Position numbers and translations under genes: made by a program. From Herbidospora cretacea (GTDB lineage Bacteria > Actinomycetota > Actinomycetes > Streptosporangiales > Streptosporangiaceae), in contig NZ_BBXG01000010.1 of assembly GCF_001570605.1 (NCBI RefSeq), forward strand, positions 136,592 through 200,591: a stretch of 64,000 nucleotides of DNA, written 5' to 3'. The notes beneath the pieces are model-generated. The model did not search any database. It was given only the letters and a program-made list of their open reading frames with translations, and was not told the origin of the DNA. Positions 1 through 64,000 of this stretch are shown here, piece by piece. Position 1 is the first letter of the stretch, and every line of letters begins with the position of its first letter.

Positions 1-711
1 CGCCCCGAGCAGATGCCCGTCGTCGTCGAGTTCACCCACCACCACGCGGGCCCGCTGCACGTCCACGTCTCCGAGCAGCTCGCCGAGAACGAGCAGTGCG
101 TGGCCGCCTACGCCGCCTCCCCGGTCCGGGTCCTGCACGAAGCCGGCGCGCTGGGCCCCCGGTCCACGGCCGTCCACGCCACCCACGTCTCCGACGAGGA
201 CGTCGCCCTGCTGGGCGGCTCGGGCACCCACGTCTGCGTCTGCCCGACCACCGAACGCGACCTGGCCGACGGCGTCTGCGCCACCCGCCGCCTCCACCTG
301 GCCGGGAGCCCGATCACGCTCGGCTCCGACAGCCACGCCGTGGTCGACCTGTTCGAGGAGGCCCGCGCCGTCGAACTCGGCGAGCGCATCGTCAGCGGCG
401 AACGCGGTCACTGGCGCGCCGACGAACTGCTCACCGCCGCCACCGTGACCGGCCACACCTCGCTCGGCTTCCCCGACGGCGGCCAGATCGCCCCGGGCGC
501 CTGGGCCGATCTGGTCACAGTAAGGCTCGACTCGGTCCGTACGGCTGGCGCGACCGCCCGATCGGCAGTGGAATCGGTGGTGTTCGCGGCGACGGGGGCC
601 GATGTCGTGTCCGTCGTGTCGGGTGGACGGCGGATCGTCGAGGCCGGACGCCATGTGACAGGTGAGATCGGCCACCTGCTGCGGGACGCCATCGGCGCGG
701 TCCGCGGCTGA
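1..711 (+). CDS. hutF: Formimidoylglutamate deiminase, C-terminal part (cut by window start)
   Basis: Amidohydrolase-family enzyme that removes the imino group of N-formimidoyl-L-glutamate to give N-formylglutamate and ammonia, in the five-step histidine degradation route. The frame is open from base 1, so the N-terminal part lies outside the window; about 236 residues are visible. Seen: HVSEQ, HATHVS and GSDSH, which match metal-ligand and active-site segments of the family, then a C-terminal composite beta segment with ADLVTV. hutI follows 18 bases downstream on the same strand, which supports the hut assignment over guanine or cytosine deaminase relatives. The 5' boundary is unknown. Confidence 0.9.
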   Translation, partial: RPEQMPVVVEFTHHHAGPLHVHVSEQLAENEQCVAAYAASPVRVLHEAGALGPRSTAVHATHVSDEDVALLGGSGTHVCVCPTTERDLADGVCATRRLHLAGSPITLGSDSHAVVDLFEEARAVELGERIVSGERGHWRADELLTAATVTGHTSLGFPDGGQIAPGAWADLVTVRLDSVRTAGATARSAVESVVFAATGADVVSVVSGGRRIVEAGRHVTGEIGHLLRDAIGAVRG

Positions 712-729
712 CGTGATTGCGGGTGCTGA

Positions 730-1878
730 GTGAGCGCGACGCTCTTCTATGACATCGGACTGCTCTTCACCTCCGACGGGTGCCGGGAGGAGATCGCCAA
801 GGCGGCGGTGGTGGTCGAGGGCGCCGAGATCGCCTGGGTCGGCGAGGCCGCCCGCGCCCCGGCCGCCGACCGCCGCGTCGACGTGCGCGGCCGGGCCATG
901 CTCCCCGGGTTCGTCGACAGCCACGCCCACCTGGTCTTCGCCGGCGACCGGACCGCCGAGTTCGCCGCCCGGATGGCGGGGGAGCGCTACACCGCCGGCG
1001 GCATCCGGACCACGGTCGCCGCGACGCGGGCCGCGTCCACCCCGGAACTGGCCACCCGGACCGCCGGGCTGGTCCACGAGATGACCAGCCAGGGCACCAC
1101 CACCGTCGAGATCAAGAGCGGCTACGGCCTGACGACCGGCGACGAGCGACGCTCCCTGGAGGTGGCGCGGGCGTTCACCGAGGAGTCGACGTTCCTGGGC
1201 GCCCACGTCGTGCCGCCCGGCGCCGACCCCGACGACTACACGCGGCTGGTGGCCGGGCCGATGCTGGCGGCCTGCGCGCCCTACGCCAAGTGGATCGACG
1301 TGTTCTGCGAGCGGGGCGCCTTCGACGAGGACCGGAGCCGGGAGATCCTGACCGCCGGGAAGGCGGCCGGGCTGGGCCTGCGGGTGCACGCCAACCAGCT
1401 CGGGGAGGGCCCCGGGGTCCGGCTGGCCTGCGAGCTCGGCGCCGCCTCCGCCGACCACTGCACCCACCTGACCGGTGAGGACGTCGGCATGCTGGCCGAC
1501 GCCGGGGTGGTCGCCACGCTGCTGCCCGGGGCCGAGTTCTCCACCCGCTCGCCCTATCCCGAGGCCCGGCGGCTGCTCGACGCCGGGGTCACGGTGGCGC
1601 TGGCGACCGACTGCAACCCCGGCTCCTCGTTCACCTCGTCGATGCCGTTCTGCGTGGCGCTGGCCGTACGCGAGATGGGGATGACCCCGGCCGAGGCGGT
1701 CCGGGCCGCGACGGCGGGCGGGGCGGCGGCGCTGCGCCGGACCGACGTCGGGGTGATCAGGCCGGGGGCGCGGGCCGACCTGGTGATCCTGGAGGCGGCG
1801 TCGTACGTGCACCTGGCGTACCGCCCCGGCGTGCCGCTCGTCACGCAGGTCTGGCAGGCGGGACGTAGGGTGGTGTGA
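730..1878 (+). CDS. hutI: Imidazolonepropionase
   Basis: Hydrolyses 4-imidazolone-5-propanoate to N-formimidoyl-L-glutamate, the substrate of the HutF protein encoded just upstream. 382 residues, normal for the family. Seen: the metal motif [10 protein letters not shown] near residue 62, EIKSGYGL near 127, HANQLGEG near 220 and ATDCNPGSS near 292, all typical of HutI. A GTG start is used, 18 bases after the hutF stop, which indicates one transcript. The hutF plus hutI pairing implies a pathway through formylglutamate rather than direct formiminoglutamase. Confidence 0.94.
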
Positions 1879-1902
1879 AAATTCCGGCCAAAGTACGGCG
1901 CA

Positions 1903-1918
1903 TCCTCCTTTAGGAGGA
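1903..1918. promoter_or_regulatory. Perfect 6-bp hairpin containing anti-SD and SD-like arms
   Basis: TCCTCC, loop TTTA, GGAGGA. It lies 24 bases after the hutI stop and about 110 bases before the sigma gene. The right arm looks like a strong ribosome-binding site and the left arm would mask it. No T-tract follows, so it is unlikely to be a simple terminator. Role unknown. Confidence 0.4.
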
Positions 1919-2025
1919 ATTGAAAACCATTCTGCTGGCGTATCTCTTGAGGGAATCTTTGCCCTGATCGAACCGTTGGCCAGTTCAGGACGAGGGTGTT
2001 CGCGCTGCGGAACGAGGTGCCTGGA

Positions 2026-2955
2026 ATGGCGACGGGGAACAGGACGCAGGAAGTCGCGGATCGAGATCTGCTGGGAACCTACCTGGCCGAGATCGGGCGC
2101 GTTCCGCTCCTGAGCGCAGAGCAGGAGGTCGAGCTCGCCAAGCGTATCGAGGCGGGGCTGTTCGCCGAGCAGCTGCTCGACACGGGCGACCCGGAGCCGA
2201 AGGTCTCCGACGCGCTCGACGAGGAACTCGAGCGGGTGGCGGTCTCGGGGCGCCGCGCCAAGGACGAGTTCATCCAGGCCAACCTGCGCCTGGTGGTGGC
2301 GGTGGCCCGGAAATACTCCGGGCGCGGAATGCCGCTCATCGATTTGGTGCAGGAGGGGAACCTGGGCCTGGTCAGGGCGGTGGAGAAATTCGATTACCGC
2401 CGTGGCTACAAATTCTCGACGTACGCGACCTGGTGGATTCGCCAGTCGGTCGGCCGGGCCATTCACGAGCAGGCCCGCCCGGTGCGCCTGCCCACCCACG
2501 CCGGCGAGCAGATGACCCGCCTGATGCGGGTCCGCCGCGACATGCTGGCCGAGTTCGACGCCGAGCCCACCGACGACGATCTCGCCCAGGTGCTCGAACT
2601 GCCCATCGAGCGGGTGCGCGAGCTGCGCCGCTGGGCCTCCGACCCGGTGTCGCTCCAGCTGGGCGTCGGCGACGAGGACGAGACCGAGCTCGGCGACATG
2701 ATCGCCGACGAGTCGTGGGCCAACCCCGAGGAGCAGGCCCTCGCCACCCTCGACCGCGAGCGCCTGGAACACTGGCTGACCGGTCTGGAGGGTCAGGCGA
2801 GCGAGATGCTGCGCTGGCGTTACGGCCTGGTCGACGGGCGTGAACACACGCTGACCGAAGTCGGCGAGCGCTACGGCATCGGCCGTGACCGGGCCCGCCG
2901 CCTGGAACGCGACGCTCTGGCCCGTCTCCGCAAGATGGCCCACGTCGCAGCCTAG
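2026..2955 (+). CDS. RNA polymerase sigma-70 family factor, primary-like (group 2 type)
   Basis: Directs core RNA polymerase to -35/-10 promoters. 309 residues from the ATG at 2026, which has GAGGTG six bases upstream; an in-frame GTG at 1996 would add 10 residues. Seen: region 1.2 (DLLGTYLAEIGRVPLL), region 2 with LIQEG-like LVQEGNLGLVRAVEKFDY and the melting segment FSTYATWWIRQ, region 3 (QMTRLMRVRRDML), and a region 4 helix-turn-helix ending RDRARRLERDAL. There is no long acidic N-terminal extension, so it is not the principal housekeeping factor. It is followed by a strong terminator and appears monocistronic. The regulon cannot be deduced. Confidence 0.88.
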   Translation: MATGNRTQEVADRDLLGTYLAEIGRVPLLSAEQEVELAKRIEAGLFAEQLLDTGDPEPKVSDALDEELERVAVSGRRAKDEFIQANLRLVVAVARKYSGRGMPLIDLVQEGNLGLVRAVEKFDYRRGYKFSTYATWWIRQSVGRAIHEQARPVRLPTHAGEQMTRLMRVRRDMLAEFDAEPTDDDLAQVLELPIERVRELRRWASDPVSLQLGVGDEDETELGDMIADESWANPEEQALATLDRERLEHWLTGLEGQASEMLRWRYGLVDGREHTLTEVGERYGIGRDRARRLERDALARLRKMAHVAA

Positions 2956-2971
2956 TTTTACGAGGTCATCG

Positions 2972-3003
2972 AACGCCTGCCGGTTTACCGGCAGGCGTTT
3001 TTT
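2972..3003 (+). terminator. Intrinsic terminator of the sigma gene
   Basis: A 12-bp perfect stem (arms 2972-2983 and 2988-2999) closes a TTTA loop, followed by a run of six T. It starts 16 bases after the sigma stop codon and separates that gene from the amt operon. Confidence 0.93.
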
Positions 3004-3015
3004 GCGTGTACGTAT

Positions 3016-3089
3016 CGTCCGAAACACGTCCGAAACACGGTTGTGGCGAGTTTCACAGATGTGAAACATGCAGGGTCGCGACCTGAAAC
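3016..3089 (+). promoter_or_regulatory. Candidate nitrogen-regulator (GlnR-like) operator region upstream of amt
   Basis: The 11-mer CGTCCGAAACA is exactly duplicated in tandem (3016-3026, 3027-3037). Further GAAAC boxes lie at 3063-3067 and 3085-3089. A perfect 7-bp inverted repeat, GTTTCAC-AGAT-GTGAAAC, spans 3050-3067. GAAAC half-sites spaced by 6 are the known layout of actinobacterial GlnR boxes. The GTnAC partner half-sites are not clear here, so the assignment is inference from spacing and from the downstream amt-glnK-glnD genes. Confidence 0.55.
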
Positions 3090-3243
3090 GGCAGAAGAAC
3101 ACCCTGGCGTGCACGGGAGAGGAAGCTCACCTCTCCGCCTACGACTACGTGTCAGTGCGCGAGCCGGTCGATGAAGCCCTTGGCGAAGCCCACTGCGCAA
3201 GTGATAACCGGCCACACGCCAATTGGAAGGAGGGTCGCATCGA

Positions 3244-4880
<1,637 letters not shown>

Positions 4881-4884
4881 CCGG

Positions 4885-7191
4885 ATGATGAGAGGGGAAG
4901 CTCGCTCGTTCGCCGCCGCCCGTAAGGAACGGGCGGCGGACATCGACCGGTGGCTCACGGACCTGCTCCGGACCGCCGTCAGTCAACGGAACGGAAAGGG
5001 CGGGCTCCTCGACAGCGAGCTCAGGGGAAGAACGGAGCTCGGAGGCGCGGAGCGCGGCCCCCTCACCGGGGTCGCGCTCGTCGCGGTCGGGAGCCTGGGA
5101 CGCGGGGAACTGGCGCCCGGCAGCGACCTCGACCTGGTCCTGCTGCACAACGGGCGTGACGACGTCGCCCAGATCGCCGACCGGATCTGGTATCCCATCT
5201 GGGACTCCGGGGTCGGCCTCGACCACTCGGTCCGTACCGTCGACGAGGCCGTCAAGGTCTCGCGCGAAGACCTGAAGGCCGTGCTCGGCCTGATCCAGGC
5301 CCGGCACATCGCGGGCGATCCCGAGCTGACCCGCGCCGCGCGTGAGGCGGTGCTCGCCGAATGGCGGGCCGACTCCCGTCGCCGGCTGGGCGAGCTGCGG
5401 GAGTCGGCGGACAAACGCGCCGACTCCTCGGGTGAGCTGGCCTTCCTGCTCGAACCCGACCTCAAGGACGCCCGCGGCGGCATCCGCGACGTCCAGGCGA
5501 TGCAGGCCGTGGCCGCCGCCTGGGTCGCCTCCGCGCCCGGCCCGCGCGTCCGGGAGGCCCACGAGCTGCTGCTCGACATCCGCCACGGGCTCCACCTGGT
5601 GACCGCGCGCGGCACCGACCGCCTGGTGCTCCAGGAGCAGGACGCCGTGGCGGGCACCCTCGGGCTGCTCGACGCCGAGGCGCTGATGCGCCGCCTGGCC
5701 GAGGCCGGGCGGACGATCGCCCACTCCTTCGACGCGACGTGGCGTACCGTCGACCGGCTGCTGTCCGGTCCGGCGCCGCGCGGGCGGCGGCCGCTCGCCG
5801 ACGGCGTGGTGGAACACGGCGGGGAGGTCGTGCTGGCGCGCGGCGTCAACCCGCGCAACGACCCGATCCTGGTGCTGCGGGCCGCCGCCGCGGCGGCCGA
5901 GGCCGGGCTGCCGCTGGCCCCCGCCACGGTGACCGCGCTGGCCGCGCAGTCGCCGCCGCTGTCGGTGCCGTGGCCCGACGAGGCCCGCGACGCGCTGGTG
6001 GGGCTGCTCGGCGCCGGGCGCGCGGCCGTGCCCGTCTGGGAGGAGCTCGACCAGGCCGGGGTGCTCGTACGGCTGATCCCCGACTGGGAACGCGTCCGCC
6101 ACCGGCCGCAGCGCAACCCGATCCACACCTACACCGTCGACCGCCACCTGATCGAGACGGTCGCCGGGGCCGCCGCGTTCACCCGCGAGGTGTCCCGGCC
6201 CGACCTGCTGCTCATCGGCGCGCTCCTGCACGACATCGGCAAGGGCTGGCCCGGCGACCACTCGACCACCGGTGAGGTGGTCGTCCGTGACATCGCCGCC
6301 CGCATGGGCCTGCCGGCCGCCGACGTGGAGGTGCTGGCGACCATGGTCCGCCACCACCTGCTGCTGCCCGAGACCGCGACCCGCCGCGACCTCGACGACC
6401 CGGTGACGATCTCGCGGGTGGCCGAGGCGGTCGGCTCCCACGAGGTCCTCGAACTGCTCGCCGCCCTGGCGGTCGCCGACGGCCTGGCCACCGGCCCGGC
6501 CGCCTGGAACTCCTGGAAGGCCAACCTCGTCGCCGACCTGGTCAGACGGGTCAGGTCGGCGCTGGCGGGCACCCCGCCCGCCGCCGCCCCGGTCCTGTCG
6601 GCCGAGCAGGCCTCGCTGGCCCGCCACGGCGGCGGCGCGATCAGGGTCAACGGGGGAGCGGTCACCGTCGTCGCCCCCGACCGGCCCGGCCTGCTCTGGC
6701 GGGCCGCCGGGGTGCTGGCCGCCCACCGGATGGTCGTGCGGTCGGCGTCGGCCGCCTCGGCCGGGTCCACGGCCGTCATCGAGTTCGCGGTGGTGCCCGA
6801 ATACGGCTCGCCGCCCGACCCCGCCACCCTGGAGGCCGACCTGCGCCTGGTGCTCGCCGGGCGCCTGGACATCGAACAGCGGCTGGCCCGCCGCACCCGC
6901 TCGCTGCGCCCGCCCCGCGTGCCGGTCGCGCCGCCCCGGGTGACCCTGGTCGACGACGCCTCCAACACCGCGACCGTCGTCGAGGTCCGCGCCCACGACC
7001 GGCCGGGCCTGCTGTGGAAGATCGGCCGGGCCTTCGGCGACTGCGGCCTGGACGTCCGGGCGGCCCGGGTGGAGACGCTCGGGGCCGAGGCGGTCGACGT
7101 CTTCTACGTCGTCGACCGGGCCGGGCGGCCCATCACCGATGAGACACAACGCGGCCAAGTCAGGGAACACGTGCTCGCCGCGCTGCGATGA
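4885..7191 (+). CDS. glnD: [Protein-PII] nucleotidyltransferase/deadenylylase
   Basis: Bifunctional enzyme that adds a nucleotide to the PII T-loop tyrosine and removes it, according to nitrogen status. 768 residues. Seen in order: a nucleotidyltransferase core with GSLGRGELAPGSDLDLVLLH near residue 70, a GlnD linker domain with EPDLKDARGGIRDVQAM, an HD phosphohydrolase motif LLHDIGKGWPGDHS near residue 448, and two C-terminal ACT domains (VVAPDRPGLLWRAAG and EVRAHDRPGLLWKIG). Two adjacent ATGs (4885 and 4888) are possible starts. It completes the amt-glnK-glnD operon. By analogy with other actinobacteria it is probably an adenylyltransferase. Confidence 0.95.
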   Translation: MMRGEARSFAAARKERAADIDRWLTDLLRTAVSQRNGKGGLLDSELRGRTELGGAERGPLTGVALVAVGSLGRGELAPGSDLDLVLLHNGRDDVAQIADRIWYPIWDSGVGLDHSVRTVDEAVKVSREDLKAVLGLIQARHIAGDPELTRAAREAVLAEWRADSRRRLGELRESADKRADSSGELAFLLEPDLKDARGGIRDVQAMQAVAAAWVASAPGPRVREAHELLLDIRHGLHLVTARGTDRLVLQEQDAVAGTLGLLDAEALMRRLAEAGRTIAHSFDATWRTVDRLLSGPAPRGRRPLADGVVEHGGEVVLARGVNPRNDPILVLRAAAAAAEAGLPLAPATVTALAAQSPPLSVPWPDEARDALVGLLGAGRAAVPVWEELDQAGVLVRLIPDWERVRHRPQRNPIHTYTVDRHLIETVAGAAAFTREVSRPDLLLIGALLHDIGKGWPGDHSTTGEVVVRDIAARMGLPAADVEVLATMVRHHLLLPETATRRDLDDPVTISRVAEAVGSHEVLELLAALAVADGLATGPAAWNSWKANLVADLVRRVRSALAGTPPAAAPVLSAEQASLARHGGGAIRVNGGAVTVVAPDRPGLLWRAAGVLAAHRMVVRSASAASAGSTAVIEFAVVPEYGSPPDPATLEADLRLVLAGRLDIEQRLARRTRSLRPPRVPVAPPRVTLVDDASNTATVVEVRAHDRPGLLWKIGRAFGDCGLDVRAARVETLGAEAVDVFYVVDRAGRPITDETQRGQVREHVLAALR

Positions 7192-7211
7192 TCCTCACAG
7201 GGGAGCTTGTG

Positions 7212-7275
7212 AAAGGGTGATGGCCCGCCCAGATTGATCACCTTTGTCGGCTTCAGTCCACTTACCACTTGGTAA
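7212..7275. promoter_or_regulatory. Stem-loop and 14-bp palindrome between glnD and the first conservon
   Basis: A hairpin with AAAGGGTGAT and ATCACCTTT arms and one bulge (7212-7245) lies just after glnD and may end its transcript, though no T-run follows. TTACCA-CT-TGGTAA (7262-7275) is a perfect 6-bp dyad, a plausible operator for the conservon kinase that starts at 7413. Nothing else gene-like is seen between 7192 and 7412. Confidence 0.4.
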
Positions 7276-7412
7276 CGATTGTGTCCCCGCCTATGGGAAT
7301 CAAGTGGCTGATCATGACCTTGTGGTCGAATTGTGCCCGCTTGTATGGCTATGTCACTTCATGCTGTCAGGAGTGTGAAGGGCTTTATGTCAAGAACGAA
7401 TGGCGGGGGCCG

Positions 7413-10400
7413 GTGTCCACTCACAAGCGGGCAAGCCGTTTCGCGCTGCGCAACTGGCGGGTGCCCACGAGGCTCACCGCCCTGATCCTCGCGCCGACTC
7501 TGATCGCGGTCATCCTGGCCGGCATGCGGGTCGTCGGCTCGGTCGACAGCCTGTCGGCCTACGAGAGGACCGCGACCGCGGCCGAATACGCCGGTCGTCT
7601 GCGGGAACTGGCGCAGCAGCTGGCGGCCGAGCGCGACCACAAGGCCTGGCTCGACGGCCTGGTCGGAGTCCAGAGCGCCCTGCGCAACGCCGAGGAGACG
7701 ATCCGCCAGCACCAGGACACCCTGGCGAAGCAGAAGCAGGTCGTCGACGGCATGATCAAGGCGTCCACGACCGACCTGGCCGAGATCGACGAGTCCTTCG
7801 GACCGCGCATCGTGGAGGACGCGCGCCAGGTCGCCAACCGGCTGGAGACCGTCACCGACAGCCACGCGGCCGAACGCGACGACGACCCGGCGACCTCGGT
7901 CTTCTTCGAGTACGGCGCGGCCATCGCCGCCGTCCTGCGGCTGCACGACGACCTCGGCGAGCTCAGCGACGACCCCAGCGTGGTCAGCTCCTCCCGCGCG
8001 CTCAGCGCCCTGGCCCACGTCAAGGACGAGGCCTCCCAGCAGCGCGCCCTGCTCGTCGGCGAGCTCCTGGAGCCGCGCCAGTCGTTCACACCCGACGACC
8101 TGCAGCGCTTCCTGGGCTCGTGGTCGCGGCAGGAGACGTACGAGACCGCCTTCAACGCCGAGGCGACCACGGCCCAGTTCCAGGCCTTCCACGCCGCCCG
8201 GATCAGCAAGGCCGGCACCGACGTCGAGATGGCCAAGGCGTGGGCGGTCGCCCTCGGGTCGCGCAACCAGCCGCTGAAGCCGATCCCCGGCCGGGTGCTG
8301 ACCGCGCAGGACTGGTTCCGCGACAACGGCACCGTGCTCGACGCCGTCTCCAAGGTCGAGGCCCAGGTGGCCGGTTCGCTGCGGGCCCGCGCCGACGACC
8401 TCAGGTCGACCGAGCGCCGCAGCGCCATCGTGGCCGGCGCGCTGATCCTCGCGCTGATCCTGCTGGTCCTGGTCACGACCGTGCTGATCGCCCGCTCGAT
8501 GGTGCGCCCGCTGCGGCGGCTGCGCGCCGAGGCGCTGGAGATCGCGGGCAGCCGGCTGCCGGAGATCGTGCGCCGCATGCGCGAGTCGGAGACGGGGGAC
8601 ACCTCCCCGGCCGTGCAGCCCATCGCGGTCGAGAGCCAGGACGAGATCGGCGAGGTCGCGCAGGCCTTCGACGAGGTCCACCTCCAGGCGGTGAAGCTGG
8701 CGGGGGAGGAGTCCCGGCTGCGCAACAACGTCAACGCGATGTTCGTCAACCTGTCGCGGCGCACCCAGACCCTCGTGGAGCGCCAGATCTCCCTGATCGA
8801 CGGCCTGGAACGCGGCGAACAGGACGGCGCCCGCCTGTCCGACCTGTTCAAGCTCGACCACCTGGCCACCCGCATGCGCCGCAACTCCGAGAACCTGCTG
8901 GTCCTCGCCGGTCACGAGACCGCGCGCAAGCGCAGCTCCCCGGCCCGGCTGGTCGACGTCGTCCGCGCCTCGCTGTCGGAGGTCGAGGACTACGAGCGGG
9001 TCGTCGTACGGGTCCACCGCGCCCCGGCCATCGGCGGGCACGCCGCCAACGACGTGGTCCATCTGGTGGCCGAGCTGGTCGAGAACGCCATCTCGTTCTC
9101 GCCGCCCAGCTCGAAGGTCATCGTGTCGAGCAGCCCGATCGAGGGCGGCGCGGTCCTGCTGGCCATCAGCGACACCGGCATGGGCCTCAGCCCCGACGAG
9201 CTGCTGGAGATCAACACCCGCCTGGCCGAGCCGCCCGTCGTCGACGTGTCGGTCTCCCGCCGCATGGGCCTGTTCGTGGTCGGCCGCCTGGCCGGCCGCC
9301 ACGGCATCCGGGTCCAGCTCCGGCGCGGCGACACCAGCGGCATCATCGCGATGGTGCTCTTCCCGGCCGAGCTCATCAGCAACGCCGACGCCCCGGCCCA
9401 GCCCTCCCAGCAGCCGCAGATGACCCGCCCCCGCCCGGAACTCCCGACCGGCCCCCTCCCCGCGATCGCCACCGGCCCCTTCGCCCCGGGCGGCTTGAAC
9501 ACCGGGCCCTTCACCCCGAGCGGCTCGACCACCGGCCCCTTCGCTTCGGGCGGCTCGAACACCGGCCCGTTCGCGTCGGGCAGCTCGACCGGCCCGTTCA
9601 CCTCGGGCGGCTTCACCACCGGCCCGGTGCAGACCGGCCCCGGCTCCACCGGCCCGATCAACACTGGCCCCGTCACCACGGGGGCAGGCGGCCTGCCGCA
9701 GCGCAAGCCTCCAGCGCCCCGCACTCCGGGAGACGACTCCTCCTCGCCCTCGCGGGTGCCCCGGCAGAGCTCGCCTCCCGGCGGAACCTTCCCCGGCTTC
9801 GAACGACGCCGCCCGAACAACCCGGCCGGCCCGAGCCCGGCTGGCACGAACAGCCCAGCAGGCCCGAACCTGGCTGGCGCGAACAACCCGGCTGGTCCGA
9901 ACAACCCGGCTGGTCCGAACAGCCCAGCTGGTCTGAACAGCCCGGCCGGTGTGAACGATCAGGCTGGTCCGCGCAACCCCGCTGGTACGAACAACGCCGC
10001 AGGCCTGAGCAACCCGGCAGGCCTGAGCAACACGGTCGGTCCGAACAGCTCCGCAGGTGCGAACACGTCTGGTGCGAACAGCCCGGCTGGTCTGCGTAAC
10101 CCGGCTGGTTCGAACAGTCCGGTGTATCCGGGGAACCCCGCCGACTCGGGTGGGTGGGTGCGGCCGTCGGTGGGGGACACCCGGCCGCATGCGTTGCCCG
10201 CGCCGCCGTTCAACGAGCACTCCGGGGCGTTTCCCGTTCCCGGGCCGCCCGTGCCGTCGAGCGTTCCGGACACTCCGCTGGAGCGGGGGGACGAGTTCCT
10301 GCCGATCTTCGCCTCGATCGAGTCGGCGTGGTTCACGCGGCCGCAGCCGACCGCCACGCCTGGGGCTCCAGATGCTCCTGTGACGCCTGGGACGACTCCC

Positions 10401-10688
10401 TGGGGCCGGCATGCCGATCAGGGCTTCCAGGCGGCCCGTGCGGCCAACGAACCGGCCTCCGGGGGCGTCACACAGTCGGGGCTCCCGAAGCGGACGCCAC
10501 GTGCCAACCTCGTGCCGGGTTCCGTCGGCGCGCAGGGCGGGCCGGGCATCCCGCCGCCGGAGGCGCCCCGGCCGCAGGTCTCGCCGGAGGCCGTGCGTGA
10601 CCGGCTGTCCAGTCTCCAGCAGGGCGTACGCCGAGGGCGCGCGGAAAGGCCGCAGGAAGGCACGGGTAATGAGGAGGAGGGCTCGTGA
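7413..10688 (+). CDS. Conservon sensor histidine kinase, copy 1 (NIT-HAMP-HATPase, long repeat linker)
   Basis: Membrane sensor of the CvnA type. 1091 residues from a GTG at 7413, a start supported because NWRVPTRLTALIL then sits near the N-terminus as in the other two copies; an upstream in-frame TTG at 7269 would pass through the likely promoter. Seen: helix 21-42, an extracytoplasmic helical domain resembling NIT sensors, helix near 337-359, HAMP, FKLDHLATRMRRNSENL with candidate phospho-His483, N box ELVENAISFS, G box DTGMGLS and then SRRMGLFVVGRL. Residues about 665-955 form a low-complexity linker with TGPF-type and then NPAG repeats. A conserved tail follows: DEFLPIF (960), SGLPKRTPRANLVPGS (about 1022) and RLSSLQQGVRRGR. 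No response regulator is adjacent. The stop overlaps the next gene by 4 bases. The ligand is unknown. Confidence 0.88.
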   Translation: MSTHKRASRFALRNWRVPTRLTALILAPTLIAVILAGMRVVGSVDSLSAYERTATAAEYAGRLRELAQQLAAERDHKAWLDGLVGVQSALRNAEETIRQHQDTLAKQKQVVDGMIKASTTDLAEIDESFGPRIVEDARQVANRLETVTDSHAAERDDDPATSVFFEYGAAIAAVLRLHDDLGELSDDPSVVSSSRALSALAHVKDEASQQRALLVGELLEPRQSFTPDDLQRFLGSWSRQETYETAFNAEATTAQFQAFHAARISKAGTDVEMAKAWAVALGSRNQPLKPIPGRVLTAQDWFRDNGTVLDAVSKVEAQVAGSLRARADDLRSTERRSAIVAGALILALILLVLVTTVLIARSMVRPLRRLRAEALEIAGSRLPEIVRRMRESETGDTSPAVQPIAVESQDEIGEVAQAFDEVHLQAVKLAGEESRLRNNVNAMFVNLSRRTQTLVERQISLIDGLERGEQDGARLSDLFKLDHLATRMRRNSENLLVLAGHETARKRSSPARLVDVVRASLSEVEDYERVVVRVHRAPAIGGHAANDVVHLVAELVENAISFSPPSSKVIVSSSPIEGGAVLLAISDTGMGLSPDELLEINTRLAEPPVVDVSVSRRMGLFVVGRLAGRHGIRVQLRRGDTSGIIAMVLFPAELISNADAPAQPSQQPQMTRPRPELPTGPLPAIATGPFAPGGLNTGPFTPSGSTTGPFASGGSNTGPFASGSSTGPFTSGGFTTGPVQTGPGSTGPINTGPVTTGAGGLPQRKPPAPRTPGDDSSSPSRVPRQSSPPGGTFPGFERRRPNNPAGPSPAGTNSPAGPNLAGANNPAGPNNPAGPNSPAGLNSPAGVNDQAGPRNPAGTNNAAGLSNPAGLSNTVGPNSSAGANTSGANSPAGLRNPAGSNSPVYPGNPADSGGWVRPSVGDTRPHALPAPPFNEHSGAFPVPGPPVPSSVPDTPLERGDEFLPIFASIESAWFTRPQPTATPGAPDAPVTPGTTPWGRHADQGFQAARAANEPASGGVTQSGLPKRTPRANLVPGSVGAQGGPGIPPPEAPRPQVSPEAVRDRLSSLQQGVRRGRAERPQEGTGNEEEGS

Positions 10689-11104
10689 CTGAGCTCAGTG
10701 TCGACGTGAGCAGGTTCGACTGGCTGATCACCGACTTCGTCGGCGGCACTCCTGGGGTGGCGCACGCCGTGGTCGTGTCGGCCGACGGCCTGCGGCTGGC
10801 CCACTCCGCCGGGTTCCCGCCCGACCGGGCCGACCAGCTCGCGGCGGTGGCCGCCGGGCTGGCCTCGCTGACCACCGGCGCCTCCCGCGTCTTCGAGGGC
10901 GGACCGGTCCGGCAGACCGTCGTGGAGATGCAGCGCGGACTGCTCATGGTGATGTCGATCAGTGACGGATCGGCCCTCGCCGTACTGGCGTCACACGATT
11001 GTGATCTGGGACTTGTGGCGTACCAGATGACCCTCCTGGTGGAGCGCGCCGGACAGGCGCTGACCCCGGCTCTGCGCGCCGAGCTGCACTCGGCGCGGCG
11101 GTGA
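10685..11104 (+). CDS. Roadblock/LC7-domain protein of conservon 1 (CvnB type)
   Basis: 139-residue MglB-like roadblock protein, expected to bind the Ras-like GTPase of the same operon and act as an activator or scaffold at the membrane kinase. Seen: FDWLITDFVGGTPGVAHAVV followed by the strand-helix pattern VVSADGLRLAHSAGF, and MQRGLLMVMSISDGSALAVL. A GTG start overlaps the kinase stop (GTGA). It keeps the same motifs as copies 2 and 3 but is the most divergent (PDRADQ rather than KDRADQ). Confidence 0.9.
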   Translation: MTELSVDVSRFDWLITDFVGGTPGVAHAVVVSADGLRLAHSAGFPPDRADQLAAVAAGLASLTTGASRVFEGGPVRQTVVEMQRGLLMVMSISDGSALAVLASHDCDLGLVAYQMTLLVERAGQALTPALRAELHSARR

Positions 11105-11110
11105 TGCCCG

Positions 11111-11473
11111 GTGCGCGCGGGTGAGGGGACCGACGACGAACCTCTTTTCCGTCCCTACGCCGTCACCGGAGGACGCGCCGAGCCGCGTTACCATCTGGCG
11201 ATGGAGACGCTGGTCTCCACGGCGGCCATGATGGGCGATGACTACTCCCTGCTCGGCCCCGAGCAGGAGGCGATCATGACGCTCTGCCGATCCGTCCGAT
11301 CGGTCGCGGAGATCTCCGCGCTGCTCCGGGTCCCCCTCGGAGTGGCACGGGTCCTGATCGCCGACATGGCCGACGAAGGGCTGGTGCGACTGCACATGCC
11401 ACAGCTCATCAGCAGCGGCCAGCCGGACCTTACTTTGCTCGAAAGGGTGCTCAGTGGACTTCGCAGGCTCTAG
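11111..11473 (+). CDS. DUF742 protein of conservon 1 (CvnC type)
   Basis: 120 residues, GTG start 6 bases after the roadblock gene stop. Seen: RPYAVTGGRAEPR near the N-terminus and a winged-helix-like core with SVRSVAEISALLRVPLGVARVLIADMADEGLV, ending LLERVLSGLRRL. The family is known only as the third member of conservons; the helix-turn-helix look suggests a protein or nucleic-acid binding fold, but no function is proven. Its last 20 bases also encode the start of the GTPase. Confidence 0.9.
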   Translation: MRAGEGTDDEPLFRPYAVTGGRAEPRYHLAMETLVSTAAMMGDDYSLLGPEQEAIMTLCRSVRSVAEISALLRVPLGVARVLIADMADEGLVRLHMPQLISSGQPDLTLLERVLSGLRRL

Positions 11474-12038
11474 TCGCGGCCTGACCTCGACGAAGATCGT
11501 CGTGGCGGGCGGTTTCGGCGTGGGCAAGACGACGTTCGTCGGCGCCGTCTCGGAGATCCTTCCGCTGACGACCGAGGCCGTCATGACCGACGCCAGCGCG
11601 GGGATCGACGACCTCGGGCTCACACCGGAGAAGACGACCACGACGGTCGCCATGGACTTCGGCCGTCTGTCCCTCGATCAGGACCTGATCCTTTACCTGT
11701 TCGGAACCCCCGGGCAGCACAGGTTCTGGTTCATGTGGGACGATCTGGTCCGCGGCGCGATCGGCGCGGTAGTGCTGGTCGACAGCCGTAGGCTGGCCGA
11801 CAGCTTCCCGGCGATCGACTACTTCGAGGAGGCGCAGCTTCCGTTCGTCGTGGCGCTGAATGGGTGGGACGGCGTGTTCCTGCACGTCGAAGACCAGATT
11901 CGCGAGGCTCTGTCGCTGCAGCCGCACGTGCCCATCGTGCGGACCGACGCGCGGTCCCGGGAAGCGGTCAAGTCCACCCTGATCACCCTTGTTGAGTACG
12001 TACTGACCGTACGGTCCGCATACGGTCGGCAATACTGA
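11454..12038 (+). CDS. Ras-like small GTPase of conservon 1 (CvnD type)
   Basis: 194-residue nucleotide-binding switch. Seen: Walker A GGFGVGKT (residues 19-26), the switch region with repeated threonines (KTTTTVAMDFGR), G3 motif FGTPGQHRFWFMWDD with GTPGQ at 84-88, and NGWD (136-139) where Ras proteins have NKxD, then TDARS as the G5 equivalent. The GTG start lies inside the DUF742 gene, with GAAAGGGTG upstream as ribosome site. Related to MglA-type GTPases; expected partners are the roadblock protein and the kinase tail. Confidence 0.92.
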   Translation: MDFAGSSRGLTSTKIVVAGGFGVGKTTFVGAVSEILPLTTEAVMTDASAGIDDLGLTPEKTTTTVAMDFGRLSLDQDLILYLFGTPGQHRFWFMWDDLVRGAIGAVVLVDSRRLADSFPAIDYFEEAQLPFVVALNGWDGVFLHVEDQIREALSLQPHVPIVRTDARSREAVKSTLITLVEYVLTVRSAYGRQY

Positions 12039-12065
12039 TCGGGAACTCTCCGCACCTCACAGGGC

Positions 12066-12106
12066 ACATGAGGGCCATCTGTCCCCGGCAGGTGGCCCAT
12101 GTTTTT
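12066..12106 (+). terminator. Intrinsic terminator of conservon 1
   Basis: ACATG...GGCCATCTG pairs with CAGGTGGCC...CATGT, with a 2-base bulge and one G-T pair, followed by TTTTT at 12102-12106. It lies 28 bases after the GTPase stop. The rest of the gap up to 12313 shows AT-richer promoter-like sequence but no gene. Confidence 0.75.
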
Positions 12107-12313
12107 GTCCGGATTGCGGTGGTTCGGGATGTTAAGGAGTTGGGGTCCCATTTCAAAGTTGACAGGTTGCTGAAGCATCCTTCAAATCGAAGTGTGAACG
12201 TCCAGCTAACAATGTCCTGAAAAGTCTTGATCTGTGTTGATACGTGCTGCAACACTCCCCCTTTGGTCTGCCCCCCAGCAGGCCCTTCGGCAAAATCAGA
12301 AGGAGTAGCGGTC

Positions 12314-13453
12314 GTGTCCCGAACCCGGCACACCCGTCACCTGCCGGCTGTAGTCACCGCCGCCGGCCTTGTCCTCGCCCTGGCCGCGTGCAACGGTGGC
12401 GCGAGCAACACCACGGCCGAGGGTGGCACCGCCGCCGCGCCGAGCGCCACTGCGGCTCAGCTCGACCCGAACGCCGACCTGACGAAGCAGAGCGTCACCA
12501 TGACGATCTGGGACGGCTACAGCCCGCCCGACCTTGTGGACCGTGTCAAGGACAAGCTCGGCTTCACCGTCGAGAAGGCGATCCACGACACCAACGAGAC
12601 CGCCATGGCCAAGATCACCGCCAGCGGCGGCGAGGGCTTCGACGTGGCGTTCGTGTCCGGCCAGTACGCCCAGGCCCTCAACGAGGCCGGCCTGCTGGAG
12701 CCCCTGCACAAGGAGCTGATCCCGAACCTCGCGAACCTCTACCCCGAGGCCTCGAACCTGTCCTACGACAAGGGCAACAACTACTCGGTCCCCTACACCT
12801 GGGGCACCACGGGCATCTGCTACCGGAGCGACCTCGTCAAGCCGGCTCCGACCAGCTGGCGGGATCTTCTCGAGCCGAAGCCGGAGTACGAGAAGAAGAT
12901 CACCCTGATGACCACCGAGCGCTGGCTCGCGCTGCCCGCCCTCAAGGCGCTGAACCAGTCGATCAACACGACCGACGACAAGGTGATCGGCGACGCGAAG
13001 AAGCTGCTGGAGGCCGCCAAGCCCAAGCTCCTCGCCTTCGACGACACCACCTTCGGCGAGAAGGTCGCCAAGGGCGAGGCCGTCATGGCCGAGGCCTGGG
13101 ACGGCTGGTGCCCCACCGGCGAGCCCAACGTGGCGTTCGTGGTGCCGAAGGAGGGCAGTGACCTCTGGGTGGACACGATGGTGGTGCTGAAGGCGTCCAA
13201 GAACAAGGAAGCCGCCCACGCGTTCATCAACTTCATCCTCGACCCGGAGCAGCACGGCTGGGCCGCGCAGAACATCCTCTACAAGGTGCCCAACAAGGCC
13301 GCCATGGAGAAGATCCCGGCCGACGTCCTCGCGGCGAACGCGCCTCTGAAGTACACGCCCGCCGACCTGCTGCAGGGCGAGTCGATCATCGACCTGGGCG
13401 CCGACTCGGTGAAGTACACCACCCTGTCGACCGACGTCACTGCCGCCCAGTGA
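12314..13453 (+). CDS. Polyamine-type ABC substrate-binding lipoprotein, orphan
   Basis: 379-residue extracellular binding protein of the PotD/SBP_bac_8 type, probably for spermidine, putrescine or a similar compound. The GTG at 12314 is chosen because AGGAG lies 8 bases upstream and it gives a clean signal peptide (RHTRHLPAVVTAAGLVLALA) with lipobox LAAC. Seen: DVAFVSGQYAQ, YTWGTTGICYRSD, AEAWDGWCPTGEPNVAFVVP and NFILDPEQHGWAAQN, matching family landmarks. No permease or ATPase is next to it, so it must share a transporter encoded elsewhere or act as a sensor partner. It lies between conservons 1 and 2 on the same strand. Confidence 0.82.
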   Translation: MSRTRHTRHLPAVVTAAGLVLALAACNGGASNTTAEGGTAAAPSATAAQLDPNADLTKQSVTMTIWDGYSPPDLVDRVKDKLGFTVEKAIHDTNETAMAKITASGGEGFDVAFVSGQYAQALNEAGLLEPLHKELIPNLANLYPEASNLSYDKGNNYSVPYTWGTTGICYRSDLVKPAPTSWRDLLEPKPEYEKKITLMTTERWLALPALKALNQSINTTDDKVIGDAKKLLEAAKPKLLAFDDTTFGEKVAKGEAVMAEAWDGWCPTGEPNVAFVVPKEGSDLWVDTMVVLKASKNKEAAHAFINFILDPEQHGWAAQNILYKVPNKAAMEKIPADVLAANAPLKYTPADLLQGESIIDLGADSVKYTTLSTDVTAAQ

Positions 13454-13468
13454 CGCTGTGACGGCACC

Positions 13469-13499
13469 GCGGCGGAGTCCCCGGGGGCTTCGCCGCTTT
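13469..13499 (+). terminator. Probable terminator after the orphan binding protein
   Basis: GCGGCGGAG (13469-13477) pairs with CTTCGCCGC (13488-13496) with one G-T pair, and the inner CCC/GGG extends the stem; a short CTTT follows. The U-run is weak, so efficiency is uncertain. Confidence 0.55.
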
Positions 13500-13545
13500 C
13501 GCCGTCCCGCTTTGGAACGATCGCCACCGCGAGAGAGAAATCCCC

Positions 13546-14829
13546 ATGTCTGCTGAGAAGCCGCTGACCGTACTGTTCATGCCGGAGAGCGCGTACGGGC
13601 CGACCAACAACTGCATCGGCATCGGAGACGTCCTGCGCAACCGCGGCCACCGCGTGGTGTTCGCCGCCGAGGCCTCCTGGAAGGGCAAGCTGACCGCCCT
13701 CGGGTTCGAGGAGGACCTGGTCGACCTCGCCCCGCCGGCCGAGGACGCCGAGGAGCAGGACGCGGGCCAGTTCTGGAAGGACTTCATCCGGGACACCGCG
13801 CCGGAGTACCGCAAGTCGACCCAGGAGCAGCTCGAGACGGTCACCAAGCCGATCTGGGACGCCCTCGTCGACGGCGCCAAGTACTGCGAGCCGCAGCTCA
13901 AGGCCATCATCGAGCGCGTGAAGCCCGACGTCATCGTCGAGGACAACGTCATCGCCTTCCCGGCGCTGGTCACCGCGGGTGTGCCGTTCGTGCGGATCAT
14001 GTCGTGCAACCCGCTGGAGATGCGCGGCGAGGGCGTGGCCCCGGTCTTCTCGGGTCTCCCGGCCACCGGTGAGGGGTGGAAGGAGTTCTCCGAGGAGTAC
14101 GAGCGCACCCACCGCGAGCTGTGGACGGCCTTCAACGAGTGGGTCGTCGAGCAGGGCGCGCCGCCGCTCCCGGACCTCGACTTCATCCACGAAGGTGACG
14201 CGAACCTCTACGTTTACCCCGAATTCCTCGACTACACTGTCGAGCGCCCGCTCGGGCCTTCGTGGACCCGCCTCGACTCCTCGGTTCGCGAGACGGATGA
14301 GGACTTCACGTTGCCGTTCGAGCGCGGCGACAACGCGCTGATCTACTTCTCGCTCGGTTCCCTCGGCTCGGCCGATGTCGACCTGATGCGCCGGGTGATC
14401 GACGTGCTGTCACGCACTCCGCATCAGTACATCGTCTCCAAGGGCCCCCTCCACGAGGAGATCGAGTTGGCCTCCAACATGTGGGGCGCCGAGTTCGTCC
14501 CGCAGACGAAGATCATTCCGCTGGTGGACCTCGTCATCACCCATGGCGGCAACAACACCACCACCGAGGCGCTCCACTTCGGCAAGCCCATGATCGTGCT
14601 GCCCCTGTTCTGGGACCAGTACGACAACGCCCAGCGCGTCGACGAGAAGGGTTACGGCGTCCGGCTGGACACCTACAAGTTCTCCGACGACGAGCTCATC
14701 GGCGCCGTCGACCGCCTCCTCGGCGACGCCGCCCTCCGTGCCGACCTCGCGGCGAAGGGCGAGGAGCTCCGCCGCCGCGACGGCCTCCGCGTGGCGGCGG
14801 ACGTCATTGAGAAGGTCGCGGCCAAGTAA
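13546..14829 (+). CDS. MGT-type (UGT-like) glycosyltransferase
   Basis: 427-residue GT-B fold enzyme expected to move a sugar from a nucleotide donor to a small acceptor such as a macrolide, lipid or phenolic compound. Seen: an N-terminal acceptor domain starting TVLFMPESAYGPTNNCIGIG, a middle YFSLGSLGSADVDLMRRV, and the C-terminal donor-site signature DLVITHGGNNTTTEALHFGK with WDQYDNAQRV. No signal peptide or membrane helix. A 92-base gap separates it from the binding protein upstream and 129 bases separate it from the conservon 2 kinase. No biosynthetic cluster surrounds it, so the acceptor cannot be guessed. Confidence 0.87.
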   Translation: MSAEKPLTVLFMPESAYGPTNNCIGIGDVLRNRGHRVVFAAEASWKGKLTALGFEEDLVDLAPPAEDAEEQDAGQFWKDFIRDTAPEYRKSTQEQLETVTKPIWDALVDGAKYCEPQLKAIIERVKPDVIVEDNVIAFPALVTAGVPFVRIMSCNPLEMRGEGVAPVFSGLPATGEGWKEFSEEYERTHRELWTAFNEWVVEQGAPPLPDLDFIHEGDANLYVYPEFLDYTVERPLGPSWTRLDSSVRETDEDFTLPFERGDNALIYFSLGSLGSADVDLMRRVIDVLSRTPHQYIVSKGPLHEEIELASNMWGAEFVPQTKIIPLVDLVITHGGNNTTTEALHFGKPMIVLPLFWDQYDNAQRVDEKGYGVRLDTYKFSDDELIGAVDRLLGDAALRADLAAKGEELRRRDGLRVAADVIEKVAAK

Positions 14830-14958
14830 TTAGCACCAATCGCACTGGATGTCCGATTCGGCGATCCGAGTGTAATTCGCTGATCTGGTAACAGTGTGTT
14901 CCAATTTCTGGTGCCATAGAGGGCAACAGGAGTGACAGGCGAGAGGTTGTAAAAGCCA

Positions 14959-17900
14959 GTGACAACGCACGACCCGCGAGGTGGCCTCGGCATCGAGGCA
15001 GGCGTGCAGGAGAAGGCGGCGCCCGCCCCCGCCGCCAAAGCTCCAGGGGCCGCGTTCCTGCGGCTGGGAAACTGGCGGGTGCGCTCCCGTCTCGTCGCCC
15101 TGATCCTGCTCCCGACGGTGGTCGGTGTCATCTTCGCGGCGGTGCAGCTCACCTCCGCGATCAACACCTCCGCCGAATACCGGAGACTGACCGAGGTGTC
15201 GCGGCTCGTGGTCCAGCTCGACGGGCTGAACCACGAGCTCGCCAAGGAGCGCGACTACACGGCCTGGTTCATCCAGGAGGGCCGCCGCAACAACCGGTTC
15301 GACGAGGTCCAGGAGATCTCCAAGAAGGTCGACGACCTTTCCGGCGAAGCACTTGCCACGCTCCAGTCCCTCGACTCCAGCCACTCCGCCCGCGTGCTCA
15401 ACCGGGCCGCCAAGATCGCCGGATGGCTCCGCGGTCTGGAGGGTCTGCGCAAGGGTGTCCGTGACAACGACAGCGTGCCCGCCCGGGCGGCCGAGGTCAT
15501 GTACACCTCGATGATCTCCGAGCTCACCTCGCTCCACGAGGACCTGATCCGCTCCGCCGGCTCCGACGAGCGCCTGTTCGCCGACACCACCGCCCTGGCC
15601 GCCCTCACCCGGGCCAAGGAAGACGTCTCCAAGAGCCGCGGCCTGCTCACCATCACCCTGTCGACCAGGCCCACCGCCCGTGGTTACGTCTTCGACTACG
15701 ACGACCTGTCCGACTTCCTCAGCGCCGGCCGCTCCCAGGACGCCCAGCTCGCCATCTTCCAGAGCGAGGCCTCCCCGGCCGACGCCGCCTTCTACCGCCA
15801 GACGGTCAGGGGCGAGATGGCCGAGCGCTCCCACTCGATGCGCGCCGCCGCCCTCGCCCAGCTCCGCCAGTTCAACGGCGCGATCCGTGACCTCGACCGC
15901 ACCCGCCAGGACGACCTCCAGCGCTGGTTCGACTCCACCTCCGCCACGGTCGACCTCATGCGTGAGGTCGAGAAGCGGGTCGGCGACTCGGTCGTCAACC
16001 AGTCGGTCGCCCTCCAGGACGCGGAGCAGCGCAACGCCATCGTCTCCGGCGTGCTGATCGTCGTCCTGCTGCTCGTGGTCCTCGTCATCACCACCCTGGT
16101 CGCCGGTTCGCTCACCCGGCCGCTGCGCCGCCTGCGCCGCGAGGCCCTGGAGATCGCCGGTTCGCGTCTTCCCGACACGGTCCAGAAGCTGCGTGAGTCC
16201 GGTGAGGCCGCCGACCTGCCCGAGGTCGCCCCCATCGGCGTCACCACCTCCGACGAGATCGGTGAAGTGGCGCGCGCCTTCGACGAGGTCCACCGCGAGG
16301 CGATCCGGCTGGCCGGCGACGAGGCCCGCCTGCGGAGCAACGTCAACTCGATGTTCGTCAACCTCTCGCGCCGCACCCAGACGCTGGTGGAACGCCAGCT
16401 GTCCCTCATCGACGGCCTGGAGCAGGGCGAGCAGGACGAGACCCGGCTGGGCAACCTGTTCAAGCTCGACCACCTCGCGACGCGCATGCGCCGCAACTCC
16501 GAGAACCTCCTGGTCCTCGCCGGCCAGGAACCCGCCCGCCGCTGGGGCCAGCCGGTCCCGATCGTCGACGTCGTCCGCGCCTCCCTCTCCGAGGTCGAGA
16601 ACTACGAGCGCGTCGCCATCCAGGTGCAGTCGGGCGCGGCCGTCGTCGGTCAGTCCGTCAACGACGTCGTCCACCTCATCGCCGAGCTGGTCGAGAACGC
16701 CATCTCCTTCTCGCCGCGCGAGACCCGCGTCACCGTGTCGAGCAACCGCATCGACGGCGGCGGTCTGATGATCTCCGTGAGTGACGTCGGCATCGGCATG
16801 ACCGGCGAGGAGCTCGGCGCGGCCAACTGGCGCCTGGCCAACCCGCCCGTCGTCGACGTGTCGGTGTCCCGCCGCATGGGCCTGTTCGTGGTCGGCCGCC
16901 TGGCCCTGCGCCACGGCATCCGCGTCCAGCTCCGCCAGCAGGACGTCGGCGGTCTCACCGCGATGGTGCTGCTGCCCGAGACCCTGCTCGCGCAGGCGGC
17001 CAACGCCTTCCCCGGCGCGCCGCAGCAGCAGGGCGGCCTGCCCACGGGCGGGCAGCCCGCGCTGCCCGGCCCGCAGCAGGGGTACGGCGCCCCCGCCGTC
17101 AGCGGCTCGTTCGGGCAGCAGCCCGCGCTGGCCAGCCCCACCCCGTTCGAGACGATGCCGCGCCCCTTCGGCAGCGACGGACCGCCCGACCCCTGGGCGA
17201 GCACGACCGGCGGAACCCCCTTCGATGCCTCCTCCTTCGGACAGCTGCCGCAGCGCAACCCGTTCGAGAGCACCCCGAACCCGCTGTCGCCCGCCACGCC
17301 GCCCGCCCCGCGCAACCCCTTCGACCAGCCTGAACGCGACCCGTTCGCGCCCGCCCCCGAGCAGGGTTCCTTCGACACCGGGCCGCAGGGCCGGCGGATG
17401 TTCGGCGGGGGGCCGAGCCCGACCGACACCGGCCCGTTCGACCGCACCGCGTTCGCCCGCGGCCCGCTCGACAGCGGCGCCTTCGAGCCCCCGGCCGGAT
17501 ACGACCAGCGCGGTGGCTTCGACACGGGCGGCCACGCCCTGGGCGGCCAGAACACCGGTGGTCACAGCACGGGCGGTCTCGGCATGGGCGGCTTCCCCTC
17601 GGGCGGCTACCCGGCTCCGGGTGCGAACAACACGCCGTGGCCGGGGCAGACGCCCGGATCCGGCACCCCTGGATGGCCCGGCGGACCGGCCGAGAACGGT
17701 TCCTGGCCGGGTACGCCCGCTAACCGCGGGCCCTTCGAACCTGATGTCGACAACACCGGACCGCTGCCCGCGGTCCGGAACTCGCCCCTCGACGAGATCG
17801 ACGAGTTCCTGCCGATCTTCGCCGCCGTGGAGTCCGACTGGTTCCGGCGTGCGCCGGAGCAGGAGGTCCCCGGCGACGACGAGAGCCCCGGTGAGCGCAC

Positions 17901-18240
17901 CGCGTGGTCGTCCCCCGCGGTCGACGCCGGTTGGCAGGCCGCCCAGGCGGCGGCCGAGCCCTCACTCGGCGGCATCACCTCGTCCGGCCTGCCGAAGCGG
18001 GTGCCCAAGGCCAACCTGGTGCCCGGCTCGGCCGAACTGGCCGCGCCCTCGGCTCCCGTGCCGGTGGCTCCCGCGCCGTCGCTGTCGCCCGATCGCGTGC
18101 GCAACCGCCTGGCCAGCTTCCAGGCCGGCGTACGGCAGGGCCGCGCGGTGGCGAGGGGAGACATCAGCGAGGAGCAGGGTTGGCCCGGGGCGAACCCCGC
18201 CCAGAGTCAGGGTCAAGAGACCGATAAGGATGAGGCATGA
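14959..18240 (+). CDS. Conservon sensor histidine kinase, copy 2
   Basis: 1093-residue CvnA-type membrane kinase. The GTG start at 14959 has GAGAGG upstream. Seen: NWRVRSRLVALIL leading into helix 45-65, a NIT-like sensor domain, helix near 359-382, HAMP with LTRPLRRLRREALEIAG, FKLDHLATRMRRNSENL with candidate His505, N box ELVENAISFS, G box DVGIGMT, and SRRMGLFVVGRLALRHG. A linker rich in Pro, Gly and Gln follows (about 690-940, with GGxxxGG runs such as TGGHSTGGLGMGGF). The tail has TGPLPAVR, DEFLPIF (948), SGLPKRVPKANLVPGS (about 1009) and RLASFQAGVRQGRAV. The stop overlaps the roadblock start by 4 bases. No regulator partner lies nearby. Confidence 0.9.
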   Translation: MTTHDPRGGLGIEAGVQEKAAPAPAAKAPGAAFLRLGNWRVRSRLVALILLPTVVGVIFAAVQLTSAINTSAEYRRLTEVSRLVVQLDGLNHELAKERDYTAWFIQEGRRNNRFDEVQEISKKVDDLSGEALATLQSLDSSHSARVLNRAAKIAGWLRGLEGLRKGVRDNDSVPARAAEVMYTSMISELTSLHEDLIRSAGSDERLFADTTALAALTRAKEDVSKSRGLLTITLSTRPTARGYVFDYDDLSDFLSAGRSQDAQLAIFQSEASPADAAFYRQTVRGEMAERSHSMRAAALAQLRQFNGAIRDLDRTRQDDLQRWFDSTSATVDLMREVEKRVGDSVVNQSVALQDAEQRNAIVSGVLIVVLLLVVLVITTLVAGSLTRPLRRLRREALEIAGSRLPDTVQKLRESGEAADLPEVAPIGVTTSDEIGEVARAFDEVHREAIRLAGDEARLRSNVNSMFVNLSRRTQTLVERQLSLIDGLEQGEQDETRLGNLFKLDHLATRMRRNSENLLVLAGQEPARRWGQPVPIVDVVRASLSEVENYERVAIQVQSGAAVVGQSVNDVVHLIAELVENAISFSPRETRVTVSSNRIDGGGLMISVSDVGIGMTGEELGAANWRLANPPVVDVSVSRRMGLFVVGRLALRHGIRVQLRQQDVGGLTAMVLLPETLLAQAANAFPGAPQQQGGLPTGGQPALPGPQQGYGAPAVSGSFGQQPALASPTPFETMPRPFGSDGPPDPWASTTGGTPFDASSFGQLPQRNPFESTPNPLSPATPPAPRNPFDQPERDPFAPAPEQGSFDTGPQGRRMFGGGPSPTDTGPFDRTAFARGPLDSGAFEPPAGYDQRGGFDTGGHALGGQNTGGHSTGGLGMGGFPSGGYPAPGANNTPWPGQTPGSGTPGWPGGPAENGSWPGTPANRGPFEPDVDNTGPLPAVRNSPLDEIDEFLPIFAAVESDWFRRAPEQEVPGDDESPGERTAWSSPAVDAGWQAAQAAAEPSLGGITSSGLPKRVPKANLVPGSAELAAPSAPVPVAPAPSLSPDRVRNRLASFQAGVRQGRAVARGDISEEQGWPGANPAQSQGQETDKDEA

Positions 18241-18659
18241 GGGAAATGAGCCAGGCCGCTCGCGGCGTCAATTGGCTGATCACAGACTTCGTGAACAACG
18301 TGCCCGGTGTGGCGCACACGGTTGTGGTCTCCGCTGACGGGTTGCCCCTGGCGTACTCGGAGGGATTCCCCAAGGATCGCGCCGACCAGCTCGCGGCGGT
18401 GGCCGCCGGGCTGATCTCGTTGACGCAGGGTGCCTCGCGGGTCTTCGAGGGTGGAGCCGTAACGCAGACCGTGGTCGAGATGCAGCGTGGGCTGCTTTTG
18501 ATCATGTCGATCAGCGATGGTTCCTGTCTGGCCGTGCTGGCCGCGGCCGACTGTGACATGGGTCTGGTGGCGTACCAGATGACGCTGCTGGTCGAGCGGG
18601 CGGGTCAGGTCCTGACCCCGGCCGTCCGCGCCGAGCTCCAGGCTTCCCACCCGCGTTGA
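18237..18659 (+). CDS. Roadblock/LC7-domain protein of conservon 2 (CvnB type)
   Basis: 140 residues, with ATGA overlap to the kinase stop; an ATG 9 bases further in is an alternative start. Seen: GVNWLITDFVNNVPGVAHTV, VVSADGLPLAYSEGFPKDRADQ and LLIMSISDGSCLAVLAAADC. Very similar over its whole length to the copy 3 protein, less so to copy 1, suggesting that copies 2 and 3 share a more recent ancestor or that their GTPase interfaces are conserved. Expected to bind the GTPase of this operon. Confidence 0.92.
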   Translation: MREMSQAARGVNWLITDFVNNVPGVAHTVVVSADGLPLAYSEGFPKDRADQLAAVAAGLISLTQGASRVFEGGAVTQTVVEMQRGLLLIMSISDGSCLAVLAAADCDMGLVAYQMTLLVERAGQVLTPAVRAELQASHPR

Positions 18660-18678
18660 TCAAGATGAGGAGGTCGCC

Positions 18679-19050
18679 GTGGCAGGCGGCTGGACAGGTG
18701 AGCCCCCGGCGGAGCAAAGTTCGCTGGTGCGCCCCTATGCGGTGACCGGTGGGCGTACGGCCCCGCGAGTTCAGCTCGCCATGGAGGCGCTCGTCTCCTC
18801 TGTCATAGCGGCGCACGTTGATCTGTCGACCATGCCCCCGGAACGGCAGGCGATCGCCTCGCTCTGCCGTCAGGTCAGGTCCGTCGCGGAGATCTCGGCC
18901 ATGCTGCGCATGCCGCTGGGTGTGACGCGGGTGGTCATCGCCGACATGGCGGCCGAGGGCCTGGTGCAGGTGCACCAGCCGCAGCTCGACGCGGGTAAGC
19001 CGGATCTGGGTTTGTTGGAAAGGGTGCTCAGTGGACTTCGCAGGCTCTAG
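18679..19050 (+). CDS. DUF742 protein of conservon 2 (CvnC type)
   Basis: 123 residues, GTG start with GATGAGGAGG eight bases upstream. Seen: LVRPYAVTGGRTAPR, QVRSVAEISAMLRMPLGVTRVVIADMAAEGLV, and the shared C-terminus LLERVLSGLRRL. The N-terminal 15 residues (GGWTGEPPAEQSS) differ from the other copies, while the winged-helix-like core is strongly kept. The last 20 bases overlap the GTPase gene. Confidence 0.92.
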   Translation: MAGGWTGEPPAEQSSLVRPYAVTGGRTAPRVQLAMEALVSSVIAAHVDLSTMPPERQAIASLCRQVRSVAEISAMLRMPLGVTRVVIADMAAEGLVQVHQPQLDAGKPDLGLLERVLSGLRRL

Positions 19051-19618
19051 CCGGGGCCTGACCTCGACGAAGATCGTCGTGGCGGGTGGCTTCGGCGTCG
19101 GCAAGACGACATTCGTCGGGGCGGTGTCGGAGATCGTGCCGCTCACGACGGAGGCGGTGATGACCGACGCCTCGGAGGGAATCGACGACGTCGGACTGAC
19201 CCCCCACAAGACCACGACGACCGTGGCGATGGACTTCGGCCGGGTGTCGCTCGACCAGGATCTGATCCTCTACCTGTTCGGCACGCCCGGTCAGCACCGC
19301 TTCTGGTTCATGTGGGACGACCTCGTGCGCGGCGCCATCGGCGCCGTCGTGCTGGTCGACACGCGCCGCCTCGCCGACAGCTTCCCCGCTGTCGACTACT
19401 TCGAGGAGGCGCAGCTCCCCTTCGTGATCGGCGTCAACGGTTTCGACGGCACCTTCCCCCACGGGGAGAACGAGGTGCGCGAGGCGCTGTCGCTGTCGCC
19501 GCAGACGCCGATCGTGCGGACCGACGCGCGGTCGCGTGACTCGGTGAAGAACACCCTCATCGTGCTGGTGGAGCACGCACTGACGATGCGGGTCGCGGTC
19601 CCCGGCTGGCAGCGCTGA
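19031..19618 (+). CDS. Ras-like small GTPase of conservon 2 (CvnD type)
   Basis: 195 residues. Walker A GGFGVGKT, FGTPGQHRFWFMWDDLVRGAIGAVV, NGFD in place of NKxD, and TDARS are all present. The first nine residues (MDFAGSSRG) are identical to copy 1, even at the DNA level across the 20-base overlap. It differs from copy 1 mainly in the C-terminal third (VNGFDGTFPHGENEV). It is the last gene of the operon; a convergent minus-strand operon ends 30 bases downstream. Confidence 0.93.
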   Translation: MDFAGSSRGLTSTKIVVAGGFGVGKTTFVGAVSEIVPLTTEAVMTDASEGIDDVGLTPHKTTTTVAMDFGRVSLDQDLILYLFGTPGQHRFWFMWDDLVRGAIGAVVLVDTRRLADSFPAVDYFEEAQLPFVIGVNGFDGTFPHGENEVREALSLSPQTPIVRTDARSRDSVKNTLIVLVEHALTMRVAVPGWQR

Positions 19619-19648
19619 GCCGGGGACCTCGGTCCCTTTGAACTGCTT

Positions 19649-20656
19649 TCAGTTGGGTACGGCCTCGATGACGCTGGCCCACCCCGGGAGCGGCAGGATC
19701 CGCGCCGTGGTGAGGCCGCTCTTCTCCAGCAGCGTCTGATACTCGGCGGGCGTGCGCTCCATGCCGCCGCCCGAGAGCGACAGCATCCGGATGTCGCCGT
19801 CCTTGCCCACGTGGGGCGAGTCGTCGTCGCTCAGCACGATCTCCAGGATCAGCACCCGCCCGTCGGCGGGCATGGCCGCCCGGACGTTGCGCAGGATCCG
19901 CACGCTGTCCTCGTCGCTCCAGTTGTGGATGACGTTGGCCAGCAGGAAGACGTCGGGCCCGCTCGGGATGTGGGCGAAGAAGTCGCCGACGACGAACTCG
20001 CAGCGGTCGGCCAGGCCGGCCTCGGTGAGCGCGGCCTCGCCGTTGGACAGCACCCGCTCCAGGTCGAACAGCACGCCGTGGAGGTGCGGGTTGGCCTTGA
20101 GCAGCGCGGCCAGGATGTGCCCGCGCCCGCCGCCCAGGTCGACGACCTTGCGGGCGCCGCTCAGGTCGTAGTTGTTCGCGAGCCCGGCCGCGAAGGGTTC
20201 GGCGCGGACCGTCATGTAGTGGTCGAACAGCACGGCGACCTCGGGGTTGCGGCCGACGTACTCGTAGACGTGGCCGAACTTCTCCTTGAAGACGCTGCTG
20301 CCGGTCCGGACCGTCTCGGGCAGCTGGCCCATGGCGTACCAGAAGGCCTCCTGGTTGACCATGCGCACGGCCGAGCGCACCGAACCCGGCACGTCCTCGC
20401 GCAGGAGGTGGCCCGACTCGGTGAGCTCATACCCTTCGGGGACGGTACGCAGGAAGCCCATCGACGCCACCTCGCGCAGCGTCCGGGCCAGCGACAGCGG
20501 GTCGGCCCCGCAGCGCTGGGCCAGCACGTCGGCCGTCAGCGGGCCGTCGGCGAGGTGGTCGGCGCAGCCCAGCTCCGCCATGGTGGCGAGGGCGGCGAAG
20601 CGGGAGATCCCGTAGATCGCATCCCATACCGGGGCGGCCGGATCGTTCTGGGTCAC
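19649..20656 (-). CDS. SAM-dependent O-methyltransferase (Methyltransf_2 type)
   Basis: 335 residues: an N-terminal winged-helix dimerisation domain (FAALATMAELGCADHL) and a Rossmann methyltransferase domain with VVDLGGGRGHILAALLKANP near residue 168, then LLANVIHNWSDEDSVRIL. Typical substrates are phenolic hydroxyls of secondary metabolites. The GTG start overlaps the stop of the ABC ATPase by 4 bases (GTGA), so it is translationally coupled to a transporter, an unusual partnership. The frame stays open further upstream into the ATPase, but that stretch is a shadow. Confidence 0.85.
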   Translation of the reverse strand: MTQNDPAAPVWDAIYGISRFAALATMAELGCADHLADGPLTADVLAQRCGADPLSLARTLREVASMGFLRTVPEGYELTESGHLLREDVPGSVRSAVRMVNQEAFWYAMGQLPETVRTGSSVFKEKFGHVYEYVGRNPEVAVLFDHYMTVRAEPFAAGLANNYDLSGARKVVDLGGGRGHILAALLKANPHLHGVLFDLERVLSNGEAALTEAGLADRCEFVVGDFFAHIPSGPDVFLLANVIHNWSDEDSVRILRNVRAAMPADGRVLILEIVLSDDDSPHVGKDGDIRMLSLSGGGMERTPAEYQTLLEKSGLTTARILPLPGWASVIEAVPN

Positions 20657-21459
20657 CTGGTCTCCACTCCATATCCGTAACCGTGGGTGTTTCCGTGGGT
20701 GTTTCTCTGTGGGGTGATGCCGCGGACGAGACGGCCGACCTCGGCGCGGAGCCGGACGAAGGCGTCGAGTTCGCGGGTGTGGATCTGGTCGCGCGGCCCG
20801 GGAAGCTGGACGGGCAGGTCGCCCACCACCGTCCCTGGGGCCTTGCTGAGCACCACGACGCGGTCGCCGACGTAGACGCTCTCGTCGACGTCGTGGGTGA
20901 TCAGCAGGATGGTCATGCCGTGGTGGGCGCAGACGCGGAGGGTCAGGTCCTCCAGTTCCTCGCGGGTCTGCGCGTCGACCGAGCCGAAGGGCTCGTCCAT
21001 CAGCAGCAGTTTCGGCTGGTAGGCCAGCGCGCGGGCGATGGACACCCGCTGCTGCATGCCGCCGGACATCTCCCACGGGAACTTGGCGGCGGCGCCGGCC
21101 AGCCCGACCTGCTCCAGGGCGTTCATGGCGGCGGCGTCGCGCTTCTTCTTGTCCAGGCCGCGGCGGCGCAGCGGCAGGCCGACGTTGGCCAGCGCCGACA
21201 TCCACGGGTAGAGCGAGCGGCTGTAGTCCTGGAAGACGACGGCGAGGTTCTCCGGGCTGCCGTCGACGGGCTTGCCGTCCAGCAGCACGGTCCCGCCGGT
21301 GGGTTTGATCAGCCCCGCGATCGACCGCAGCAGGGTCGACTTGCCGCAGCCCGATGGCCCGACGATGCAGACCACCTCACCCTGGGCGACCTTCAGGTTG
21401 ACGCGGTCGATGGCGCGGTAGGAGCCGTAGTTGTGGCCCAGATCGACTAACTCAAGCAC
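20653..21459 (-). CDS. NitT/TauT-family ABC transporter ATPase (SsuB/TauB type)
   Basis: 268 residues, cytoplasmic energy unit for import of a small anion or aromatic or sulfonated compound. Seen: Walker A GPSGCGKST, Q-loop VFQDYSRSLYPW, signature MSGGMQQRVSIARAL, Walker B LLLMDEPFGSVD and switch His in LLITHDVDESVYVGD. Fourth gene of a five-gene minus-strand operon (binding protein, two permeases, ATPase, methyltransferase). The substrate is not readable from the sequence. Confidence 0.92.
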   Translation of the reverse strand: MLELVDLGHNYGSYRAIDRVNLKVAQGEVVCIVGPSGCGKSTLLRSIAGLIKPTGGTVLLDGKPVDGSPENLAVVFQDYSRSLYPWMSALANVGLPLRRRGLDKKKRDAAAMNALEQVGLAGAAAKFPWEMSGGMQQRVSIARALAYQPKLLLMDEPFGSVDAQTREELEDLTLRVCAHHGMTILLITHDVDESVYVGDRVVVLSKAPGTVVGDLPVQLPGPRDQIHTRELDAFVRLRAEVGRLVRGITPQRNTHGNTHGYGYGVETR

Positions 21460-21468
21460 CGGATCTTC

Positions 21469-22260
21469 CTAAACGGTTCGCCTGGCGTGGGCATGCCAGG
21501 ACAGGACGCGGCCCTCGGCGACGAGGAACAGGGCGTTGAACAGCAGGCCGAGCACACCGAGCAGGACGATGTGCGCCCAGACCCCGGCGTAGTCGTAGGA
21601 CTGCTGCGCGTAGAGCAGGCTGTAGCCGATGCCGCTGTTGCTGCCGACCAGCTCAGAGACGACCATCAGGATCAGCGCCAGCGACAGGCTCAGCCGGAGA
21701 CCCGCGAAGATCTTCGGCATGGCGGCGGGGAGGATGACGCGGCGGAGGATGTCGTACCGGCTGAACTGGAAGACCCGTGCGGTCTCCAGGAAGCCCTTGT
21801 CCACCGCCCGGACGCCGTCGGTCGTGTTGACCAGCACCGGCCAGATCACGCCGAAGACGATGACGGCGAGCTGGGTGGCGGTGCCGATCTCGAACAGGGC
21901 GAAGAAGATGGGCACCAGCAGCGGTGGCGGCAGCGCGCGCAGGAACTGCAGGACCGGGTCGGCGTAGTCGGCCACGCCGCGGATCCGCCCCAGGGCCACC
22001 CCGAGGGCGACGCCCAGCACGCCGGCGATCACCCAGGCCAGCAGCAGCCGGCCGAGGCTGGGCCCGAAGGTCTCCAGCGCCCTGTCGGTCAGCAGCAGCT
22101 GGGAGGCCGGGCCGCTCAGCCACATGGCGTGGAACTGCTCCACGATCCTCGTGGGGGGAGGGAAGAACGGTGAGACGGTCGCTCTGGTGACCAGTTCCCA
22201 CACGATCAGCGTCACGGGCACGATCCACAACCGGAGCACGCCGAAAGTCGCTCGTCTCAC
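21469..22260 (-). CDS. NitT/TauT-family ABC permease, second copy
   Basis: 263 residues with about six membrane helices. The GTG start at 22260 is chosen because it overlaps the upstream permease stop (GTGA) and gives RRATFGVLRLWIVPVTLIVW as first helix. Seen: the cytoplasmic EAA loop ETARVFQFSRYDILRRVILPAAMPKIFAGLRL. Together with the neighbouring permease it would form a heterodimeric channel, less common than the single-permease arrangement of sulfonate importers. Confidence 0.88.
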   Translation of the reverse strand: MRRATFGVLRLWIVPVTLIVWELVTRATVSPFFPPPTRIVEQFHAMWLSGPASQLLLTDRALETFGPSLGRLLLAWVIAGVLGVALGVALGRIRGVADYADPVLQFLRALPPPLLVPIFFALFEIGTATQLAVIVFGVIWPVLVNTTDGVRAVDKGFLETARVFQFSRYDILRRVILPAAMPKIFAGLRLSLSLALILMVVSELVGSNSGIGYSLLYAQQSYDYAGVWAHIVLLGVLGLLFNALFLVAEGRVLSWHAHARRTV

Positions 22261-23039
22261 GTGGCGCCCTCCGTCCGGGCCCGGTGCCAGCGGAACAGCC
22301 GGTTCTCCCCGGCCACGAGCAGCGCGTTGACCAGGATGCCGAACAGCCCGACCAGGATGGTCGCGCCGATCATCAGGTCCAGGCGGTTGCCGCTGGCCGC
22401 GATGGTGATGAAGACCCCGATGCCCTCGATGCCGCCCGCGATCAGCTCCGACGTCACGACCAGCACGATCGCGACCGAGGCGGCCAGCCGGATGCCGGTG
22501 GCGATGAACGGCGCCGCGCCCGGCAGCACGACCCGGTAGGCCACCGAGGCGGGCCCGAAGCCGAAGCTGCGCAGGGTCTCCTTGGCGAGGGGGTCGACGT
22601 CGCGCACCCCGTAGATGGTGTTGACGAGCACGGGCCACAGGGCGGCGTACACCGCGACCGTGATCCGCATGTTCGTGGTCTCCGAGAACATGAGGATGAC
22701 CAGCGGGATCAGCGCGACCGACGGAATCGGCCGGAGGAACTCGATCAGCGGCCGGACCGCCACCTCGGCGGGCCGGACCATGCCGAGCAGCAGCCCGGCC
22801 GGCACGGCGATCGCGATCGTCAGTGCCAGGGCGAGCGCCCACGTGGTCAGGCTCGACCACGCGCTCACCAGGAACTCGGGGTCGGCGAGAAGTTCGCCGG
22901 CCCGCAGCAGGACGGTGGAGACGAGGGGCAGCCTCTCGGTGTCCCACGCGCCCAGGCGTCCGGCCGCCTCCAGAACGACGAGCAGCCCCGCGGTCCCGAT
23001 GAGACCGCGGAGCAGACCCGCCCCGTTCAACTTCGGCAC
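22257..23039 (-). CDS. NitT/TauT-family ABC permease, first copy
   Basis: 260 residues, about six helices. Seen: an N-terminal LLRGLIGTAGLLVVLEAAGR helix and an EAA-like loop KETLRSFGFGPASVAYRVVL followed by PGAAPFIATGIRLAAS. GTG start 4 bases after the binding-protein stop region. It pairs with the second permease of the operon; the two proteins are homologous but clearly diverged, so an old duplication. Confidence 0.88.
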   Translation of the reverse strand: MPKLNGAGLLRGLIGTAGLLVVLEAAGRLGAWDTERLPLVSTVLLRAGELLADPEFLVSAWSSLTTWALALALTIAIAVPAGLLLGMVRPAEVAVRPLIEFLRPIPSVALIPLVILMFSETTNMRITVAVYAALWPVLVNTIYGVRDVDPLAKETLRSFGFGPASVAYRVVLPGAAPFIATGIRLAASVAIVLVVTSELIAGGIEGIGVFITIAASGNRLDLMIGATILVGLFGILVNALLVAGENRLFRWHRARTEGAT

Positions 23040-23043
23040 GTCG

Positions 23044-24036
23044 TCACTGCGCGGCGGCGGTCGGCGCCATCAGCGCCTTCACGTCGAACCCGGCCGGGAT
23101 CATCTTGTACTCGGTCAGCGTGTCGGCGACGCGCTGGAGGCGGGCCTCGCTGAGCGAGGTGGAGTAGGTGCCCAGCGCGATGACGGCCGCGGTGGCGGCG
23201 TCGATCTTGGTGTACTTGGGCAGCGCCTCCTCCACGACCTTGCGGTCGGAGGCGGCGAGGTTCTGCGCCTTGGCCAGGGCGCGCTGGAACGCGGCGACCG
23301 TCTTGGGGTTCTCGGTGGTGAACTTGTCGGTCATCACCCAGCCGGCGATGGGGAAGTTCTCCAGCGGACCGGCCATGCTGTCGGCGACCTTCTTGGCGCC
23401 GGCCTTGGCGTTGGCCGAGATGAACGGCTCGGCGACCCAGATGGCGTCGACGGTGCCGGTCTCCAGCGCCGCGCCCATGTCGGGCAGCGGCATGGGGACG
23501 TACTGGTTCTCGTTGATGGTGACGCCGGCGACCTTGGCGGTCGCGGTCACCGCGAGGGTGCCGATCGCGTTGAGGGTGTTCACGGCGATCTTCTTGCCGG
23601 CCAGGTCGGCGGCGGTGTTGATCGACGTGTTGTCACCCTTGGTCATGATGACGAAGTTGTCCGGAGCGGCCTGGTAGCTGTCGGCCACCACCTTGAATTT
23701 GCCGGCGCCGGCCTGCTGCGCGAGGAACAGCGCGACGTAGTTGCCGAGCATGGCGTCGAGCTGGCCCGCGACGAGCTTGGGCGTGGCGGCGGCGCCACCG
23801 GTCTCGACGGAGATCTTGACGTCGAGGCCCTCTTCCTTGAAGAAGCCCTTGTCCACGGCGATCTGGATCGGCGCGGCGTCGGGCACGGCCACGACACCGA
23901 TGGTCAGGGCGGCCTTCTCCGGGCCTCCCGTGGCGCTGGTGCCGCCGGTCTCGGGCTCGCCGGTACCGCAGGCCGAAAGAGTCAACGCAGCCACTACGCC
24001 GAGGATGAGCGTAGGGCCCGCAAAAAGGCGCCTCAT
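23044..24036 (-). CDS. NitT/TauT-family substrate-binding lipoprotein (NMT1/TauA type)
   Basis: 330 residues. The ATG at 24036 is chosen, with GGAGA upstream and the signal MRRLFAGPTLILGVVAALT ending in lipobox LSAC; ten extra in-frame residues upstream are probably not translated. Seen: IQIAVDKGFFKEEGLDVKI, LVAGQLDAMLGN, DAIWVAEPF and NPKTVAAFQRALAKA, landmarks of the nitrate/sulfonate/thiamine-precursor binding family. It captures the ligand for the two permeases and ATPase that follow on the same transcript. Confidence 0.9.
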   Translation of the reverse strand: MRRLFAGPTLILGVVAALTLSACGTGEPETGGTSATGGPEKAALTIGVVAVPDAAPIQIAVDKGFFKEEGLDVKISVETGGAAATPKLVAGQLDAMLGNYVALFLAQQAGAGKFKVVADSYQAAPDNFVIMTKGDNTSINTAADLAGKKIAVNTLNAIGTLAVTATAKVAGVTINENQYVPMPLPDMGAALETGTVDAIWVAEPFISANAKAGAKKVADSMAGPLENFPIAGWVMTDKFTTENPKTVAAFQRALAKAQNLAASDRKVVEEALPKYTKIDAATAAVIALGTYSTSLSEARLQRVADTLTEYKMIPAGFDVKALMAPTAAAQ

Positions 24037-24437
24037 AGGTGGAGTCTCCTTAGATGGGGGAGTCACACCCGCCCATGGCCGAAGATCGCGGGGCCCGGCG
24101 GGCGACGGCGAAGACTGTAGCGGTTCGAAATCACCATCAACAGGAATAAGAGCACTATGTCACCAAACTTGTAAATAAATAAGGCCCTGTAACTTTTGTA
24201 CACCAAAGGTGTCGTGTGTCCGTTTGGACCGGTCCAGCAATCTTCTGACCTGAGTTCCTGGATTCGATCACGCTGTGACCAGCAGTCCGGTAACTATGCG
24301 GTAAATGGTCACCCTTGGAACGGGCCAAAACCAATGTGGCTATTGGTAGAGCTACGAGTCATATGCTCCAATTGCCCCTGGCTTATGGGAGGTATCCCGA
24401 AGAAAATTGAAATTTCTTTATCGGAAGGGTGCGGCCT
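24037..24437. promoter_or_regulatory. Divergent promoter region between the ABC operon and conservon 3
   Basis: 401 bases without a gene, markedly more AT-rich than the surroundings, especially 24130-24200 (AAATAAATAAGG). It holds ACACC-AAA-GGTGT (24200-24212) and the perfect 12-bp palindrome TGGACCGGTCCA (24225-24236), both candidate operators. GAAAATTGAAATTTC near 24401-24415 lies close to the conservon kinase start. Confidence 0.5.
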
Positions 24438-27422
24438 GTGAGGACGGCAACGATCGAGCGTGATCACCGCACCGCGCCCGAGGCTCCGCCGGAGCCCCCG
24501 AGGGAACCGGCCGGACATCGGGACACGACCTCCAATCGGATGGCGTTGCACAACTGGCGGGTCCGTAACCGCCTCATCGCACTGATCATGATTCCGACCG
24601 TCGCCGCGGTCGTTCTCGGCGCCATGCGCGTCATCAGCGCGGTTACCAGTGCCGCGGAATATCAGCGAGTGAGTGATATCGCAGCGTTCACCGGAACGCT
24701 TGGTGAGCTCGTCCATGAGCTCGAACTGGAACAGAGTTTGACTAGCCGGTACGCATCCGGCAATCGCACCAATGAGTCCGAACTTAACCTGATCGACGCA
24801 CAACAGGCCAAAGTGGACTTAGCTGCGGAGAAAGTGCAGGACCGCGTCCCCGAGATCGCGGATTCGCTCGGTGACCTCGGCAAGGAGAAACTGACCCGGG
24901 TCGACGGCCGGCTCAGCGAACTGCCCAACCTCCGCGAGGTCACCGTCAAGTCCGACCTCCTGGCGCTGCCGACGATCGAGAAGTACTCCCTCGTCATCGG
25001 CGACCTCCTGCGCTTCTACGAAGAGGTCGCCCAGGGCGGCACGGACGAGGCCATCGACGGCACCAGCACCGCGATGACCGCGCTGGCCCGCGCCAAGCAC
25101 GAGCAGTCGACCATGCGAAGCCTGCTCGACGTCGGCATCAAGAAGCGCAGCTTCACCCCCAACGAGCTCGACGCCCTGACCGCCGCGCGCAAGCGGTTCG
25201 AGAGCGAGATCAGCGCGTTCCGGCTCGCGGCCACCCCGGCCGAACGCCAGCTCTACGCCGACACGGTGACCGGCTCCCAGATCGACCAGGCCGAGTTCCT
25301 GCGGGGCTCGGCCATGGAGCGCATCCGCCTCGACCGGCAGATCGTCAACCTCGACGGCACCCCCGGCGACGACTCGAAGGTGTGGTTCGAGGCCAGCAGC
25401 TTCGGCATCAACCGCATGTACGAGGTCGAGAAGGCCCTGGACAAGTCGATCATCGACCAGGCCGACGCGCTGGCCGCGTCCGACCAGCGCGGCGCCCTCG
25501 TCAACATCCTGATCGTCGTGGTCATCCTGGCGCTGGTGCTGCTCATCACCACCGGGATGGCGCGCTCGCTGACCACGCCGCTGCGCCGGCTGCGGTCGGA
25601 GGCGCTGGAGATCGCCGGGCACCGGCTGCCCGACCTCGTCCAGCGGCTGCGTGAGACCGACGCCTCCGCCCAGGACTCCCCGCCGCACGTCGCCCCCATC
25701 GGCGTCAGCGGCGCCGACGAGATCGGTGAAGTGGCGCGGGCCTTCGACGAGGTCCACCGCGAGGCGGTCCGGCTGGCCGGCGACGAGTCCCGGCTGCGCA
25801 GCAACATCAGCGCGATGTTCGTCAACCTCTCCCGCCGCACCCAGACGCTGGTGGAACGCCAGATCGCCCTGATCGACGGCCTGGAGCAGGGTGAGCAGGA
25901 CGAGGCGCGGCTGGGCAACCTGTTCAAGCTCGACCACCTCGCGACGCGCATGCGCCGCAACTCGGAGAACCTCCTGGTCCTCGCGGGCCAGGAGCCCGCC
26001 CGCCGGTGGAGCCAGCCGGTGGAGGTCACCGACGTCGTGCGCGCCTCCCTGTCGGAGGTCGAGGGCTACGAACGCGTCGTCATCAACGTGCCCGGCGAGG
26101 TCTCGCTGGCCGGTCAGGCCGTCAACGACGTCATCCACCTGCTCGCCGAGCTGGTGGAGAACGCCATCTCCTTCTCCGCGCGCGACACCCGCGTCATCGT
26201 CTCGGGCAACCGGATCGACGGCGGGGGAGTGATGGTGTCGGTGACCGACTCCGGCATCGGCATGAACCCCGACGAGATCGGCGCCACGAACTGGCGGCTG
26301 GCCAACCCGCCGGTCGTCGACGTGTCGGTGTCCCGCCGCATGGGCCTGTTCGTGGTCGGCCGGCTCGCGCTGCGCAACGGCATCCGCGTGCAGATAAGGA
26401 ATCACGACGGCGGCGGCCTCACCGCGATGGTGCTGCTGCCCGAATCGCTGATCGCCTCCGCGCCCAACGCGGTGCAGCAGTCCCAGCACTACAACACCGG
26501 CGGGTACGCCCCCACCTGGTCCCCCAAGGCCCAGATGACCCAGGGGCCCGCGGACACCACCGGCGGCTGGGGCGCGCCGCAGCTCGGCGCGCCGGGCGCA
26601 CGGCCCGCGCTGCCCTCACCGGGTCCGCTCGGCCCGTCGACGGGGCCCTACCAGAGCCCGTCCCCGGCGCCCGTCCAGCACACGGGCCCGCATTACGCGG
26701 CCCCGCAGCACACCGGACCCCAGCACACGGGTCCCCAGCAGCACATCGGCCAGCAGCACACCGGTCCGCAGCACACCGGTCCGCAGCACATGGGCCAGCA
26801 GCACACGGGCCCGCAGAACTCGCTGTTCGGACCGCCTCCCCGGCAGCAGGCCCCCCTCCAGGGGCCGAACGGCGCGCCCGGCGGGCAGCCGCCCACCATG
26901 TTCGGGCCGCCGCCGCCGATGCAGCAGCAGCCCGGCGGGCCGCTGCCCCGGCGCAGGTTCGACTCGGCGCTGGGCGGCCTCTCGGGGCTGTCCGAAAGGG
27001 ACGCCGACGTCACCGGCCCGCTGCCGGCCGTCAGGGAACCGGCGGGACAGGACCGTCCCGAGGAGTTCCTGCCGATCTTCGCCTCGGTGGAGTCCGCGTG
27101 GTTCAAGAAGCCCGAGGACGACACCAAGGTCGAGGAGGTCTGGAAGGAGTCGAAGGCCGACTCCGCGTGGGGCGTCGCCGCCCAGCAGCCCCAGTTCGAG
27201 GCCAGCACCTCAGCCGGCCTGCCCAAGCGCGTACCCAAGGCCAACCTGGTTCCCGGCTCCGCCGAGCCGAACCGGCAGGCGGCCGTGTCACCCCCGCCGT
27301 CCCTCTCTCCCGACCGCGCCAGAAGCCGGCTCTCCAGCCTCCAACACGGAGTACGCCAGGGCCGTGCCGTGGCCCGGGGTGAGATCAGCGAGGACGAGGG
27401 TTACTCAGGAAGAGGGGAATGA
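24438..27422 (+). CDS. Conservon sensor histidine kinase, copy 3
   Basis: 994-residue CvnA-type membrane kinase. The GTG at 24438 has GGAAGGG 8 bases upstream; the GTG at 24429 overlaps that site. Seen: NWRVRNRLIALIM and helix 46-66, a NIT-like helical sensor domain, a second helix (ALVNILIVVVILALVLLITT), HAMP, FKLDHLATRMRRNSENL with candidate His500, ELVENAISFS, DSGIGMN and SRRMGLFVVGRLALRNG. A shorter linker (about 690-870) carries QHTGP repeats. The tail repeats TGPLPAVR, EEFLPIF (about 875), GLPKRVPKANLVPGSA and RLSSLQHGVRQGRAV. ATGA overlap to the next gene. Confidence 0.9.
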   Translation: MRTATIERDHRTAPEAPPEPPREPAGHRDTTSNRMALHNWRVRNRLIALIMIPTVAAVVLGAMRVISAVTSAAEYQRVSDIAAFTGTLGELVHELELEQSLTSRYASGNRTNESELNLIDAQQAKVDLAAEKVQDRVPEIADSLGDLGKEKLTRVDGRLSELPNLREVTVKSDLLALPTIEKYSLVIGDLLRFYEEVAQGGTDEAIDGTSTAMTALARAKHEQSTMRSLLDVGIKKRSFTPNELDALTAARKRFESEISAFRLAATPAERQLYADTVTGSQIDQAEFLRGSAMERIRLDRQIVNLDGTPGDDSKVWFEASSFGINRMYEVEKALDKSIIDQADALAASDQRGALVNILIVVVILALVLLITTGMARSLTTPLRRLRSEALEIAGHRLPDLVQRLRETDASAQDSPPHVAPIGVSGADEIGEVARAFDEVHREAVRLAGDESRLRSNISAMFVNLSRRTQTLVERQIALIDGLEQGEQDEARLGNLFKLDHLATRMRRNSENLLVLAGQEPARRWSQPVEVTDVVRASLSEVEGYERVVINVPGEVSLAGQAVNDVIHLLAELVENAISFSARDTRVIVSGNRIDGGGVMVSVTDSGIGMNPDEIGATNWRLANPPVVDVSVSRRMGLFVVGRLALRNGIRVQIRNHDGGGLTAMVLLPESLIASAPNAVQQSQHYNTGGYAPTWSPKAQMTQGPADTTGGWGAPQLGAPGARPALPSPGPLGPSTGPYQSPSPAPVQHTGPHYAAPQHTGPQHTGPQQHIGQQHTGPQHTGPQHMGQQHTGPQNSLFGPPPRQQAPLQGPNGAPGGQPPTMFGPPPPMQQQPGGPLPRRRFDSALGGLSGLSERDADVTGPLPAVREPAGQDRPEEFLPIFASVESAWFKKPEDDTKVEEVWKESKADSAWGVAAQQPQFEASTSAGLPKRVPKANLVPGSAEPNRQAAVSPPPSLSPDRARSRLSSLQHGVRQGRAVARGEISEDEGYSGRGE

Positions 27423-27853
27423 CCAGCGTGAGAGAGATGAGCCAGGCCGCCAGAGGCATCAACTGGCTGATCAACGACTTCGTCCTGTCGGTGCCGGGCG
27501 TCGCCCACACCGTCGTCGTGTCGGCCGACGGCCTGCCGTTGGCCTACTCGGACGGTTTCCCGAAGGACCGCGCCGACCAGCTCGCGGCGGTCGCGGCCGG
27601 GCTCATCTCGCTCACCCAGGGCGCGTCCCGGGTGTTCGAGGGCGGCCCGGTCACCCAGACCGTCGTGGAGATGCAGCGGGGCCTGCTGCTGATCATGTCG
27701 ATCAGCGACGGCTCCTGCCTCTCCGTGCTCGCGGCGGCCGACGCCGACCTGGGGCTGGTGGCGTACCAGATGACGCTGTTCGTCGAGCGTGCCGGTCAGG
27801 TGCTCACTCCCGCGGTCAGGGCCGAACTCCAGGCCTCCAACCCGAGGAGATGA
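27419..27853 (+). CDS. Roadblock/LC7-domain protein of conservon 3 (CvnB type)
   Basis: 144 residues from the ATG overlapping the kinase stop; a GTG at 27428 would give a start matching copy 2 (REMSQAARG). Seen: GINWLINDFVLSVPGVAHTV, VVSADGLPLAYSDGFPKDRA and LLIMSISDGSCLSVLAAADA. Near-identical in its core to copy 2. It should dimerise and bind the GTPase encoded two genes downstream. Confidence 0.92.
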   Translation: MTSVREMSQAARGINWLINDFVLSVPGVAHTVVVSADGLPLAYSDGFPKDRADQLAAVAAGLISLTQGASRVFEGGPVTQTVVEMQRGLLLIMSISDGSCLSVLAAADADLGLVAYQMTLFVERAGQVLTPAVRAELQASNPRR

Positions 27854-27855
27854 CC

Positions 27856-28251
27856 ATGGACTCGTGGGGGCCGCCGCCCTACGGGGGCGGCCAGCCGCCA
27901 CCGCGGCCAGCCGAGCCGGCGTCGCCGGTCCGCCCGTTCACCGTCACCGGCGGCCGGACGACGCCACGCATGCAGCTCGCGCTGGAGGCGCTGGTGTCGT
28001 CGGCCACCTCGCTGCAGCACGACCTGTCCCAGCGGCCGCCGGAGTACCGGGCGATCAGCTCCCTGTGCCGTCAGGTGCGGTCGGTGGCGGAGGTGTCGGC
28101 GCTGCTGCACATCCCGCTCGGGGTGATCCGCGTAGTGATCGCGGACATGGTCGCCGAGGGCCTGGTGCACGTGCACCAGCCGCAGTTGGACGCCGGGATG
28201 CCAGATTTGGGCTTGTTGGAAAGGGTTCTCAGTGGACTTCGACGTCTATAG
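27856..28251 (+). CDS. DUF742 protein of conservon 3 (CvnC type)
   Basis: 131 residues from the ATG at 27856, with GAGGAG six bases upstream; the ATG at 27850, overlapping the previous stop, would add two residues. Seen: a Pro/Gly-rich N-terminus (WGPPPYGGGQPPPRP), VRPFTVTGGRTTPR, QVRSVAEVSALLHIPLGVIRVVIADMVAEGLV and the common C-terminus LLERVLSGLRRL. The proline-rich N-terminus is specific to this copy. Confidence 0.9.
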   Translation: MDSWGPPPYGGGQPPPRPAEPASPVRPFTVTGGRTTPRMQLALEALVSSATSLQHDLSQRPPEYRAISSLCRQVRSVAEVSALLHIPLGVIRVVIADMVAEGLVHVHQPQLDAGMPDLGLLERVLSGLRRL

Positions 28252-28831
28252 CCACGGCGGCGGCGCGAGCCGCGGCCTGACCTCGACGAAGATCGTCGTT
28301 GCGGGTGGCTTCGGGGTGGGCAAGACCACCTTCGTCGGGGCGGTCTCCGAGATCGTCCCGTTGACGACCGAGGCGGTGATGACCGACGCCTCCAAGGACA
28401 TCGACGACGCGAGCCTGACGCCCAACAAGACCACGACCACGGTGGCCATGGACTTCGGGCGGGTGTCCCTGGACGAGGACCTGATCCTCTACCTGTTCGG
28501 CACGCCCGGTCAGCACCGTTTCTGGTTCATGTGGGATGATCTTGTACGGGGTGCGATCGGCGCCATCGTCCTGGTGGACACCCGGCGGTTGGCCGACAGC
28601 TTCCCCGCGGTCGATTATTTCGAGGAGGCGCGCCTCCCGTTCATTGTGGGCATCAACGGCTTCGACGGCCGCTACCCCCATGCCGAGGACGAGATCAGGG
28701 AGGCCCTCACCCTCTCCGCCCACGTCCCGCTCGTCCGCACGGACGCCAGGTCCCGCGAATCGGTGAAGACCGCCCTCATCACGCTGGTGGAGCACGCCCT
28801 CACCTCGCGTGTGGGCGGCCCTCGCTGGTGA
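28232..28831 (+). CDS. Ras-like small GTPase of conservon 3 (CvnD type)
   Basis: 199 residues. The N-terminus has an extra segment (DVYSHGGGA) before SRGLTSTKIVVAGGFGVGKT. G3 GTPGQHRFWFMWDD, NGFD and TDARS are kept. The last part (VEHALTSRVGGPRW) differs from the other copies. Start inside the DUF742 gene by the same 20 bases as in copies 1 and 2. The ffh gene follows after 70 bases with its own promoter-like gap. Confidence 0.93.
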   Translation: MDFDVYSHGGGASRGLTSTKIVVAGGFGVGKTTFVGAVSEIVPLTTEAVMTDASKDIDDASLTPNKTTTTVAMDFGRVSLDEDLILYLFGTPGQHRFWFMWDDLVRGAIGAIVLVDTRRLADSFPAVDYFEEARLPFIVGINGFDGRYPHAEDEIREALTLSAHVPLVRTDARSRESVKTALITLVEHALTSRVGGPRW

Positions 28832-28901
28832 GCGGATAGGCTTGGGAGGCCGGGGGTAGTCCCCTGATCCACGACGATTCCCTTCGAGGCTGGCCAATCA
28901 C

Positions 28902-30443
28902 GTGTTCGAGACGCTTTCCGACCGGCTGACTTCGGTCTTCTCCTCACTCCGGTCCAAGGGCAGGCTTTCCGACGCCGACATCGACGCGACCTGCCGTGAG
29001 ATCCGCATCGCCCTGCTCGAGGCAGACGTCGCGCTGCCGGTGGTCAAGGACTTCGTGGCCCACGTCAAGGAGCGGGCCCGGGGGGTCGAGGTCTCCCAGG
29101 CGCTGAACCCGGCGCAGCAGGTCGTGAAGATCGTCAACGACGAGCTGATCGAGATCCTCGGCGGCGAGACCCGCCGCCTGCGCCTGGCCAAGACCCCGCC
29201 GACGGTCATCATGCTGGCCGGCCTCCAGGGCGCCGGTAAGACCACCCTGGCCGGCAAGCTGGCCCGCTGGCTGCGCGACCAGAACCACGCGCCGCTGCTG
29301 GTGGCCTGTGACCTCCAGCGCCCCAACGCGGTCCAGCAGCTCTCGGTCATGGCCGAGCGCGCCGGTGTCGCCGTCTACGCGCCCCAGCCGGGCAACGGCG
29401 TCGGCGATCCGGTCGAGGTGGCCCGCCAGTCGATCGACCACGCCCGCCGCCAGCAGCACGACGTCGTCATCATCGACACCGCCGGCCGCCTGGGCATCGA
29501 CCAGGAGCTGATGGCCCAGGCCGCCCACATCCGCGACGCGGTCAGCCCCGACGAGGTGCTGTTCGTCGTCGACGCCATGATCGGCCAGGACGCCGTGACC
29601 ACGGCCCAGGCGTTCATGGACGGGGTCGGCTTCGACGGCGTCGTGCTCACCAAGCTCGACGGCGACGCCCGGGGCGGCGCCGCCCTGTCGGTGCGCCACA
29701 TCACCGGCCGCCCGATCATGTTCGCGTCCACCGGTGAGAAGCTCGAGGACTTCGACGCCTTCCACCCCGACCGCATGGCGGGCCGGATCCTCGACATGGG
29801 TGACATCCTCACCCTGATCGAGCAGGCGCAGCGGACGTTCGACGAGGCCGAGGCCGCCAAGATGGCCGGCAAGCTGGCCTCGGGCGACGACTTCACCCTC
29901 GACGACTTCCTTGAGCAGATGATGATGGTCCGCAAGATGGGCCCCATCAAGAACCTGCTCGGCATGATGCCCGGCATGGGGCAGATGCGCGACCAGATCA
30001 ACCAGGTCGACGACAAGGACCTCGACCGGGTCGCGGCCATCATCCGCTCGATGACCCCGGGCGAGCGCGCCGAGCCGAAGATGATCAACGGTTCACGCCG
30101 GGCCCGCATCGCCCGCGGTTCGGGGGTGAGCGTCACCGAGGTCAACAACCTGGTGACCCGCTTCTTCGAGGCGCAGAAGATGATGAAGCGCATGTCGCAG
30201 GGCATGGGCATCCCGGGCATGCCGGGCGGCAAGCGCAACCAGAAGCAGGCCAAGCCGAAGAAGGGCCGGCGCGTGAGCGGCGACCCGCGCAAGGCCGGCC
30301 TGGCCAAGGAGCCCGCCGCCGACACACCGGTCAAGCCGGCGGGCGGCATGCTGGGCAACCTCACGCCGGGCAAGCTGCCCAAGGGGCTGGAGCTGCCGCC
30401 GGGGTTCGACCCGTCGAAGTTCAACCTGCCCGGGCAGAAGTAG
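28902..30443 (+). CDS. ffh: Signal recognition particle protein Ffh
   Basis: 513-residue SRP54-family GTPase that, with SRP RNA, targets nascent membrane proteins to FtsY. Seen: N domain (TSVFSSLRSKGRLSDADIDA), G domain with P-loop LAGLQGAGKTTLAGKLARWL near residue 105, DTAGRLGIDQELM and TKLDGDARGGAALSV, and a methionine-rich M domain (MMMVRKMGPIKNLLGMMPGM). The C-terminal tail is basic and then Pro/Gly-rich, typical of actinobacterial Ffh. A GTG start is used. It opens the conserved ffh-rpsP-rimM-trmD-rplS block. Confidence 0.97.
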   Translation: MFETLSDRLTSVFSSLRSKGRLSDADIDATCREIRIALLEADVALPVVKDFVAHVKERARGVEVSQALNPAQQVVKIVNDELIEILGGETRRLRLAKTPPTVIMLAGLQGAGKTTLAGKLARWLRDQNHAPLLVACDLQRPNAVQQLSVMAERAGVAVYAPQPGNGVGDPVEVARQSIDHARRQQHDVVIIDTAGRLGIDQELMAQAAHIRDAVSPDEVLFVVDAMIGQDAVTTAQAFMDGVGFDGVVLTKLDGDARGGAALSVRHITGRPIMFASTGEKLEDFDAFHPDRMAGRILDMGDILTLIEQAQRTFDEAEAAKMAGKLASGDDFTLDDFLEQMMMVRKMGPIKNLLGMMPGMGQMRDQINQVDDKDLDRVAAIIRSMTPGERAEPKMINGSRRARIARGSGVSVTEVNNLVTRFFEAQKMMKRMSQGMGIPGMPGGKRNQKQAKPKKGRRVSGDPRKAGLAKEPAADTPVKPAGGMLGNLTPGKLPKGLELPPGFDPSKFNLPGQK

Positions 30444-30454
30444 CCGCTTCGATC

Positions 30455-30464
30455 TGGCAGAATG
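30455..30464 (+). promoter_or_regulatory. Promoter-like element TGGCAGAATG upstream of rpsP
   Basis: The gap 30444-30600 holds this element, closely matched by TGGCAGACTG ahead of rplS (32646-32655) and by GTAGACTG ahead of rpsB (45032-45039). It probably contains a -10 hexamer for ribosomal protein promoters. A convincing -35 box is not seen. Confidence 0.4.
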
Positions 30465-30600
30465 TCATGTTGGAACATCGTGGTCCGGCGGGCGCCCTCT
30501 AATCCCCGCGTTCCGCGCCTGTCCCTGGAGTGGCCGCCACCTCGTGCCCCACTCGATGTGACGCCGCTCATCCATTTTTGAAGCAGGAGAGACCACACCC

Positions 30601-31047
30601 GTGGCAGTCAAGATCAAGCTCAAGCGGCTCGGCATGATCCGCAACCCGCAGTACCGCATCGTCGTCGCCGACAGCCGCACCAAGCGTGACGGCCGTGCGA
30701 TCGAGGAGATCGGGCTCTACCACCCGAAGGAGCACCCCTCGCGCATCGAGGTCGACTCCGAGCGGGCGCAGTACTGGCTGGGCGTCGGCGCGCAGCCGAC
30801 CGACCCGGTCATGAAGCTGTTCAAGCTGACCGGTGACTGGCAGAAGTTCAAGGGCGAGGCCGCCCCTGCTCCGCTGCTCGTCGCCGAGCCGCCGGCCGAC
30901 CGTCACGCCGCCTACGAGGCCGCCGCCAAGGAGGCCCTGTCGAGCGACACCGGCGCCGCCACCACGCCGCGGAAGAAGAAGGCCGAGCCCAAGGCCGAGA
31001 CCGCCACCGAGGCGCCCGCCGAGCCCACCTCGGAAACCGAGGCCTGA
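30601..31047 (+). CDS. rpsP: 30S ribosomal protein S16
   Basis: 148 residues: the conserved S16 core ([20 protein letters not shown], then [20 protein letters not shown]) followed by a long Ala/Glu/Lys/Pro-rich tail from about residue 85 that is common in actinobacteria. GTG start with GCAGGAGAG upstream. One base separates its stop from the khpA ATG. Confidence 0.97.
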
Positions 31048-31048
31048 C

Positions 31049-31294
31049 ATGCTCGAGGAGGCCCTCGAGCACCTGGTTAAGGGCATCGTCGAGCATCCCG
31101 ACGAGGTCCGCGTTCGCGCGCGGAAGATCCGCACCGGGCGAGTCCTGGAAGTGCGGGTCCATCCCGAAGACCTCGGCAAGGTCATCGGCCGCGGGGGCCG
31201 CACGGCCAAGGCGTTGCGCACCGTCGTCAACGCCCTGTCCGACGGCAAGTACGTGCGGGTCGACCTGGTCGACCTGACCGAGGCCCGTTCCTGA
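31049..31294 (+). CDS. khpA: KH-domain RNA-binding protein KhpA
   Basis: 81 residues, one KH domain with the RNA-binding GxxG loop in VIGRGGRTAKALRTVV. Starts one base after rpsP. The family binds many RNAs and is linked to cell-size and translation control in other Gram-positive bacteria. Its position between rpsP and rimM is conserved. The CDS is followed by a strong hairpin. Confidence 0.94.
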   Translation: MLEEALEHLVKGIVEHPDEVRVRARKIRTGRVLEVRVHPEDLGKVIGRGGRTAKALRTVVNALSDGKYVRVDLVDLTEARS

Positions 31295-31318
31295 CCCTGC
31301 CGAAAGCAACAGCCCGTC

Positions 31319-31366
31319 ATCCCGGGAGACCGTCGTCGGTCTCCCGGGATCGTCGTTTCTGGAGAC
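31319..31366 (+). promoter_or_regulatory. 13-bp stem-loop and alternative pairing with the rimM ribosome site
   Basis: Arms 31319-31331 and 31338-31350 pair perfectly around GTCGTC. A short CGTCGTTTC follows. GTCTCC in the right arm (31339-31344) can instead pair with GGAGAC at 31361-31366, which is the ribosome-binding site of rimM. This gives two mutually exclusive folds, one exposing and one hiding the site. Confidence 0.55.
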
Positions 31367-31371
31367 TCCTT

Positions 31372-31884
31372 ATGCAGCTCGTCGTCGGCCGGATCGGCCG
31401 CCCCCACGGCGTCCGCGGCGAAGTGACCGTCGAGGTCCGCACCGACGAGCCGGGGGAGCGGTTCGCGCCCGGCACGCGGCTGACCACCGACCCCGCCTCC
31501 CGGGGGCCGCTCACGGTCGAGCAGGCCCGCTGGCACAAGGGCATCCTGCTGCTGACCCTGGAGGGGGTCCACGGCCGCGAGGGCGCCGAGGCGCTGCGCG
31601 ACACGATGCTCGTGATCGACTCCGCCGAAATCCCTCCCTCCGACGACCCCGACGAGTTCCACGACCACCAGCTCATCGGGCTGGCCGTGGTCTCCGCCGA
31701 GGGCGAGCCGCTGGGCGAGGTGTCCGACGTGCTGCACCACGGGCAGGACCTGCTGGTGGTGAAGCGCCCCGGCCGCGACGACGCCTACGTGCCGTTCGTG
31801 AAGGCGCTGGTCCCCGAGGTCGACGTGGCGGCCGGGCGGCTGGTCGTCACGGCGCCCCCCGGCCTCTTCGACCTCGACGCCTGA
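31372..31884 (+). CDS. rimM: 16S rRNA processing protein RimM
   Basis: 170 residues: N-terminal RimM beta-barrel (QLVVGRIGRPHGVRGEVTVE) and C-terminal PRC barrel (LIGLAVVSAEGEPLGEVSDV, with VPFVKALVPEVD). Helps mature the 30S head near S19. ATG with GGAG seven bases upstream. trmD follows after one base. Confidence 0.96.
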   Translation: MQLVVGRIGRPHGVRGEVTVEVRTDEPGERFAPGTRLTTDPASRGPLTVEQARWHKGILLLTLEGVHGREGAEALRDTMLVIDSAEIPPSDDPDEFHDHQLIGLAVVSAEGEPLGEVSDVLHHGQDLLVVKRPGRDDAYVPFVKALVPEVDVAAGRLVVTAPPGLFDLDA

Positions 31885-31885
31885 C

Positions 31886-32656
31886 ATGCGCATCGACGTC
31901 ATCTCGATCTTCCCCGAGTACTTCGCGCCCCTCGACGTCTCCCTGATGGGCAAGGCGCGCGCCAGGGGCATCCTCGACGTGCGCCTCCACCAGTTGCGGG
32001 AGTGGGCCCACGACGTGCACAAGACCGTCGACGACACCCCCTACGGGGGCGGGCCGGGCATGGTCATGAAGCCGGAGATCTGGGGCGCCGCCATCGACGA
32101 CGTCGTCGGCTCCGGCGAGGGCCTGCCGCGGATGGTCGTGCCGACCCCGAGCGGGCGGCCGTTCACCCAGGCCGTGGCGCTGGAGTACGCCGCCGAGCCG
32201 TGGCTGCTGTTCGCGCCGGCCCGCTACGAGGGCATCGACAGCCGGGTCATGATCGAATACGGCTCCCGCCTGCGGCTCGACGAGGTCTCGATCGGCGACT
32301 ACGTGCTGGCGGGGGGCGAGGCGGCCGTGCTGGTCATGGTGGAGGCCGTCGCCCGGCTGCTGCCCGGGGTCCTGGGGAACGCCGTCTCGGCCGTCGACGA
32401 CTCGTTCGCGCCCGGGGACATGGAGAACCTGCTCGAAGGGCCGGTGTTCACCAAGCCGCCGGTCTGGCGCGACCACGCGGTGCCCGAGATCCTGCTCTCC
32501 GGCCACCACGGGAAGATCGCGCGCTGGCGCCGGGACGAGGCGCTGCGCCGCACCCTCCAGAAGCGGCCCGAGCTGATCGAGCGGGGCGAGCTGTCGGCCG
32601 CCGACCTCAGGGCGCTTGAGGCGTTTCGCGCCGACGGCGATCCTGTGGCAGACTGA
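31886..32656 (+). CDS. trmD: tRNA (guanine-N1)-methyltransferase
   Basis: 256 residues. Methylates G37 of tRNAs reading CNN codons to prevent frameshifting. Seen: MRIDVISIFPEYF, the trefoil-knot SAM site with LLFAPARYEGIDSR and SIGDYVLAGGEAA, and the C-terminal GLLSGHHGKIARWRR-type segment (LLSGHHGKIARWRRDEAL). Adjacent to rimM with one base gap. Its last codons overlap the promoter-like element of rplS. Confidence 0.97.
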   Translation: MRIDVISIFPEYFAPLDVSLMGKARARGILDVRLHQLREWAHDVHKTVDDTPYGGGPGMVMKPEIWGAAIDDVVGSGEGLPRMVVPTPSGRPFTQAVALEYAAEPWLLFAPARYEGIDSRVMIEYGSRLRLDEVSIGDYVLAGGEAAVLVMVEAVARLLPGVLGNAVSAVDDSFAPGDMENLLEGPVFTKPPVWRDHAVPEILLSGHHGKIARWRRDEALRRTLQKRPELIERGELSAADLRALEAFRADGDPVAD

Positions 32657-32683
32657 AGCGCTGAATGCCTGCCGTTCGCAGGC
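32646..32683 (+). promoter_or_regulatory. Promoter-like element and short hairpin ahead of rplS
   Basis: TGGCAGACTG (32646-32655) overlaps the trmD stop. GCCTGC-CGTTC-GCAGGC (32667-32683) follows at the start of a 116-base leader before rplS, so the hairpin may be the transcript 5' end or an autoregulatory site. Confidence 0.4.
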
Positions 32684-32772
32684 TTGTCGTGCCCGCGTCC
32701 TTCTCGACGCCCCGCCTCGCAGGGGACGGACGGACCTCCGGGTGCTCTCTCAACTGATGAGGAACCTCAGTC

Positions 32773-33135
32773 ATGCACACGCAGATCCAGGCGCTCGAGA
32801 AGGCCGCCCTTCGCAGCGACATCCCGGCGTTCCGCCCGGGTGACACGCTCGAAGTCCACGTCCGCGTCATCGAGGGCAACCGCTCTCGTGTCCAGGTCTT
32901 CAAGGGCTTCGTGCTGCGCCGTCAGAACGGCGGTCTCCGTGAGACGTTCACCGTCCGCAAGATCAGCTACGGCGTCGGCGTCGAGCGTACCTTCCCCGTG
33001 CACAGCCCGGTGATCGAGAAGATCACGCTGGTGACCCGTGGCGACGTCCGCCGCGCCAAGCTCTACTACATGCGTGACCTGCGCGGCAAGGCCGCCCGCA
33101 TCCGCGAGCGCCGCGACGCCCTGCCCGCGAAGTAA
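32773..33135 (+). CDS. rplS: 50S ribosomal protein L19
   Basis: 120 residues, usual length. Seen: [40 protein letters not shown] and the basic end [19 protein letters not shown]19 sits at the subunit interface. ATG start; a good terminator follows, so it ends the ffh-to-rplS block. Confidence 0.97.
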
Positions 33136-33151
33136 AGCGGCATATCACTGC

Positions 33152-33179
33152 AAGCCCGTGCCTGACCGGCACGGGCTTT
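33152..33179 (+). terminator. Intrinsic terminator after rplS
   Basis: AAGCCCGTGCC pairs with GGCACGGGCTT around TGACC (11 bp perfect), followed by TTTC. It lies 17 bases past the rplS stop. Confidence 0.9.
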
Positions 33180-33296
33180 CGCAGTTTTGGGGACGGGAAG
33201 CCGAGTCGGCGACGTCGCGTACTGTGACCATGATTTAGGCTCGTCTAGGCGCGCGCCGGCGCGCCCGCATCTCTTGACTTCCCAGACCAGGACGGG

Positions 33297-34106
33297 GTGG
33301 ACGTGGTCGCCGAAGACACCCATCAGAACGCGCAGCCGGGCAAGGACAAGAAAGGCTCGTTCTGGCGTGAACTGCCTGTCCTGATCGTGGTGGCGCTGGT
33401 GCTGGCCCTGCTCATCAAGTCGTTCGTGGTCCAGGCGTTCTACATCCCGTCGGAGTCGATGGAGAACACCCTCCTCAAGAACGACCGGGTCCTGGTCAAC
33501 AAGCTCGTCTACCGGGTCCGCGACATCGAGCGCGGCGACATCGTCGTCTTCTCCGGCGTCGACTCCTGGGCCGGTGAGGCCGAGTTCGCGCCGCCCGCCA
33601 ACCCGGTCGCCGGGTTCTTCCGCTGGGTCGGCACCGCGTTCGGCGTCGTCCCCGGCGAGAAGGACTACATCAAGCGGGTCATCGGCGTCCCCGGCGACAA
33701 GGTCAAGTGCTGCGACGCCAAGGGCCGGATCACCGTCAATGGGGTGCCCCTCGACGAGGAGAGCTACCTCTACCCGGGCGACGTGCCGTCGCTGGGCAAC
33801 TTCGAGATCGACGTCGCCCCCGGCCGCCTGTGGGTCATGGGCGACCACCGCTCCGTCTCGCTCGACTCGCGCGCCCACGGCGGCGACCCGGGCGGCGGCG
33901 CCATCCCGATCGACCAGGTCATCGGGCGCGCGTTCGTGAAGGTGTGGCCGTTCGACCGGGCGGGGATCCTGCCGATCCCCGAGACGTTCGGCCAGAAGGG
34001 CCTCACCGCCGCCGCGGCGGCCGAGAGCGCCGTGCCGCTGCTGCTGGGCTTCGCGGGGGCCTTCCCGCTTATGGCCCTTAGGCGCCGCATACGCGTCAAG
34101 CGGTAG
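33297..34106 (+). CDS. lepB: Signal peptidase I, first of a tandem pair
   Basis: 269 residues. Membrane serine protease that removes Sec and Tat signal peptides. Seen: an N-terminal helix (LIVVALVLALLIKSFVVQAF), catalytic Ser54 in PSESMENTLL, catalytic Lys126 in DYIKRVIGVPGD, and WVMGDHRSVSLDSR. A second hydrophobic helix near the C-terminus (LLLGFAGAFPLMAL) gives two membrane anchors. GTG start at 33297; a GTG six bases on is an alternative. The second lepB follows 11 bases downstream. Confidence 0.94.
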   Translation: MDVVAEDTHQNAQPGKDKKGSFWRELPVLIVVALVLALLIKSFVVQAFYIPSESMENTLLKNDRVLVNKLVYRVRDIERGDIVVFSGVDSWAGEAEFAPPANPVAGFFRWVGTAFGVVPGEKDYIKRVIGVPGDKVKCCDAKGRITVNGVPLDEESYLYPGDVPSLGNFEIDVAPGRLWVMGDHRSVSLDSRAHGGDPGGGAIPIDQVIGRAFVKVWPFDRAGILPIPETFGQKGLTAAAAAESAVPLLLGFAGAFPLMALRRRIRVKR

Positions 34107-34117
34107 TCTTTCCGCCC

Positions 34118-34738
34118 GTGGCCGTCGCTGAAGAAGAGACCAACTCCTCCGGCACACCGGAGGATTCCGGCAAGCCGGAGAAAAAAAAGAAGAAGTCCGC
34201 CCTCCGGGAGACGATCACCTTCACGATCGGCGGCGTGATCGTCGCCCTCCTGGTCCACTTCTTCGTCATGCGGTCGTTCTGGATCCCGTCGGAGTCGATG
34301 GAGAACACCCTGCTGGTCAACGACCGCGTGGTCGTCCTCCAGTTCGGCTCCATCGACCGCGGCGACATCGTGGTCTTCAAGGGCTGGGACGGCGAGGACA
34401 CGATCAAGCGGGTGATCGGCAAGGGCGGCGACACGGTCAAGTGCTGCGACGCCCAGCGTCACATCACGGTCAACGGCACCCCGATCGACGAAGAGGGCAA
34501 GTACCTCTACCCCGGCGACTACCCCGGCCGCACCTTCGAGGTGAAGGTGCCCGAGGGGCGCCTGTGGCTGATGGGAGACCACCGTTCCAACTCGATGGAC
34601 TCCCGGGCCTACATGGAGGACGAGTACAAGGGCACGATCTCCGAAGACGACGTCATCGGTTTCGCCTTCGCCCGTTATTGGCCCCTTGACCGGCTCAGTC
34701 TCATATCGCGACCAGAGACCTTCTCCAACGTCCGGTGA
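34118..34738 (+). CDS. lepB: Signal peptidase I, second of a tandem pair
   Basis: 206 residues with a single N-terminal helix (TFTIGGVIVALLVHFFVMRS) after a lysine-rich stretch (KPEKKKKK). Catalytic Ser60 in PSESMENTLLVND and Lys97 in DTIKRVIGKGGD; WLMGDHRSNSMDSR is kept. It is shorter than its neighbour and lacks the C-terminal helix. The GTG start has no clear Shine-Dalgarno site, so it is probably translated by coupling from the first copy. Tandem signal peptidases here are common in actinomycetes and may split substrates. Confidence 0.94.
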   Translation: MAVAEEETNSSGTPEDSGKPEKKKKKSALRETITFTIGGVIVALLVHFFVMRSFWIPSESMENTLLVNDRVVVLQFGSIDRGDIVVFKGWDGEDTIKRVIGKGGDTVKCCDAQRHITVNGTPIDEEGKYLYPGDYPGRTFEVKVPEGRLWLMGDHRSNSMDSRAYMEDEYKGTISEDDVIGFAFARYWPLDRLSLISRPETFSNVR

Positions 34739-34760
34739 TGGGGCGTACGCTGCTTCTGTC

Positions 34761-35468
34761 ATGACAGTTGCCTATCGTCCGCGCCCGAGCGTGGTCCGAC
34801 GTGACTCAGGCCTCTACGGCTATGAGCGCGCCCTGATCCGCCGGGGCTTCCAGCCCGTCGCCGGCGTCGACGAAGCGGGCCGCGGCGCCTGCGCCGGCCC
34901 GCTGGTGGTCGCCGCGGTGGTTCTCGGACGCGAGATCGACGGCATCAACGACTCCAAACTGCTGACCGAGGCCCGCCGCGAGGAATACCACGCCAAGATC
35001 ATGGCGACCGCGAAGGCCGTCAGCGTCGTCGTCATCCCGCCCACCGAGATCGACCAGCGCGGCCTCCACAAGTGCAACGTGGCGGGAATGCGCCGCGCGG
35101 TTGCCGGGTTGGGTCTCACACCCGGATACATCCTGACCGACGGATTCCCGGTCCCCGGCCTCCCGGCGCCGTCACTGGCCGTCTGGAAGGGTGACCAGGT
35201 GGCCGCCTGCATAGCGGCCGCGTCGATCGTCGCGAAGGTGACCCGGGACCGCATGATGACAACCCTGCACGAATCATTCCCCCAATACGGCTTCGCCGGG
35301 CACAAGGGTTACGTGACCAGAGACCACCGAGCGGCCCTCGCTCACCACGGGCCATCCCAGCACCATCGGTTCTCGTTCGTGACAGTGGCTCGGACGATGC
35401 CGGGTATGAGGATGCGGGAGAATGAACCAGGGGCCGAAACGGGGTTGGGAACAGGAGGGCCGGAATGA
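34761..35468 (+). CDS. rnhB: Ribonuclease HII
   Basis: 235 residues. Cleaves RNA in RNA-DNA hybrids, including single ribonucleotides. Seen: the metal-binding start GVDEAGRGACAGP, SKLLTEARRE, the Asp in ILTDGFPVPG, and AASIVAKVTRDRMM. The ATG at 34761 lies about 11 bases after a TACGCT sequence and has no Shine-Dalgarno site, so a leaderless mRNA is possible. The stop overlaps the DUF2469 start (ATGA). Confidence 0.95.
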   Translation: MTVAYRPRPSVVRRDSGLYGYERALIRRGFQPVAGVDEAGRGACAGPLVVAAVVLGREIDGINDSKLLTEARREEYHAKIMATAKAVSVVVIPPTEIDQRGLHKCNVAGMRRAVAGLGLTPGYILTDGFPVPGLPAPSLAVWKGDQVAACIAAASIVAKVTRDRMMTTLHESFPQYGFAGHKGYVTRDHRAALAHHGPSQHHRFSFVTVARTMPGMRMRENEPGAETGLGTGGPE

Positions 35469-35788
35469 GCGCGGAGGATCTCGAGAAGTACGAGACCGAG
35501 ATGGAGCTGCAGCTCTACCGCGAGTACCGCGATGTGGTCGGTCTGTTCACGTACGTCGTCGAAACCGAACGTCGGTTCTACCTGACGAACTCGGTCGACA
35601 TGGAGGTGCGCACCGCGGAGAACGGCGAGGTGTTCTTCGACGTGAAGATGCAGGACGCATGGGTGTGGGACATGTATCGACCGGCGCGATTCGTGAAGAA
35701 CGTGCGAGTGGTGACGTTCAAGGACGTGAACGTCGAAGAACTCGCCAAGCCTGACCTGGAGATGCCCAAGGAGGGCTTCTCCAGCTGA
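35465..35788 (+). CDS. DUF2469 family protein
   Basis: 107 residues, acidic, no membrane helix. Seen: [51 protein letters not shown] and [10 protein letters not shown]. Strongly conserved in actinobacteria directly after rnhB, but without a known function. The 4-base overlap with rnhB indicates co-translation. A strong terminator follows 13 bases downstream. Confidence 0.92.
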
Positions 35789-35801
35789 GCGTCTCCTTGA
35801 G

Positions 35802-35838
35802 GGGCCGGGTCCTGTTCAGGGCCCGGCCCTTCTGGTTT
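35802..35838 (+). terminator. Intrinsic terminator after the DUF2469 gene
   Basis: A 12-bp stem with one T-G pair (arms 35802-35813 and 35818-35829) around GTTC is followed by TTCTGGTTTT. A perfect TTGTCCACA, the Streptomyces-type DnaA box, lies downstream at 35855-35863. Confidence 0.85.
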
Positions 35839-35906
35839 TCCCCAGGCTTTGCCGTTGTCCACAGGGCCCCCGCTCGGGCGTTCCCGCCTCCGCCCGCTCT
35901 GCGAGC

Positions 35907-36269
35907 GTGGCCCGCATGGGAGCGAAGGACGAGCTGGGGCGGGCCGGTGAAGATCTGGCGGCGCGTTACCTGATCCGCCACGGGATGGAGATCCTCTGCC
36001 GGAACTGGCGGTGCCGCGAGGGGGAGATCGACATCGTGGCGCGCGACGGGGGCGTGCTGGTGGTGGTCGAGGTGCGCACACGGTCTTCCGATGCCCGTGG
36101 GTCGGCCTTCGCGTCGGTGACCGAGGCGAAGCTGGCCCGGCTGCGACGGCTGGGGGCCCGGTGGAGGGCGGGGCAGGGCGAGCGGTTCGCGGCGGTGCGG
36201 GTCGACGTGGTGGCGCTCGACGGGTTCGCGGGGACCTTCTCGATCCGCCACGAGAAGGGCATCTGCTGA
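35907..36269 (+). CDS. YraN/UPF0102 family endonuclease-like protein
   Basis: 120 residues. Seen: [37 protein letters not shown] and [10 protein letters not shown], the E...D...ExR arrangement of restriction-endonuclease-like folds. Start either GTG 35907 or ATG 35916. Function not established; constant association with comM and dprA suggests a role in DNA handling. Confidence 0.9.
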
Positions 36270-36386
36270 TGGGAGCCCTGAGTAGATCCGTGATCGCGGG
36301 CTCGACGTCACCTCCACGTGCGGCGTCTCGCGGGTCAGCGGTCCTGCGCCTTCGTCCGGACCGCACTGGCCCTTCGGCGAGGGCCT

Positions 36387-36444
36387 GCCCTTCTGCTGTC
36401 GCTGATGCCTTCTGCTGTCGCTGATGCCTTGTGCTGTCGCGGAT
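36387..36444 (+). repeat. Three imperfect copies of a 19-20 bp repeat
   Basis: GCCTTCTGCTGTCGCTGAT occurs at 36407-36425, with a 20-base variant at 36387-36406 and a diverged third copy at 36426-36444. It fills part of the 221-base gap between yraN and comM; the rest of that gap shows no gene. Confidence 0.8.
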
Positions 36445-36490
36445 GAATGTGCGCTCCGGCATGCGCCGGATTGATCGTGAGGGGTGTTCC

Positions 36491-38026
36491 GTGCCTGTTG
36501 CACGTACGCGGTGTGCCGCGCTGGTCGGGGTGTCCGGGCACACCGTCGAGGTCGAGGCCGATGTCGGCAAAGGACTGGTGGGGACTCACTTCATCGGGTT
36601 GCTCGACACGGCGATCAGCGAGGCGAGAGACCGGGTCCGGTCGGCGTTGCTGAACAGCAGGTTCGACTGGCCCGACGCCCGGGTGACGGTCTCGCTCTTC
36701 CCCGCCTCGCTGCCCAAGAAGGGATCGTCCTTCGATCTGGCGATCGCGATGGCCGTTCTGGGCGCGGCGGGGCTCGTTCCGCCCGCGCGGATCGCCGAGC
36801 CGTTCTTCCTCGGCGAATTAGGGCTCGACGGGCGGGTGCGACCCGTCCGCGGTGTCCTTCCGGCCGCGCTCGCGGCCCTCGCCGCCGGGGCGCGGACCAT
36901 GGTCGTCCCGGTCGCCAACGCCGCCGAGGCGGCGCTCGTGCCGGGCCTCGCGGTGCTGCCCGTCTCGTCGCTGGGCGAACTGGTGGAGCTGCTGCGGGAG
37001 GGCGAGGTGAGCGCGCGGGCGCCCTACCTCGACCCGATGGAGTTCGCCGTCCCCGCCGAGGAGAAGACCGTCGACCTGGCCGACGTCGCGGGTCAGGCAC
37101 AGGGCCGGTGCGCGCTGGAGATCTGCGCGGCCGGGGGTCACAACCTCTGGCTCCTCGGACCGCCCGGGACCGGCAAGACGATGCTGGCCGAGCGGCTGAC
37201 CACGATCATCCCGCCGCTCGACCGGGAACAGGCCCTGGAGGTCACCGCGATCCACTCGATCGCCGGCACCCTCCCGGCCGGGCGGCCCCTGCTGGCCCGT
37301 CCACCGTTCGTGGCGCCCCACCACACCGCCTCGGCCGCGGCGGTGATCGGCGGCGGGACGGGACAGATCCGTCCGGGAGCCGTCTCGCTGGCCCACCGCG
37401 GCATCCTCTTCCTCGACGAGGCTCCCGAGTTCCCGCCGAGGGTCCTCGACTCGCTCCGTCAGCCGGTCGAATCGGGCCAGGTCACGGTGTCGCGGGCGAA
37501 CGGCTCGGTGACGTTCCCGGCCAGGTTCATGCTGGTCCTGGCGGCCAACCCGTGCCCGTGCGGGCTGAGCGGCGAGGCCGGGCGGTTCTGCACCTGCACT
37601 CCGGCCGTCCGCCGCCGCTACCTGGCCCGGCTGTCCGGGCCGCTGCTCGACCGGGTCGACGTGAAGGTACGCCTCTCGCCGCCGACCCGGGCCGAGCTCC
37701 TCGCCGACCGCGCCCTGGCCGAATCGAGCGCCACCGTCGCCGAACGGGTGACGGAGGCACGCGAGAGAGCGGCCGAACGCCTCGCCGGCACCCCCTGGCG
37801 GCTCAACGCCGAGGTCCCGTCGTCGCTGCTGCACGGCGGCTGGCGCCTCGGCCACCGGGACCTGGCCCCGCTGAACCGCGCCGTCGACCTGGGCACGCTC
37901 AGCGCCCGCGGGGTCGACCGCGTCCTACGGCTGGCCTGGACGATCGCCGACATCAGCCGGCGCGCCCGTCCGGCGGCCGACGAGATATCGCTGGCACTGA
38001 CGATGTGGATGGGAGAGGAACTGTGA
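36491..38026 (+). CDS. comM: YifB/ComM-type Mg-chelatase-like AAA ATPase
   Basis: 511 residues from the GTG at 36491 (GAGGGG upstream); a GTG at 36431 would add 20 residues rich in Arg and lies in the repeat. Seen: N-terminal subdomain (LVGVSGHTVEVEADVGKGL, FPASLPKKGSSFDLAIA), Walker A LLGPPGTGKTMLAERL near residue 220, FVAPHHTASAAAVIGGG, Walker B GILFLDEAPEF, a cysteine cluster NPCPCG...CTC, and C-terminal DISRRARP. ComM promotes branch migration during natural transformation in other bacteria. Start-stop overlap with dprA. Confidence 0.93.
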   Translation: MPVARTRCAALVGVSGHTVEVEADVGKGLVGTHFIGLLDTAISEARDRVRSALLNSRFDWPDARVTVSLFPASLPKKGSSFDLAIAMAVLGAAGLVPPARIAEPFFLGELGLDGRVRPVRGVLPAALAALAAGARTMVVPVANAAEAALVPGLAVLPVSSLGELVELLREGEVSARAPYLDPMEFAVPAEEKTVDLADVAGQAQGRCALEICAAGGHNLWLLGPPGTGKTMLAERLTTIIPPLDREQALEVTAIHSIAGTLPAGRPLLARPPFVAPHHTASAAAVIGGGTGQIRPGAVSLAHRGILFLDEAPEFPPRVLDSLRQPVESGQVTVSRANGSVTFPARFMLVLAANPCPCGLSGEAGRFCTCTPAVRRRYLARLSGPLLDRVDVKVRLSPPTRAELLADRALAESSATVAERVTEARERAAERLAGTPWRLNAEVPSSLLHGGWRLGHRDLAPLNRAVDLGTLSARGVDRVLRLAWTIADISRRARPAADEISLALTMWMGEEL

Positions 38027-39129
38027 CCGGTGACCGGGCCGCGAGGGCGGCCTTGACCCGGATCGCCGAGACCGGCGACGAGACCATGGGCCGCGCGATC
38101 GGCACCCACGGCGCGGAGGCCGTCCTGGCCGGGATCCGTGACGGGACCCTGGCGGGCGTCGACGATCGGAAGGCGACCGCCTGGCGGACGCGGGCCCTCG
38201 CGGCGAGCGACCCCGACGACGACCTCGCCCGCCACCGTTTCGTCATTCCCGGCGACCCCGACTGGCCGAGTCAACTCGACGACCTGCGGGACGCCCGGCC
38301 GATCGGCCTGTGGCTCTCCGGCGCGGGCGACCTCCGCCAGGCGGGCGCGCGATCGATCGCCGTGGTCGGCGCCCGCGCGGCCACCCCCTACGGGGTGAAC
38401 GTCGCCTCCGAGCTGGCCTGCCGCCTGTCCGACCGGGGCTATGCGGTGATCTCCGGAGGCGCGTACGGCATCGACGCCGCCGCCCACCGGGGCTGCCTGG
38501 CCGGGCCGTCCCCGACGGTCGCGATCCTGGCGTGCGGCGTCGACGTGCCCTACCCGGCCGCCCACCAGGACCTGTTCGCCGCGATCCGGGAGGAGGGCCT
38601 GGTCATCAGCGAATCCCCGCCCGGGGTGACCCCCACGCGGTTACGCTTCCTCGTCCGCAACCGGGTCATCGCCGCCCTGTCGCGGGGGACCGTCGTCATC
38701 CAGGCGGCGCCCCGCTCGGGGGCGTTGAACACCGCCCACCACGCGTTCCAGTTGAACCGTCAGCTGATGGCCGTACCGGGGCCGGTGACCAGCGAGGTCT
38801 CGGCGGGCTGCAACAACCTGATCCGGCTGGGGAAGGCGGTGTGCGTGACGTCGGCCGACGAGATCCTGGAACAGGTCGGCCAGGCCGGCGACGACATCGC
38901 ACCCGTCCCGCGTGGCCAGATGACCTCCCGTGACCTGCTCAGCCTGGAGTCCAAGCGCGTCCTCGACGCGCTGCCGAACCGGGGGGCGATGGGCCCGGCC
39001 GAACTGGCGCTCAAGGCGGGGCTCCCGCTGCCGGTGGCGCTGAGCTGCCTGGGCAACCTGGAGGCCGGCGGCTATCTGATGCGTGAGGGGAGCGGCTGGC
39101 GGCTGAGTGCGAAAGGAAGGGGAAGATAA
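38023..39129 (+). CDS. dprA: DNA-processing protein DprA
   Basis: 368 residues. Loads RecA on incoming single-stranded DNA. Seen: N-terminal helical domain, FVIPGDPDWPSQLDDL, the Rossmann core with AVVGARAATPYGVNVA, VISGGAYGIDAAAHRG, FLVRNRVIAALSRGTVVIQA and PGPVTSEVSAGCNNLI, and a C-terminal winged helix (PAELALKAGLPLPVALSCLG). The GTG start overlaps the comM stop (GTGA). xerC begins 6 bases downstream. Confidence 0.94.
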   Translation: MTGDRAARAALTRIAETGDETMGRAIGTHGAEAVLAGIRDGTLAGVDDRKATAWRTRALAASDPDDDLARHRFVIPGDPDWPSQLDDLRDARPIGLWLSGAGDLRQAGARSIAVVGARAATPYGVNVASELACRLSDRGYAVISGGAYGIDAAAHRGCLAGPSPTVAILACGVDVPYPAAHQDLFAAIREEGLVISESPPGVTPTRLRFLVRNRVIAALSRGTVVIQAAPRSGALNTAHHAFQLNRQLMAVPGPVTSEVSAGCNNLIRLGKAVCVTSADEILEQVGQAGDDIAPVPRGQMTSRDLLSLESKRVLDALPNRGAMGPAELALKAGLPLPVALSCLGNLEAGGYLMREGSGWRLSAKGRGR

Positions 39130-39135
39130 GCGGAT

Positions 39136-40644
39136 ATGTCGGGAGATCTAGAGGACGCGGTACGGGCCTTCGAACGCCACCTCCGGGTCGAACGCGGCCT
39201 GGCGGCCAACACCGTGCGGGCGTACATGGGCGACCTGTCATCCCTGACGGAACACCTCCTCGACGTGGGCGTCGACCGGGTCGAGCTGATCGGCGTGGGG
39301 GTGCTGCGCGAATGGCTGGGGGAGCAGCACGACACCGGCAAGTCCCGGGCGACCCTGGCCCGGCGAACGGCCTGCATCCGCGGCTTCACATCGTTCTGCC
39401 ACCGGGCGGGGTGGCTGACCACCGATCCAGGTCTGCTCCTCGGTACGGCCCGCACCAAGCGAACCCTCCCCAAGGTGCTCGACCAGGCCGAGGCCGTGCG
39501 CATGCTGGACCTCGGAAGACAGGGCGGGGGGACCGCTCCCGGCAAAGACGCGCCGCTGAGGGATCACCAGCCGAGCAGAACAAGTGATCGGCCGAGCCAG
39601 GACTCCGATGCGCCCGCCCTGCGGTATCCAGGCGCGGAGCCTTACGACCTTCGGTCAGGTGGGCCCGCTTCCTCCGATCCCCAACGGGAGACCAGTGTTC
39701 CTCGGTTCGAGCGGTCCGGTTCCCTCGATCCCCAATGGGGAGCCGGTGAGCCTCCGTTCGAAAGGTCCGCTTCCTCCGATCCCCAACGGGAGACCAGTGT
39801 TCCTCGGTTCGAGCGGTCCGGTTCCCTCGATCCCCAATGGGGAGCCGGTGAGCCTCCGTTCGAAAGGTCCGCTTCCTCCGATTCTCGATATGAGGCAGCT
39901 GGGCTCCATGATCCTCGGCCAAAGCTGGGGGCCGATGAGCTGGTTTCTGGGTTCGAGGGCGATGCCTCCGGTGCTGTGGAGCTCGGCCGGCGCTCGGTGT
40001 CAGGTGCTCCGGGTGGTGACGGCCCGCGTTCTGAGCGGAGATCGACCACATCCGATGCCACGGATGCCCGTCCCGCGTCGGCCTCCCAGCCCTCCGCTCG
40101 AAGTACTGAGGGCGCGGCCCATGACGAGCCGCACGTGGTGGCGAGAGAGCTCCGTGATCAGGCGTTGCTGGAGGTTCTCTACGCCACGGGTATCCGGGTC
40201 AGTGAGCTCTGCGGGCTCGACCTCGACGACGTCGACCGGGAGCGGCGGACCATCAGGGTGCTGGGGAAAGGTGGCCGCGAGCGGGTCGTGCCGCTGGGGC
40301 TGCCGGCGCTGGATGCACTAGATGCCTGGTGTGTTCGCGGGAGGCCCGTCCTCGTCGGCGTGCGTTCCGGGCCGGCGTTGTTCCTCGGGGTGAAAGGCGG
40401 GCGGATCGACCAGAGCGCGGTGCGGCGGGTCGTTCACGCCCGGCTGGGCGAAGCCGGGGTCCCCGACATGGGGCCACATGGTCTCCGCCATACGGCGGCC
40501 ACTCATCTGCTGGAGGGCGGGGCCGATCTCCGGAGTGTCCAGGAGCTACTTGGACATGCGTCGCTCGGTACCACCCAGCTGTACACGCACGTCTCGATCG
40601 AACGCCTCCGGGCCGCCTACGAGCAGGCCCACCCTCGGGCTTGA
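39136..40644 (+). CDS. xerC: XerC-like tyrosine recombinase with a large repeat-bearing interdomain insertion
   Basis: 502 residues, against about 300 for normal XerC. N-terminal core-binding domain (about 1-125, [19 protein letters not shown]) and C-terminal catalytic domain (about 333-502) are intact: Arg354 in TGIRVSEL, the beta-hairpin Lys region [10 protein letters not shown], His448-x-x-Arg451 ([11 protein letters not shown]), His474 (GHASLGTT) and Tyr483 (LYTHVS). Between [15 protein letters not shown] and [14 protein letters not shown] lie about 205 extra residues rich in Ser, Arg, Pro and Glu, including two identical 34-residue repeats. XerC normally resolves chromosome dimers at dif; whether this version is active is open. 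Confidence 0.88.
39665..39882 (+). repeat. Perfect 102-bp tandem repeat inside xerC
   Basis: Two identical 102-bp units (39665-39766, 39767-39868) plus 14 bases of a third. Each unit is itself two related 51-bp halves, coding [16 protein letters not shown] and [16 protein letters not shown] types. The period is a multiple of 3, so the reading frame is kept. Confidence 0.97.
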
Positions 40645-41097
40645 TCAGCGGGAGACGTCTGCTCCCGGAGCTGAGTCGACCGGCAGCTTGATCGTTGGGC
40701 CCTAGGGTGCCAAGCCTGTTCGCATGCTGCCACCGGGCTCTGTGGAAATTGATCGACGCAGCCATTCGGGGAACACACCCTCTTGCCCGAAGCCCCCACA
40801 CCCGTGAGTCCAAGCGAAGGGGACCCGAAGCCCGCGCACCCGCGAGTTCAAGCGAAGGGGACCCGAAGCGCGCGCACCCGCGAGTCCAAGCGAAGGTGAC
40901 CCGAAGCGCGCACACGGGCGAGTCCAAGCGAGGGTGCCCCGCCTCCGTCAGTGGGTGCGCCATGCTGAGGATGGTCTTCGAGAAGCTGGGACAAAGCTAC
41001 ACCGCGTGTCCGATGAACCGCTGCTCCCACAACCTCTCGGCTAAAGGTCGACAGGCGAAGCCGCATCTGAATCAGAGGGCTGGTAGCCGGCCAGGGA
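40645..41097. other. Gene-free stretch between xerC and the M23 gene
   Basis: 453 bases. No ORF here has supportable coding features; long frames on both strands read through the tandem repeats. The left part (40645-40787) shows no clear promoter or terminator. The right part (40940-41097) is also unassigned. Confidence 0.7.
40788..40939. repeat. Four copies of a 38-bp tandem repeat
   Basis: Units start at 40788, 40826, 40864 and 40902, each beginning CGAAGC and containing CGAGTCCAAGCGAAGG or a one- to three-base variant. The period is not a multiple of 3 and there are no unique spacers, so neither a coding repeat nor a CRISPR array. Confidence 0.95.
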
Positions 41098-41628
41098 TCA
41101 CGGCTCGGGATGATCGTGCCCAATGGGCCGGGCAGGTCCGGGTGGGTCGTCAAGCGCCCATTCCCCAAGCGGCCTCGGAAGCAGTCGCACCTGGCCCAGC
41201 CCCAGCAGATGGAGCGGATCCAGGTAGAGGTCGCCGCTGAGCAGCCCCCAGTGCAGGCAGGTCCGGGGACAGTGCCCGTCCGGCCCGCTCACCGTTCCGA
41301 GCACCTCGCCGACCCGCACCCGCTGCCCCTCGGTCACCGTCGGCGCGACCGGCAGGTAGGTCGTCCGCAGCCCGTTGGCATGGGAAACCGTCACCACCCC
41401 GCGCCCCGCCACCCTCCGGGCCACCGTGACCACGCCGTCCCCGGCCGCCAGCACCTCCTGTCCCGTATCAGCAGGCAGGTCGACCCCACGGTGCCCGGAC
41501 AACCACCGTTCTGGCGGCGGAGTGAAGGGGCGGACAGGCCGGGGTTCGCCGGCCAAGGGCCACCCCCACTGAGCGGCGATCACGAGCAGGACCGAAGCTG
41601 GAAACAACATGACGACCAGCCTGACCAC
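41098..41628 (-). CDS. M23/LytM-family protein with a missing active-site histidine
   Basis: 176 residues: signal or membrane helix (LVVMLFPASVLLVIAAQWGW), then a LytM fold with SGHRGVDLPADTGQEVLAAGDG, which keeps the HxxxD motif. Where active M23 peptidases have HLH, this protein reads TCLHWGLL, so the first histidine of HxH is replaced by cysteine. It is probably a non-catalytic wall-binding or regulatory factor. GTG start at 41628; ATG at 41610 is an alternative. A gene of this kind next to rpsB is usual in actinomycetes. Confidence 0.85.
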   Translation of the reverse strand: MVRLVVMLFPASVLLVIAAQWGWPLAGEPRPVRPFTPPPERWLSGHRGVDLPADTGQEVLAAGDGVVTVARRVAGRGVVTVSHANGLRTTYLPVAPTVTEGQRVRVGEVLGTVSGPDGHCPRTCLHWGLLSGDLYLDPLHLLGLGQVRLLPRPLGEWALDDPPGPARPIGHDHPEP

Positions 41629-41661
41629 CTCGACACACCCCGCACCCTTTCAACAACTGTC

Positions 41662-41726
41662 TGTGGATAACCCTCGGAGCTATGTCCGGTTATGAGAGTT
41701 CAGCCTGTGGAGAAGGTTGTGGATAA
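41662..41726 (+). promoter_or_regulatory. Cluster of DnaA-box-like sequences
   Basis: TGTGGATAA occurs at 41662-41670 and 41718-41726, both the reverse complement of TTATCCACA; TGTGGAGAA at 41706-41714 differs by one base. All three lie in the same orientation between two divergent genes. Direct observation; DnaA binding is inference. Confidence 0.6.
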
Positions 41727-41738
41727 CTTGAGGATCCC

Positions 41739-43004
41739 GTGACCGGCCACGTCATCCAGGAGCTGCAGAGGCTCGCGGGCGTCGATCTGGGCCGTGTCCA
41801 GGTCACCGGCCAGGAGCCGGTCATGCCCTCGCCCTTCCGGATCGGCACCGCCGCCGCGTCCAGCGTGGGCGTGGCCACCGCCGCGATGGCGGCGCTCACC
41901 GGTCGCCACGGCCAGGCGTCGGTCGACATGCGCCACGCCGCCGTCGCCTTCCGCAGTGAGCGCCACTTCCGCGTCGGGGCCGAGCCCATCGAGCTGTGGG
42001 CGCCGATCAGCGGCGACTACCCGGCCGCCGACGGCCGCGTCAGGATCCACGCCAACTTCGTCCACCACCGCGACGCCGCGCTGGCGGCGCTCGGGCTTCC
42101 CCCGGACGCCACGCGGGAGGAGGTGGGGGAGGTGTGCGGAGGGCGTACCGGACTGGAGATCGAGAACGCGGTCGTCGCGGCGGGTGGATGCGCGGCCGCG
42201 ATGCGGAGCCGGGCCGGATGGGCCGGCCACCCGCACGGCCGGGCGGTGGCGGCCCGGCCGGTTCTCACGCTCGACCGGCTCCCGGGGCCGCCGCCGCGCG
42301 AGGGCGGGCTGCGGGTGGTGGACCTCACGCGGGTCATCGCGGGGCCGGTCGCGAGCCGGTTCCTGGCCTCGCACGGCGCTGAGGTCATGCACGTCTGCGG
42401 GCCCGGGCTCCCGGAGGTTCCGGGGCTGGTGCTGGAGACCGCCGCCGGGAAGAGGTCGTGCCTGATCGATCTTCCCGCCGAGGGCGACCTGCTCAGGGAG
42501 CTCATCCGGGAGGCCGACGTCGTCATCCGGGGGTACCGGCCGGGTGCGCTCGACGGGCTCGGGTTCGGGCTGGGCGATCTCGTCGGGCTGCGGCCGGGTG
42601 TCGTGGTGGTCGACGTCTCCGCCTACGGTCCGGGGCCCTGGCACGGGAGGCGGGGGTTCGACAGCCTCGTCCAGATGGCGACCGGGATCGCCGCCGAATC
42701 GGGGCCGCTGCCCTGCCAGGCGCTCGACCACGCCACCGGCTACCTGGCCGCCTTCGCGGCGGCCTCGGCGCTCCTCCGCAGGCGGCGGGAGGGCGGTTCC
42801 TGGCACGCCGTGCTGTCCCTCGCCGCCACCGCTCACTGGCTCGACGGCCTGGGCAGGACGACGCCCGGCGGCGAGCCCGGCGTCGGCGACCTCCTGGAGA
42901 CCCGCGACGGATACACCTTCGTCCGTCCCGCCGGACTCATCGCCGGGCGCCCGCCTACATGGTCGGCCCCACCCCGGCCCGGTGAGCATCCGGCCGCATG
43001 GTGA
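41739..43004 (+). CDS. CaiB/BaiF-type CoA-transferase (family III), rearranged
   Basis: 421 residues, expected to move CoA between carboxylic acids. The usual N-terminal motif (VVDLTRVIAGPVASRFLASH) appears only near residue 188. The first 185 residues instead resemble the C-terminal part of a family III enzyme (NFVHHRDAALAALGLPPDAT and AAGGCAAAMRSRAGWAGHPH). So this looks like a fusion of the end of one copy with the start of another. VSAYGPGPWHGRRGFDSLVQ is kept. GTG start at 41739. The 3' end overlaps the convergent MFS gene by 50 bases. Substrate unknown; activity uncertain. Confidence 0.75.
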   Translation: MTGHVIQELQRLAGVDLGRVQVTGQEPVMPSPFRIGTAAASSVGVATAAMAALTGRHGQASVDMRHAAVAFRSERHFRVGAEPIELWAPISGDYPAADGRVRIHANFVHHRDAALAALGLPPDATREEVGEVCGGRTGLEIENAVVAAGGCAAAMRSRAGWAGHPHGRAVAARPVLTLDRLPGPPPREGGLRVVDLTRVIAGPVASRFLASHGAEVMHVCGPGLPEVPGLVLETAAGKRSCLIDLPAEGDLLRELIREADVVIRGYRPGALDGLGFGLGDLVGLRPGVVVVDVSAYGPGPWHGRRGFDSLVQMATGIAAESGPLPCQALDHATGYLAAFAAASALLRRRREGGSWHAVLSLAATAHWLDGLGRTTPGGEPGVGDLLETRDGYTFVRPAGLIAGRPPTWSAPPRPGEHPAAW

Positions 43005-44235
43005 TCGCGCGACGGTCACGCGCCTGCCCGACCAGCGGCGACAGCCACAGCCACGGGATGGTCAGCAGCGCCCCAGCGAAACACGCCCACATCGCCGGGC
43101 GCAGCCCCAGCAGTTCCCCGGCGACGCCGCCCAGCAGCCCGCCGATCCCCAGCGCGCCCTGCGTGAGGAAGTTGATCGACGCGTTGACCCTGCCGATCAG
43201 CGGCGGCGGGGTCTCCCGCAGCGTCTCGGCCCCGGCGCACACGCTGTAGCAGACCACGGCCACCCCCACCACGGCCTCCGCCAGCCCGATCAGCAGCACG
43301 CACCACCACACCGGTCCGCTGACGGCGGCCATCGCCAGGAATCCGACCGGGAAGAACAGCACCGAGGCCAGCAGCACCCGGGGCGCCCCGTGCCGCCGGG
43401 TGACGGCGGGTGCGAGGAAGGCCCCGACCAGCCCGCCGGCCCCGAATCCCATCATCGAGATGCCCACGAGGCCGCCCGGCAGGCCGAGCACGTGCACCGC
43501 GTAGAGGACGTAGACAGCCAGTTGGGCGGCGGCGAACAGGTTGACCGTCATGCCGCACAGCGTCAGCGCCCGCAGCGCGGGGTGGCGGGCCAGCGCCGAC
43601 ATGCCCTCCGCGATCTCCTGGCGGAGCGCCCGCCGGGGCGGGATCGGCCGCTCCGGCTCCACGGCGCGGATGGAGCGCAGGCAGAGGGCGGACGCCACGA
43701 ACGTCACCGCGTTGACCAGCATCGCCAGCGGGGCCGACAGCACGCTGACCAGCACCCCGGCCAGCCCGGGGCCGCCGAGCTGGGCGATGGAGAAGACCGA
43801 CTGCATGCCCGCGATGGCCTCGGTCCGCTGCGACTCGCCGACCACGCTGGTCAGGTGGGGGATGGTGAAGTTGCGGAAGGTCACGGTGCAGGTGCCCACC
43901 ACCAGGGCCACCGCGATCAGCCAGTGGACGGTCAGCAGGCCGAGCAGCCAGGCGGCGGGGACCGTCAGGACGGCCGTGCCGGACACGAGTTCGCAGGCCA
44001 CCAGTACCGGGCGACGCCGCCGCACCCGGTCGGCCCAGGCGCCGATGGGCAGCGCGACGAACAGGAACGGGAGGGAAGCGGCGGCCGTCAGCACGCCCAT
44101 CTCCATGGGCGAGGCGGCGAGGAGGGTGACGGCGGTGAGCGGGACGGCGAGGCGGGACACCTCGCTCCCGGCTTCGGTGACGGCCCGTGCGGACCAGAGG
44201 AGGCGGTAGTCGCGCTGCCGGCGGAGGGGGATCAT
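42955..44235 (-). CDS. MFS transporter, probable drug or metabolite efflux
   Basis: 426 residues, about twelve helices. Seen: FRLLW-type start (RQRDYRLLWSARAVTEAGSE), LPIGAWADRVRRRRPVLVAC loop between helices 2 and 3, and GRVNASINFLTQGALGIGGL in the second half. It belongs to the MFS group of macrolide or enterobactin exporters (MFS_3). Divergent from an ArsR-type regulator across a 72-base gap with palindromic operators, so the regulator very likely represses it. Confidence 0.88.
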   Translation of the reverse strand: MIPLRRQRDYRLLWSARAVTEAGSEVSRLAVPLTAVTLLAASPMEMGVLTAAASLPFLFVALPIGAWADRVRRRRPVLVACELVSGTAVLTVPAAWLLGLLTVHWLIAVALVVGTCTVTFRNFTIPHLTSVVGESQRTEAIAGMQSVFSIAQLGGPGLAGVLVSVLSAPLAMLVNAVTFVASALCLRSIRAVEPERPIPPRRALRQEIAEGMSALARHPALRALTLCGMTVNLFAAAQLAVYVLYAVHVLGLPGGLVGISMMGFGAGGLVGAFLAPAVTRRHGAPRVLLASVLFFPVGFLAMAAVSGPVWWCVLLIGLAEAVVGVAVVCYSVCAGAETLRETPPPLIGRVNASINFLTQGALGIGGLLGGVAGELLGLRPAMWACFAGALLTIPWLWLSPLVGQARDRRAITMRPDAHRAGVGPTM

Positions 44236-44240
44236 ATTTA

Positions 44241-44284
44241 TGAAAGTACTCTTTCAGAGATATGAAGGCAATGCTTCATATCTC
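44241..44284. promoter_or_regulatory. Two palindromic operators between the MFS and ArsR genes
   Basis: TGAAAG-TACT-CTTTCA (44241-44256) and a perfect 11-bp dyad GAGATATGAAG-GCAATG-CTTCATATCTC (44257-44284) lie directly side by side. The AT-rich 28-bp dyad is typical of a dimeric winged-helix repressor site. It overlaps the expected promoters of both divergent genes. Confidence 0.8.
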
Positions 44285-44307
44285 GGCACCGCCTACCGTA
44301 GGACCCC

Positions 44308-44889
44308 ATGAAGACTCGGATGGTCACCGACGACGTCGGGCTGCTGCGGGCCATGGCCCATCCGGCGCGGCTGGCGATCCTCGGGCGGCTCCAGGAGGAG
44401 GGCCCCGCGACGGCCACCGAGTGCGCCGAGATCGCCGGGCTGTCCCCGAGCGCGTGCAGCTACCACCTGCGCACCCTCGCCAAGCACGGCCTCATCGAAG
44501 AGGCCCCCGCGCGCGGCGACGGCCGCGAGCGCGTCTGGCGGGCGCTCCAGAAGGGGTGGGGCATGAAAGACCCCGAAAGCGGCGAACTCACCCCCGAACT
44601 CCTCGCCGCCCAGAGCGCGGTGATCCAGACCGTCCTCGACGAGGCGGCCCGGAGGCTGTCGGAGTACCTGGCCCAGTCGTCCCGGGAGTCGGCCGACTGG
44701 CGCGACGCGACCCGCCTGTCCCACATGGTCCTGTACATGGACCCCGACGAGGTCCGCTCCCTCGTCGAGCGCATCGACGAACTCGTCGCCCCCTACCGCA
44801 TCGTCGACCGCGACCCCGAAACGGCCCCCAACGGCGCCCGCGTCACCGAGTTCCAGCTCCGCTTCTTCCCCCGCGCCCCCAACCGCTGA
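44308..44889 (+). CDS. ArsR-family (HTH_20) transcriptional regulator
   Basis: 193 residues. Seen: LLRAMAHPARLAILGRLQEEGPATATECAEIAGLSPSACSYHL split as a winged helix near residues 12-58, then a wing APARGDGRERVWRAL, and a helical C-terminal domain. No CxC metal motif, so it probably responds to a small molecule or to none. It is expected to bind the adjacent dyads and repress both itself and the MFS gene. Confidence 0.88.
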   Translation: MKTRMVTDDVGLLRAMAHPARLAILGRLQEEGPATATECAEIAGLSPSACSYHLRTLAKHGLIEEAPARGDGRERVWRALQKGWGMKDPESGELTPELLAAQSAVIQTVLDEAARRLSEYLAQSSRESADWRDATRLSHMVLYMDPDEVRSLVERIDELVAPYRIVDRDPETAPNGARVTEFQLRFFPRAPNR

Positions 44890-45188
44890 AAACCTTCTTC
44901 CGTTACGGCTCCGCCCACCCCGGCCCCGACCGCCGCCCCGCCCCGCGCCGCACCCGGCGCCGACCGGCCGCTCCACCGCGCGCCGTGACGGCGGCGTGCC
45001 CCGGGCAGGTCAAGTCCTCCACCGGTTCCGGGTAGACTGTCCGGTGGTCTCCTTGGGTGAGGCCGAATTCGCACGCCCATTCACGGAACGTTCTCTCGGT
45101 CCGCCGTTCAGGCGGCTGGAACGGTTCGGGGCGTCAGGGCGCGGGCCGCCGGCCCGTGCGTATAACCGAGATCGTGGAGGACCATTTC
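44890..45188 (+). promoter_or_regulatory. Promoter and leader region of rpsB
   Basis: 299 bases without a gene. TAGACT at 45033-45038 is a plausible -10 box, in the context GTAGACTG shared with the rpsP and rplS upstream elements. The leader of about 150 bases before rpsB is long enough for autoregulation by S2, which is known in other bacteria, but no conserved fold was recognised. Confidence 0.45.
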
Positions 45189-46097
<909 letters not shown>

Positions 46098-46118
46098 TTC
46101 TCCCCCAAAGCTCTTTCC

Positions 46119-46151
46119 GGGTGGGCGTGTCGCGATTTGACACGTCCACCC
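46119..46151 (+). terminator. 13-bp stem-loop between rpsB and tsf
   Basis: Arms 46119-46131 and 46139-46151, one G-T pair, loop GCGATTT. No T-run follows, so it is more likely an attenuator, RNA-stability element or processing site than a full stop. Confidence 0.6.
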
Positions 46152-46182
46152 GCTCCACGACGAAACCCATGAGGAAATGACA

Positions 46183-47016
46183 ATGGCTTCCGTGAACATG
46201 GCCGATGTCAAGCGGCTTCGCGAGCTGACGGCCGCCGGCATGATGGACTGCAAGAAGGCCCTGGAGGAGTCCGAGGGCGACTTCGACCGCGCGGTCGAGC
46301 TGCTGCGCCTCAAGGGCGCCAAGGACGTCGGCAAGCGCGAGGCCCGCACCGCCTCCAACGGCCTGGTCGCCCTCAAGCAGAACGGCGACTCCGCCGCCGC
46401 GCTGCTCGAGCTCAACTGCGAGACCGACTTCGTCGCCAAGGGCGAGCGCTTCCAGGAGGTGGCGGCCCAGGTCGTCGCGTTCATCTTGGAGACCAAGCCC
46501 GCCGACGTGGCCGAGCTGCTCGAGTCCAAGCTCGACGGCAAGACCGTCAAGGAGCTGCTCGACGAGACCAACGCGGCGCTCGGCGAGAAGATCGAGATCC
46601 GCCGGTTCTCCGTGCTCGAGGGTGGCTTCATCGGCGCCTACATGCACAAGACCGACCCGCAGCTGCCCCCGGCCGTGGGCGTCCTGGTCCAGCTCGACTC
46701 GGCCAACGCCGAGGTCGCCAAGGACATCGCGCAGCACGCCGCCGCCATGGCGCCGAAGTACCTCGACGCCGACGCCGTCCCGGCCGAGGTCATCGAGAAG
46801 GAGCGCGCGCTCTTCGAGGAGATGACCCGCGAGGAGGGCAAGCCCGAGGCCGCCATCGCGAAGATCGTCGAAGGCCGCGTCAACGGCTGGTACAAGGACT
46901 TCACGCTGCTCCAGCAGGCGTTCGTGAAGGACAACAAGAAGTCGATCAAGAAGTACGCCGACGAGGCCGGGGTCAAGGTCCTGGCCTTCACCCGCTACAA
47001 GGTCGGCCAGGCATAG
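46183..47016 (+). CDS. tsf: Elongation factor Ts
   Basis: 277 residues from the ATG at 46183, eight bases after GAGG; the ATG at 46177 is too close to that site. Exchanges GDP for GTP on EF-Tu. Seen: ADVKRLRELTAAGMMDCKKA, NSD-type core LLELNCETDFVAKGERFQ, GGFIGAYMHKTDPQLPPAVG and the end FVKDNKKSIKKYADEAG. Full length. Confidence 0.97.
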   Translation: MASVNMADVKRLRELTAAGMMDCKKALEESEGDFDRAVELLRLKGAKDVGKREARTASNGLVALKQNGDSAAALLELNCETDFVAKGERFQEVAAQVVAFILETKPADVAELLESKLDGKTVKELLDETNAALGEKIEIRRFSVLEGGFIGAYMHKTDPQLPPAVGVLVQLDSANAEVAKDIAQHAAAMAPKYLDADAVPAEVIEKERALFEEMTREEGKPEAAIAKIVEGRVNGWYKDFTLLQQAFVKDNKKSIKKYADEAGVKVLAFTRYKVGQA

Positions 47017-47034
47017 TCTGGGGCTGTTGTCTGA

Positions 47035-47062
47035 GGTCGTCCCGCATTCGAGCGGGGCGACC
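47035..47062 (+). terminator. 11-bp stem-loop between tsf and pyrH
   Basis: GGTCGTCCCGC pairs with GCGGGGCGACC with one G-T pair, loop ATTCGA. No T-run. Same intercistronic position as the hairpins before tsf and before cdsA. Confidence 0.6.
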
Positions 47063-47097
47063 TGTTCAGCCCGAAATCCACTGAGGAGGCCGCCGCC

Positions 47098-47865
47098 GTG
47101 CAGGAGAACACCGAACCCGCCCCGGCGGCTTCGTCATATGACGGGCCGCTGCGCTGGAAGCGGGTCATGCTGAAGCTTTCCGGCGAGGCGTTCGCCGGCG
47201 GGGATTCCCTCGGCATCGACCCGGTCGTCGTCGCCAAGATCGCCGACTCGATCGCGGAGGCGGTCCGCGATGGGGTCCAGGTCTCGGTGGTCGTCGGCGG
47301 CGGCAACATGTTCCGGGGCGCCGCGCTGTCCGAGCGCGGCATGGACCGGGCCCGCGCCGACTACATGGGCATGCTGGGCACGGTCATCAACTGTCTCGCG
47401 CTGCAGGACTTCCTGGAGAAGCGTGGCGTGGAGACGCGCGTGCAGACCGCCATCACGATGCAGCAGGTCGCCGAGCCGTTCCTGCCCCGCCGGGCGATCC
47501 GGCACCTGGAGAAGGGCCGCGTGGTCATCTTCGGGGCCGGGCTGGGCTCGCCCTTCTTCTCCACCGACACCTGCGCCGCCCAGCGCGCGCTGGAGATCGG
47601 CGCGGAGGCCCTGCTCAAGGGCACCCAGGTCGACGGCGTCTACGACGCCGACCCCAGGAAGAACCCCGACGCGGTCCGGTTCGACCGGCTCGAATACGGC
47701 GAGGTCCTCACGCGTGACCTCGCGGTGATGGACGCCACGGCCATCAGCCTGTGCAAGGACAACGGCCTGCCCATCGTGGTCTTCGAGCTGATGGGCGAAG
47801 GCAACATCCTCCGGGCGGTCCGCGGAGAGAAGATCGGCACGCTGGTGAGTCCGGCAGGGAAATAG
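47098..47865 (+). CDS. pyrH: UMP kinase
   Basis: 255 residues, bacterial hexameric UMP kinase of the amino-acid-kinase fold. Seen: [60 protein letters not shown] and [22 protein letters not shown] start with CTGAGGAGG upstream; about 15 extra N-terminal residues are typical of actinobacteria. frr follows after 10 bases. Confidence 0.97.
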
Positions 47866-47875
47866 GGAGCCAACT

Positions 47876-48433
47876 GTGATCGAGGAAACCCTCTTCGAGG
47901 CCGAAGAGAAGATGGAGAAGGCGGTGACCGTCGCGAAGGAGGACTTCGCCGCCATCCGCACCGGCCGGGTCACCCCCGCGATGTTCAACAAGATCAACGT
48001 TGACTACTACGGTTCGCTCACCCCCATCCAGCAGCTCGCCTCCTTCCACGTGCCCGAGGCACGCATGGTCCTGATCCAGCCCTATGACAAGGGCTCGATG
48101 AGCGGGATCGAGAAGGCGATCCGCGACAGCGACCTGGGGGTCAACCCCGGCAACGACGGCAACGTCATCCGCGTGGTCTTCCCCGAGCTCTCGGGTGAGC
48201 GCCGCAAGGAGTACATCAAGATCGCTCGCACCAAGGCCGAGAACAGCCGCGTGTCGATCCGGAACATCCGGCGCCACGCCAAGGAAGTCCTCGACAAGCT
48301 GGTCAAGGACGGCGAGTCGGGCGAAGACGAGGTCCACCGCGCCGTCAAGGAGCTCGACGACCTCACCCAGAAGCACGTCGCCAAGATCGACGAGCTGCTC
48401 AAGCACAAGGAAGCCGAGCTGCTCGAGGTCTGA
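47876..48433 (+). CDS. frr: Ribosome recycling factor
   Basis: 185 residues, exact family length. With EF-G it splits post-termination ribosomes. Seen: [54 protein letters not shown] and [10 protein letters not shown]-type segment ([18 protein letters not shown]). GTG start with GGGAG upstream. Confidence 0.97.
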
Positions 48434-48450
48434 CGACCACAACGCACCAC

Positions 48451-48484
48451 CGCGATCCTTGCCCCGGCAGGGGCAGGGATCGCG
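48451..48484 (+). terminator. 15-bp stem-loop between frr and cdsA
   Basis: Arms 48451-48465 and 48470-48484 pair with one T-G pair around GGCA. No T-run follows. It may separate the translation genes from cdsA or stabilise the upstream mRNA. Confidence 0.65.
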
Positions 48485-48506
48485 CGCATGTAGGGAGTAG
48501 GACATC

Positions 48507-49340
48507 TTGGACGGAACGGTGTCACCCCCGGCGGGCGGGAGCCGTACCGGCCGGAACCTGCCGGCGGCGATCATCTCGGCGGTCGGGCTGGCGATAGTGA
48601 TCATCGGATCGCTGTACCTGTACAAGCCCGCGTTCATCGTGGTCGTCATCGCCGCCGTCGGCGTCGGGATCCACGAGCTGGTCAAGGGGCTGGGCACCCG
48701 CGACATCCGGGTGCCGCTGATCCCCGTGCTGGCCGGACTGGCCGCGATGATCTCCGGGGCCTACTACTTCGGCACCGGCGTCTTCCTCGGCATTTTCGCG
48801 ATCACCATCATGGGCGTGCTGGGCTGGCGGCTGTTCCAGGGGTCCGACGGGTTCGTCCGCGACGCGACCGCGTCGGTCTTCCTGGTGGTCTACCCGGCGC
48901 TGTTCGCCGGGTTCGTCGGCCTGCTGCTCGCGCCGCCCGACGGCGCCCACCGGGCCCTCATCTTCGTCGCCGTGACGGCCTCCTCCGACATCGGCGGGTA
49001 CGCCGCCGGGGTGCTCTTCGGCCGCCACCCCATGTCGATCATCAGCCCGAAGAAGACGTGGGAGGGCTTCGCCGGCTCGGCCGTCGCCTGCGTCGCGGTC
49101 GGCGCGTGGCTGGTGACCTGGCTGCTCAGGGGCGAGATCTGGCAGGGCGCGCTGCTCGGGGCCGTGGTGGTCGTCTGCGCCACGATCGGCGACCTCATCG
49201 AGTCGGTGATCAAGCGCGACCTCGGCATCAAGGACATGGGGTCGGTGCTGCCCGGCCACGGCGGCATGATGGACCGCATCGACTCGCTGCTGTTCACGCT
49301 GGTGCCCTGCTGGCTGCTGCTGGCGGCGTTCGTCCGCTAG
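48507..49340 (+). CDS. cdsA: Phosphatidate cytidylyltransferase
   Basis: 277 residues. Makes CDP-diacylglycerol from phosphatidate and CTP in the membrane. About seven or eight helices. Seen: the family signature near the C-terminus GDLIESVIKRDLGIKDMGSV followed by LPGHGGMMDRIDSLL, and SDIGGYAAGVLFGRHPMS with ISPKKTWEG. A TTG start at 48507 is used, ten bases after GGGAG; a GTG at 48519 is the alternative. Its TAG stop shares a CTAG palindrome with the stop of the convergent gene. Confidence 0.95.
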   Translation: MDGTVSPPAGGSRTGRNLPAAIISAVGLAIVIIGSLYLYKPAFIVVVIAAVGVGIHELVKGLGTRDIRVPLIPVLAGLAAMISGAYYFGTGVFLGIFAITIMGVLGWRLFQGSDGFVRDATASVFLVVYPALFAGFVGLLLAPPDGAHRALIFVAVTASSDIGGYAAGVLFGRHPMSIISPKKTWEGFAGSAVACVAVGAWLVTWLLRGEIWQGALLGAVVVVCATIGDLIESVIKRDLGIKDMGSVLPGHGGMMDRIDSLLFTLVPCWLLLAAFVR

Positions 49341-50374
49341 AGGCGGTGGAGGGTGTCCAGCCGGGCGGCGACGGCGTCGTGCCCGTGGGTGGCGGCCTCT
49401 CTCAGCTCGGCGTCGGTGACCGGGACCAACCAGAGCCAGCGGACCACGTCGCCGCCCACCTGAAAGCCCGATAAGTCGGGCATGCCGGGGGGTGCGGACA
49501 GCATCATGACGCCTTCGTAGCCGCCGGAGATGGGGAACGTCCCGGGCTGGTGGTACCAGCGGGCCGTGTGGCCGTCGCCGAGCCAGGTGACCGAACGCCA
49601 CGGATATTGGCCCAGCCACAGGAACAGGCGGGCCGCCGACCGGGGATCGCCCCTGGTGGCGACGGCGAGTTCGACCCGGGTGGGGGTGTCGTAGAGCTCG
49701 GCCGAGGGCATGCGCTGGCAGCTCATCCCGATGGTGGACAGCACGGTGAAGGCGCGGCCGTACCAGGGGCCGCGTTCGGTGACCCAGACGGCGGGGAGCC
49801 GGCCGCCCCCGGCGTCCCAGAATCGGCCCGGCGGGCCCAGCCTGCCGTCGAGGTGACCCATCACGAACTGCTGGAACGACGCCCACGACGCCTCACCGGC
49901 CCGCCACTGCCAGTAGGCCTCGGCCTTGGCGACCCGGGGGCTGAGGCCCTCCAGCGCCTCCGACAGCGCCCACGCGAACGGCCACTCGCCGACGGCCTCG
50001 CGGGCGTAGCCGGGCATGCCGCGCTCCAGGTCGGCCCAGCCGGGGATCACCGCCAGCAGGCCCTCGTCGTCGTAGAGGGCCACCCCGTCGCCCTCCTCGA
50101 ACCAGAGCACCCGCAGCCTGGCCGGGTCGAGGTGGGCGGTGCCGAGAGGGCGGCGGGTCCCGGCCCTGGGCATGACCGGGGGGCGTCCGTTGTTGAGACG
50201 GGCGAGGTCGAGTGACATCGGGGCGGTGACGTGGTTGCCCAGCCAGACCGCTCCGCGGACGGATCCGGCCGGGTCGCGCAGGTAAGCTACCGAGGACACC
50301 TGATCGCGCTCGACGGTAAGAGTGCGGCTCCCGTAGGGATTGGTGCTGGTGAGCACGACGGTGGTGCTGTCCAC
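49337..50374 (-). CDS. Suppressor-of-fused (SUFU)-like domain protein
   Basis: 345 residues, cytoplasmic. The N-terminal half ([40 protein letters not shown]) is not recognised, apart from many Trp and Gly. The C-terminal part reads [47 protein letters not shown] and [20 protein letters not shown], resembling the SUFU domain that bacteria often use in immunity or effector-related proteins. Convergent with cdsA with a 4-base overlap. No toxin is adjacent. The biological role is unknown. Confidence 0.6.
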
Positions 50375-50451
50375 GCCTCACCTCCCAGATCAGGACTCTA
50401 AGCCCGGTGCCGCCCGGCCGTAAGTGCAGTCGTCGTTTTGAGAGGTTGGTT

Positions 50452-51564
50452 ATGTCCGAGGCCGCCCCCAAGGCCGGTCAGCTGACGTTCGTCGCCCCGC
50501 GACGGGCGAAGCCGCAGCGCCACCTGGCCGATCTGACCATGGCCGAACGCCGCGCGGCCGTCGCGGAACTCGGCGAGAAGCCGTTCCGGGCCGACCAGCT
50601 CTCGCGCCACTACTTCAGCAAGCTGACCGGGTCGCCCGAGGAGATGACCGACCTTCCGGCGGCCTCCCGCGAGACGCTCGGCCAGCTGCTCCCGTCGCTG
50701 CTGACCTCGGTCCGCGAGATCACCTGCGACGACGGCATGACCCGCAAGACCCTCTGGAAGCTGTTCGACGGCTCCCTGGTCGAGTCGGTCATGATGCGCT
50801 ATCCCGACCGGGTCACGATGTGCGTCTCCTCGCAGGCCGGCTGCGGCATGAACTGCCCGTTCTGCGCCACCGGCCAGGCCGGGCTGACCCGCAACATGTC
50901 GACCGCCGAGATCGTCGAGCAGGTCGTGGCCGGTCAGCGGGCCCTGGCCAAGGGCGACCTGCCGGGCGGGCCCGGCCGGGTCAGCAACATCGTGTTCATG
51001 GGCATGGGCGAGCCGATGGCCAACTACAAGGCCGTGATCGGCGCGGTCCACCGCATGGTCGACCCGTCGCCCGAGGGCCTGGGCATCTCGGCGCGCGGGG
51101 TGACCGTCTCCACGGTCGGTCTCGTCCCGGCGATCGAGAAGCTGTCCAACGAGGGGCTGCCGGTGACGCTGGCCGTCTCGCTCCACGCCCCCGACGACGA
51201 GCTGCGCGACACGCTCGTGCCGATCAACACGCGCTGGAAGGTGGCCGAGGTCCTCGGCGCGGCGTGGGACTACGCCGCCAAGACCAAGCGCCGGGTCTCG
51301 ATCGAATACGCCCTCATCAAGGACATCAACGACCAGGAGTGGCGGGCCGACCTGCTCGGCAAGCTGCTCAAGGGCAAGCTGGTCCACGTCAACCTGATCC
51401 CGCTCAACCCGACCCCGGGCTCGAAGTGGACCGCCTCCCGGCCGGAGGACGAGCGGGCCTTCGTCCGCCGCCTGGAGTCCCACGGCGTCGCGGTGACGGT
51501 CCGCGACACGCGTGGCCGCGAGATCGACGGGGCCTGCGGCCAGCTCGCGGCGGCTAACCCCTGA
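50452..51564 (+). CDS. rlmN: 23S rRNA/tRNA adenine-C2 methyltransferase (radical SAM)
   Basis: 370 residues from the ATG at 50452 (GAGAGGTTGG upstream). Methylates A2503 of 23S rRNA and A37 of some tRNAs. Seen: CGMNCPFC with the 4Fe-4S cysteines Cys131, Cys135 and Cys138, [38 protein letters not shown] and the methyl-carrying cysteine region [15 protein letters not shown]. Close to full length for RlmN. The end overlaps a convergent ABC permease by 11 bases. Confidence 0.96.
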
Positions 51565-52219
51565 CCCTTCTCACCGCCGCATAGCCGGCCAGCCCGGCCG
51601 CGCTCCACGCCAGCGCCGACGCCACGATGACCGCCAGCCGTTGCGGAAGGTCGTCGTGGTGGGCGGCGTTCATCCAGTCGAGAACGGGCACCGACGCCCA
51701 CGGGCTCGCCGAGCTGAGCAGCAGGATCGCCATGTATCCGCCGACCAGCACGGCCGCCGACGCGGCGGGGGAGGCCAGCACCGGGCGGCTCGTCAGCGCG
51801 CCCAGCGCCGTCCCGGCGAGCACGGCCAGCAGGTGCAGGCCCGCGCCGTAGCCGAGATCGGCCCCCGACGGGGTCTCGGCGAAGCCGACGAACAGCGGGA
51901 ACACGACCGCCGTCAGCGCCAGCAGCGACGTCAGGCCCAGCGCGGCCAGCAGCCCGGCGGTGAGCTCGCGGCGGCGGCCGACGGCGGTGATCGCGATGAG
52001 CCGCTGCTCGTCGGGCTCGTTGTCGAGCAGCCCCCGGGCGGCCCAGGCGAAGACCAGCATCAGGATGCCCGCCGAGTCGGCGTAGCTGGGCAGCTCTCCG
52101 CCGGCGGGGACGCCCGTGGCGTACAGGATCGACAGGACGGCGAGCAGCCCGAGCAGGGGCTGGAAGATCCGATGCGACCGTACATAACCGGAGAGCCGGA
52201 ACGCGACCAGGGGGATCAT
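51554..52219 (-). CDS. ABC transporter permease (ABC-2-like)
   Basis: 221 residues with about six helices and no long loops: [60 protein letters not shown] and [23 protein letters not shown] at 52219 overlaps the stop of its ATPase partner (ATGA). Not assignable to a specific substrate; likely an exporter or lipid-related unit. Confidence 0.8.
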
Positions 52220-52917
52220 GACACCTCGTGGCCTTCCGCCCGCAGCCGGGCGGCCAGCGCGGCGGCCCTCGACTGCGGCAGTTTGATCGTCAGGGTGGTC
52301 AGCGGGTCGTCGTCGACCGGCAGCGCGACCTGGGTGATCTTCCCGTCGCGCACTTCGTGGCGGGTCACGCCCGGCACCGCCCGCAGGTCGCCCTGGTGGT
52401 CGCTGGCGACGACGATGCCGCCCCGCGCGGCGACCTCGGCGACGATCACCGACAGCTCGGCGCGGGCCTGCGCGTCGAGCCCGGCGAAGGGCTCGTCGAG
52501 GATGAGCAGCCCGGGATCCCCGGCGAGGGCCTGGGCGAGGCCGACCTTGTGGGCGCTGCCCTTCGACAGGTCGGAGAGCCTCTGGCCGAGCAGGTGGTCC
52601 ATGCCGAGCCGGGCGGTCAGCTCCTCCGGCACGGGCGCGCGCCGGACCGCCCCCATGTGCCGCAGGTAGGCCGCCACGGTGAACGGCTGCGCGGAGGGGA
52701 ACCGCTCGGGGGCGTAGCCGACGACCGGCGGACGGCCGGTGATCCCGCCTCTGACCGGCCGCAGCAGACCCGCGAGCAGCCGCAGGAGAGTCGACTTGCC
52801 GGTGCCGTTGGGCCCGGTGATTTCGGCCACCGACCCGGGGGACAGGTCGAGGGAGGCGTCGTCGAGCACCCACGGTTCGCCCCGCCTGTAACGGAAGTAC
52901 ACCTTCGTCGCGAGCAC
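52216..52917 (-). CDS. ABC transporter ATP-binding protein
   Basis: 233 residues. Seen: Walker A GPNGTGKSTLLRLLAGLL, a shortened signature LSKGSAHKVGLAQAL where LSGGQ is expected, Walker B LLILDEPFAGLD and ASDHQGD as the switch. The LSKGS variant is found in some ABC-2 exporters. GTG start; divergent from the M1 peptidase gene with about 55 bases between starts. Pairs with the permease that follows. Confidence 0.88.
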   Translation of the reverse strand: MLATKVYFRYRRGEPWVLDDASLDLSPGSVAEITGPNGTGKSTLLRLLAGLLRPVRGGITGRPPVVGYAPERFPSAQPFTVAAYLRHMGAVRRAPVPEELTARLGMDHLLGQRLSDLSKGSAHKVGLAQALAGDPGLLILDEPFAGLDAQARAELSVIVAEVAARGGIVVASDHQGDLRAVPGVTRHEVRDGKITQVALPVDDDPLTTLTIKLPQSRAAALAARLRAEGHEVS

Positions 52918-52973
52918 CTACCGATTTTAGGTTGATTGTGGCTCTTGCCGGATTCATCTCGATAATGAACGGC

Positions 52974-54359
52974 ATGCTTCGCACACGAATCCCCGGCGCG
53001 GCGCTGCTCGCGGTCGCCGCGTTACTCGCCCCCTCAGCCCCGGCCTGGGCCGACGCCCACTCCCCGGGCTCCTCCGGGGTGGGCGACCCCTACTTCCCGC
53101 ACGCCGGGAACGGTGGGTACGACGTCCAGCACTACGACCTGAAGCTGCGCTACACCCCCAAGTCCGGTGAGATCGACTCCACCGCCACGATCACCGCGAA
53201 GGCCACCAAGGGCCTGTCGCGCTTCAACCTCGACCTGTCGGGCCTGACCGTCCGGTCGGTCACGGTCGACGGCCGCAAGGCCAAGTGGTCCCGCAAGGGC
53301 CAGGAGCTGACCGTCACGCCGAAGAAGGGCATCGCCGACGAGGCCACCTTCAAGGTCGTCGTCGACTACGACGGCAGGCCGAAGCCGGCCGGCGACTCCG
53401 AGCTCGGCGTCACCGGCTTCATCCACACCAAGGACGGGGCCGTCGTCGTCTCCCAGCCCGACGGCGCCCGCACCTGGTTCCCCGCCAACGACACCCCGCG
53501 TGACAAGGCCACCTTCTCCTACGAGATCAGCGCTCCCGCCGGCCTGACCGTGCTGGCCAACGGCGAGCCGCAGAACTCCGGCATCGTCCGGGTGAAGAAG
53601 GGCTACGTCGTCTCCCGCTGGAAGATGGCCCAGCCCATGGCCCCCTACCTGGCCATGATCGCCATCGGCAAGTACAAGGTCACGGAGAGCACGACGGGCG
53701 GCCTGCTCAACATCACCGCCTACGACCCGGCGCTGGCCAAGACGGCGAAGTACCTGCACAAGGAGACCGCCGAGGCGACCAAGTGGGGAGTGGAGCACTT
53801 CGGCCCCTACCCGTTCGGCTCGACCGGCGGCATCGCCGACAAGCTCGGCGTCAACTTCGCCCTGGAGACCCAGGGCCGTCCCGTCTACGACGGCGACGCC
53901 AGCGACGACCTGCTGATCGTCCACGAGATCGCGCACCAGTGGTTCGGCGACAGCGTCGGCGTGAAGTCGTGGAACGACATCTGGCTGAACGAAGGCCTGG
54001 CCAGCTACGCCGAGTGGCTCTACGAGGAGACCCACAACGGCCCGACGGCCGCGAAGACCTTCGCCACGCACTACAAGAACACGGGCAAGTTCTGGGACGT
54101 CAAGACCGGCGACCCCGGCAAGAAGAACATGTTCGACTGGGAGGCGATCTACCTGCGCGGCGCGATGACCGTCCACGCCCTGCGCGTCGAGATCGGCGAC
54201 GAGACGTTCTTCGAGCTGCTCAAGGAGTGGCCGGCCCGCTACAAGCACGCCACCGCGACCACCAAGGACTTCATCGCGCTGGCCGAGGAGCTCAGCGGCG
54301 AGGACCTCGGCCCGCTCTTCAAGAAGTGGCTGTACGTGGCCAAGAAGCCCGCCCTCTAG
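52974..54359 (+). CDS. Secreted M1-family zinc metallopeptidase
   Basis: 461 residues, single-domain M1 peptidase with a signal peptide (RTRIPGAALLAVAALLAPSA). The ATG at 52974 is preferred; 52965 is in frame too. Zinc ligands His317 and His321 in HEIAHQWFGD and Glu340 in NEGLASYAEW are present. Instead of the aminopeptidase exopeptidase motif GAMEN it has FALETQGRP. It lacks the long C-terminal helical domain of PepN, so it is a compact secreted form. Probably trims extracellular peptides. Confidence 0.9.
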   Translation: MLRTRIPGAALLAVAALLAPSAPAWADAHSPGSSGVGDPYFPHAGNGGYDVQHYDLKLRYTPKSGEIDSTATITAKATKGLSRFNLDLSGLTVRSVTVDGRKAKWSRKGQELTVTPKKGIADEATFKVVVDYDGRPKPAGDSELGVTGFIHTKDGAVVVSQPDGARTWFPANDTPRDKATFSYEISAPAGLTVLANGEPQNSGIVRVKKGYVVSRWKMAQPMAPYLAMIAIGKYKVTESTTGGLLNITAYDPALAKTAKYLHKETAEATKWGVEHFGPYPFGSTGGIADKLGVNFALETQGRPVYDGDASDDLLIVHEIAHQWFGDSVGVKSWNDIWLNEGLASYAEWLYEETHNGPTAAKTFATHYKNTGKFWDVKTGDPGKKNMFDWEAIYLRGAMTVHALRVEIGDETFFELLKEWPARYKHATATTKDFIALAEELSGEDLGPLFKKWLYVAKKPAL

Positions 54360-54366
54360 AACCGCG

Positions 54367-54397
54367 GAGGGCGGGCTTCCCGGTGGAACCCGCCCTC
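54367..54397. terminator. Bidirectional terminator between the M1 gene and the Nramp-like pseudogene
   Basis: GAGGGCGGG pairs with CCCGCCCTC and TTCC with GGAA, one bulged C, loop CGGT. It lies between two convergent stop codons. No T-run on the plus side. Confidence 0.6.
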
Positions 54398-55784
54398 ACC
54401 CGGTCAGCTTGCCGACCTGCTCGATCAGCGTCAGCACCGAGAAGAATCCGAAGAACGCGAAGGTCAGCAGCACCGCGACCATGCGGTAGCCGCGGATCCT
54501 GATGGGCTGCGGCAGCATCTTGCGGTTCAGCACCGCCAGCAGCGCCGAGTAGAGGAACATCATGATCCCGCCGACGCTGGCGGAGATCACCAGCAGCGTG
54601 ATCGGCTGGTCGAACCCGATCGTCAGCATCGCGATCCCGAAGACCACGATGAACCAGACGACGAGCGAGTAGACGCGGCTCTCCGTCCACCGCGACGACT
54701 CCGGCAGGTAGACGGTCTTGACGATGTCGGCCACCATCCGCCCGACGTAGTCGCAGATCCCCATCGCGGCGGCGAACAGCGACAGCGCGCCGATGGCCCA
54801 GAAGAACGTCCCGAACCAGCTCAGCCGCTGGTTCAGCACCTCACCCTCGGCCTGGAGGAAGGTGATGTCGTTGGTGTTGCCGGTGCCGAACACGGTCGAG
54901 TAGGCCAGCATCGACATCAGGAAGATCGTGAAAATGGTGATCGCGACGAACGAGATGAGCTGCTCGATGTTCGCGACCTTCCACCACCGCCGCCACCGCG
55001 ACAGGTTCTCCTCGGTCGGCTCGAACGTGTAACCGGTCGCCGGCGCGGCCTGGTCCTCCCCGGTCACGGGCGAGACCAGCCGGGGGATCCGGGCCCCCAT
55101 GCCCATGTTCTTGTCCCGGATCCAGTTGCTCTGCACGAGGTTCTGACCGCCGCCCGCCCCCGCGAACGCCAGCGCGCCGAGCACCAGAGCCGTGCCGAGC
55201 TGGCTGGGGATCGTCCCGATGCTCGTGACCGCCTCTCCCAGCCCCTTGTACGCCTCTCCCGTGATCGCCACGAACAGGGCGACGACCAGGAAGACGAGCA
55301 CCGCCGCGACCTTGACGAACTGGGTCGCCTCGACAGTGCGATAGACGACGGGCGAGAGCGTGAGCGCCACCCCGATGATCACCAGCTCGATGACCGCGAT
55401 GACCGTGACGTTCCCCTGCCCGATGGCCTAGGTGAACACGGTGGCCGACGAGGTCGCCCAGCCCGGCCAGATGTTGGCCAGCAGCGCCATGAGGGCGAAC
55501 ACGATCCCCCAGTGGCGACCCAGCCGCGAGAACCCGGTGAGCGCGGTCTCGCCGGTGGCCAGCGTGTACCGCTCGATCTCCATGTTCAGGAAGAACTGCG
55601 CCACGACCCCGACGACGGCCGCCCACAAGAACACCAGCCCGACGTTGGCGGAGATGTAGGGCCAGATGACGAACTCACCCGACGCGAGCCCGACCCCGGC
55701 GGCGATCACCCCCGGCCCGAGGACGCGGCGGAGCGGCTGGGGCTCGGGCAACTGGGCGACCTTGAACGCGGGCATGCTGCTCAT
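54396..55784 (-). pseudogene. Nramp-like divalent metal transporter broken by an in-frame amber codon
   Basis: A single reading frame of 463 codons with one TAG at 55430-55428. Upstream part: MSSMPAFKVAQLPEPQPLRR, GVIAAGVGLASGEFVIWPYI, LNMEIERYTLATGETALTGF and NIWPGWATSSATVFT, then TAG, then AIGQGN and a long helical region (LALTLSPVVYRTVE-like, NLVQSNWIRDKNMGMG, GICDYVGRMVADIV). Both halves align as one Nramp-type membrane protein. A GTG at 55382 could restart translation but would lack the first helices. Either a recent nonsense mutation, a sequencing error or read-through. Confidence 0.8.
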
Positions 55785-55885
55785 AGCTCGCGTGGCTACC
55801 CGAACCGGGCACTTTTAGCCCGGCAGTTCCGATGATCATGAGATTCCGCCACTTCTCCTACGACACCATCGTCGGCGAGGAGCCC

Positions 55886-56077
55886 ATGGACTACACGATC
55901 ATCATCGCGACGGCCACCGCACTGGCCGGGTTGTGGCTGCGCGTCCACTTACAACGAATACGCCTACGGGAGGAATCCCGCCGCGACCACATCCGCCATC
56001 TGCCACCGGGCAGCCGGGTCCTGGACCTGGGCAGCCGGGGAGTGGTCATCGACGTGGGAAGGCCGCCGAATGAATGA
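55886..56077 (+). CDS. Small single-helix membrane protein, function unknown
   Basis: 63 residues from the ATG at 55886 (GAGGAG just upstream). One membrane helix (YTIIIATATALAGLWLRVHL) and then a basic, polar tail (RIRLREESRRDHIRHL, GSRVLDLGSRGVVIDVG). It overlaps the ECF sigma start by 8 bases. A small membrane protein beside a sigma factor may anchor or restrain it, but it has no zinc-binding anti-sigma motif. Confidence 0.65.
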   Translation: MDYTIIIATATALAGLWLRVHLQRIRLREESRRDHIRHLPPGSRVLDLGSRGVVIDVGRPPNE

Positions 56078-56627
56078 GGATCGGCTGACCAAGGCCGACC
56101 CGCCCTCTCCAATGATTGACCGCGCTGGCGTCGAGGCGCGCGCGGCCTTCCTGGACCTGGTTCAGGACGAACGGTCTCGACTGATCCAGTTCCTGCTCCG
56201 TTGCGGCTGCTCGATGGAGGACGCCAACGACGCGGCTCAGGATGCACTCATCGAGGCGTGGCGGCGAGTAGAGGACTGGCACAAGATCAGAGAACCGAAA
56301 GCGTGGTTGCGCAAGGTCGCGTTACGAGCAGCCGGCAGGCCACCGGGGCTGCGCCGGATTCAGTTGAACCCACTTCTGGTCGCCGAGTTGCCAGAAGTCG
56401 CCTCTCCACTTGACGCTCCCTGCGATCTCGCGACCGCGACGATCGACGTGCTCAACGCGCTCAGGGCACTTCCTCGTCGGCACCGCTTTGTGATGGCCTG
56501 CCACATGGATGGCTTGTCGACATCCCATATCGCCGATCTTTTGGAGATCACGCCGCGCCAGGTCACGAATCTGATCAGCCAGGCCCGAGAGAATTTGCGC
56601 CGGACGCTCTCGGAGGGGGTGCGATGA
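56070..56627 (+). CDS. ECF-type RNA polymerase sigma factor
   Basis: 185 residues. Region 2 with CSMEDANDAAQDALIEAWRR and AWLRKVALRAAG; region 4 with LRALPRRHRFVMACHMDGLS, HIADLLEITPRQVTNLISQA. Short linker between regions, as in ECF factors. It overlaps both neighbours (8 and 4 bases), so the three genes form a tight operon. The N-terminal 20 residues are extra compared with compact ECF factors. Target promoters unknown; autoregulation is common. Confidence 0.88.
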   Translation: MNEDRLTKADPPSPMIDRAGVEARAAFLDLVQDERSRLIQFLLRCGCSMEDANDAAQDALIEAWRRVEDWHKIREPKAWLRKVALRAAGRPPGLRRIQLNPLLVAELPEVASPLDAPCDLATATIDVLNALRALPRRHRFVMACHMDGLSTSHIADLLEITPRQVTNLISQARENLRRTLSEGVR

Positions 56628-57298
56628 ACGACGAACAGTTGGACGCCCTCCTCGTGGCGGCGGAGGCGGATCTCCTCGCCTACCTGCGCGAACCGGAGGA
56701 TCTTGGCGCTTTCTACGACGCGCTGCTCAGATGCCAACCCAGGCCGGCCCCGGGAGAGTTGCTGATGCGCATCGATCTCCAGGAGCTCATCTGGGCCGCA
56801 TCGGAAAGCTTCGGCGAGGGCATTGCGGCCTGCCTGACGACCACGTGGGTCACATGCTTCGAGGGGGTGGATCGCCGCATCCGCTTGTTCATGGCGACCC
56901 ATGATCTGGGATGGGAGGAAGGGTACGGTCACAACTCGTCCATGCGGTTGAACCTTCACGTCGCTCTGTCACATCTCCTCATCCTGACCCGGGCCGCCCA
57001 GGGAAGCGCGCCGTTCTCCCGCCGCCTGTTCGCCGAAGAACAGCTGGATCACGTGATGGGCCGCCTTCAAGCGGTTCAGGCTGAAGCGGCGCGCTATCGG
57101 TTGAGCGTGACCGGAAGAGATCTGTCCGAGCTGGCCATCAGCGCGCGTCACATTGATGCGCTTCTCGGCGTCGAGTGGGATGACGCCACCATCTGGCCCA
57201 GCGAGGTCGCCGACCTCATTCGCGCCGACTCGATTGAGATCGCGCCCGGTCGCTATCAGATCCAGGCCGGATACACCCGGGACCACGTGCCCGTGTGA
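56624..57298 (+). CDS. Protein of unknown function in the ECF sigma operon
   Basis: 224 residues, acidic, helical, no membrane helix or signal. MNDEQLDALLVAAEADLLAY opens it, with EDLGAFYDALLRCQPRPAPG and a C-terminal VADLIRADSIEIAPGRYQIQ. No catalytic motif is recognised. The start overlaps the sigma stop (ATGA), so it may be a partner or cytoplasmic regulator of the sigma factor. Codon use matches its neighbours. Confidence 0.7.
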   Translation: MNDEQLDALLVAAEADLLAYLREPEDLGAFYDALLRCQPRPAPGELLMRIDLQELIWAASESFGEGIAACLTTTWVTCFEGVDRRIRLFMATHDLGWEEGYGHNSSMRLNLHVALSHLLILTRAAQGSAPFSRRLFAEEQLDHVMGRLQAVQAEAARYRLSVTGRDLSELAISARHIDALLGVEWDDATIWPSEVADLIRADSIEIAPGRYQIQAGYTRDHVPV

Positions 57299-57305
57299 CC
57301 TCAGG

Positions 57306-57338
57306 ACCCGGGCAGGGGCGTTCAGCGCCTGCCCGGGT
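57306..57338. terminator. Bidirectional terminator between the ECF operon and the Lrp gene
   Basis: ACCCGGGCAGG (57306-57316) pairs with CCTGCCCGGGT (57328-57338). The right arm touches the stop codon of the convergent Lrp gene. Confidence 0.75.
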
Positions 57339-57820
57339 TAGTGGGTGCCCCAGCTGTACGTTTGTTTGTGCAGCTTGAGGTATACAAAAGTCTCGGTGGC
57401 GCGTACCGCCGGGATCGCACGGATCTTGCCGAGAATCTCCAGGAGGTGCTGATCGCCCTCACACACGACCTCGACCATGATGTCGAGGGACCCCGCCGTC
57501 AGGACGACGTAGTCGACCTCCTCGATGGAGGAGAGCTCGTCGGCCACGGCCTCCAGGTCGCCCTCGCACTTGATGCCGATCATGGCCTGGCGCGGGAAGC
57601 CGAGAGTCAGGGGGTCGGTGACCGCCACGATCTGCATGACGCCGGCGTCGAGCAGGCGCTGCACGCGCTGGCGGACCGCCGCCTCGGAGAGTCCGACGGC
57701 CTTCCCGATGGCGGCGTACGGCTTGCGGCCGTCGGCCTGGAGCTGCTCGACGATCTGTTTGGAGATCTCGTCGAGCACCACGGGGCCGTTCCTGGTGGTC
57801 CGAACCTTCGACGTGGTCAT
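57338..57820 (-). CDS. Lrp/AsnC-family transcriptional regulator
   Basis: 160 residues: N-terminal helix-turn-helix (PYAAIGKAVGLSEAAVRQRV, residues about 34-53) and C-terminal RAM ligand domain (IGIKCEGDLEAVADELSSIE, VVLTAGSLDIMVEVVCEGDQ). Divergent from the aldehyde dehydrogenase gene, with a 37-bp dyad between them. It probably regulates the polyamine uptake and breakdown operon and itself, with a polyamine-derived or amino-acid ligand. Confidence 0.92.
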   Translation of the reverse strand: MTTSKVRTTRNGPVVLDEISKQIVEQLQADGRKPYAAIGKAVGLSEAAVRQRVQRLLDAGVMQIVAVTDPLTLGFPRQAMIGIKCEGDLEAVADELSSIEEVDYVVLTAGSLDIMVEVVCEGDQHLLEILGKIRAIPAVRATETFVYLKLHKQTYSWGTH

Positions 57821-57899
57821 CCCCGCATAAGCCCTTCATGTTTCCGACAGGTTGCCGCCTAGGTGCGACATGTTGTCAGTTCAGCGTCCCTTGTCAAGC

Positions 57900-57936
57900 G
57901 ATTCCGTAGCAATTTGATATCTTTCGCTACGAAATC
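57900..57936. promoter_or_regulatory. 37-bp dyad, candidate Lrp operator
   Basis: GATTCCGTAGC (57900-57910) and GCTACGAAATC (57926-57936) match in 10 of 11 positions. The central palindrome GATATC (57916-57921) is on the same axis. CCCTTGTC is directly repeated on both sides (57888-57895, 57936-57943). It lies about 67 bases before the dehydrogenase start. Confidence 0.75.
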
Positions 57937-58002
57937 CCTTGTCGTTGTCTGATATGTCTGTCAGAGTCGCGACAACTTTGAACACCTCAACAGGAGGTCG
58001 AA

Positions 58003-59430
58003 GTGACCACCCGCCTGCAGAACTACATCAACGGGAAGTTCGTCGACGCCAAGAGCGGACGCTTCTCCGACGTGGTGGATCCGAGCACCGGCGAGGTCTA
58101 CGCGCAGGCGCCCCTCTCCGGTCAGGACGACGTCGACGCGGCCTATGAGGCCGCCGCCACGGCGTTCGAGACCTGGGGGCAGACCACTCCGGGTGAGCGA
58201 GCGAACCTGCTGTTGAAGATAGCCGACGCCATCGAGGCGCGCGCGGAGGAGATCAACCAGGCCGAGTGCCGCAACACCGGCAAGCCCTACGCCCGCATGA
58301 GCGAGGACGAGACGCCGGTCGCCGCCGACCACTTCCGGTTCTTCGCCGGGGCGGCCCGCACGCTGGAGGGCCCGACGGCGGGCGAGTTCCTCGCCGACCA
58401 CACCTCGGTCATCCGGCACGAGCCGGTCGGCGTCATCGGCCAGGTCACGCCCTGGAACTACCCGATGATGATGGCCGTCTGGAAGATCGCCCCGGCGCTG
58501 GCGGCGGGCAACACGATCGTGCTGAAGCCCTCGGACACCACGCCCGTCTCCACGGTCAAGCTGGCCGAGATCATCGGCGACGTCCTGCCGGCCGGCGTCT
58601 TCAACGTCGTGACCGGTGACCGCGAGACCGGTTCGCTGGTCGTCTCCCACCCGACCGCATCGATGGTCGCGATCACCGGCTCGGTCGGCGCGGGCATGGC
58701 GGTGGCCAAGAGCGCCGCCGACGACCTCAAGCGCGTCCACCTGGAGCTGGGCGGCAAGGCTCCGGTCGTGGTCTTCGACGACGTCAAGGACATCAAGGCC
58801 ACCGCCGAGGCCATCGCCGGCGCGGGGCTCTACAACGCCGGGCAGGACTGCACGGCGGCCTGCCGGGTGATCGTCCAGGAGTCGATCCACGACGAGTTCG
58901 CCGCCGCGCTCAAGGAGGCCGCCGCCGCGACCGTCACCGGCACCGGCGACGACGCCTTCTACGGCCCGCTCAACAACCCGAACCAGCTCGACCGGGTGAA
59001 GGGCTTCTTCGAGCGGCTGCCGGAGCACGCCACCGTGCTCACCGGCGGCGAGCAGGTCGGCGAGGCGGGCTACTTCTTCGCCCCGACCGTCGTCGACGGC
59101 CTGAAGCAGGACGACGAGATGGTGCAGACCGAGGTCTTCGGGCCGGTCATCACCGTCCAGACCTTCACCGACGAGGCCGACGCGCTGGCCAAGGCCAACG
59201 GCGTGCAGTACGGCCTGTCGAGCTCGGTCTGGACCTCCGACCACGGGCGTGCGATGCGCATGTCCAAGCGGCTCGACTTCGGGGTCGTGTGGGTCAACAC
59301 CCACATCCCCTTCGTGTCGGAAATGCCGCACGGCGGCTTCAAGCACTCCGGGTACGGCAAGGACCTGTCGGTCTTCGGCCTGCACGACTACACCCGGGTG
59401 AAGCACGTCATGCACTTCATTGGTGACTAG
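58003..59430 (+). CDS. patD: Gamma-aminobutyraldehyde dehydrogenase (putrescine breakdown)
   Basis: 475-residue NAD-dependent aldehyde dehydrogenase. Seen: NAD-binding EPVGVIGQVTPWNYPMMMAV, ITGSVGAGMAVAKSA, catalytic Glu in LELGGKAPVVVFDD and catalytic Cys283 in YNAGQDCTAACRV, and GFKHSGYGKDLSVFGLHDYT near the end. Converts 4-aminobutanal to GABA. Perfect AGGAGGT precedes the GTG start. Followed by the polyamine importer genes after 16 bases, which supports the substrate. Confidence 0.9.
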   Translation: MTTRLQNYINGKFVDAKSGRFSDVVDPSTGEVYAQAPLSGQDDVDAAYEAAATAFETWGQTTPGERANLLLKIADAIEARAEEINQAECRNTGKPYARMSEDETPVAADHFRFFAGAARTLEGPTAGEFLADHTSVIRHEPVGVIGQVTPWNYPMMMAVWKIAPALAAGNTIVLKPSDTTPVSTVKLAEIIGDVLPAGVFNVVTGDRETGSLVVSHPTASMVAITGSVGAGMAVAKSAADDLKRVHLELGGKAPVVVFDDVKDIKATAEAIAGAGLYNAGQDCTAACRVIVQESIHDEFAAALKEAAAATVTGTGDDAFYGPLNNPNQLDRVKGFFERLPEHATVLTGGEQVGEAGYFFAPTVVDGLKQDDEMVQTEVFGPVITVQTFTDEADALAKANGVQYGLSSSVWTSDHGRAMRMSKRLDFGVVWVNTHIPFVSEMPHGGFKHSGYGKDLSVFGLHDYTRVKHVMHFIGD

Positions 59431-59446
59431 GTAAGCGAGAGGTGAT

Positions 59447-60541
59447 ATGCCCGAGGATGTCCCCGCCATCGAGCTTGACGGCGTCGTCAAGGAGTACCTC
59501 TCGCACGGCGAGACGGTGCAGGCGGTCAAGGGTGTCAGCCTGACGATCGGGGAGGGGGAGTTCTTCTCCCTCCTCGGCCCGTCCGGGTGTGGCAAGACGA
59601 CGACGATGCGCATGATCGCGGGGTTCGAGGAGCCCACCAAGGGCCTCGTCAAGCTCCTCGGGCAGGACGTCACGGACGTCCCGCCCAACAAGCGCGACAT
59701 CAACATGGTCTTCCAGTCGTACGCGCTGTTCCCGCACATGAACGTGTGGGAGAACGTGGCCTTCGGGCTGCGGCGCAAGAAGGTGGCCGAGGCCGAGATC
59801 AAGAAACGCGTCGGCGACATCCTGGAGATCGTCGACCTCACGGGCCGCGAGAAGCGGCGTCCCCGGGAGATGTCCGGCGGCCAGCAGCAGCGGGTGGCGC
59901 TCGCCCGCGCGCTGGTCAACCGGCCCCGGGCGCTGCTGCTCGACGAGCCGCTGGGCGCCCTCGACCTGAAGCTGCGCCAGCAGATGCAGACCGAGCTCAA
60001 GCGCATCCAGCGGGAGGTCGGCATCACGTTCGTGTACGTGACCCACGACCAGTCCGAGGCGCTCACCATGAGCGACCGGATCGCGGTCATGAACGACGGC
60101 CTGGTCGAGCAGCTCGCCGATCCCCGGGAGATCTACGAGCGGCCCGCCTCGAAGTTCGTGGCCGGGTTCATCGGCACGTCCAACCTGCTGAGCGGCCGGG
60201 TCGACGCCGCCGACGGCGACCTGCTGGTGGTCCGCCTCGGCGAGCACGACCGCATTCTCGTACCGGGCACGGCGGCTGTGGGGGACACCGTCGACCTGAC
60301 CGTGCGGCCGGAGAAGATCACGATCTCCACCGAGCGGCCCGAGGCCGGGCTGAGCATGGTCCAGGGCACCGTGGGCGAGCTCACCTACCTGGGCACGTAC
60401 AACAGCTACGCGGTGGCGCTGGCCGACGGCACCGAGATCACGGTCTTCCAGCAGAACGCCCTCGACAGCTCGACCACCGCGGAACGCGGGGACGCGGTGT
60501 GGCTGTCGTGGCGGCCCCAGCACTCTTACACCCTGTCGTAA
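59447..60541 (+). CDS. potA: Spermidine/putrescine ABC transporter ATPase
   Basis: 364 residues. Seen: Walker A LLGPSGCGKTTTMRMIAG, Q-loop VFQSYALFPHMNVWENVAFG, signature MSGGQQQRVALARAL, Walker B LLLDEPLGALD, switch VTHDQSEALTMSDRIAVM, and a C-terminal TOBE domain (VDLTVRPEKITIS, GTYNSYAVAL). Full length for PotA. Drives the PotB/PotC channel encoded downstream. Confidence 0.95.
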   Translation: MPEDVPAIELDGVVKEYLSHGETVQAVKGVSLTIGEGEFFSLLGPSGCGKTTTMRMIAGFEEPTKGLVKLLGQDVTDVPPNKRDINMVFQSYALFPHMNVWENVAFGLRRKKVAEAEIKKRVGDILEIVDLTGREKRRPREMSGGQQQRVALARALVNRPRALLLDEPLGALDLKLRQQMQTELKRIQREVGITFVYVTHDQSEALTMSDRIAVMNDGLVEQLADPREIYERPASKFVAGFIGTSNLLSGRVDAADGDLLVVRLGEHDRILVPGTAAVGDTVDLTVRPEKITISTERPEAGLSMVQGTVGELTYLGTYNSYAVALADGTEITVFQQNALDSSTTAERGDAVWLSWRPQHSYTLS

Positions 60542-60625
60542 CCTGCGGCGTAACCGGGGGAAATCTCCGGATAACGTCGGAAAAGTACAGCTAGGAACGA
60601 CCGCTCTTCTCCCCTCGGAGCCTTG

Positions 60626-61825
60626 ATGAACAATCCGCTTCTGCGTGGCCTGACGCAGTCCCGATACTCCCGCCGCGACGCCATCCGCGTCGCCGGTTTC
60701 TCCGCCGCCGGGCTGGCCCTGGCCGCGTGCGGCGTGCAGGGCCAGAAGGCCGCCGCCCCCGCGCCGAGCGCCGCCGCCGACTTCTGGTCGACCCAGAAGA
60801 AGAACGGGACGGTCGTCTTCGCCAACTGGCCCGAGTACATGCCCGAGGACCAGGCGCCGCTGAAGCAGTTCCAGCAGGCCACCGGGATCTCGTACGAGTA
60901 CAAAGAGGTCATCCAGGAGAACGCGGAGTTCTTCGGCAAGTCGGAGCCGCAGCTCAGGGCGGGTCAGCCGCTCGGTTACGACATCATCGTCATGACCAAC
61001 GGCATCCAGCTCGGCAAGATGATCCAGCTCGGCTACCTGACCGCGCTCGACCACAAGCAGCTGCCGAACTTCGCGGCCAACGCCGGCGCCAAGTACAAGA
61101 ACCCGGCCTACGACGCGAACAACACCTTCACGATCCCCTACCAGGCCGGTGTCACGGGCATCGCGTACAACACCAAGTACGTCGACGAGGACATCACCAG
61201 CATCCAGTCGCTGTTCGACAAGAAGTACGAGGGCAAGGTCGGCATGATGGCCGACGCCCAGGAGATCGGCAACTTCGGCATGTTCGCCGTCGGGGTCGAC
61301 CCCGACAAGTCGACCCAGGCCGACTGGGAGAAGGCCGCCGCCAAGCTCAAGGAGCAGCGCGACCAGGGCATCGTCCGCAAGTACTACGCGCAGGACTACA
61401 TCGACGCCGTCGCCAAGGGCGACATCTGGCTGAGCCAGGCCTGGTCGGGCGACGTGTTCCAGCGCCAGCTCGCCGGCGAGCCGGTCAAGTTCGTGGTGCC
61501 CCAGGAGGGCGGCACGATCTGGATCGACAACATGGCGATCCCCAAGGGCGCCGCCAACCCGGTCGACGCGCTGATGCTGATGGACTTCCTCTACAAGCCC
61601 GAGGTGGCCGCCGAGCTGACGGCCTACATCCAGTACGTCACCCCGGTGACCGGCGTGCAGGAGATCCTGGCGGCCAAGGACGACAAGGACTCCAAGGCGC
61701 TGGCCGACAGCCCGCTGATCTTCCCGACCGACGCCGACTACGCGAAGCTGCGCAGCTACCGCACTCTGACCAACGCCGAGGAGCCGGTCTTCAACGGCCT
61801 CTTCCAGACCATCACCCAGGGCTGA
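60626..61825 (+). CDS. potD: Polyamine ABC transporter substrate-binding lipoprotein
   Basis: 399 residues. The ATG at 60626 has GGAG upstream. The N-terminus combines a twin-arginine motif (SRRDAIRV) with lipobox LAAC, so it is exported folded and then lipidated. Seen: VFANWPEYMPEDQAPLKQFQ, PYQAGVTGIAYNTKYVDEDI, AQAWSGDVF-like LSQAWSGDVFQRQ and YIQYVTPVTGVQE. Distinct from the other PotD-like protein at 12314, which uses a Sec-type signal. Confidence 0.93.
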   Translation: MNNPLLRGLTQSRYSRRDAIRVAGFSAAGLALAACGVQGQKAAAPAPSAAADFWSTQKKNGTVVFANWPEYMPEDQAPLKQFQQATGISYEYKEVIQENAEFFGKSEPQLRAGQPLGYDIIVMTNGIQLGKMIQLGYLTALDHKQLPNFAANAGAKYKNPAYDANNTFTIPYQAGVTGIAYNTKYVDEDITSIQSLFDKKYEGKVGMMADAQEIGNFGMFAVGVDPDKSTQADWEKAAAKLKEQRDQGIVRKYYAQDYIDAVAKGDIWLSQAWSGDVFQRQLAGEPVKFVVPQEGGTIWIDNMAIPKGAANPVDALMLMDFLYKPEVAAELTAYIQYVTPVTGVQEILAAKDDKDSKALADSPLIFPTDADYAKLRSYRTLTNAEEPVFNGLFQTITQG

Positions 61826-61829
61826 CCGA

Positions 61830-62681
61830 ATGAGACGCTGGACGCCTTACTGGCTGGCCCTGCCCGCGTGGCTGTGGCTCGCCATCTTCCTGGTGGTGCC
61901 CATCGCGGCCATGGCCTCGGTGTCGCTGACCACGGGCAACCTCATCGACGGGTTCGCGCAGACGTTCAGCGTCTCCAACTACTCGGACGCGATCGCCAAG
62001 TACAGCACGCAGTTCCTGCGCTCGCTGCTGTACGGCGGCATCGCGACCGTGATCATGCTGGTGCTCGGCTATCCGGTGGCCTACTGGATCGCCTTCAAGG
62101 CCGGGCACCGCAAGTCCATGTTCCTGTTCCTGCTGCTCCTGCCGTTCTTCGTGTCGTTCGTGCTGCGCACGATCTCGTGGGGCTTCCTGCTCGCCGACGA
62201 CGGCATCCTGTTCGGCACGCTGAAGGGCTGGGGCGTGCTGCCCGAGGACTTCCACGTGCTGGCCACGACGGTGGCGGTCATCGGCGGCCTGGTCTACAAC
62301 TTCCTGCCGTTCATGATCCTGCCGATCTACGTGGCGCTGGAGCGGGTCAACCCCACGGTCATCGAGGCCGCCTACGACCTCTACGCCTCCCGGTTCGCGA
62401 CCTTCCGCCGGGTGGTGCTGCCGCTGTCGCTGCCCGGGGTGTTCGCCGGCGTCCTGATGACGTTCGTGCCGGCCACGGCCGACCCGATCAACGCCCAGGT
62501 CCTGGGCGGCACCGGCAACACGATGATCGGCAACATCGTGCAGACCGAATATCTGGTCAACAACAACTATCCGACCGCGTCGGCGATCTCGTTCACCCTG
62601 ATGGCCGTGCTCCTGATCGGCATCTTCATCTACGCGCGTGCCCTCGGCACCGAGAACGTGCTGGAGGCGGCGGCGAGATGA
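61830..62681 (+). CDS. potB: Polyamine ABC transporter permease
   Basis: 283 residues, six helices. Seen: WLWLAIFLVVPIAAMASVSL, PFFVSFVLRTISWGF and the EAA loop EAAYDLYASRFATFRRVVLP. ATG 4 bases after the potD stop. ATGA overlap with potC. Forms the channel with PotC. Confidence 0.94.
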   Translation: MRRWTPYWLALPAWLWLAIFLVVPIAAMASVSLTTGNLIDGFAQTFSVSNYSDAIAKYSTQFLRSLLYGGIATVIMLVLGYPVAYWIAFKAGHRKSMFLFLLLLPFFVSFVLRTISWGFLLADDGILFGTLKGWGVLPEDFHVLATTVAVIGGLVYNFLPFMILPIYVALERVNPTVIEAAYDLYASRFATFRRVVLPLSLPGVFAGVLMTFVPATADPINAQVLGGTGNTMIGNIVQTEYLVNNNYPTASAISFTLMAVLLIGIFIYARALGTENVLEAAAR

Positions 62682-63466
62682 GAGGCGGACTCGGAGACCG
62701 CGTTCTCTACATCTACACGTGGCTCATCATCGGGTGGCTGTCGCTGCCCATCGCGGTGATGATCCTGTTCGGCTTCAACGACAAGCAGTCGAAGTCGAAC
62801 ACCTCGTGGCAGGGTTTCACGTTCAAGTGGTACCACCAGCTGTTCGCCATCGACGGCCTGACCACCGCCCTGGTGAACTCGCTGCTGATCGCGCTGATCA
62901 GCACCGTCCTGGCCACCGTGCTCGGCACCCTGCTGGGCCTGGCCGTGGGCCGCTACCGGTTCCGCGGCAAGGGCGTCACCGACTTCCTCATCTTCGCCGC
63001 GATCAGCACCCCTGAGCTGGTCATGGGCGCCTCGCTGCTGTCGCTGTTCGTGTCGGGCAACGCCCCGCGCGGCCACATCACGATCATCATCGCGCACACG
63101 CTCTTCTCGCTCGCGTTCGTCGTCGTGACGGTCCGGGCGAGGGTGGTCGGCCTCGATCCCTCCCTGGAGGAGGCCGCCCGCGACCTGGGCGCCGGGACGT
63201 GGACGACGTTCCGCCTGGTCACCCTCCCGTCGATCATGCCGGGCGTGGCGGCGGGCGCGATGCTCGCCTTCGCCCTGTCGATCGACGACTACGTCGTGAC
63301 GAGTTTCGTCAACGGCTCGACCCAGACGTTCCCCCTGTGGATCATCGGCGCCGTGAAGGTCGGCATCCCGCCGCAAGTGAACGTGATGGGAACCCTTATC
63401 TTTGGTATCGGCGTACTGCTTGCCGTCGTCAATGCCGTGTCCGCCCGAAGGAAGACGACCCACTAA
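62678..63466 (+). CDS. potC: Polyamine ABC transporter permease
   Basis: 262 residues, six helices. Seen: VLYIYTWLIIGWLSLPIAVM, NSLLIALISTVLATVLGTLL and the EAA loop EEAARDLGAGTWTTFRLVTL, then SIDDYVVTSFVNG. Overlaps potB by 4 bases. A frame open from further upstream is a shadow of potB. Confidence 0.94.
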   Translation: MRGGLGDRVLYIYTWLIIGWLSLPIAVMILFGFNDKQSKSNTSWQGFTFKWYHQLFAIDGLTTALVNSLLIALISTVLATVLGTLLGLAVGRYRFRGKGVTDFLIFAAISTPELVMGASLLSLFVSGNAPRGHITIIIAHTLFSLAFVVVTVRARVVGLDPSLEEAARDLGAGTWTTFRLVTLPSIMPGVAAGAMLAFALSIDDYVVTSFVNGSTQTFPLWIIGAVKVGIPPQVNVMGTLIFGIGVLLAVVNAVSARRKTTH

Positions 63467-63717
63467 GGGACGTGAAATGTGTGACCCCTCCGCACAGCTT
63501 TCCTAGCATCGCGAAGGGCAAGTGCCCCCGTAGTTCCACTACGTCCGCGTGTCCCGCCCGCGCCGCCCGTCTAGGTCGGCGCGAGCCCGGCGTGTCCGCC
63601 GCGCCCACCTGATCTGACCCCGCCCCGTTGAGCCGTGCTCCGGGGCTGTCTGCTTTTCCCCCACCGATGTGACGTCGTCATGTCGGCATTTCCGCTATCC
63701 CCAAGAAAGAGATCTCG
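63467..63717 (+). terminator. Gap after potC with a probable terminator
   Basis: GCCCCG (63622-63627) pairs with CGGGGC (63641-63646) around a 13-base loop, followed by TTTT at 63654-63657. The 5' part of the gap shows no gene. The 3' part carries the promoter and leader of the oxidoreductase. Confidence 0.5.
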
Positions 63718-63783
63718 ATGATGAGGCGTACCAGAAAAATTGTCGGAATCCCCGCCGGCGACGAACCCGTGTTGAGGCGATGA
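63718..63783 (+). CDS. Possible 21-residue leader peptide
   Basis: ATG ATG start, sequence MMRRTRKIVGIPAGDEPVLR plus one Arg, basic and without hydrophobic stretch. AAGAAAGAGA lies upstream as a weak ribosome site. Its TGA stop overlaps the oxidoreductase ATG by 4 bases (ATGA), which suggests translational coupling. Could be chance. Confidence 0.4.
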   Translation: MMRRTRKIVGIPAGDEPVLRR

Positions 63784-64000
63784 TGGACCCCCGACGCGCG
63801 CTGGCCGATGCCGAGCGCAAGCCCTACTGGCTGGACGAGGACCCGTTCGAGCCGGCCACCCTGCCCCGCCTGTTCGGCCACACCACCGCCGACCTGGCCA
63901 TCGTCGGCGGAGGGTTCTCCGGCCTGTGGACCGCCCTGCTCGCCAAGGAGCGCGACCCCCACCGCGACGTCGTGCTGCTGGAGGGCCAGAAGGTCGGCTG
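63780..64000 (+). CDS. FAD-dependent oxidoreductase, N-terminal part (cut by window end)
   Basis: 73 codons visible. After KPYWLDEDPFEPATLPRLFG comes the FAD dinucleotide-binding motif AIVGGGFSGLWTALLAKERD and VVLLEGQKVG. The YWLD start and the position after pot genes fit the gamma-glutamylputrescine oxidase group of DAO-fold enzymes, which remove an amine in polyamine breakdown and would feed aldehyde to the dehydrogenase at 58003. The specific substrate cannot be fixed from this fragment. ATG at 63780 or 63783. Confidence 0.8.
   Translation, partial: MMDPRRALADAERKPYWLDEDPFEPATLPRLFGHTTADLAIVGGGFSGLWTALLAKERDPHRDVVLLEGQKVG

Follow-up and report, generated by a model that had tools for sequence, protein, structure and literature searches.

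A conserved C-terminal tail behind a fast-evolving linker in conservon sensor kinases, a candidate docking module for the roadblock protein CvnB

The window analyzed here, a stretch of 64,000 nucleotides from Herbidospora cretacea (contig NZ_BBXG01000010.1, positions 136,592 to 200,591), contains three tandem conservons with the gene order cvnA-cvnB-cvnC-cvnD, at 7.4-12.0 kb, 15.0-19.6 kb and 24.4-28.8 kb (Table 1). All three CvnA copies have NIT (PF08376), HAMP (PF00672) and HATPase_c (PF02518) domains above the Pfam cut-off. Pfam also identifies the genes that follow cvnA in copy 1 as encoding a roadblock/LC7 protein, a DUF742 protein and a small GTPase, and HMMs built in this analysis find the same partner genes, in conservon order, downstream of copies 2 and 3. 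This operon order and these domains are typical of conservons (CvnA-CvnD; Mfp in mycobacteria), which form a G-protein-like signaling system of soil actinobacteria. The host genome is 8.28 Mb and has eight DUF742 loci, and its closest named relatives are Herbidospora species. The mechanically called open reading frame of cvnA copy 1 begins with a TTG at 7269, and the true start probably lies downstream of it. Very long open reading frames run antisense over the kinase genes (7359-10412 and 14830-17565, both on the minus strand); these are expected in high-GC coding DNA, and we take them to be artefacts.

Table 1. Conservon genes and features of the CvnA C-termini, in positions of the 64,000-nucleotide window.
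Feature	Positions	Strand	Description
cvnA copy 1	7416-10688	+	Sensor kinase (NIT, HAMP, HATPase_c, linker, tail)
Linker, copy 1	9366-10289	+	Low complexity, 308 aa, TGPF and NPAG repeats, DNA tandem arrays
M1, copy 1	10290-10334	+	DEFLPIFASIESAWF
M2, copy 1	10479-10523	+	GLPKRTPRANLVPGS
M3, copy 1	10581-10640	+	SPEAVRDRLSSLQQGVRRGR; same segment in relatives is a predicted helix
cvnB copy 1	10685-11104	+	Roadblock/LC7 (PF03259); overlaps cvnA end
cvnC copy 1	11111-11473	+	DUF742 (PF05331)
cvnD copy 1	11454-12038	+	Small GTPase (PF03029)
cvnA copy 2	14959-18240	+	
M1, copy 2	17800-17844	+	DEFLPIFAAVESDWF; TGPLPAVR at 17755
M2, copy 2	17986-18030	+	GLPKRVPKANLVPGS
M3, copy 2	18085-18144	+	SPDRVRNRLASFQAGVRQGR
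cvnB copy 2	18237-18659	+	
cvnA copy 3	24429-27422	+	
M1, copy 3	27060-27104	+	EEFLPIFASVESAWF; TGPLPAVR at 27012
M2, copy 3	27216-27260	+	GLPKRVPKANLVPGS
M3, copy 3	27306-27365	+	SPDRARSRLSSLQHGVRQGR
cvnB copy 3	27419-27853	+	

Beyond the ATPase domain each of the three kinases continues into a linker and then ends in a tail with three shared motifs, whose consensus is (D/E)EFLPIFxxxESxWF for M1, GLPKRxPxANLVPGS for M2 and SPxxxRxRLxSxQxGVRxGR for M3; the first residue of M1 is D in copies 1 and 2 and E in copy 3. The initial annotation had proposed this arrangement, with equivalent tails near 17800-18240 and 27060-27422, and all three motifs are present where it placed them. So is the TGPLPAVR that it put ahead of them in copies 2 and 3; copy 1 has TGPLPAI at the start of its linker (9447). 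Its description of the linkers as low in complexity also holds, and the DNA of two of them is tandemly repeated, in copy 1 with 30-bp and 18-bp units (9470-9679 and 9811-10138) and in copy 3 with a 15/30-bp unit (26676-26816); its estimate of 180-290 residues for their length does not, as we measured 308, 274 and 206 residues from the end of the ATPase domain to M1 in copies 1, 2 and 3, respectively. The periods of these arrays, 15-60 bp, are multiples of three. Repeat expansion is one likely origin of the fast change of the linker.

We compared how the kinase core, linker and tail have diverged. In 40 pairs with related kinases the median identity is 78% for the core, 25% for the linker and 49% for the tail, which agrees with the earlier view of a fast-changing linker, and against close Herbidospora relatives the corresponding values are 97-99%, 73-80% and 90-96%. 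In five pairs dN/dS is 0.03-0.16 for the core, 0.22-0.60 for the linker and 0.16-0.22 for the tail, and the constraint on the tail therefore acts on the protein. The linker thus evolves fast, and purifying selection acts on the tail at the level of the protein. A nucleotide-level cause of tail conservation, such as RNA structure or translational coupling, is disfavored, since dS in the tail is at least that of the core and dN is low. Across 121 kinases, positions i, +4, +7 and +11 of M3 are hydrophobic, and M3 also has conserved arginines. The serines of M3 interchange with A, T, G and N, and we dropped a reading of them as Ser/Thr phosphorylation sites for that reason. Among the 50 M2-M3 columns of the same 121 kinases there is no conserved His or Asp acceptor of the kind found in a phosphotransfer or receiver domain. 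No Pfam or NCBIfam model covers the tail in any of the three window kinases, and a search of the PDB sequences with the tail profile gave no match.

The motifs are not peculiar to this window. We sampled the 79 loci nearest the query and, in addition, a broad set from even draws over the class and phylum, and detected tails with an iterated profile of M2 and M3. Since this profile was refined on the very kinases that it scores, shuffled sequences, rather than the profile's own E-values, served as the control. None of 1800 shuffled C-termini exceeded 9.7 bits, as compared with 153 real matches in the last building round. Strict patterns behave in the same way: of 180 kinases, 91 and 48 have the two strict M2 patterns (0.0 and 0.05 expected from shuffled C-termini), strict M3 occurs in 97 (0.1 expected) and EFLPIF in 34 (0.0 expected), so that the counts lie at least two orders of magnitude above expectation. 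Far from being absent from most CvnA proteins, which would have spoken against the original proposal, the M2+M3 tail outscores all 1800 shuffles in 72 of the 85 kinases (85%) that are linked to CvnB in the broad sample, and it is kept in 127 of 128 CvnB-linked kinases that have a canonical core (at least 250 bits). M2 and M3 are family-wide. M1 is not universal: its EFLPIF form is mostly confined to the clade of the window, and tandem conservons of Streptomyces carry a relaxed version, PIFxSIESDWF. The initial observation was correct, and it is broader than had been stated. Fourteen CvnB-linked kinases fall short of the threshold for a tail, and 12 of the 13 that came from the first sample have divergent cores.

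The profile search of actinobacterial genomes that had been suggested as a check gave CvnA-specific matches. In 69 genomes of the class, the only matches of the tail profile (A8) at E<=1e-3 are CvnA kinases and three contig-end fragments; the latter are in G074, G092 and G106, where, by a reading of the coordinates, a kinase is cut at the end of another contig. Weaker matches at 0.004-0.006 were taken as chance. The tail is thus near-exclusive to CvnA.

We then asked which partner genes accompany the tail in 186 kinases. It is present in 144 of the 158 kinases with a cvnB gene in cis and in 14 of the 28 without one (Fisher p 1.2e-6, a value that ignores relatedness). Full operons have the tail in 130 cases and lack it in 14, and all 14 partial operons that include CvnB have it (CvnB and CvnC, 6/0; CvnB and CvnD, 4/0; CvnB only, 4/0). 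When independent pairs differing in CvnB were drawn on a FastTree of the kinase core, which has long branches and yields few independent events, tail and CvnB change in the same direction in 7.1 of 12 pairs and in opposite directions in none (median p 0.016); in CvnB-bearing kinases on the same tree, loss of CvnC or CvnD never accompanies tail loss. Because the tail adjoins cvnB on the DNA, the two could be lost in a single deletion, and the association could then be overstated. The window's own genome offers a natural experiment, in that a CvnA with a C-terminus of 12 residues adjoins a DUF742 gene directly, with no roadblock gene between them. In this genome the tail-less pair of kinase and DUF742 gene, at 4155-6421 of L010 (contig C9), lies in convergent orientation to a full conservon of the opposite strand. 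Lone kinases without a tail occur on two R. pyridinivorans plasmids and on R. jostii pRHL1. Since the tail is kept almost whenever a roadblock gene adjoins the kinase, it is probably a hook that holds the roadblock partner. A full-tail kinase with no recognized downstream partners, convergent with a complete conservon, is found in a Planotetraspora sp. (L018, 8431-9894, minus strand).

It is rather unlikely, though it is the strongest of the alternatives, that the DUF742 protein CvnC is the main partner of the tail, or that CvnB and CvnC occupy different parts of it and the tail scaffolds a roadblock-DUF742-GTPase complex. Among CvnB-less kinases the tail is commoner when CvnC is the only partner (13 of 19) than in kinases with no partner gene (1 of 9; Fisher p 0.013), the kinase-CvnC pairs L011 and L126, from two genera, have the tail in common, and CvnA9 reportedly contacts CvnC9 as well as CvnB9 (below). 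Six such pairs have no tail, however, CvnC loss leaves the tail unaffected when CvnB is present, and operons with CvnB or with CvnB and CvnD that lack CvnC keep the tail in 8 of 8 cases. Those with CvnB alone include Kitasatospora sp. NBC_00039 and Rhodococcus opacus VOC-14, as well as L040 and L185, recognized by HMM; those with CvnB and CvnD but no DUF742 gene are on four Rhodococcus plasmids, annotated in R. opacus 1CP and recognized by HMM in three. The latter plasmid loci are L232, L233, L234 and L237, and L230 and L236 are two-gene operons of kinase and roadblock gene. From gene content the order of partners thus points to CvnB first, CvnC second and the GTPase least, and this pattern makes CvnB the best-supported partner, with CvnC a possible second. 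Tail-bearing kinases without a CvnB gene in cis may use CvnC, or a CvnB whose gene lies elsewhere in the genome. Kinase and DUF742 pairs that keep the tail in the absence of roadblock and GTPase genes are recurrent and include L011, L126, L033, L064, L142, L209, L212 and others, and in several tail-bearing pairs of this type the final RxGR of M3 is altered to RRAE or RRAR.

Structure prediction was performed with AlphaFold2 on single chains from natural in-frame loci, in which the kinase stop codon was read as Ser (no readthrough is claimed). In the model of tail plus CvnB (A6, L059) CvnB folds well and M3 forms a helix with pLDDT of about 90, with values up to 71 for M2 and 56-67 for M1; in the model of tail plus CvnC (A7, L064) the same M3 helix is predicted, also at about 90, and M1 and M2 are at 50-62. 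Neither single-chain model shows convincing docking, and they do not discriminate between CvnB and CvnC; as pLDDT is low in M1 and M2 (50-71), docking is not demonstrated by the models. In these predictions M3 is helix-prone and its docking place is not revealed. Foldseek and VIA-align searches with the tail plus CvnB model returned the roadblock domain alone and barely probed the tail; structural matches of the modeled CvnB are solved roadblock proteins from actinobacteria, MglB, and the roadblock proteins of Ragulator and dynein. Partial Mantel co-variation with the tail is 0.153 for CvnB, 0.053 for CvnC and 0.060 for CvnD, and -0.20 to 0.35 for windows of the kinase core; the CvnB value is no stronger than those of kinase-core segments, and we set it aside as evidence.

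We consider it improbable that the tail is autoregulatory within the kinase, folding back onto the DHp and ATPase domains or onto the partner protomer. In favor of this are the covalent attachment of the tail to those domains and the amphipathic, basic character of its helix, yet some kinases combine a canonical ATPase core with no tail (L010 plus strand, L223, L224 and L229), and retention of the tail tracks partner genes. That M3 is instead a basic amphipathic helix for localization to the membrane or envelope is in keeping with its hydrophobic stripe (i, +4, +7, +11) and conserved arginines, but is very improbable, since transmembrane segments already anchor CvnA and such a helix leaves M2, M1 and the CvnB dependence unexplained. 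Equally doubtful is that the CvnB link is a by-product of adjacency, with cvnB deletions clipping cvnA at its 3' end and another purpose for the tail: the tail is immediately next to cvnB or overlaps it, and several tail-less kinases stop 8-34 residues past the ATPase domain, but motif-less C-terminal extensions of 50-110 residues occur in L160, L206-L208, L213 and L229, and the near-complete retention in canonical CvnB-linked kinases argues against it.

These considerations lead us to favor, at somewhat better than even confidence, the idea that CvnB, and perhaps CvnC too, docks on the conserved tail as a tethered module, with direct binding presumed. The original suggestion of a docking peptide on a flexible tether, for the GTPase, roadblock or DUF742 protein, is partly supported: it fits all of the findings, and the partner pattern favors the roadblock protein. 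Gene content, retention in canonical cores, the amphipathic M3, dN/dS of the tail, the CvnA9 two-hybrid result and the roadblock parallels (below) all fit this reading; counted against it are the models without clear docking, the 13 CvnB-less kinase-CvnC pairs that have a tail, the adjacency of tail and cvnB on the DNA, the unremarkable co-variation with CvnB and the 14 CvnB-linked kinases below threshold. According to citations in PMC8510531 and PMC9739842, CvnA9 contacts CvnB9 and CvnC9 in the two-hybrid assay (Komatsu 2006), a result that concerns a kinase whose own tail lay outside this analysis. We infer linker disorder, CvnB as the main partner and any effect on GTPase cycling. Membrane-anchored CvnA would hold the CvnB roadblock dimer through the amphipathic helix of M3 and the extended basic, proline-containing segment of M2, with M1 adding to the hold in some clades, and the CvnD GTPase would be held beside the kinase through CvnB. 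The long, presumably disordered tether could let bound CvnB reach the dimerization and ATPase domains as well as CvnD, and the state of the sensor could in this way control CvnB, the GTPase-activating partner.

Published accounts of conservons that we found lack a conserved CvnA tail: a 2026 MfpD preprint describes a longer C-terminal region of actinobacterial MfpE without notable sequence conservation (PMC13015309), and the terminal regions of CvnA8 are described as unstructured and of low confidence in a 2026 CvnF8 paper that states the target of CvnA8 phosphorylation to be unknown (PMC13343842). In the CvnA proteins sampled here, many show conservation at the end of that region. We found no description of the tail in the open-licence literature, and an earlier account elsewhere is possible. 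PMC5680233 and PMC5696360 describe p18/LAMTOR1 as a membrane-anchored protein that wraps roadblock heterodimers serving small GTPases, and the modeled CvnB resembles the Ragulator roadblocks (Z about 15-17). The parallel is one of working only; we found no homology of the tail to LAMTOR1 and claim none, and the anchor in the conservon is a sensor kinase. More tentatively, and with less than even confidence, we suggest that the tail is the missing physical link in conservon signaling, an independently evolved, LAMTOR1-like disordered belt on a histidine kinase that carries the roadblock/GTPase switch at the membrane and so parallels Ragulator-type scaffolding in bacteria. As described in PMC9771362, the dynein intermediate chain is partly disordered and holds dimeric light chains; its complex with roadblock (3l9k) is a structural match of modeled CvnB, although no sequence relation between intermediate chain and CvnA tail is shown. 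MglB is likewise the roadblock partner of a small GTPase, MglA, and the modeled CvnB matches it with Z 17-18. We know of no tethered sensor kinase of the CvnA form in the MglA-MglB system.

Conservons are present in antibiotic producers and in Mycobacterium tuberculosis. A tail of about 50 residues that is widely shared, CvnA-specific and kept with CvnB is a concrete candidate for the link from kinase to roadblock protein and GTPase, and soluble kinase constructs without it may miss the coupling. Finally, at L235 (Rhodococcus opacus pRho-G13) a CvnA-type core is spread over two reading frames, with two adjacent partial core matches, and is probably a frameshifted gene.
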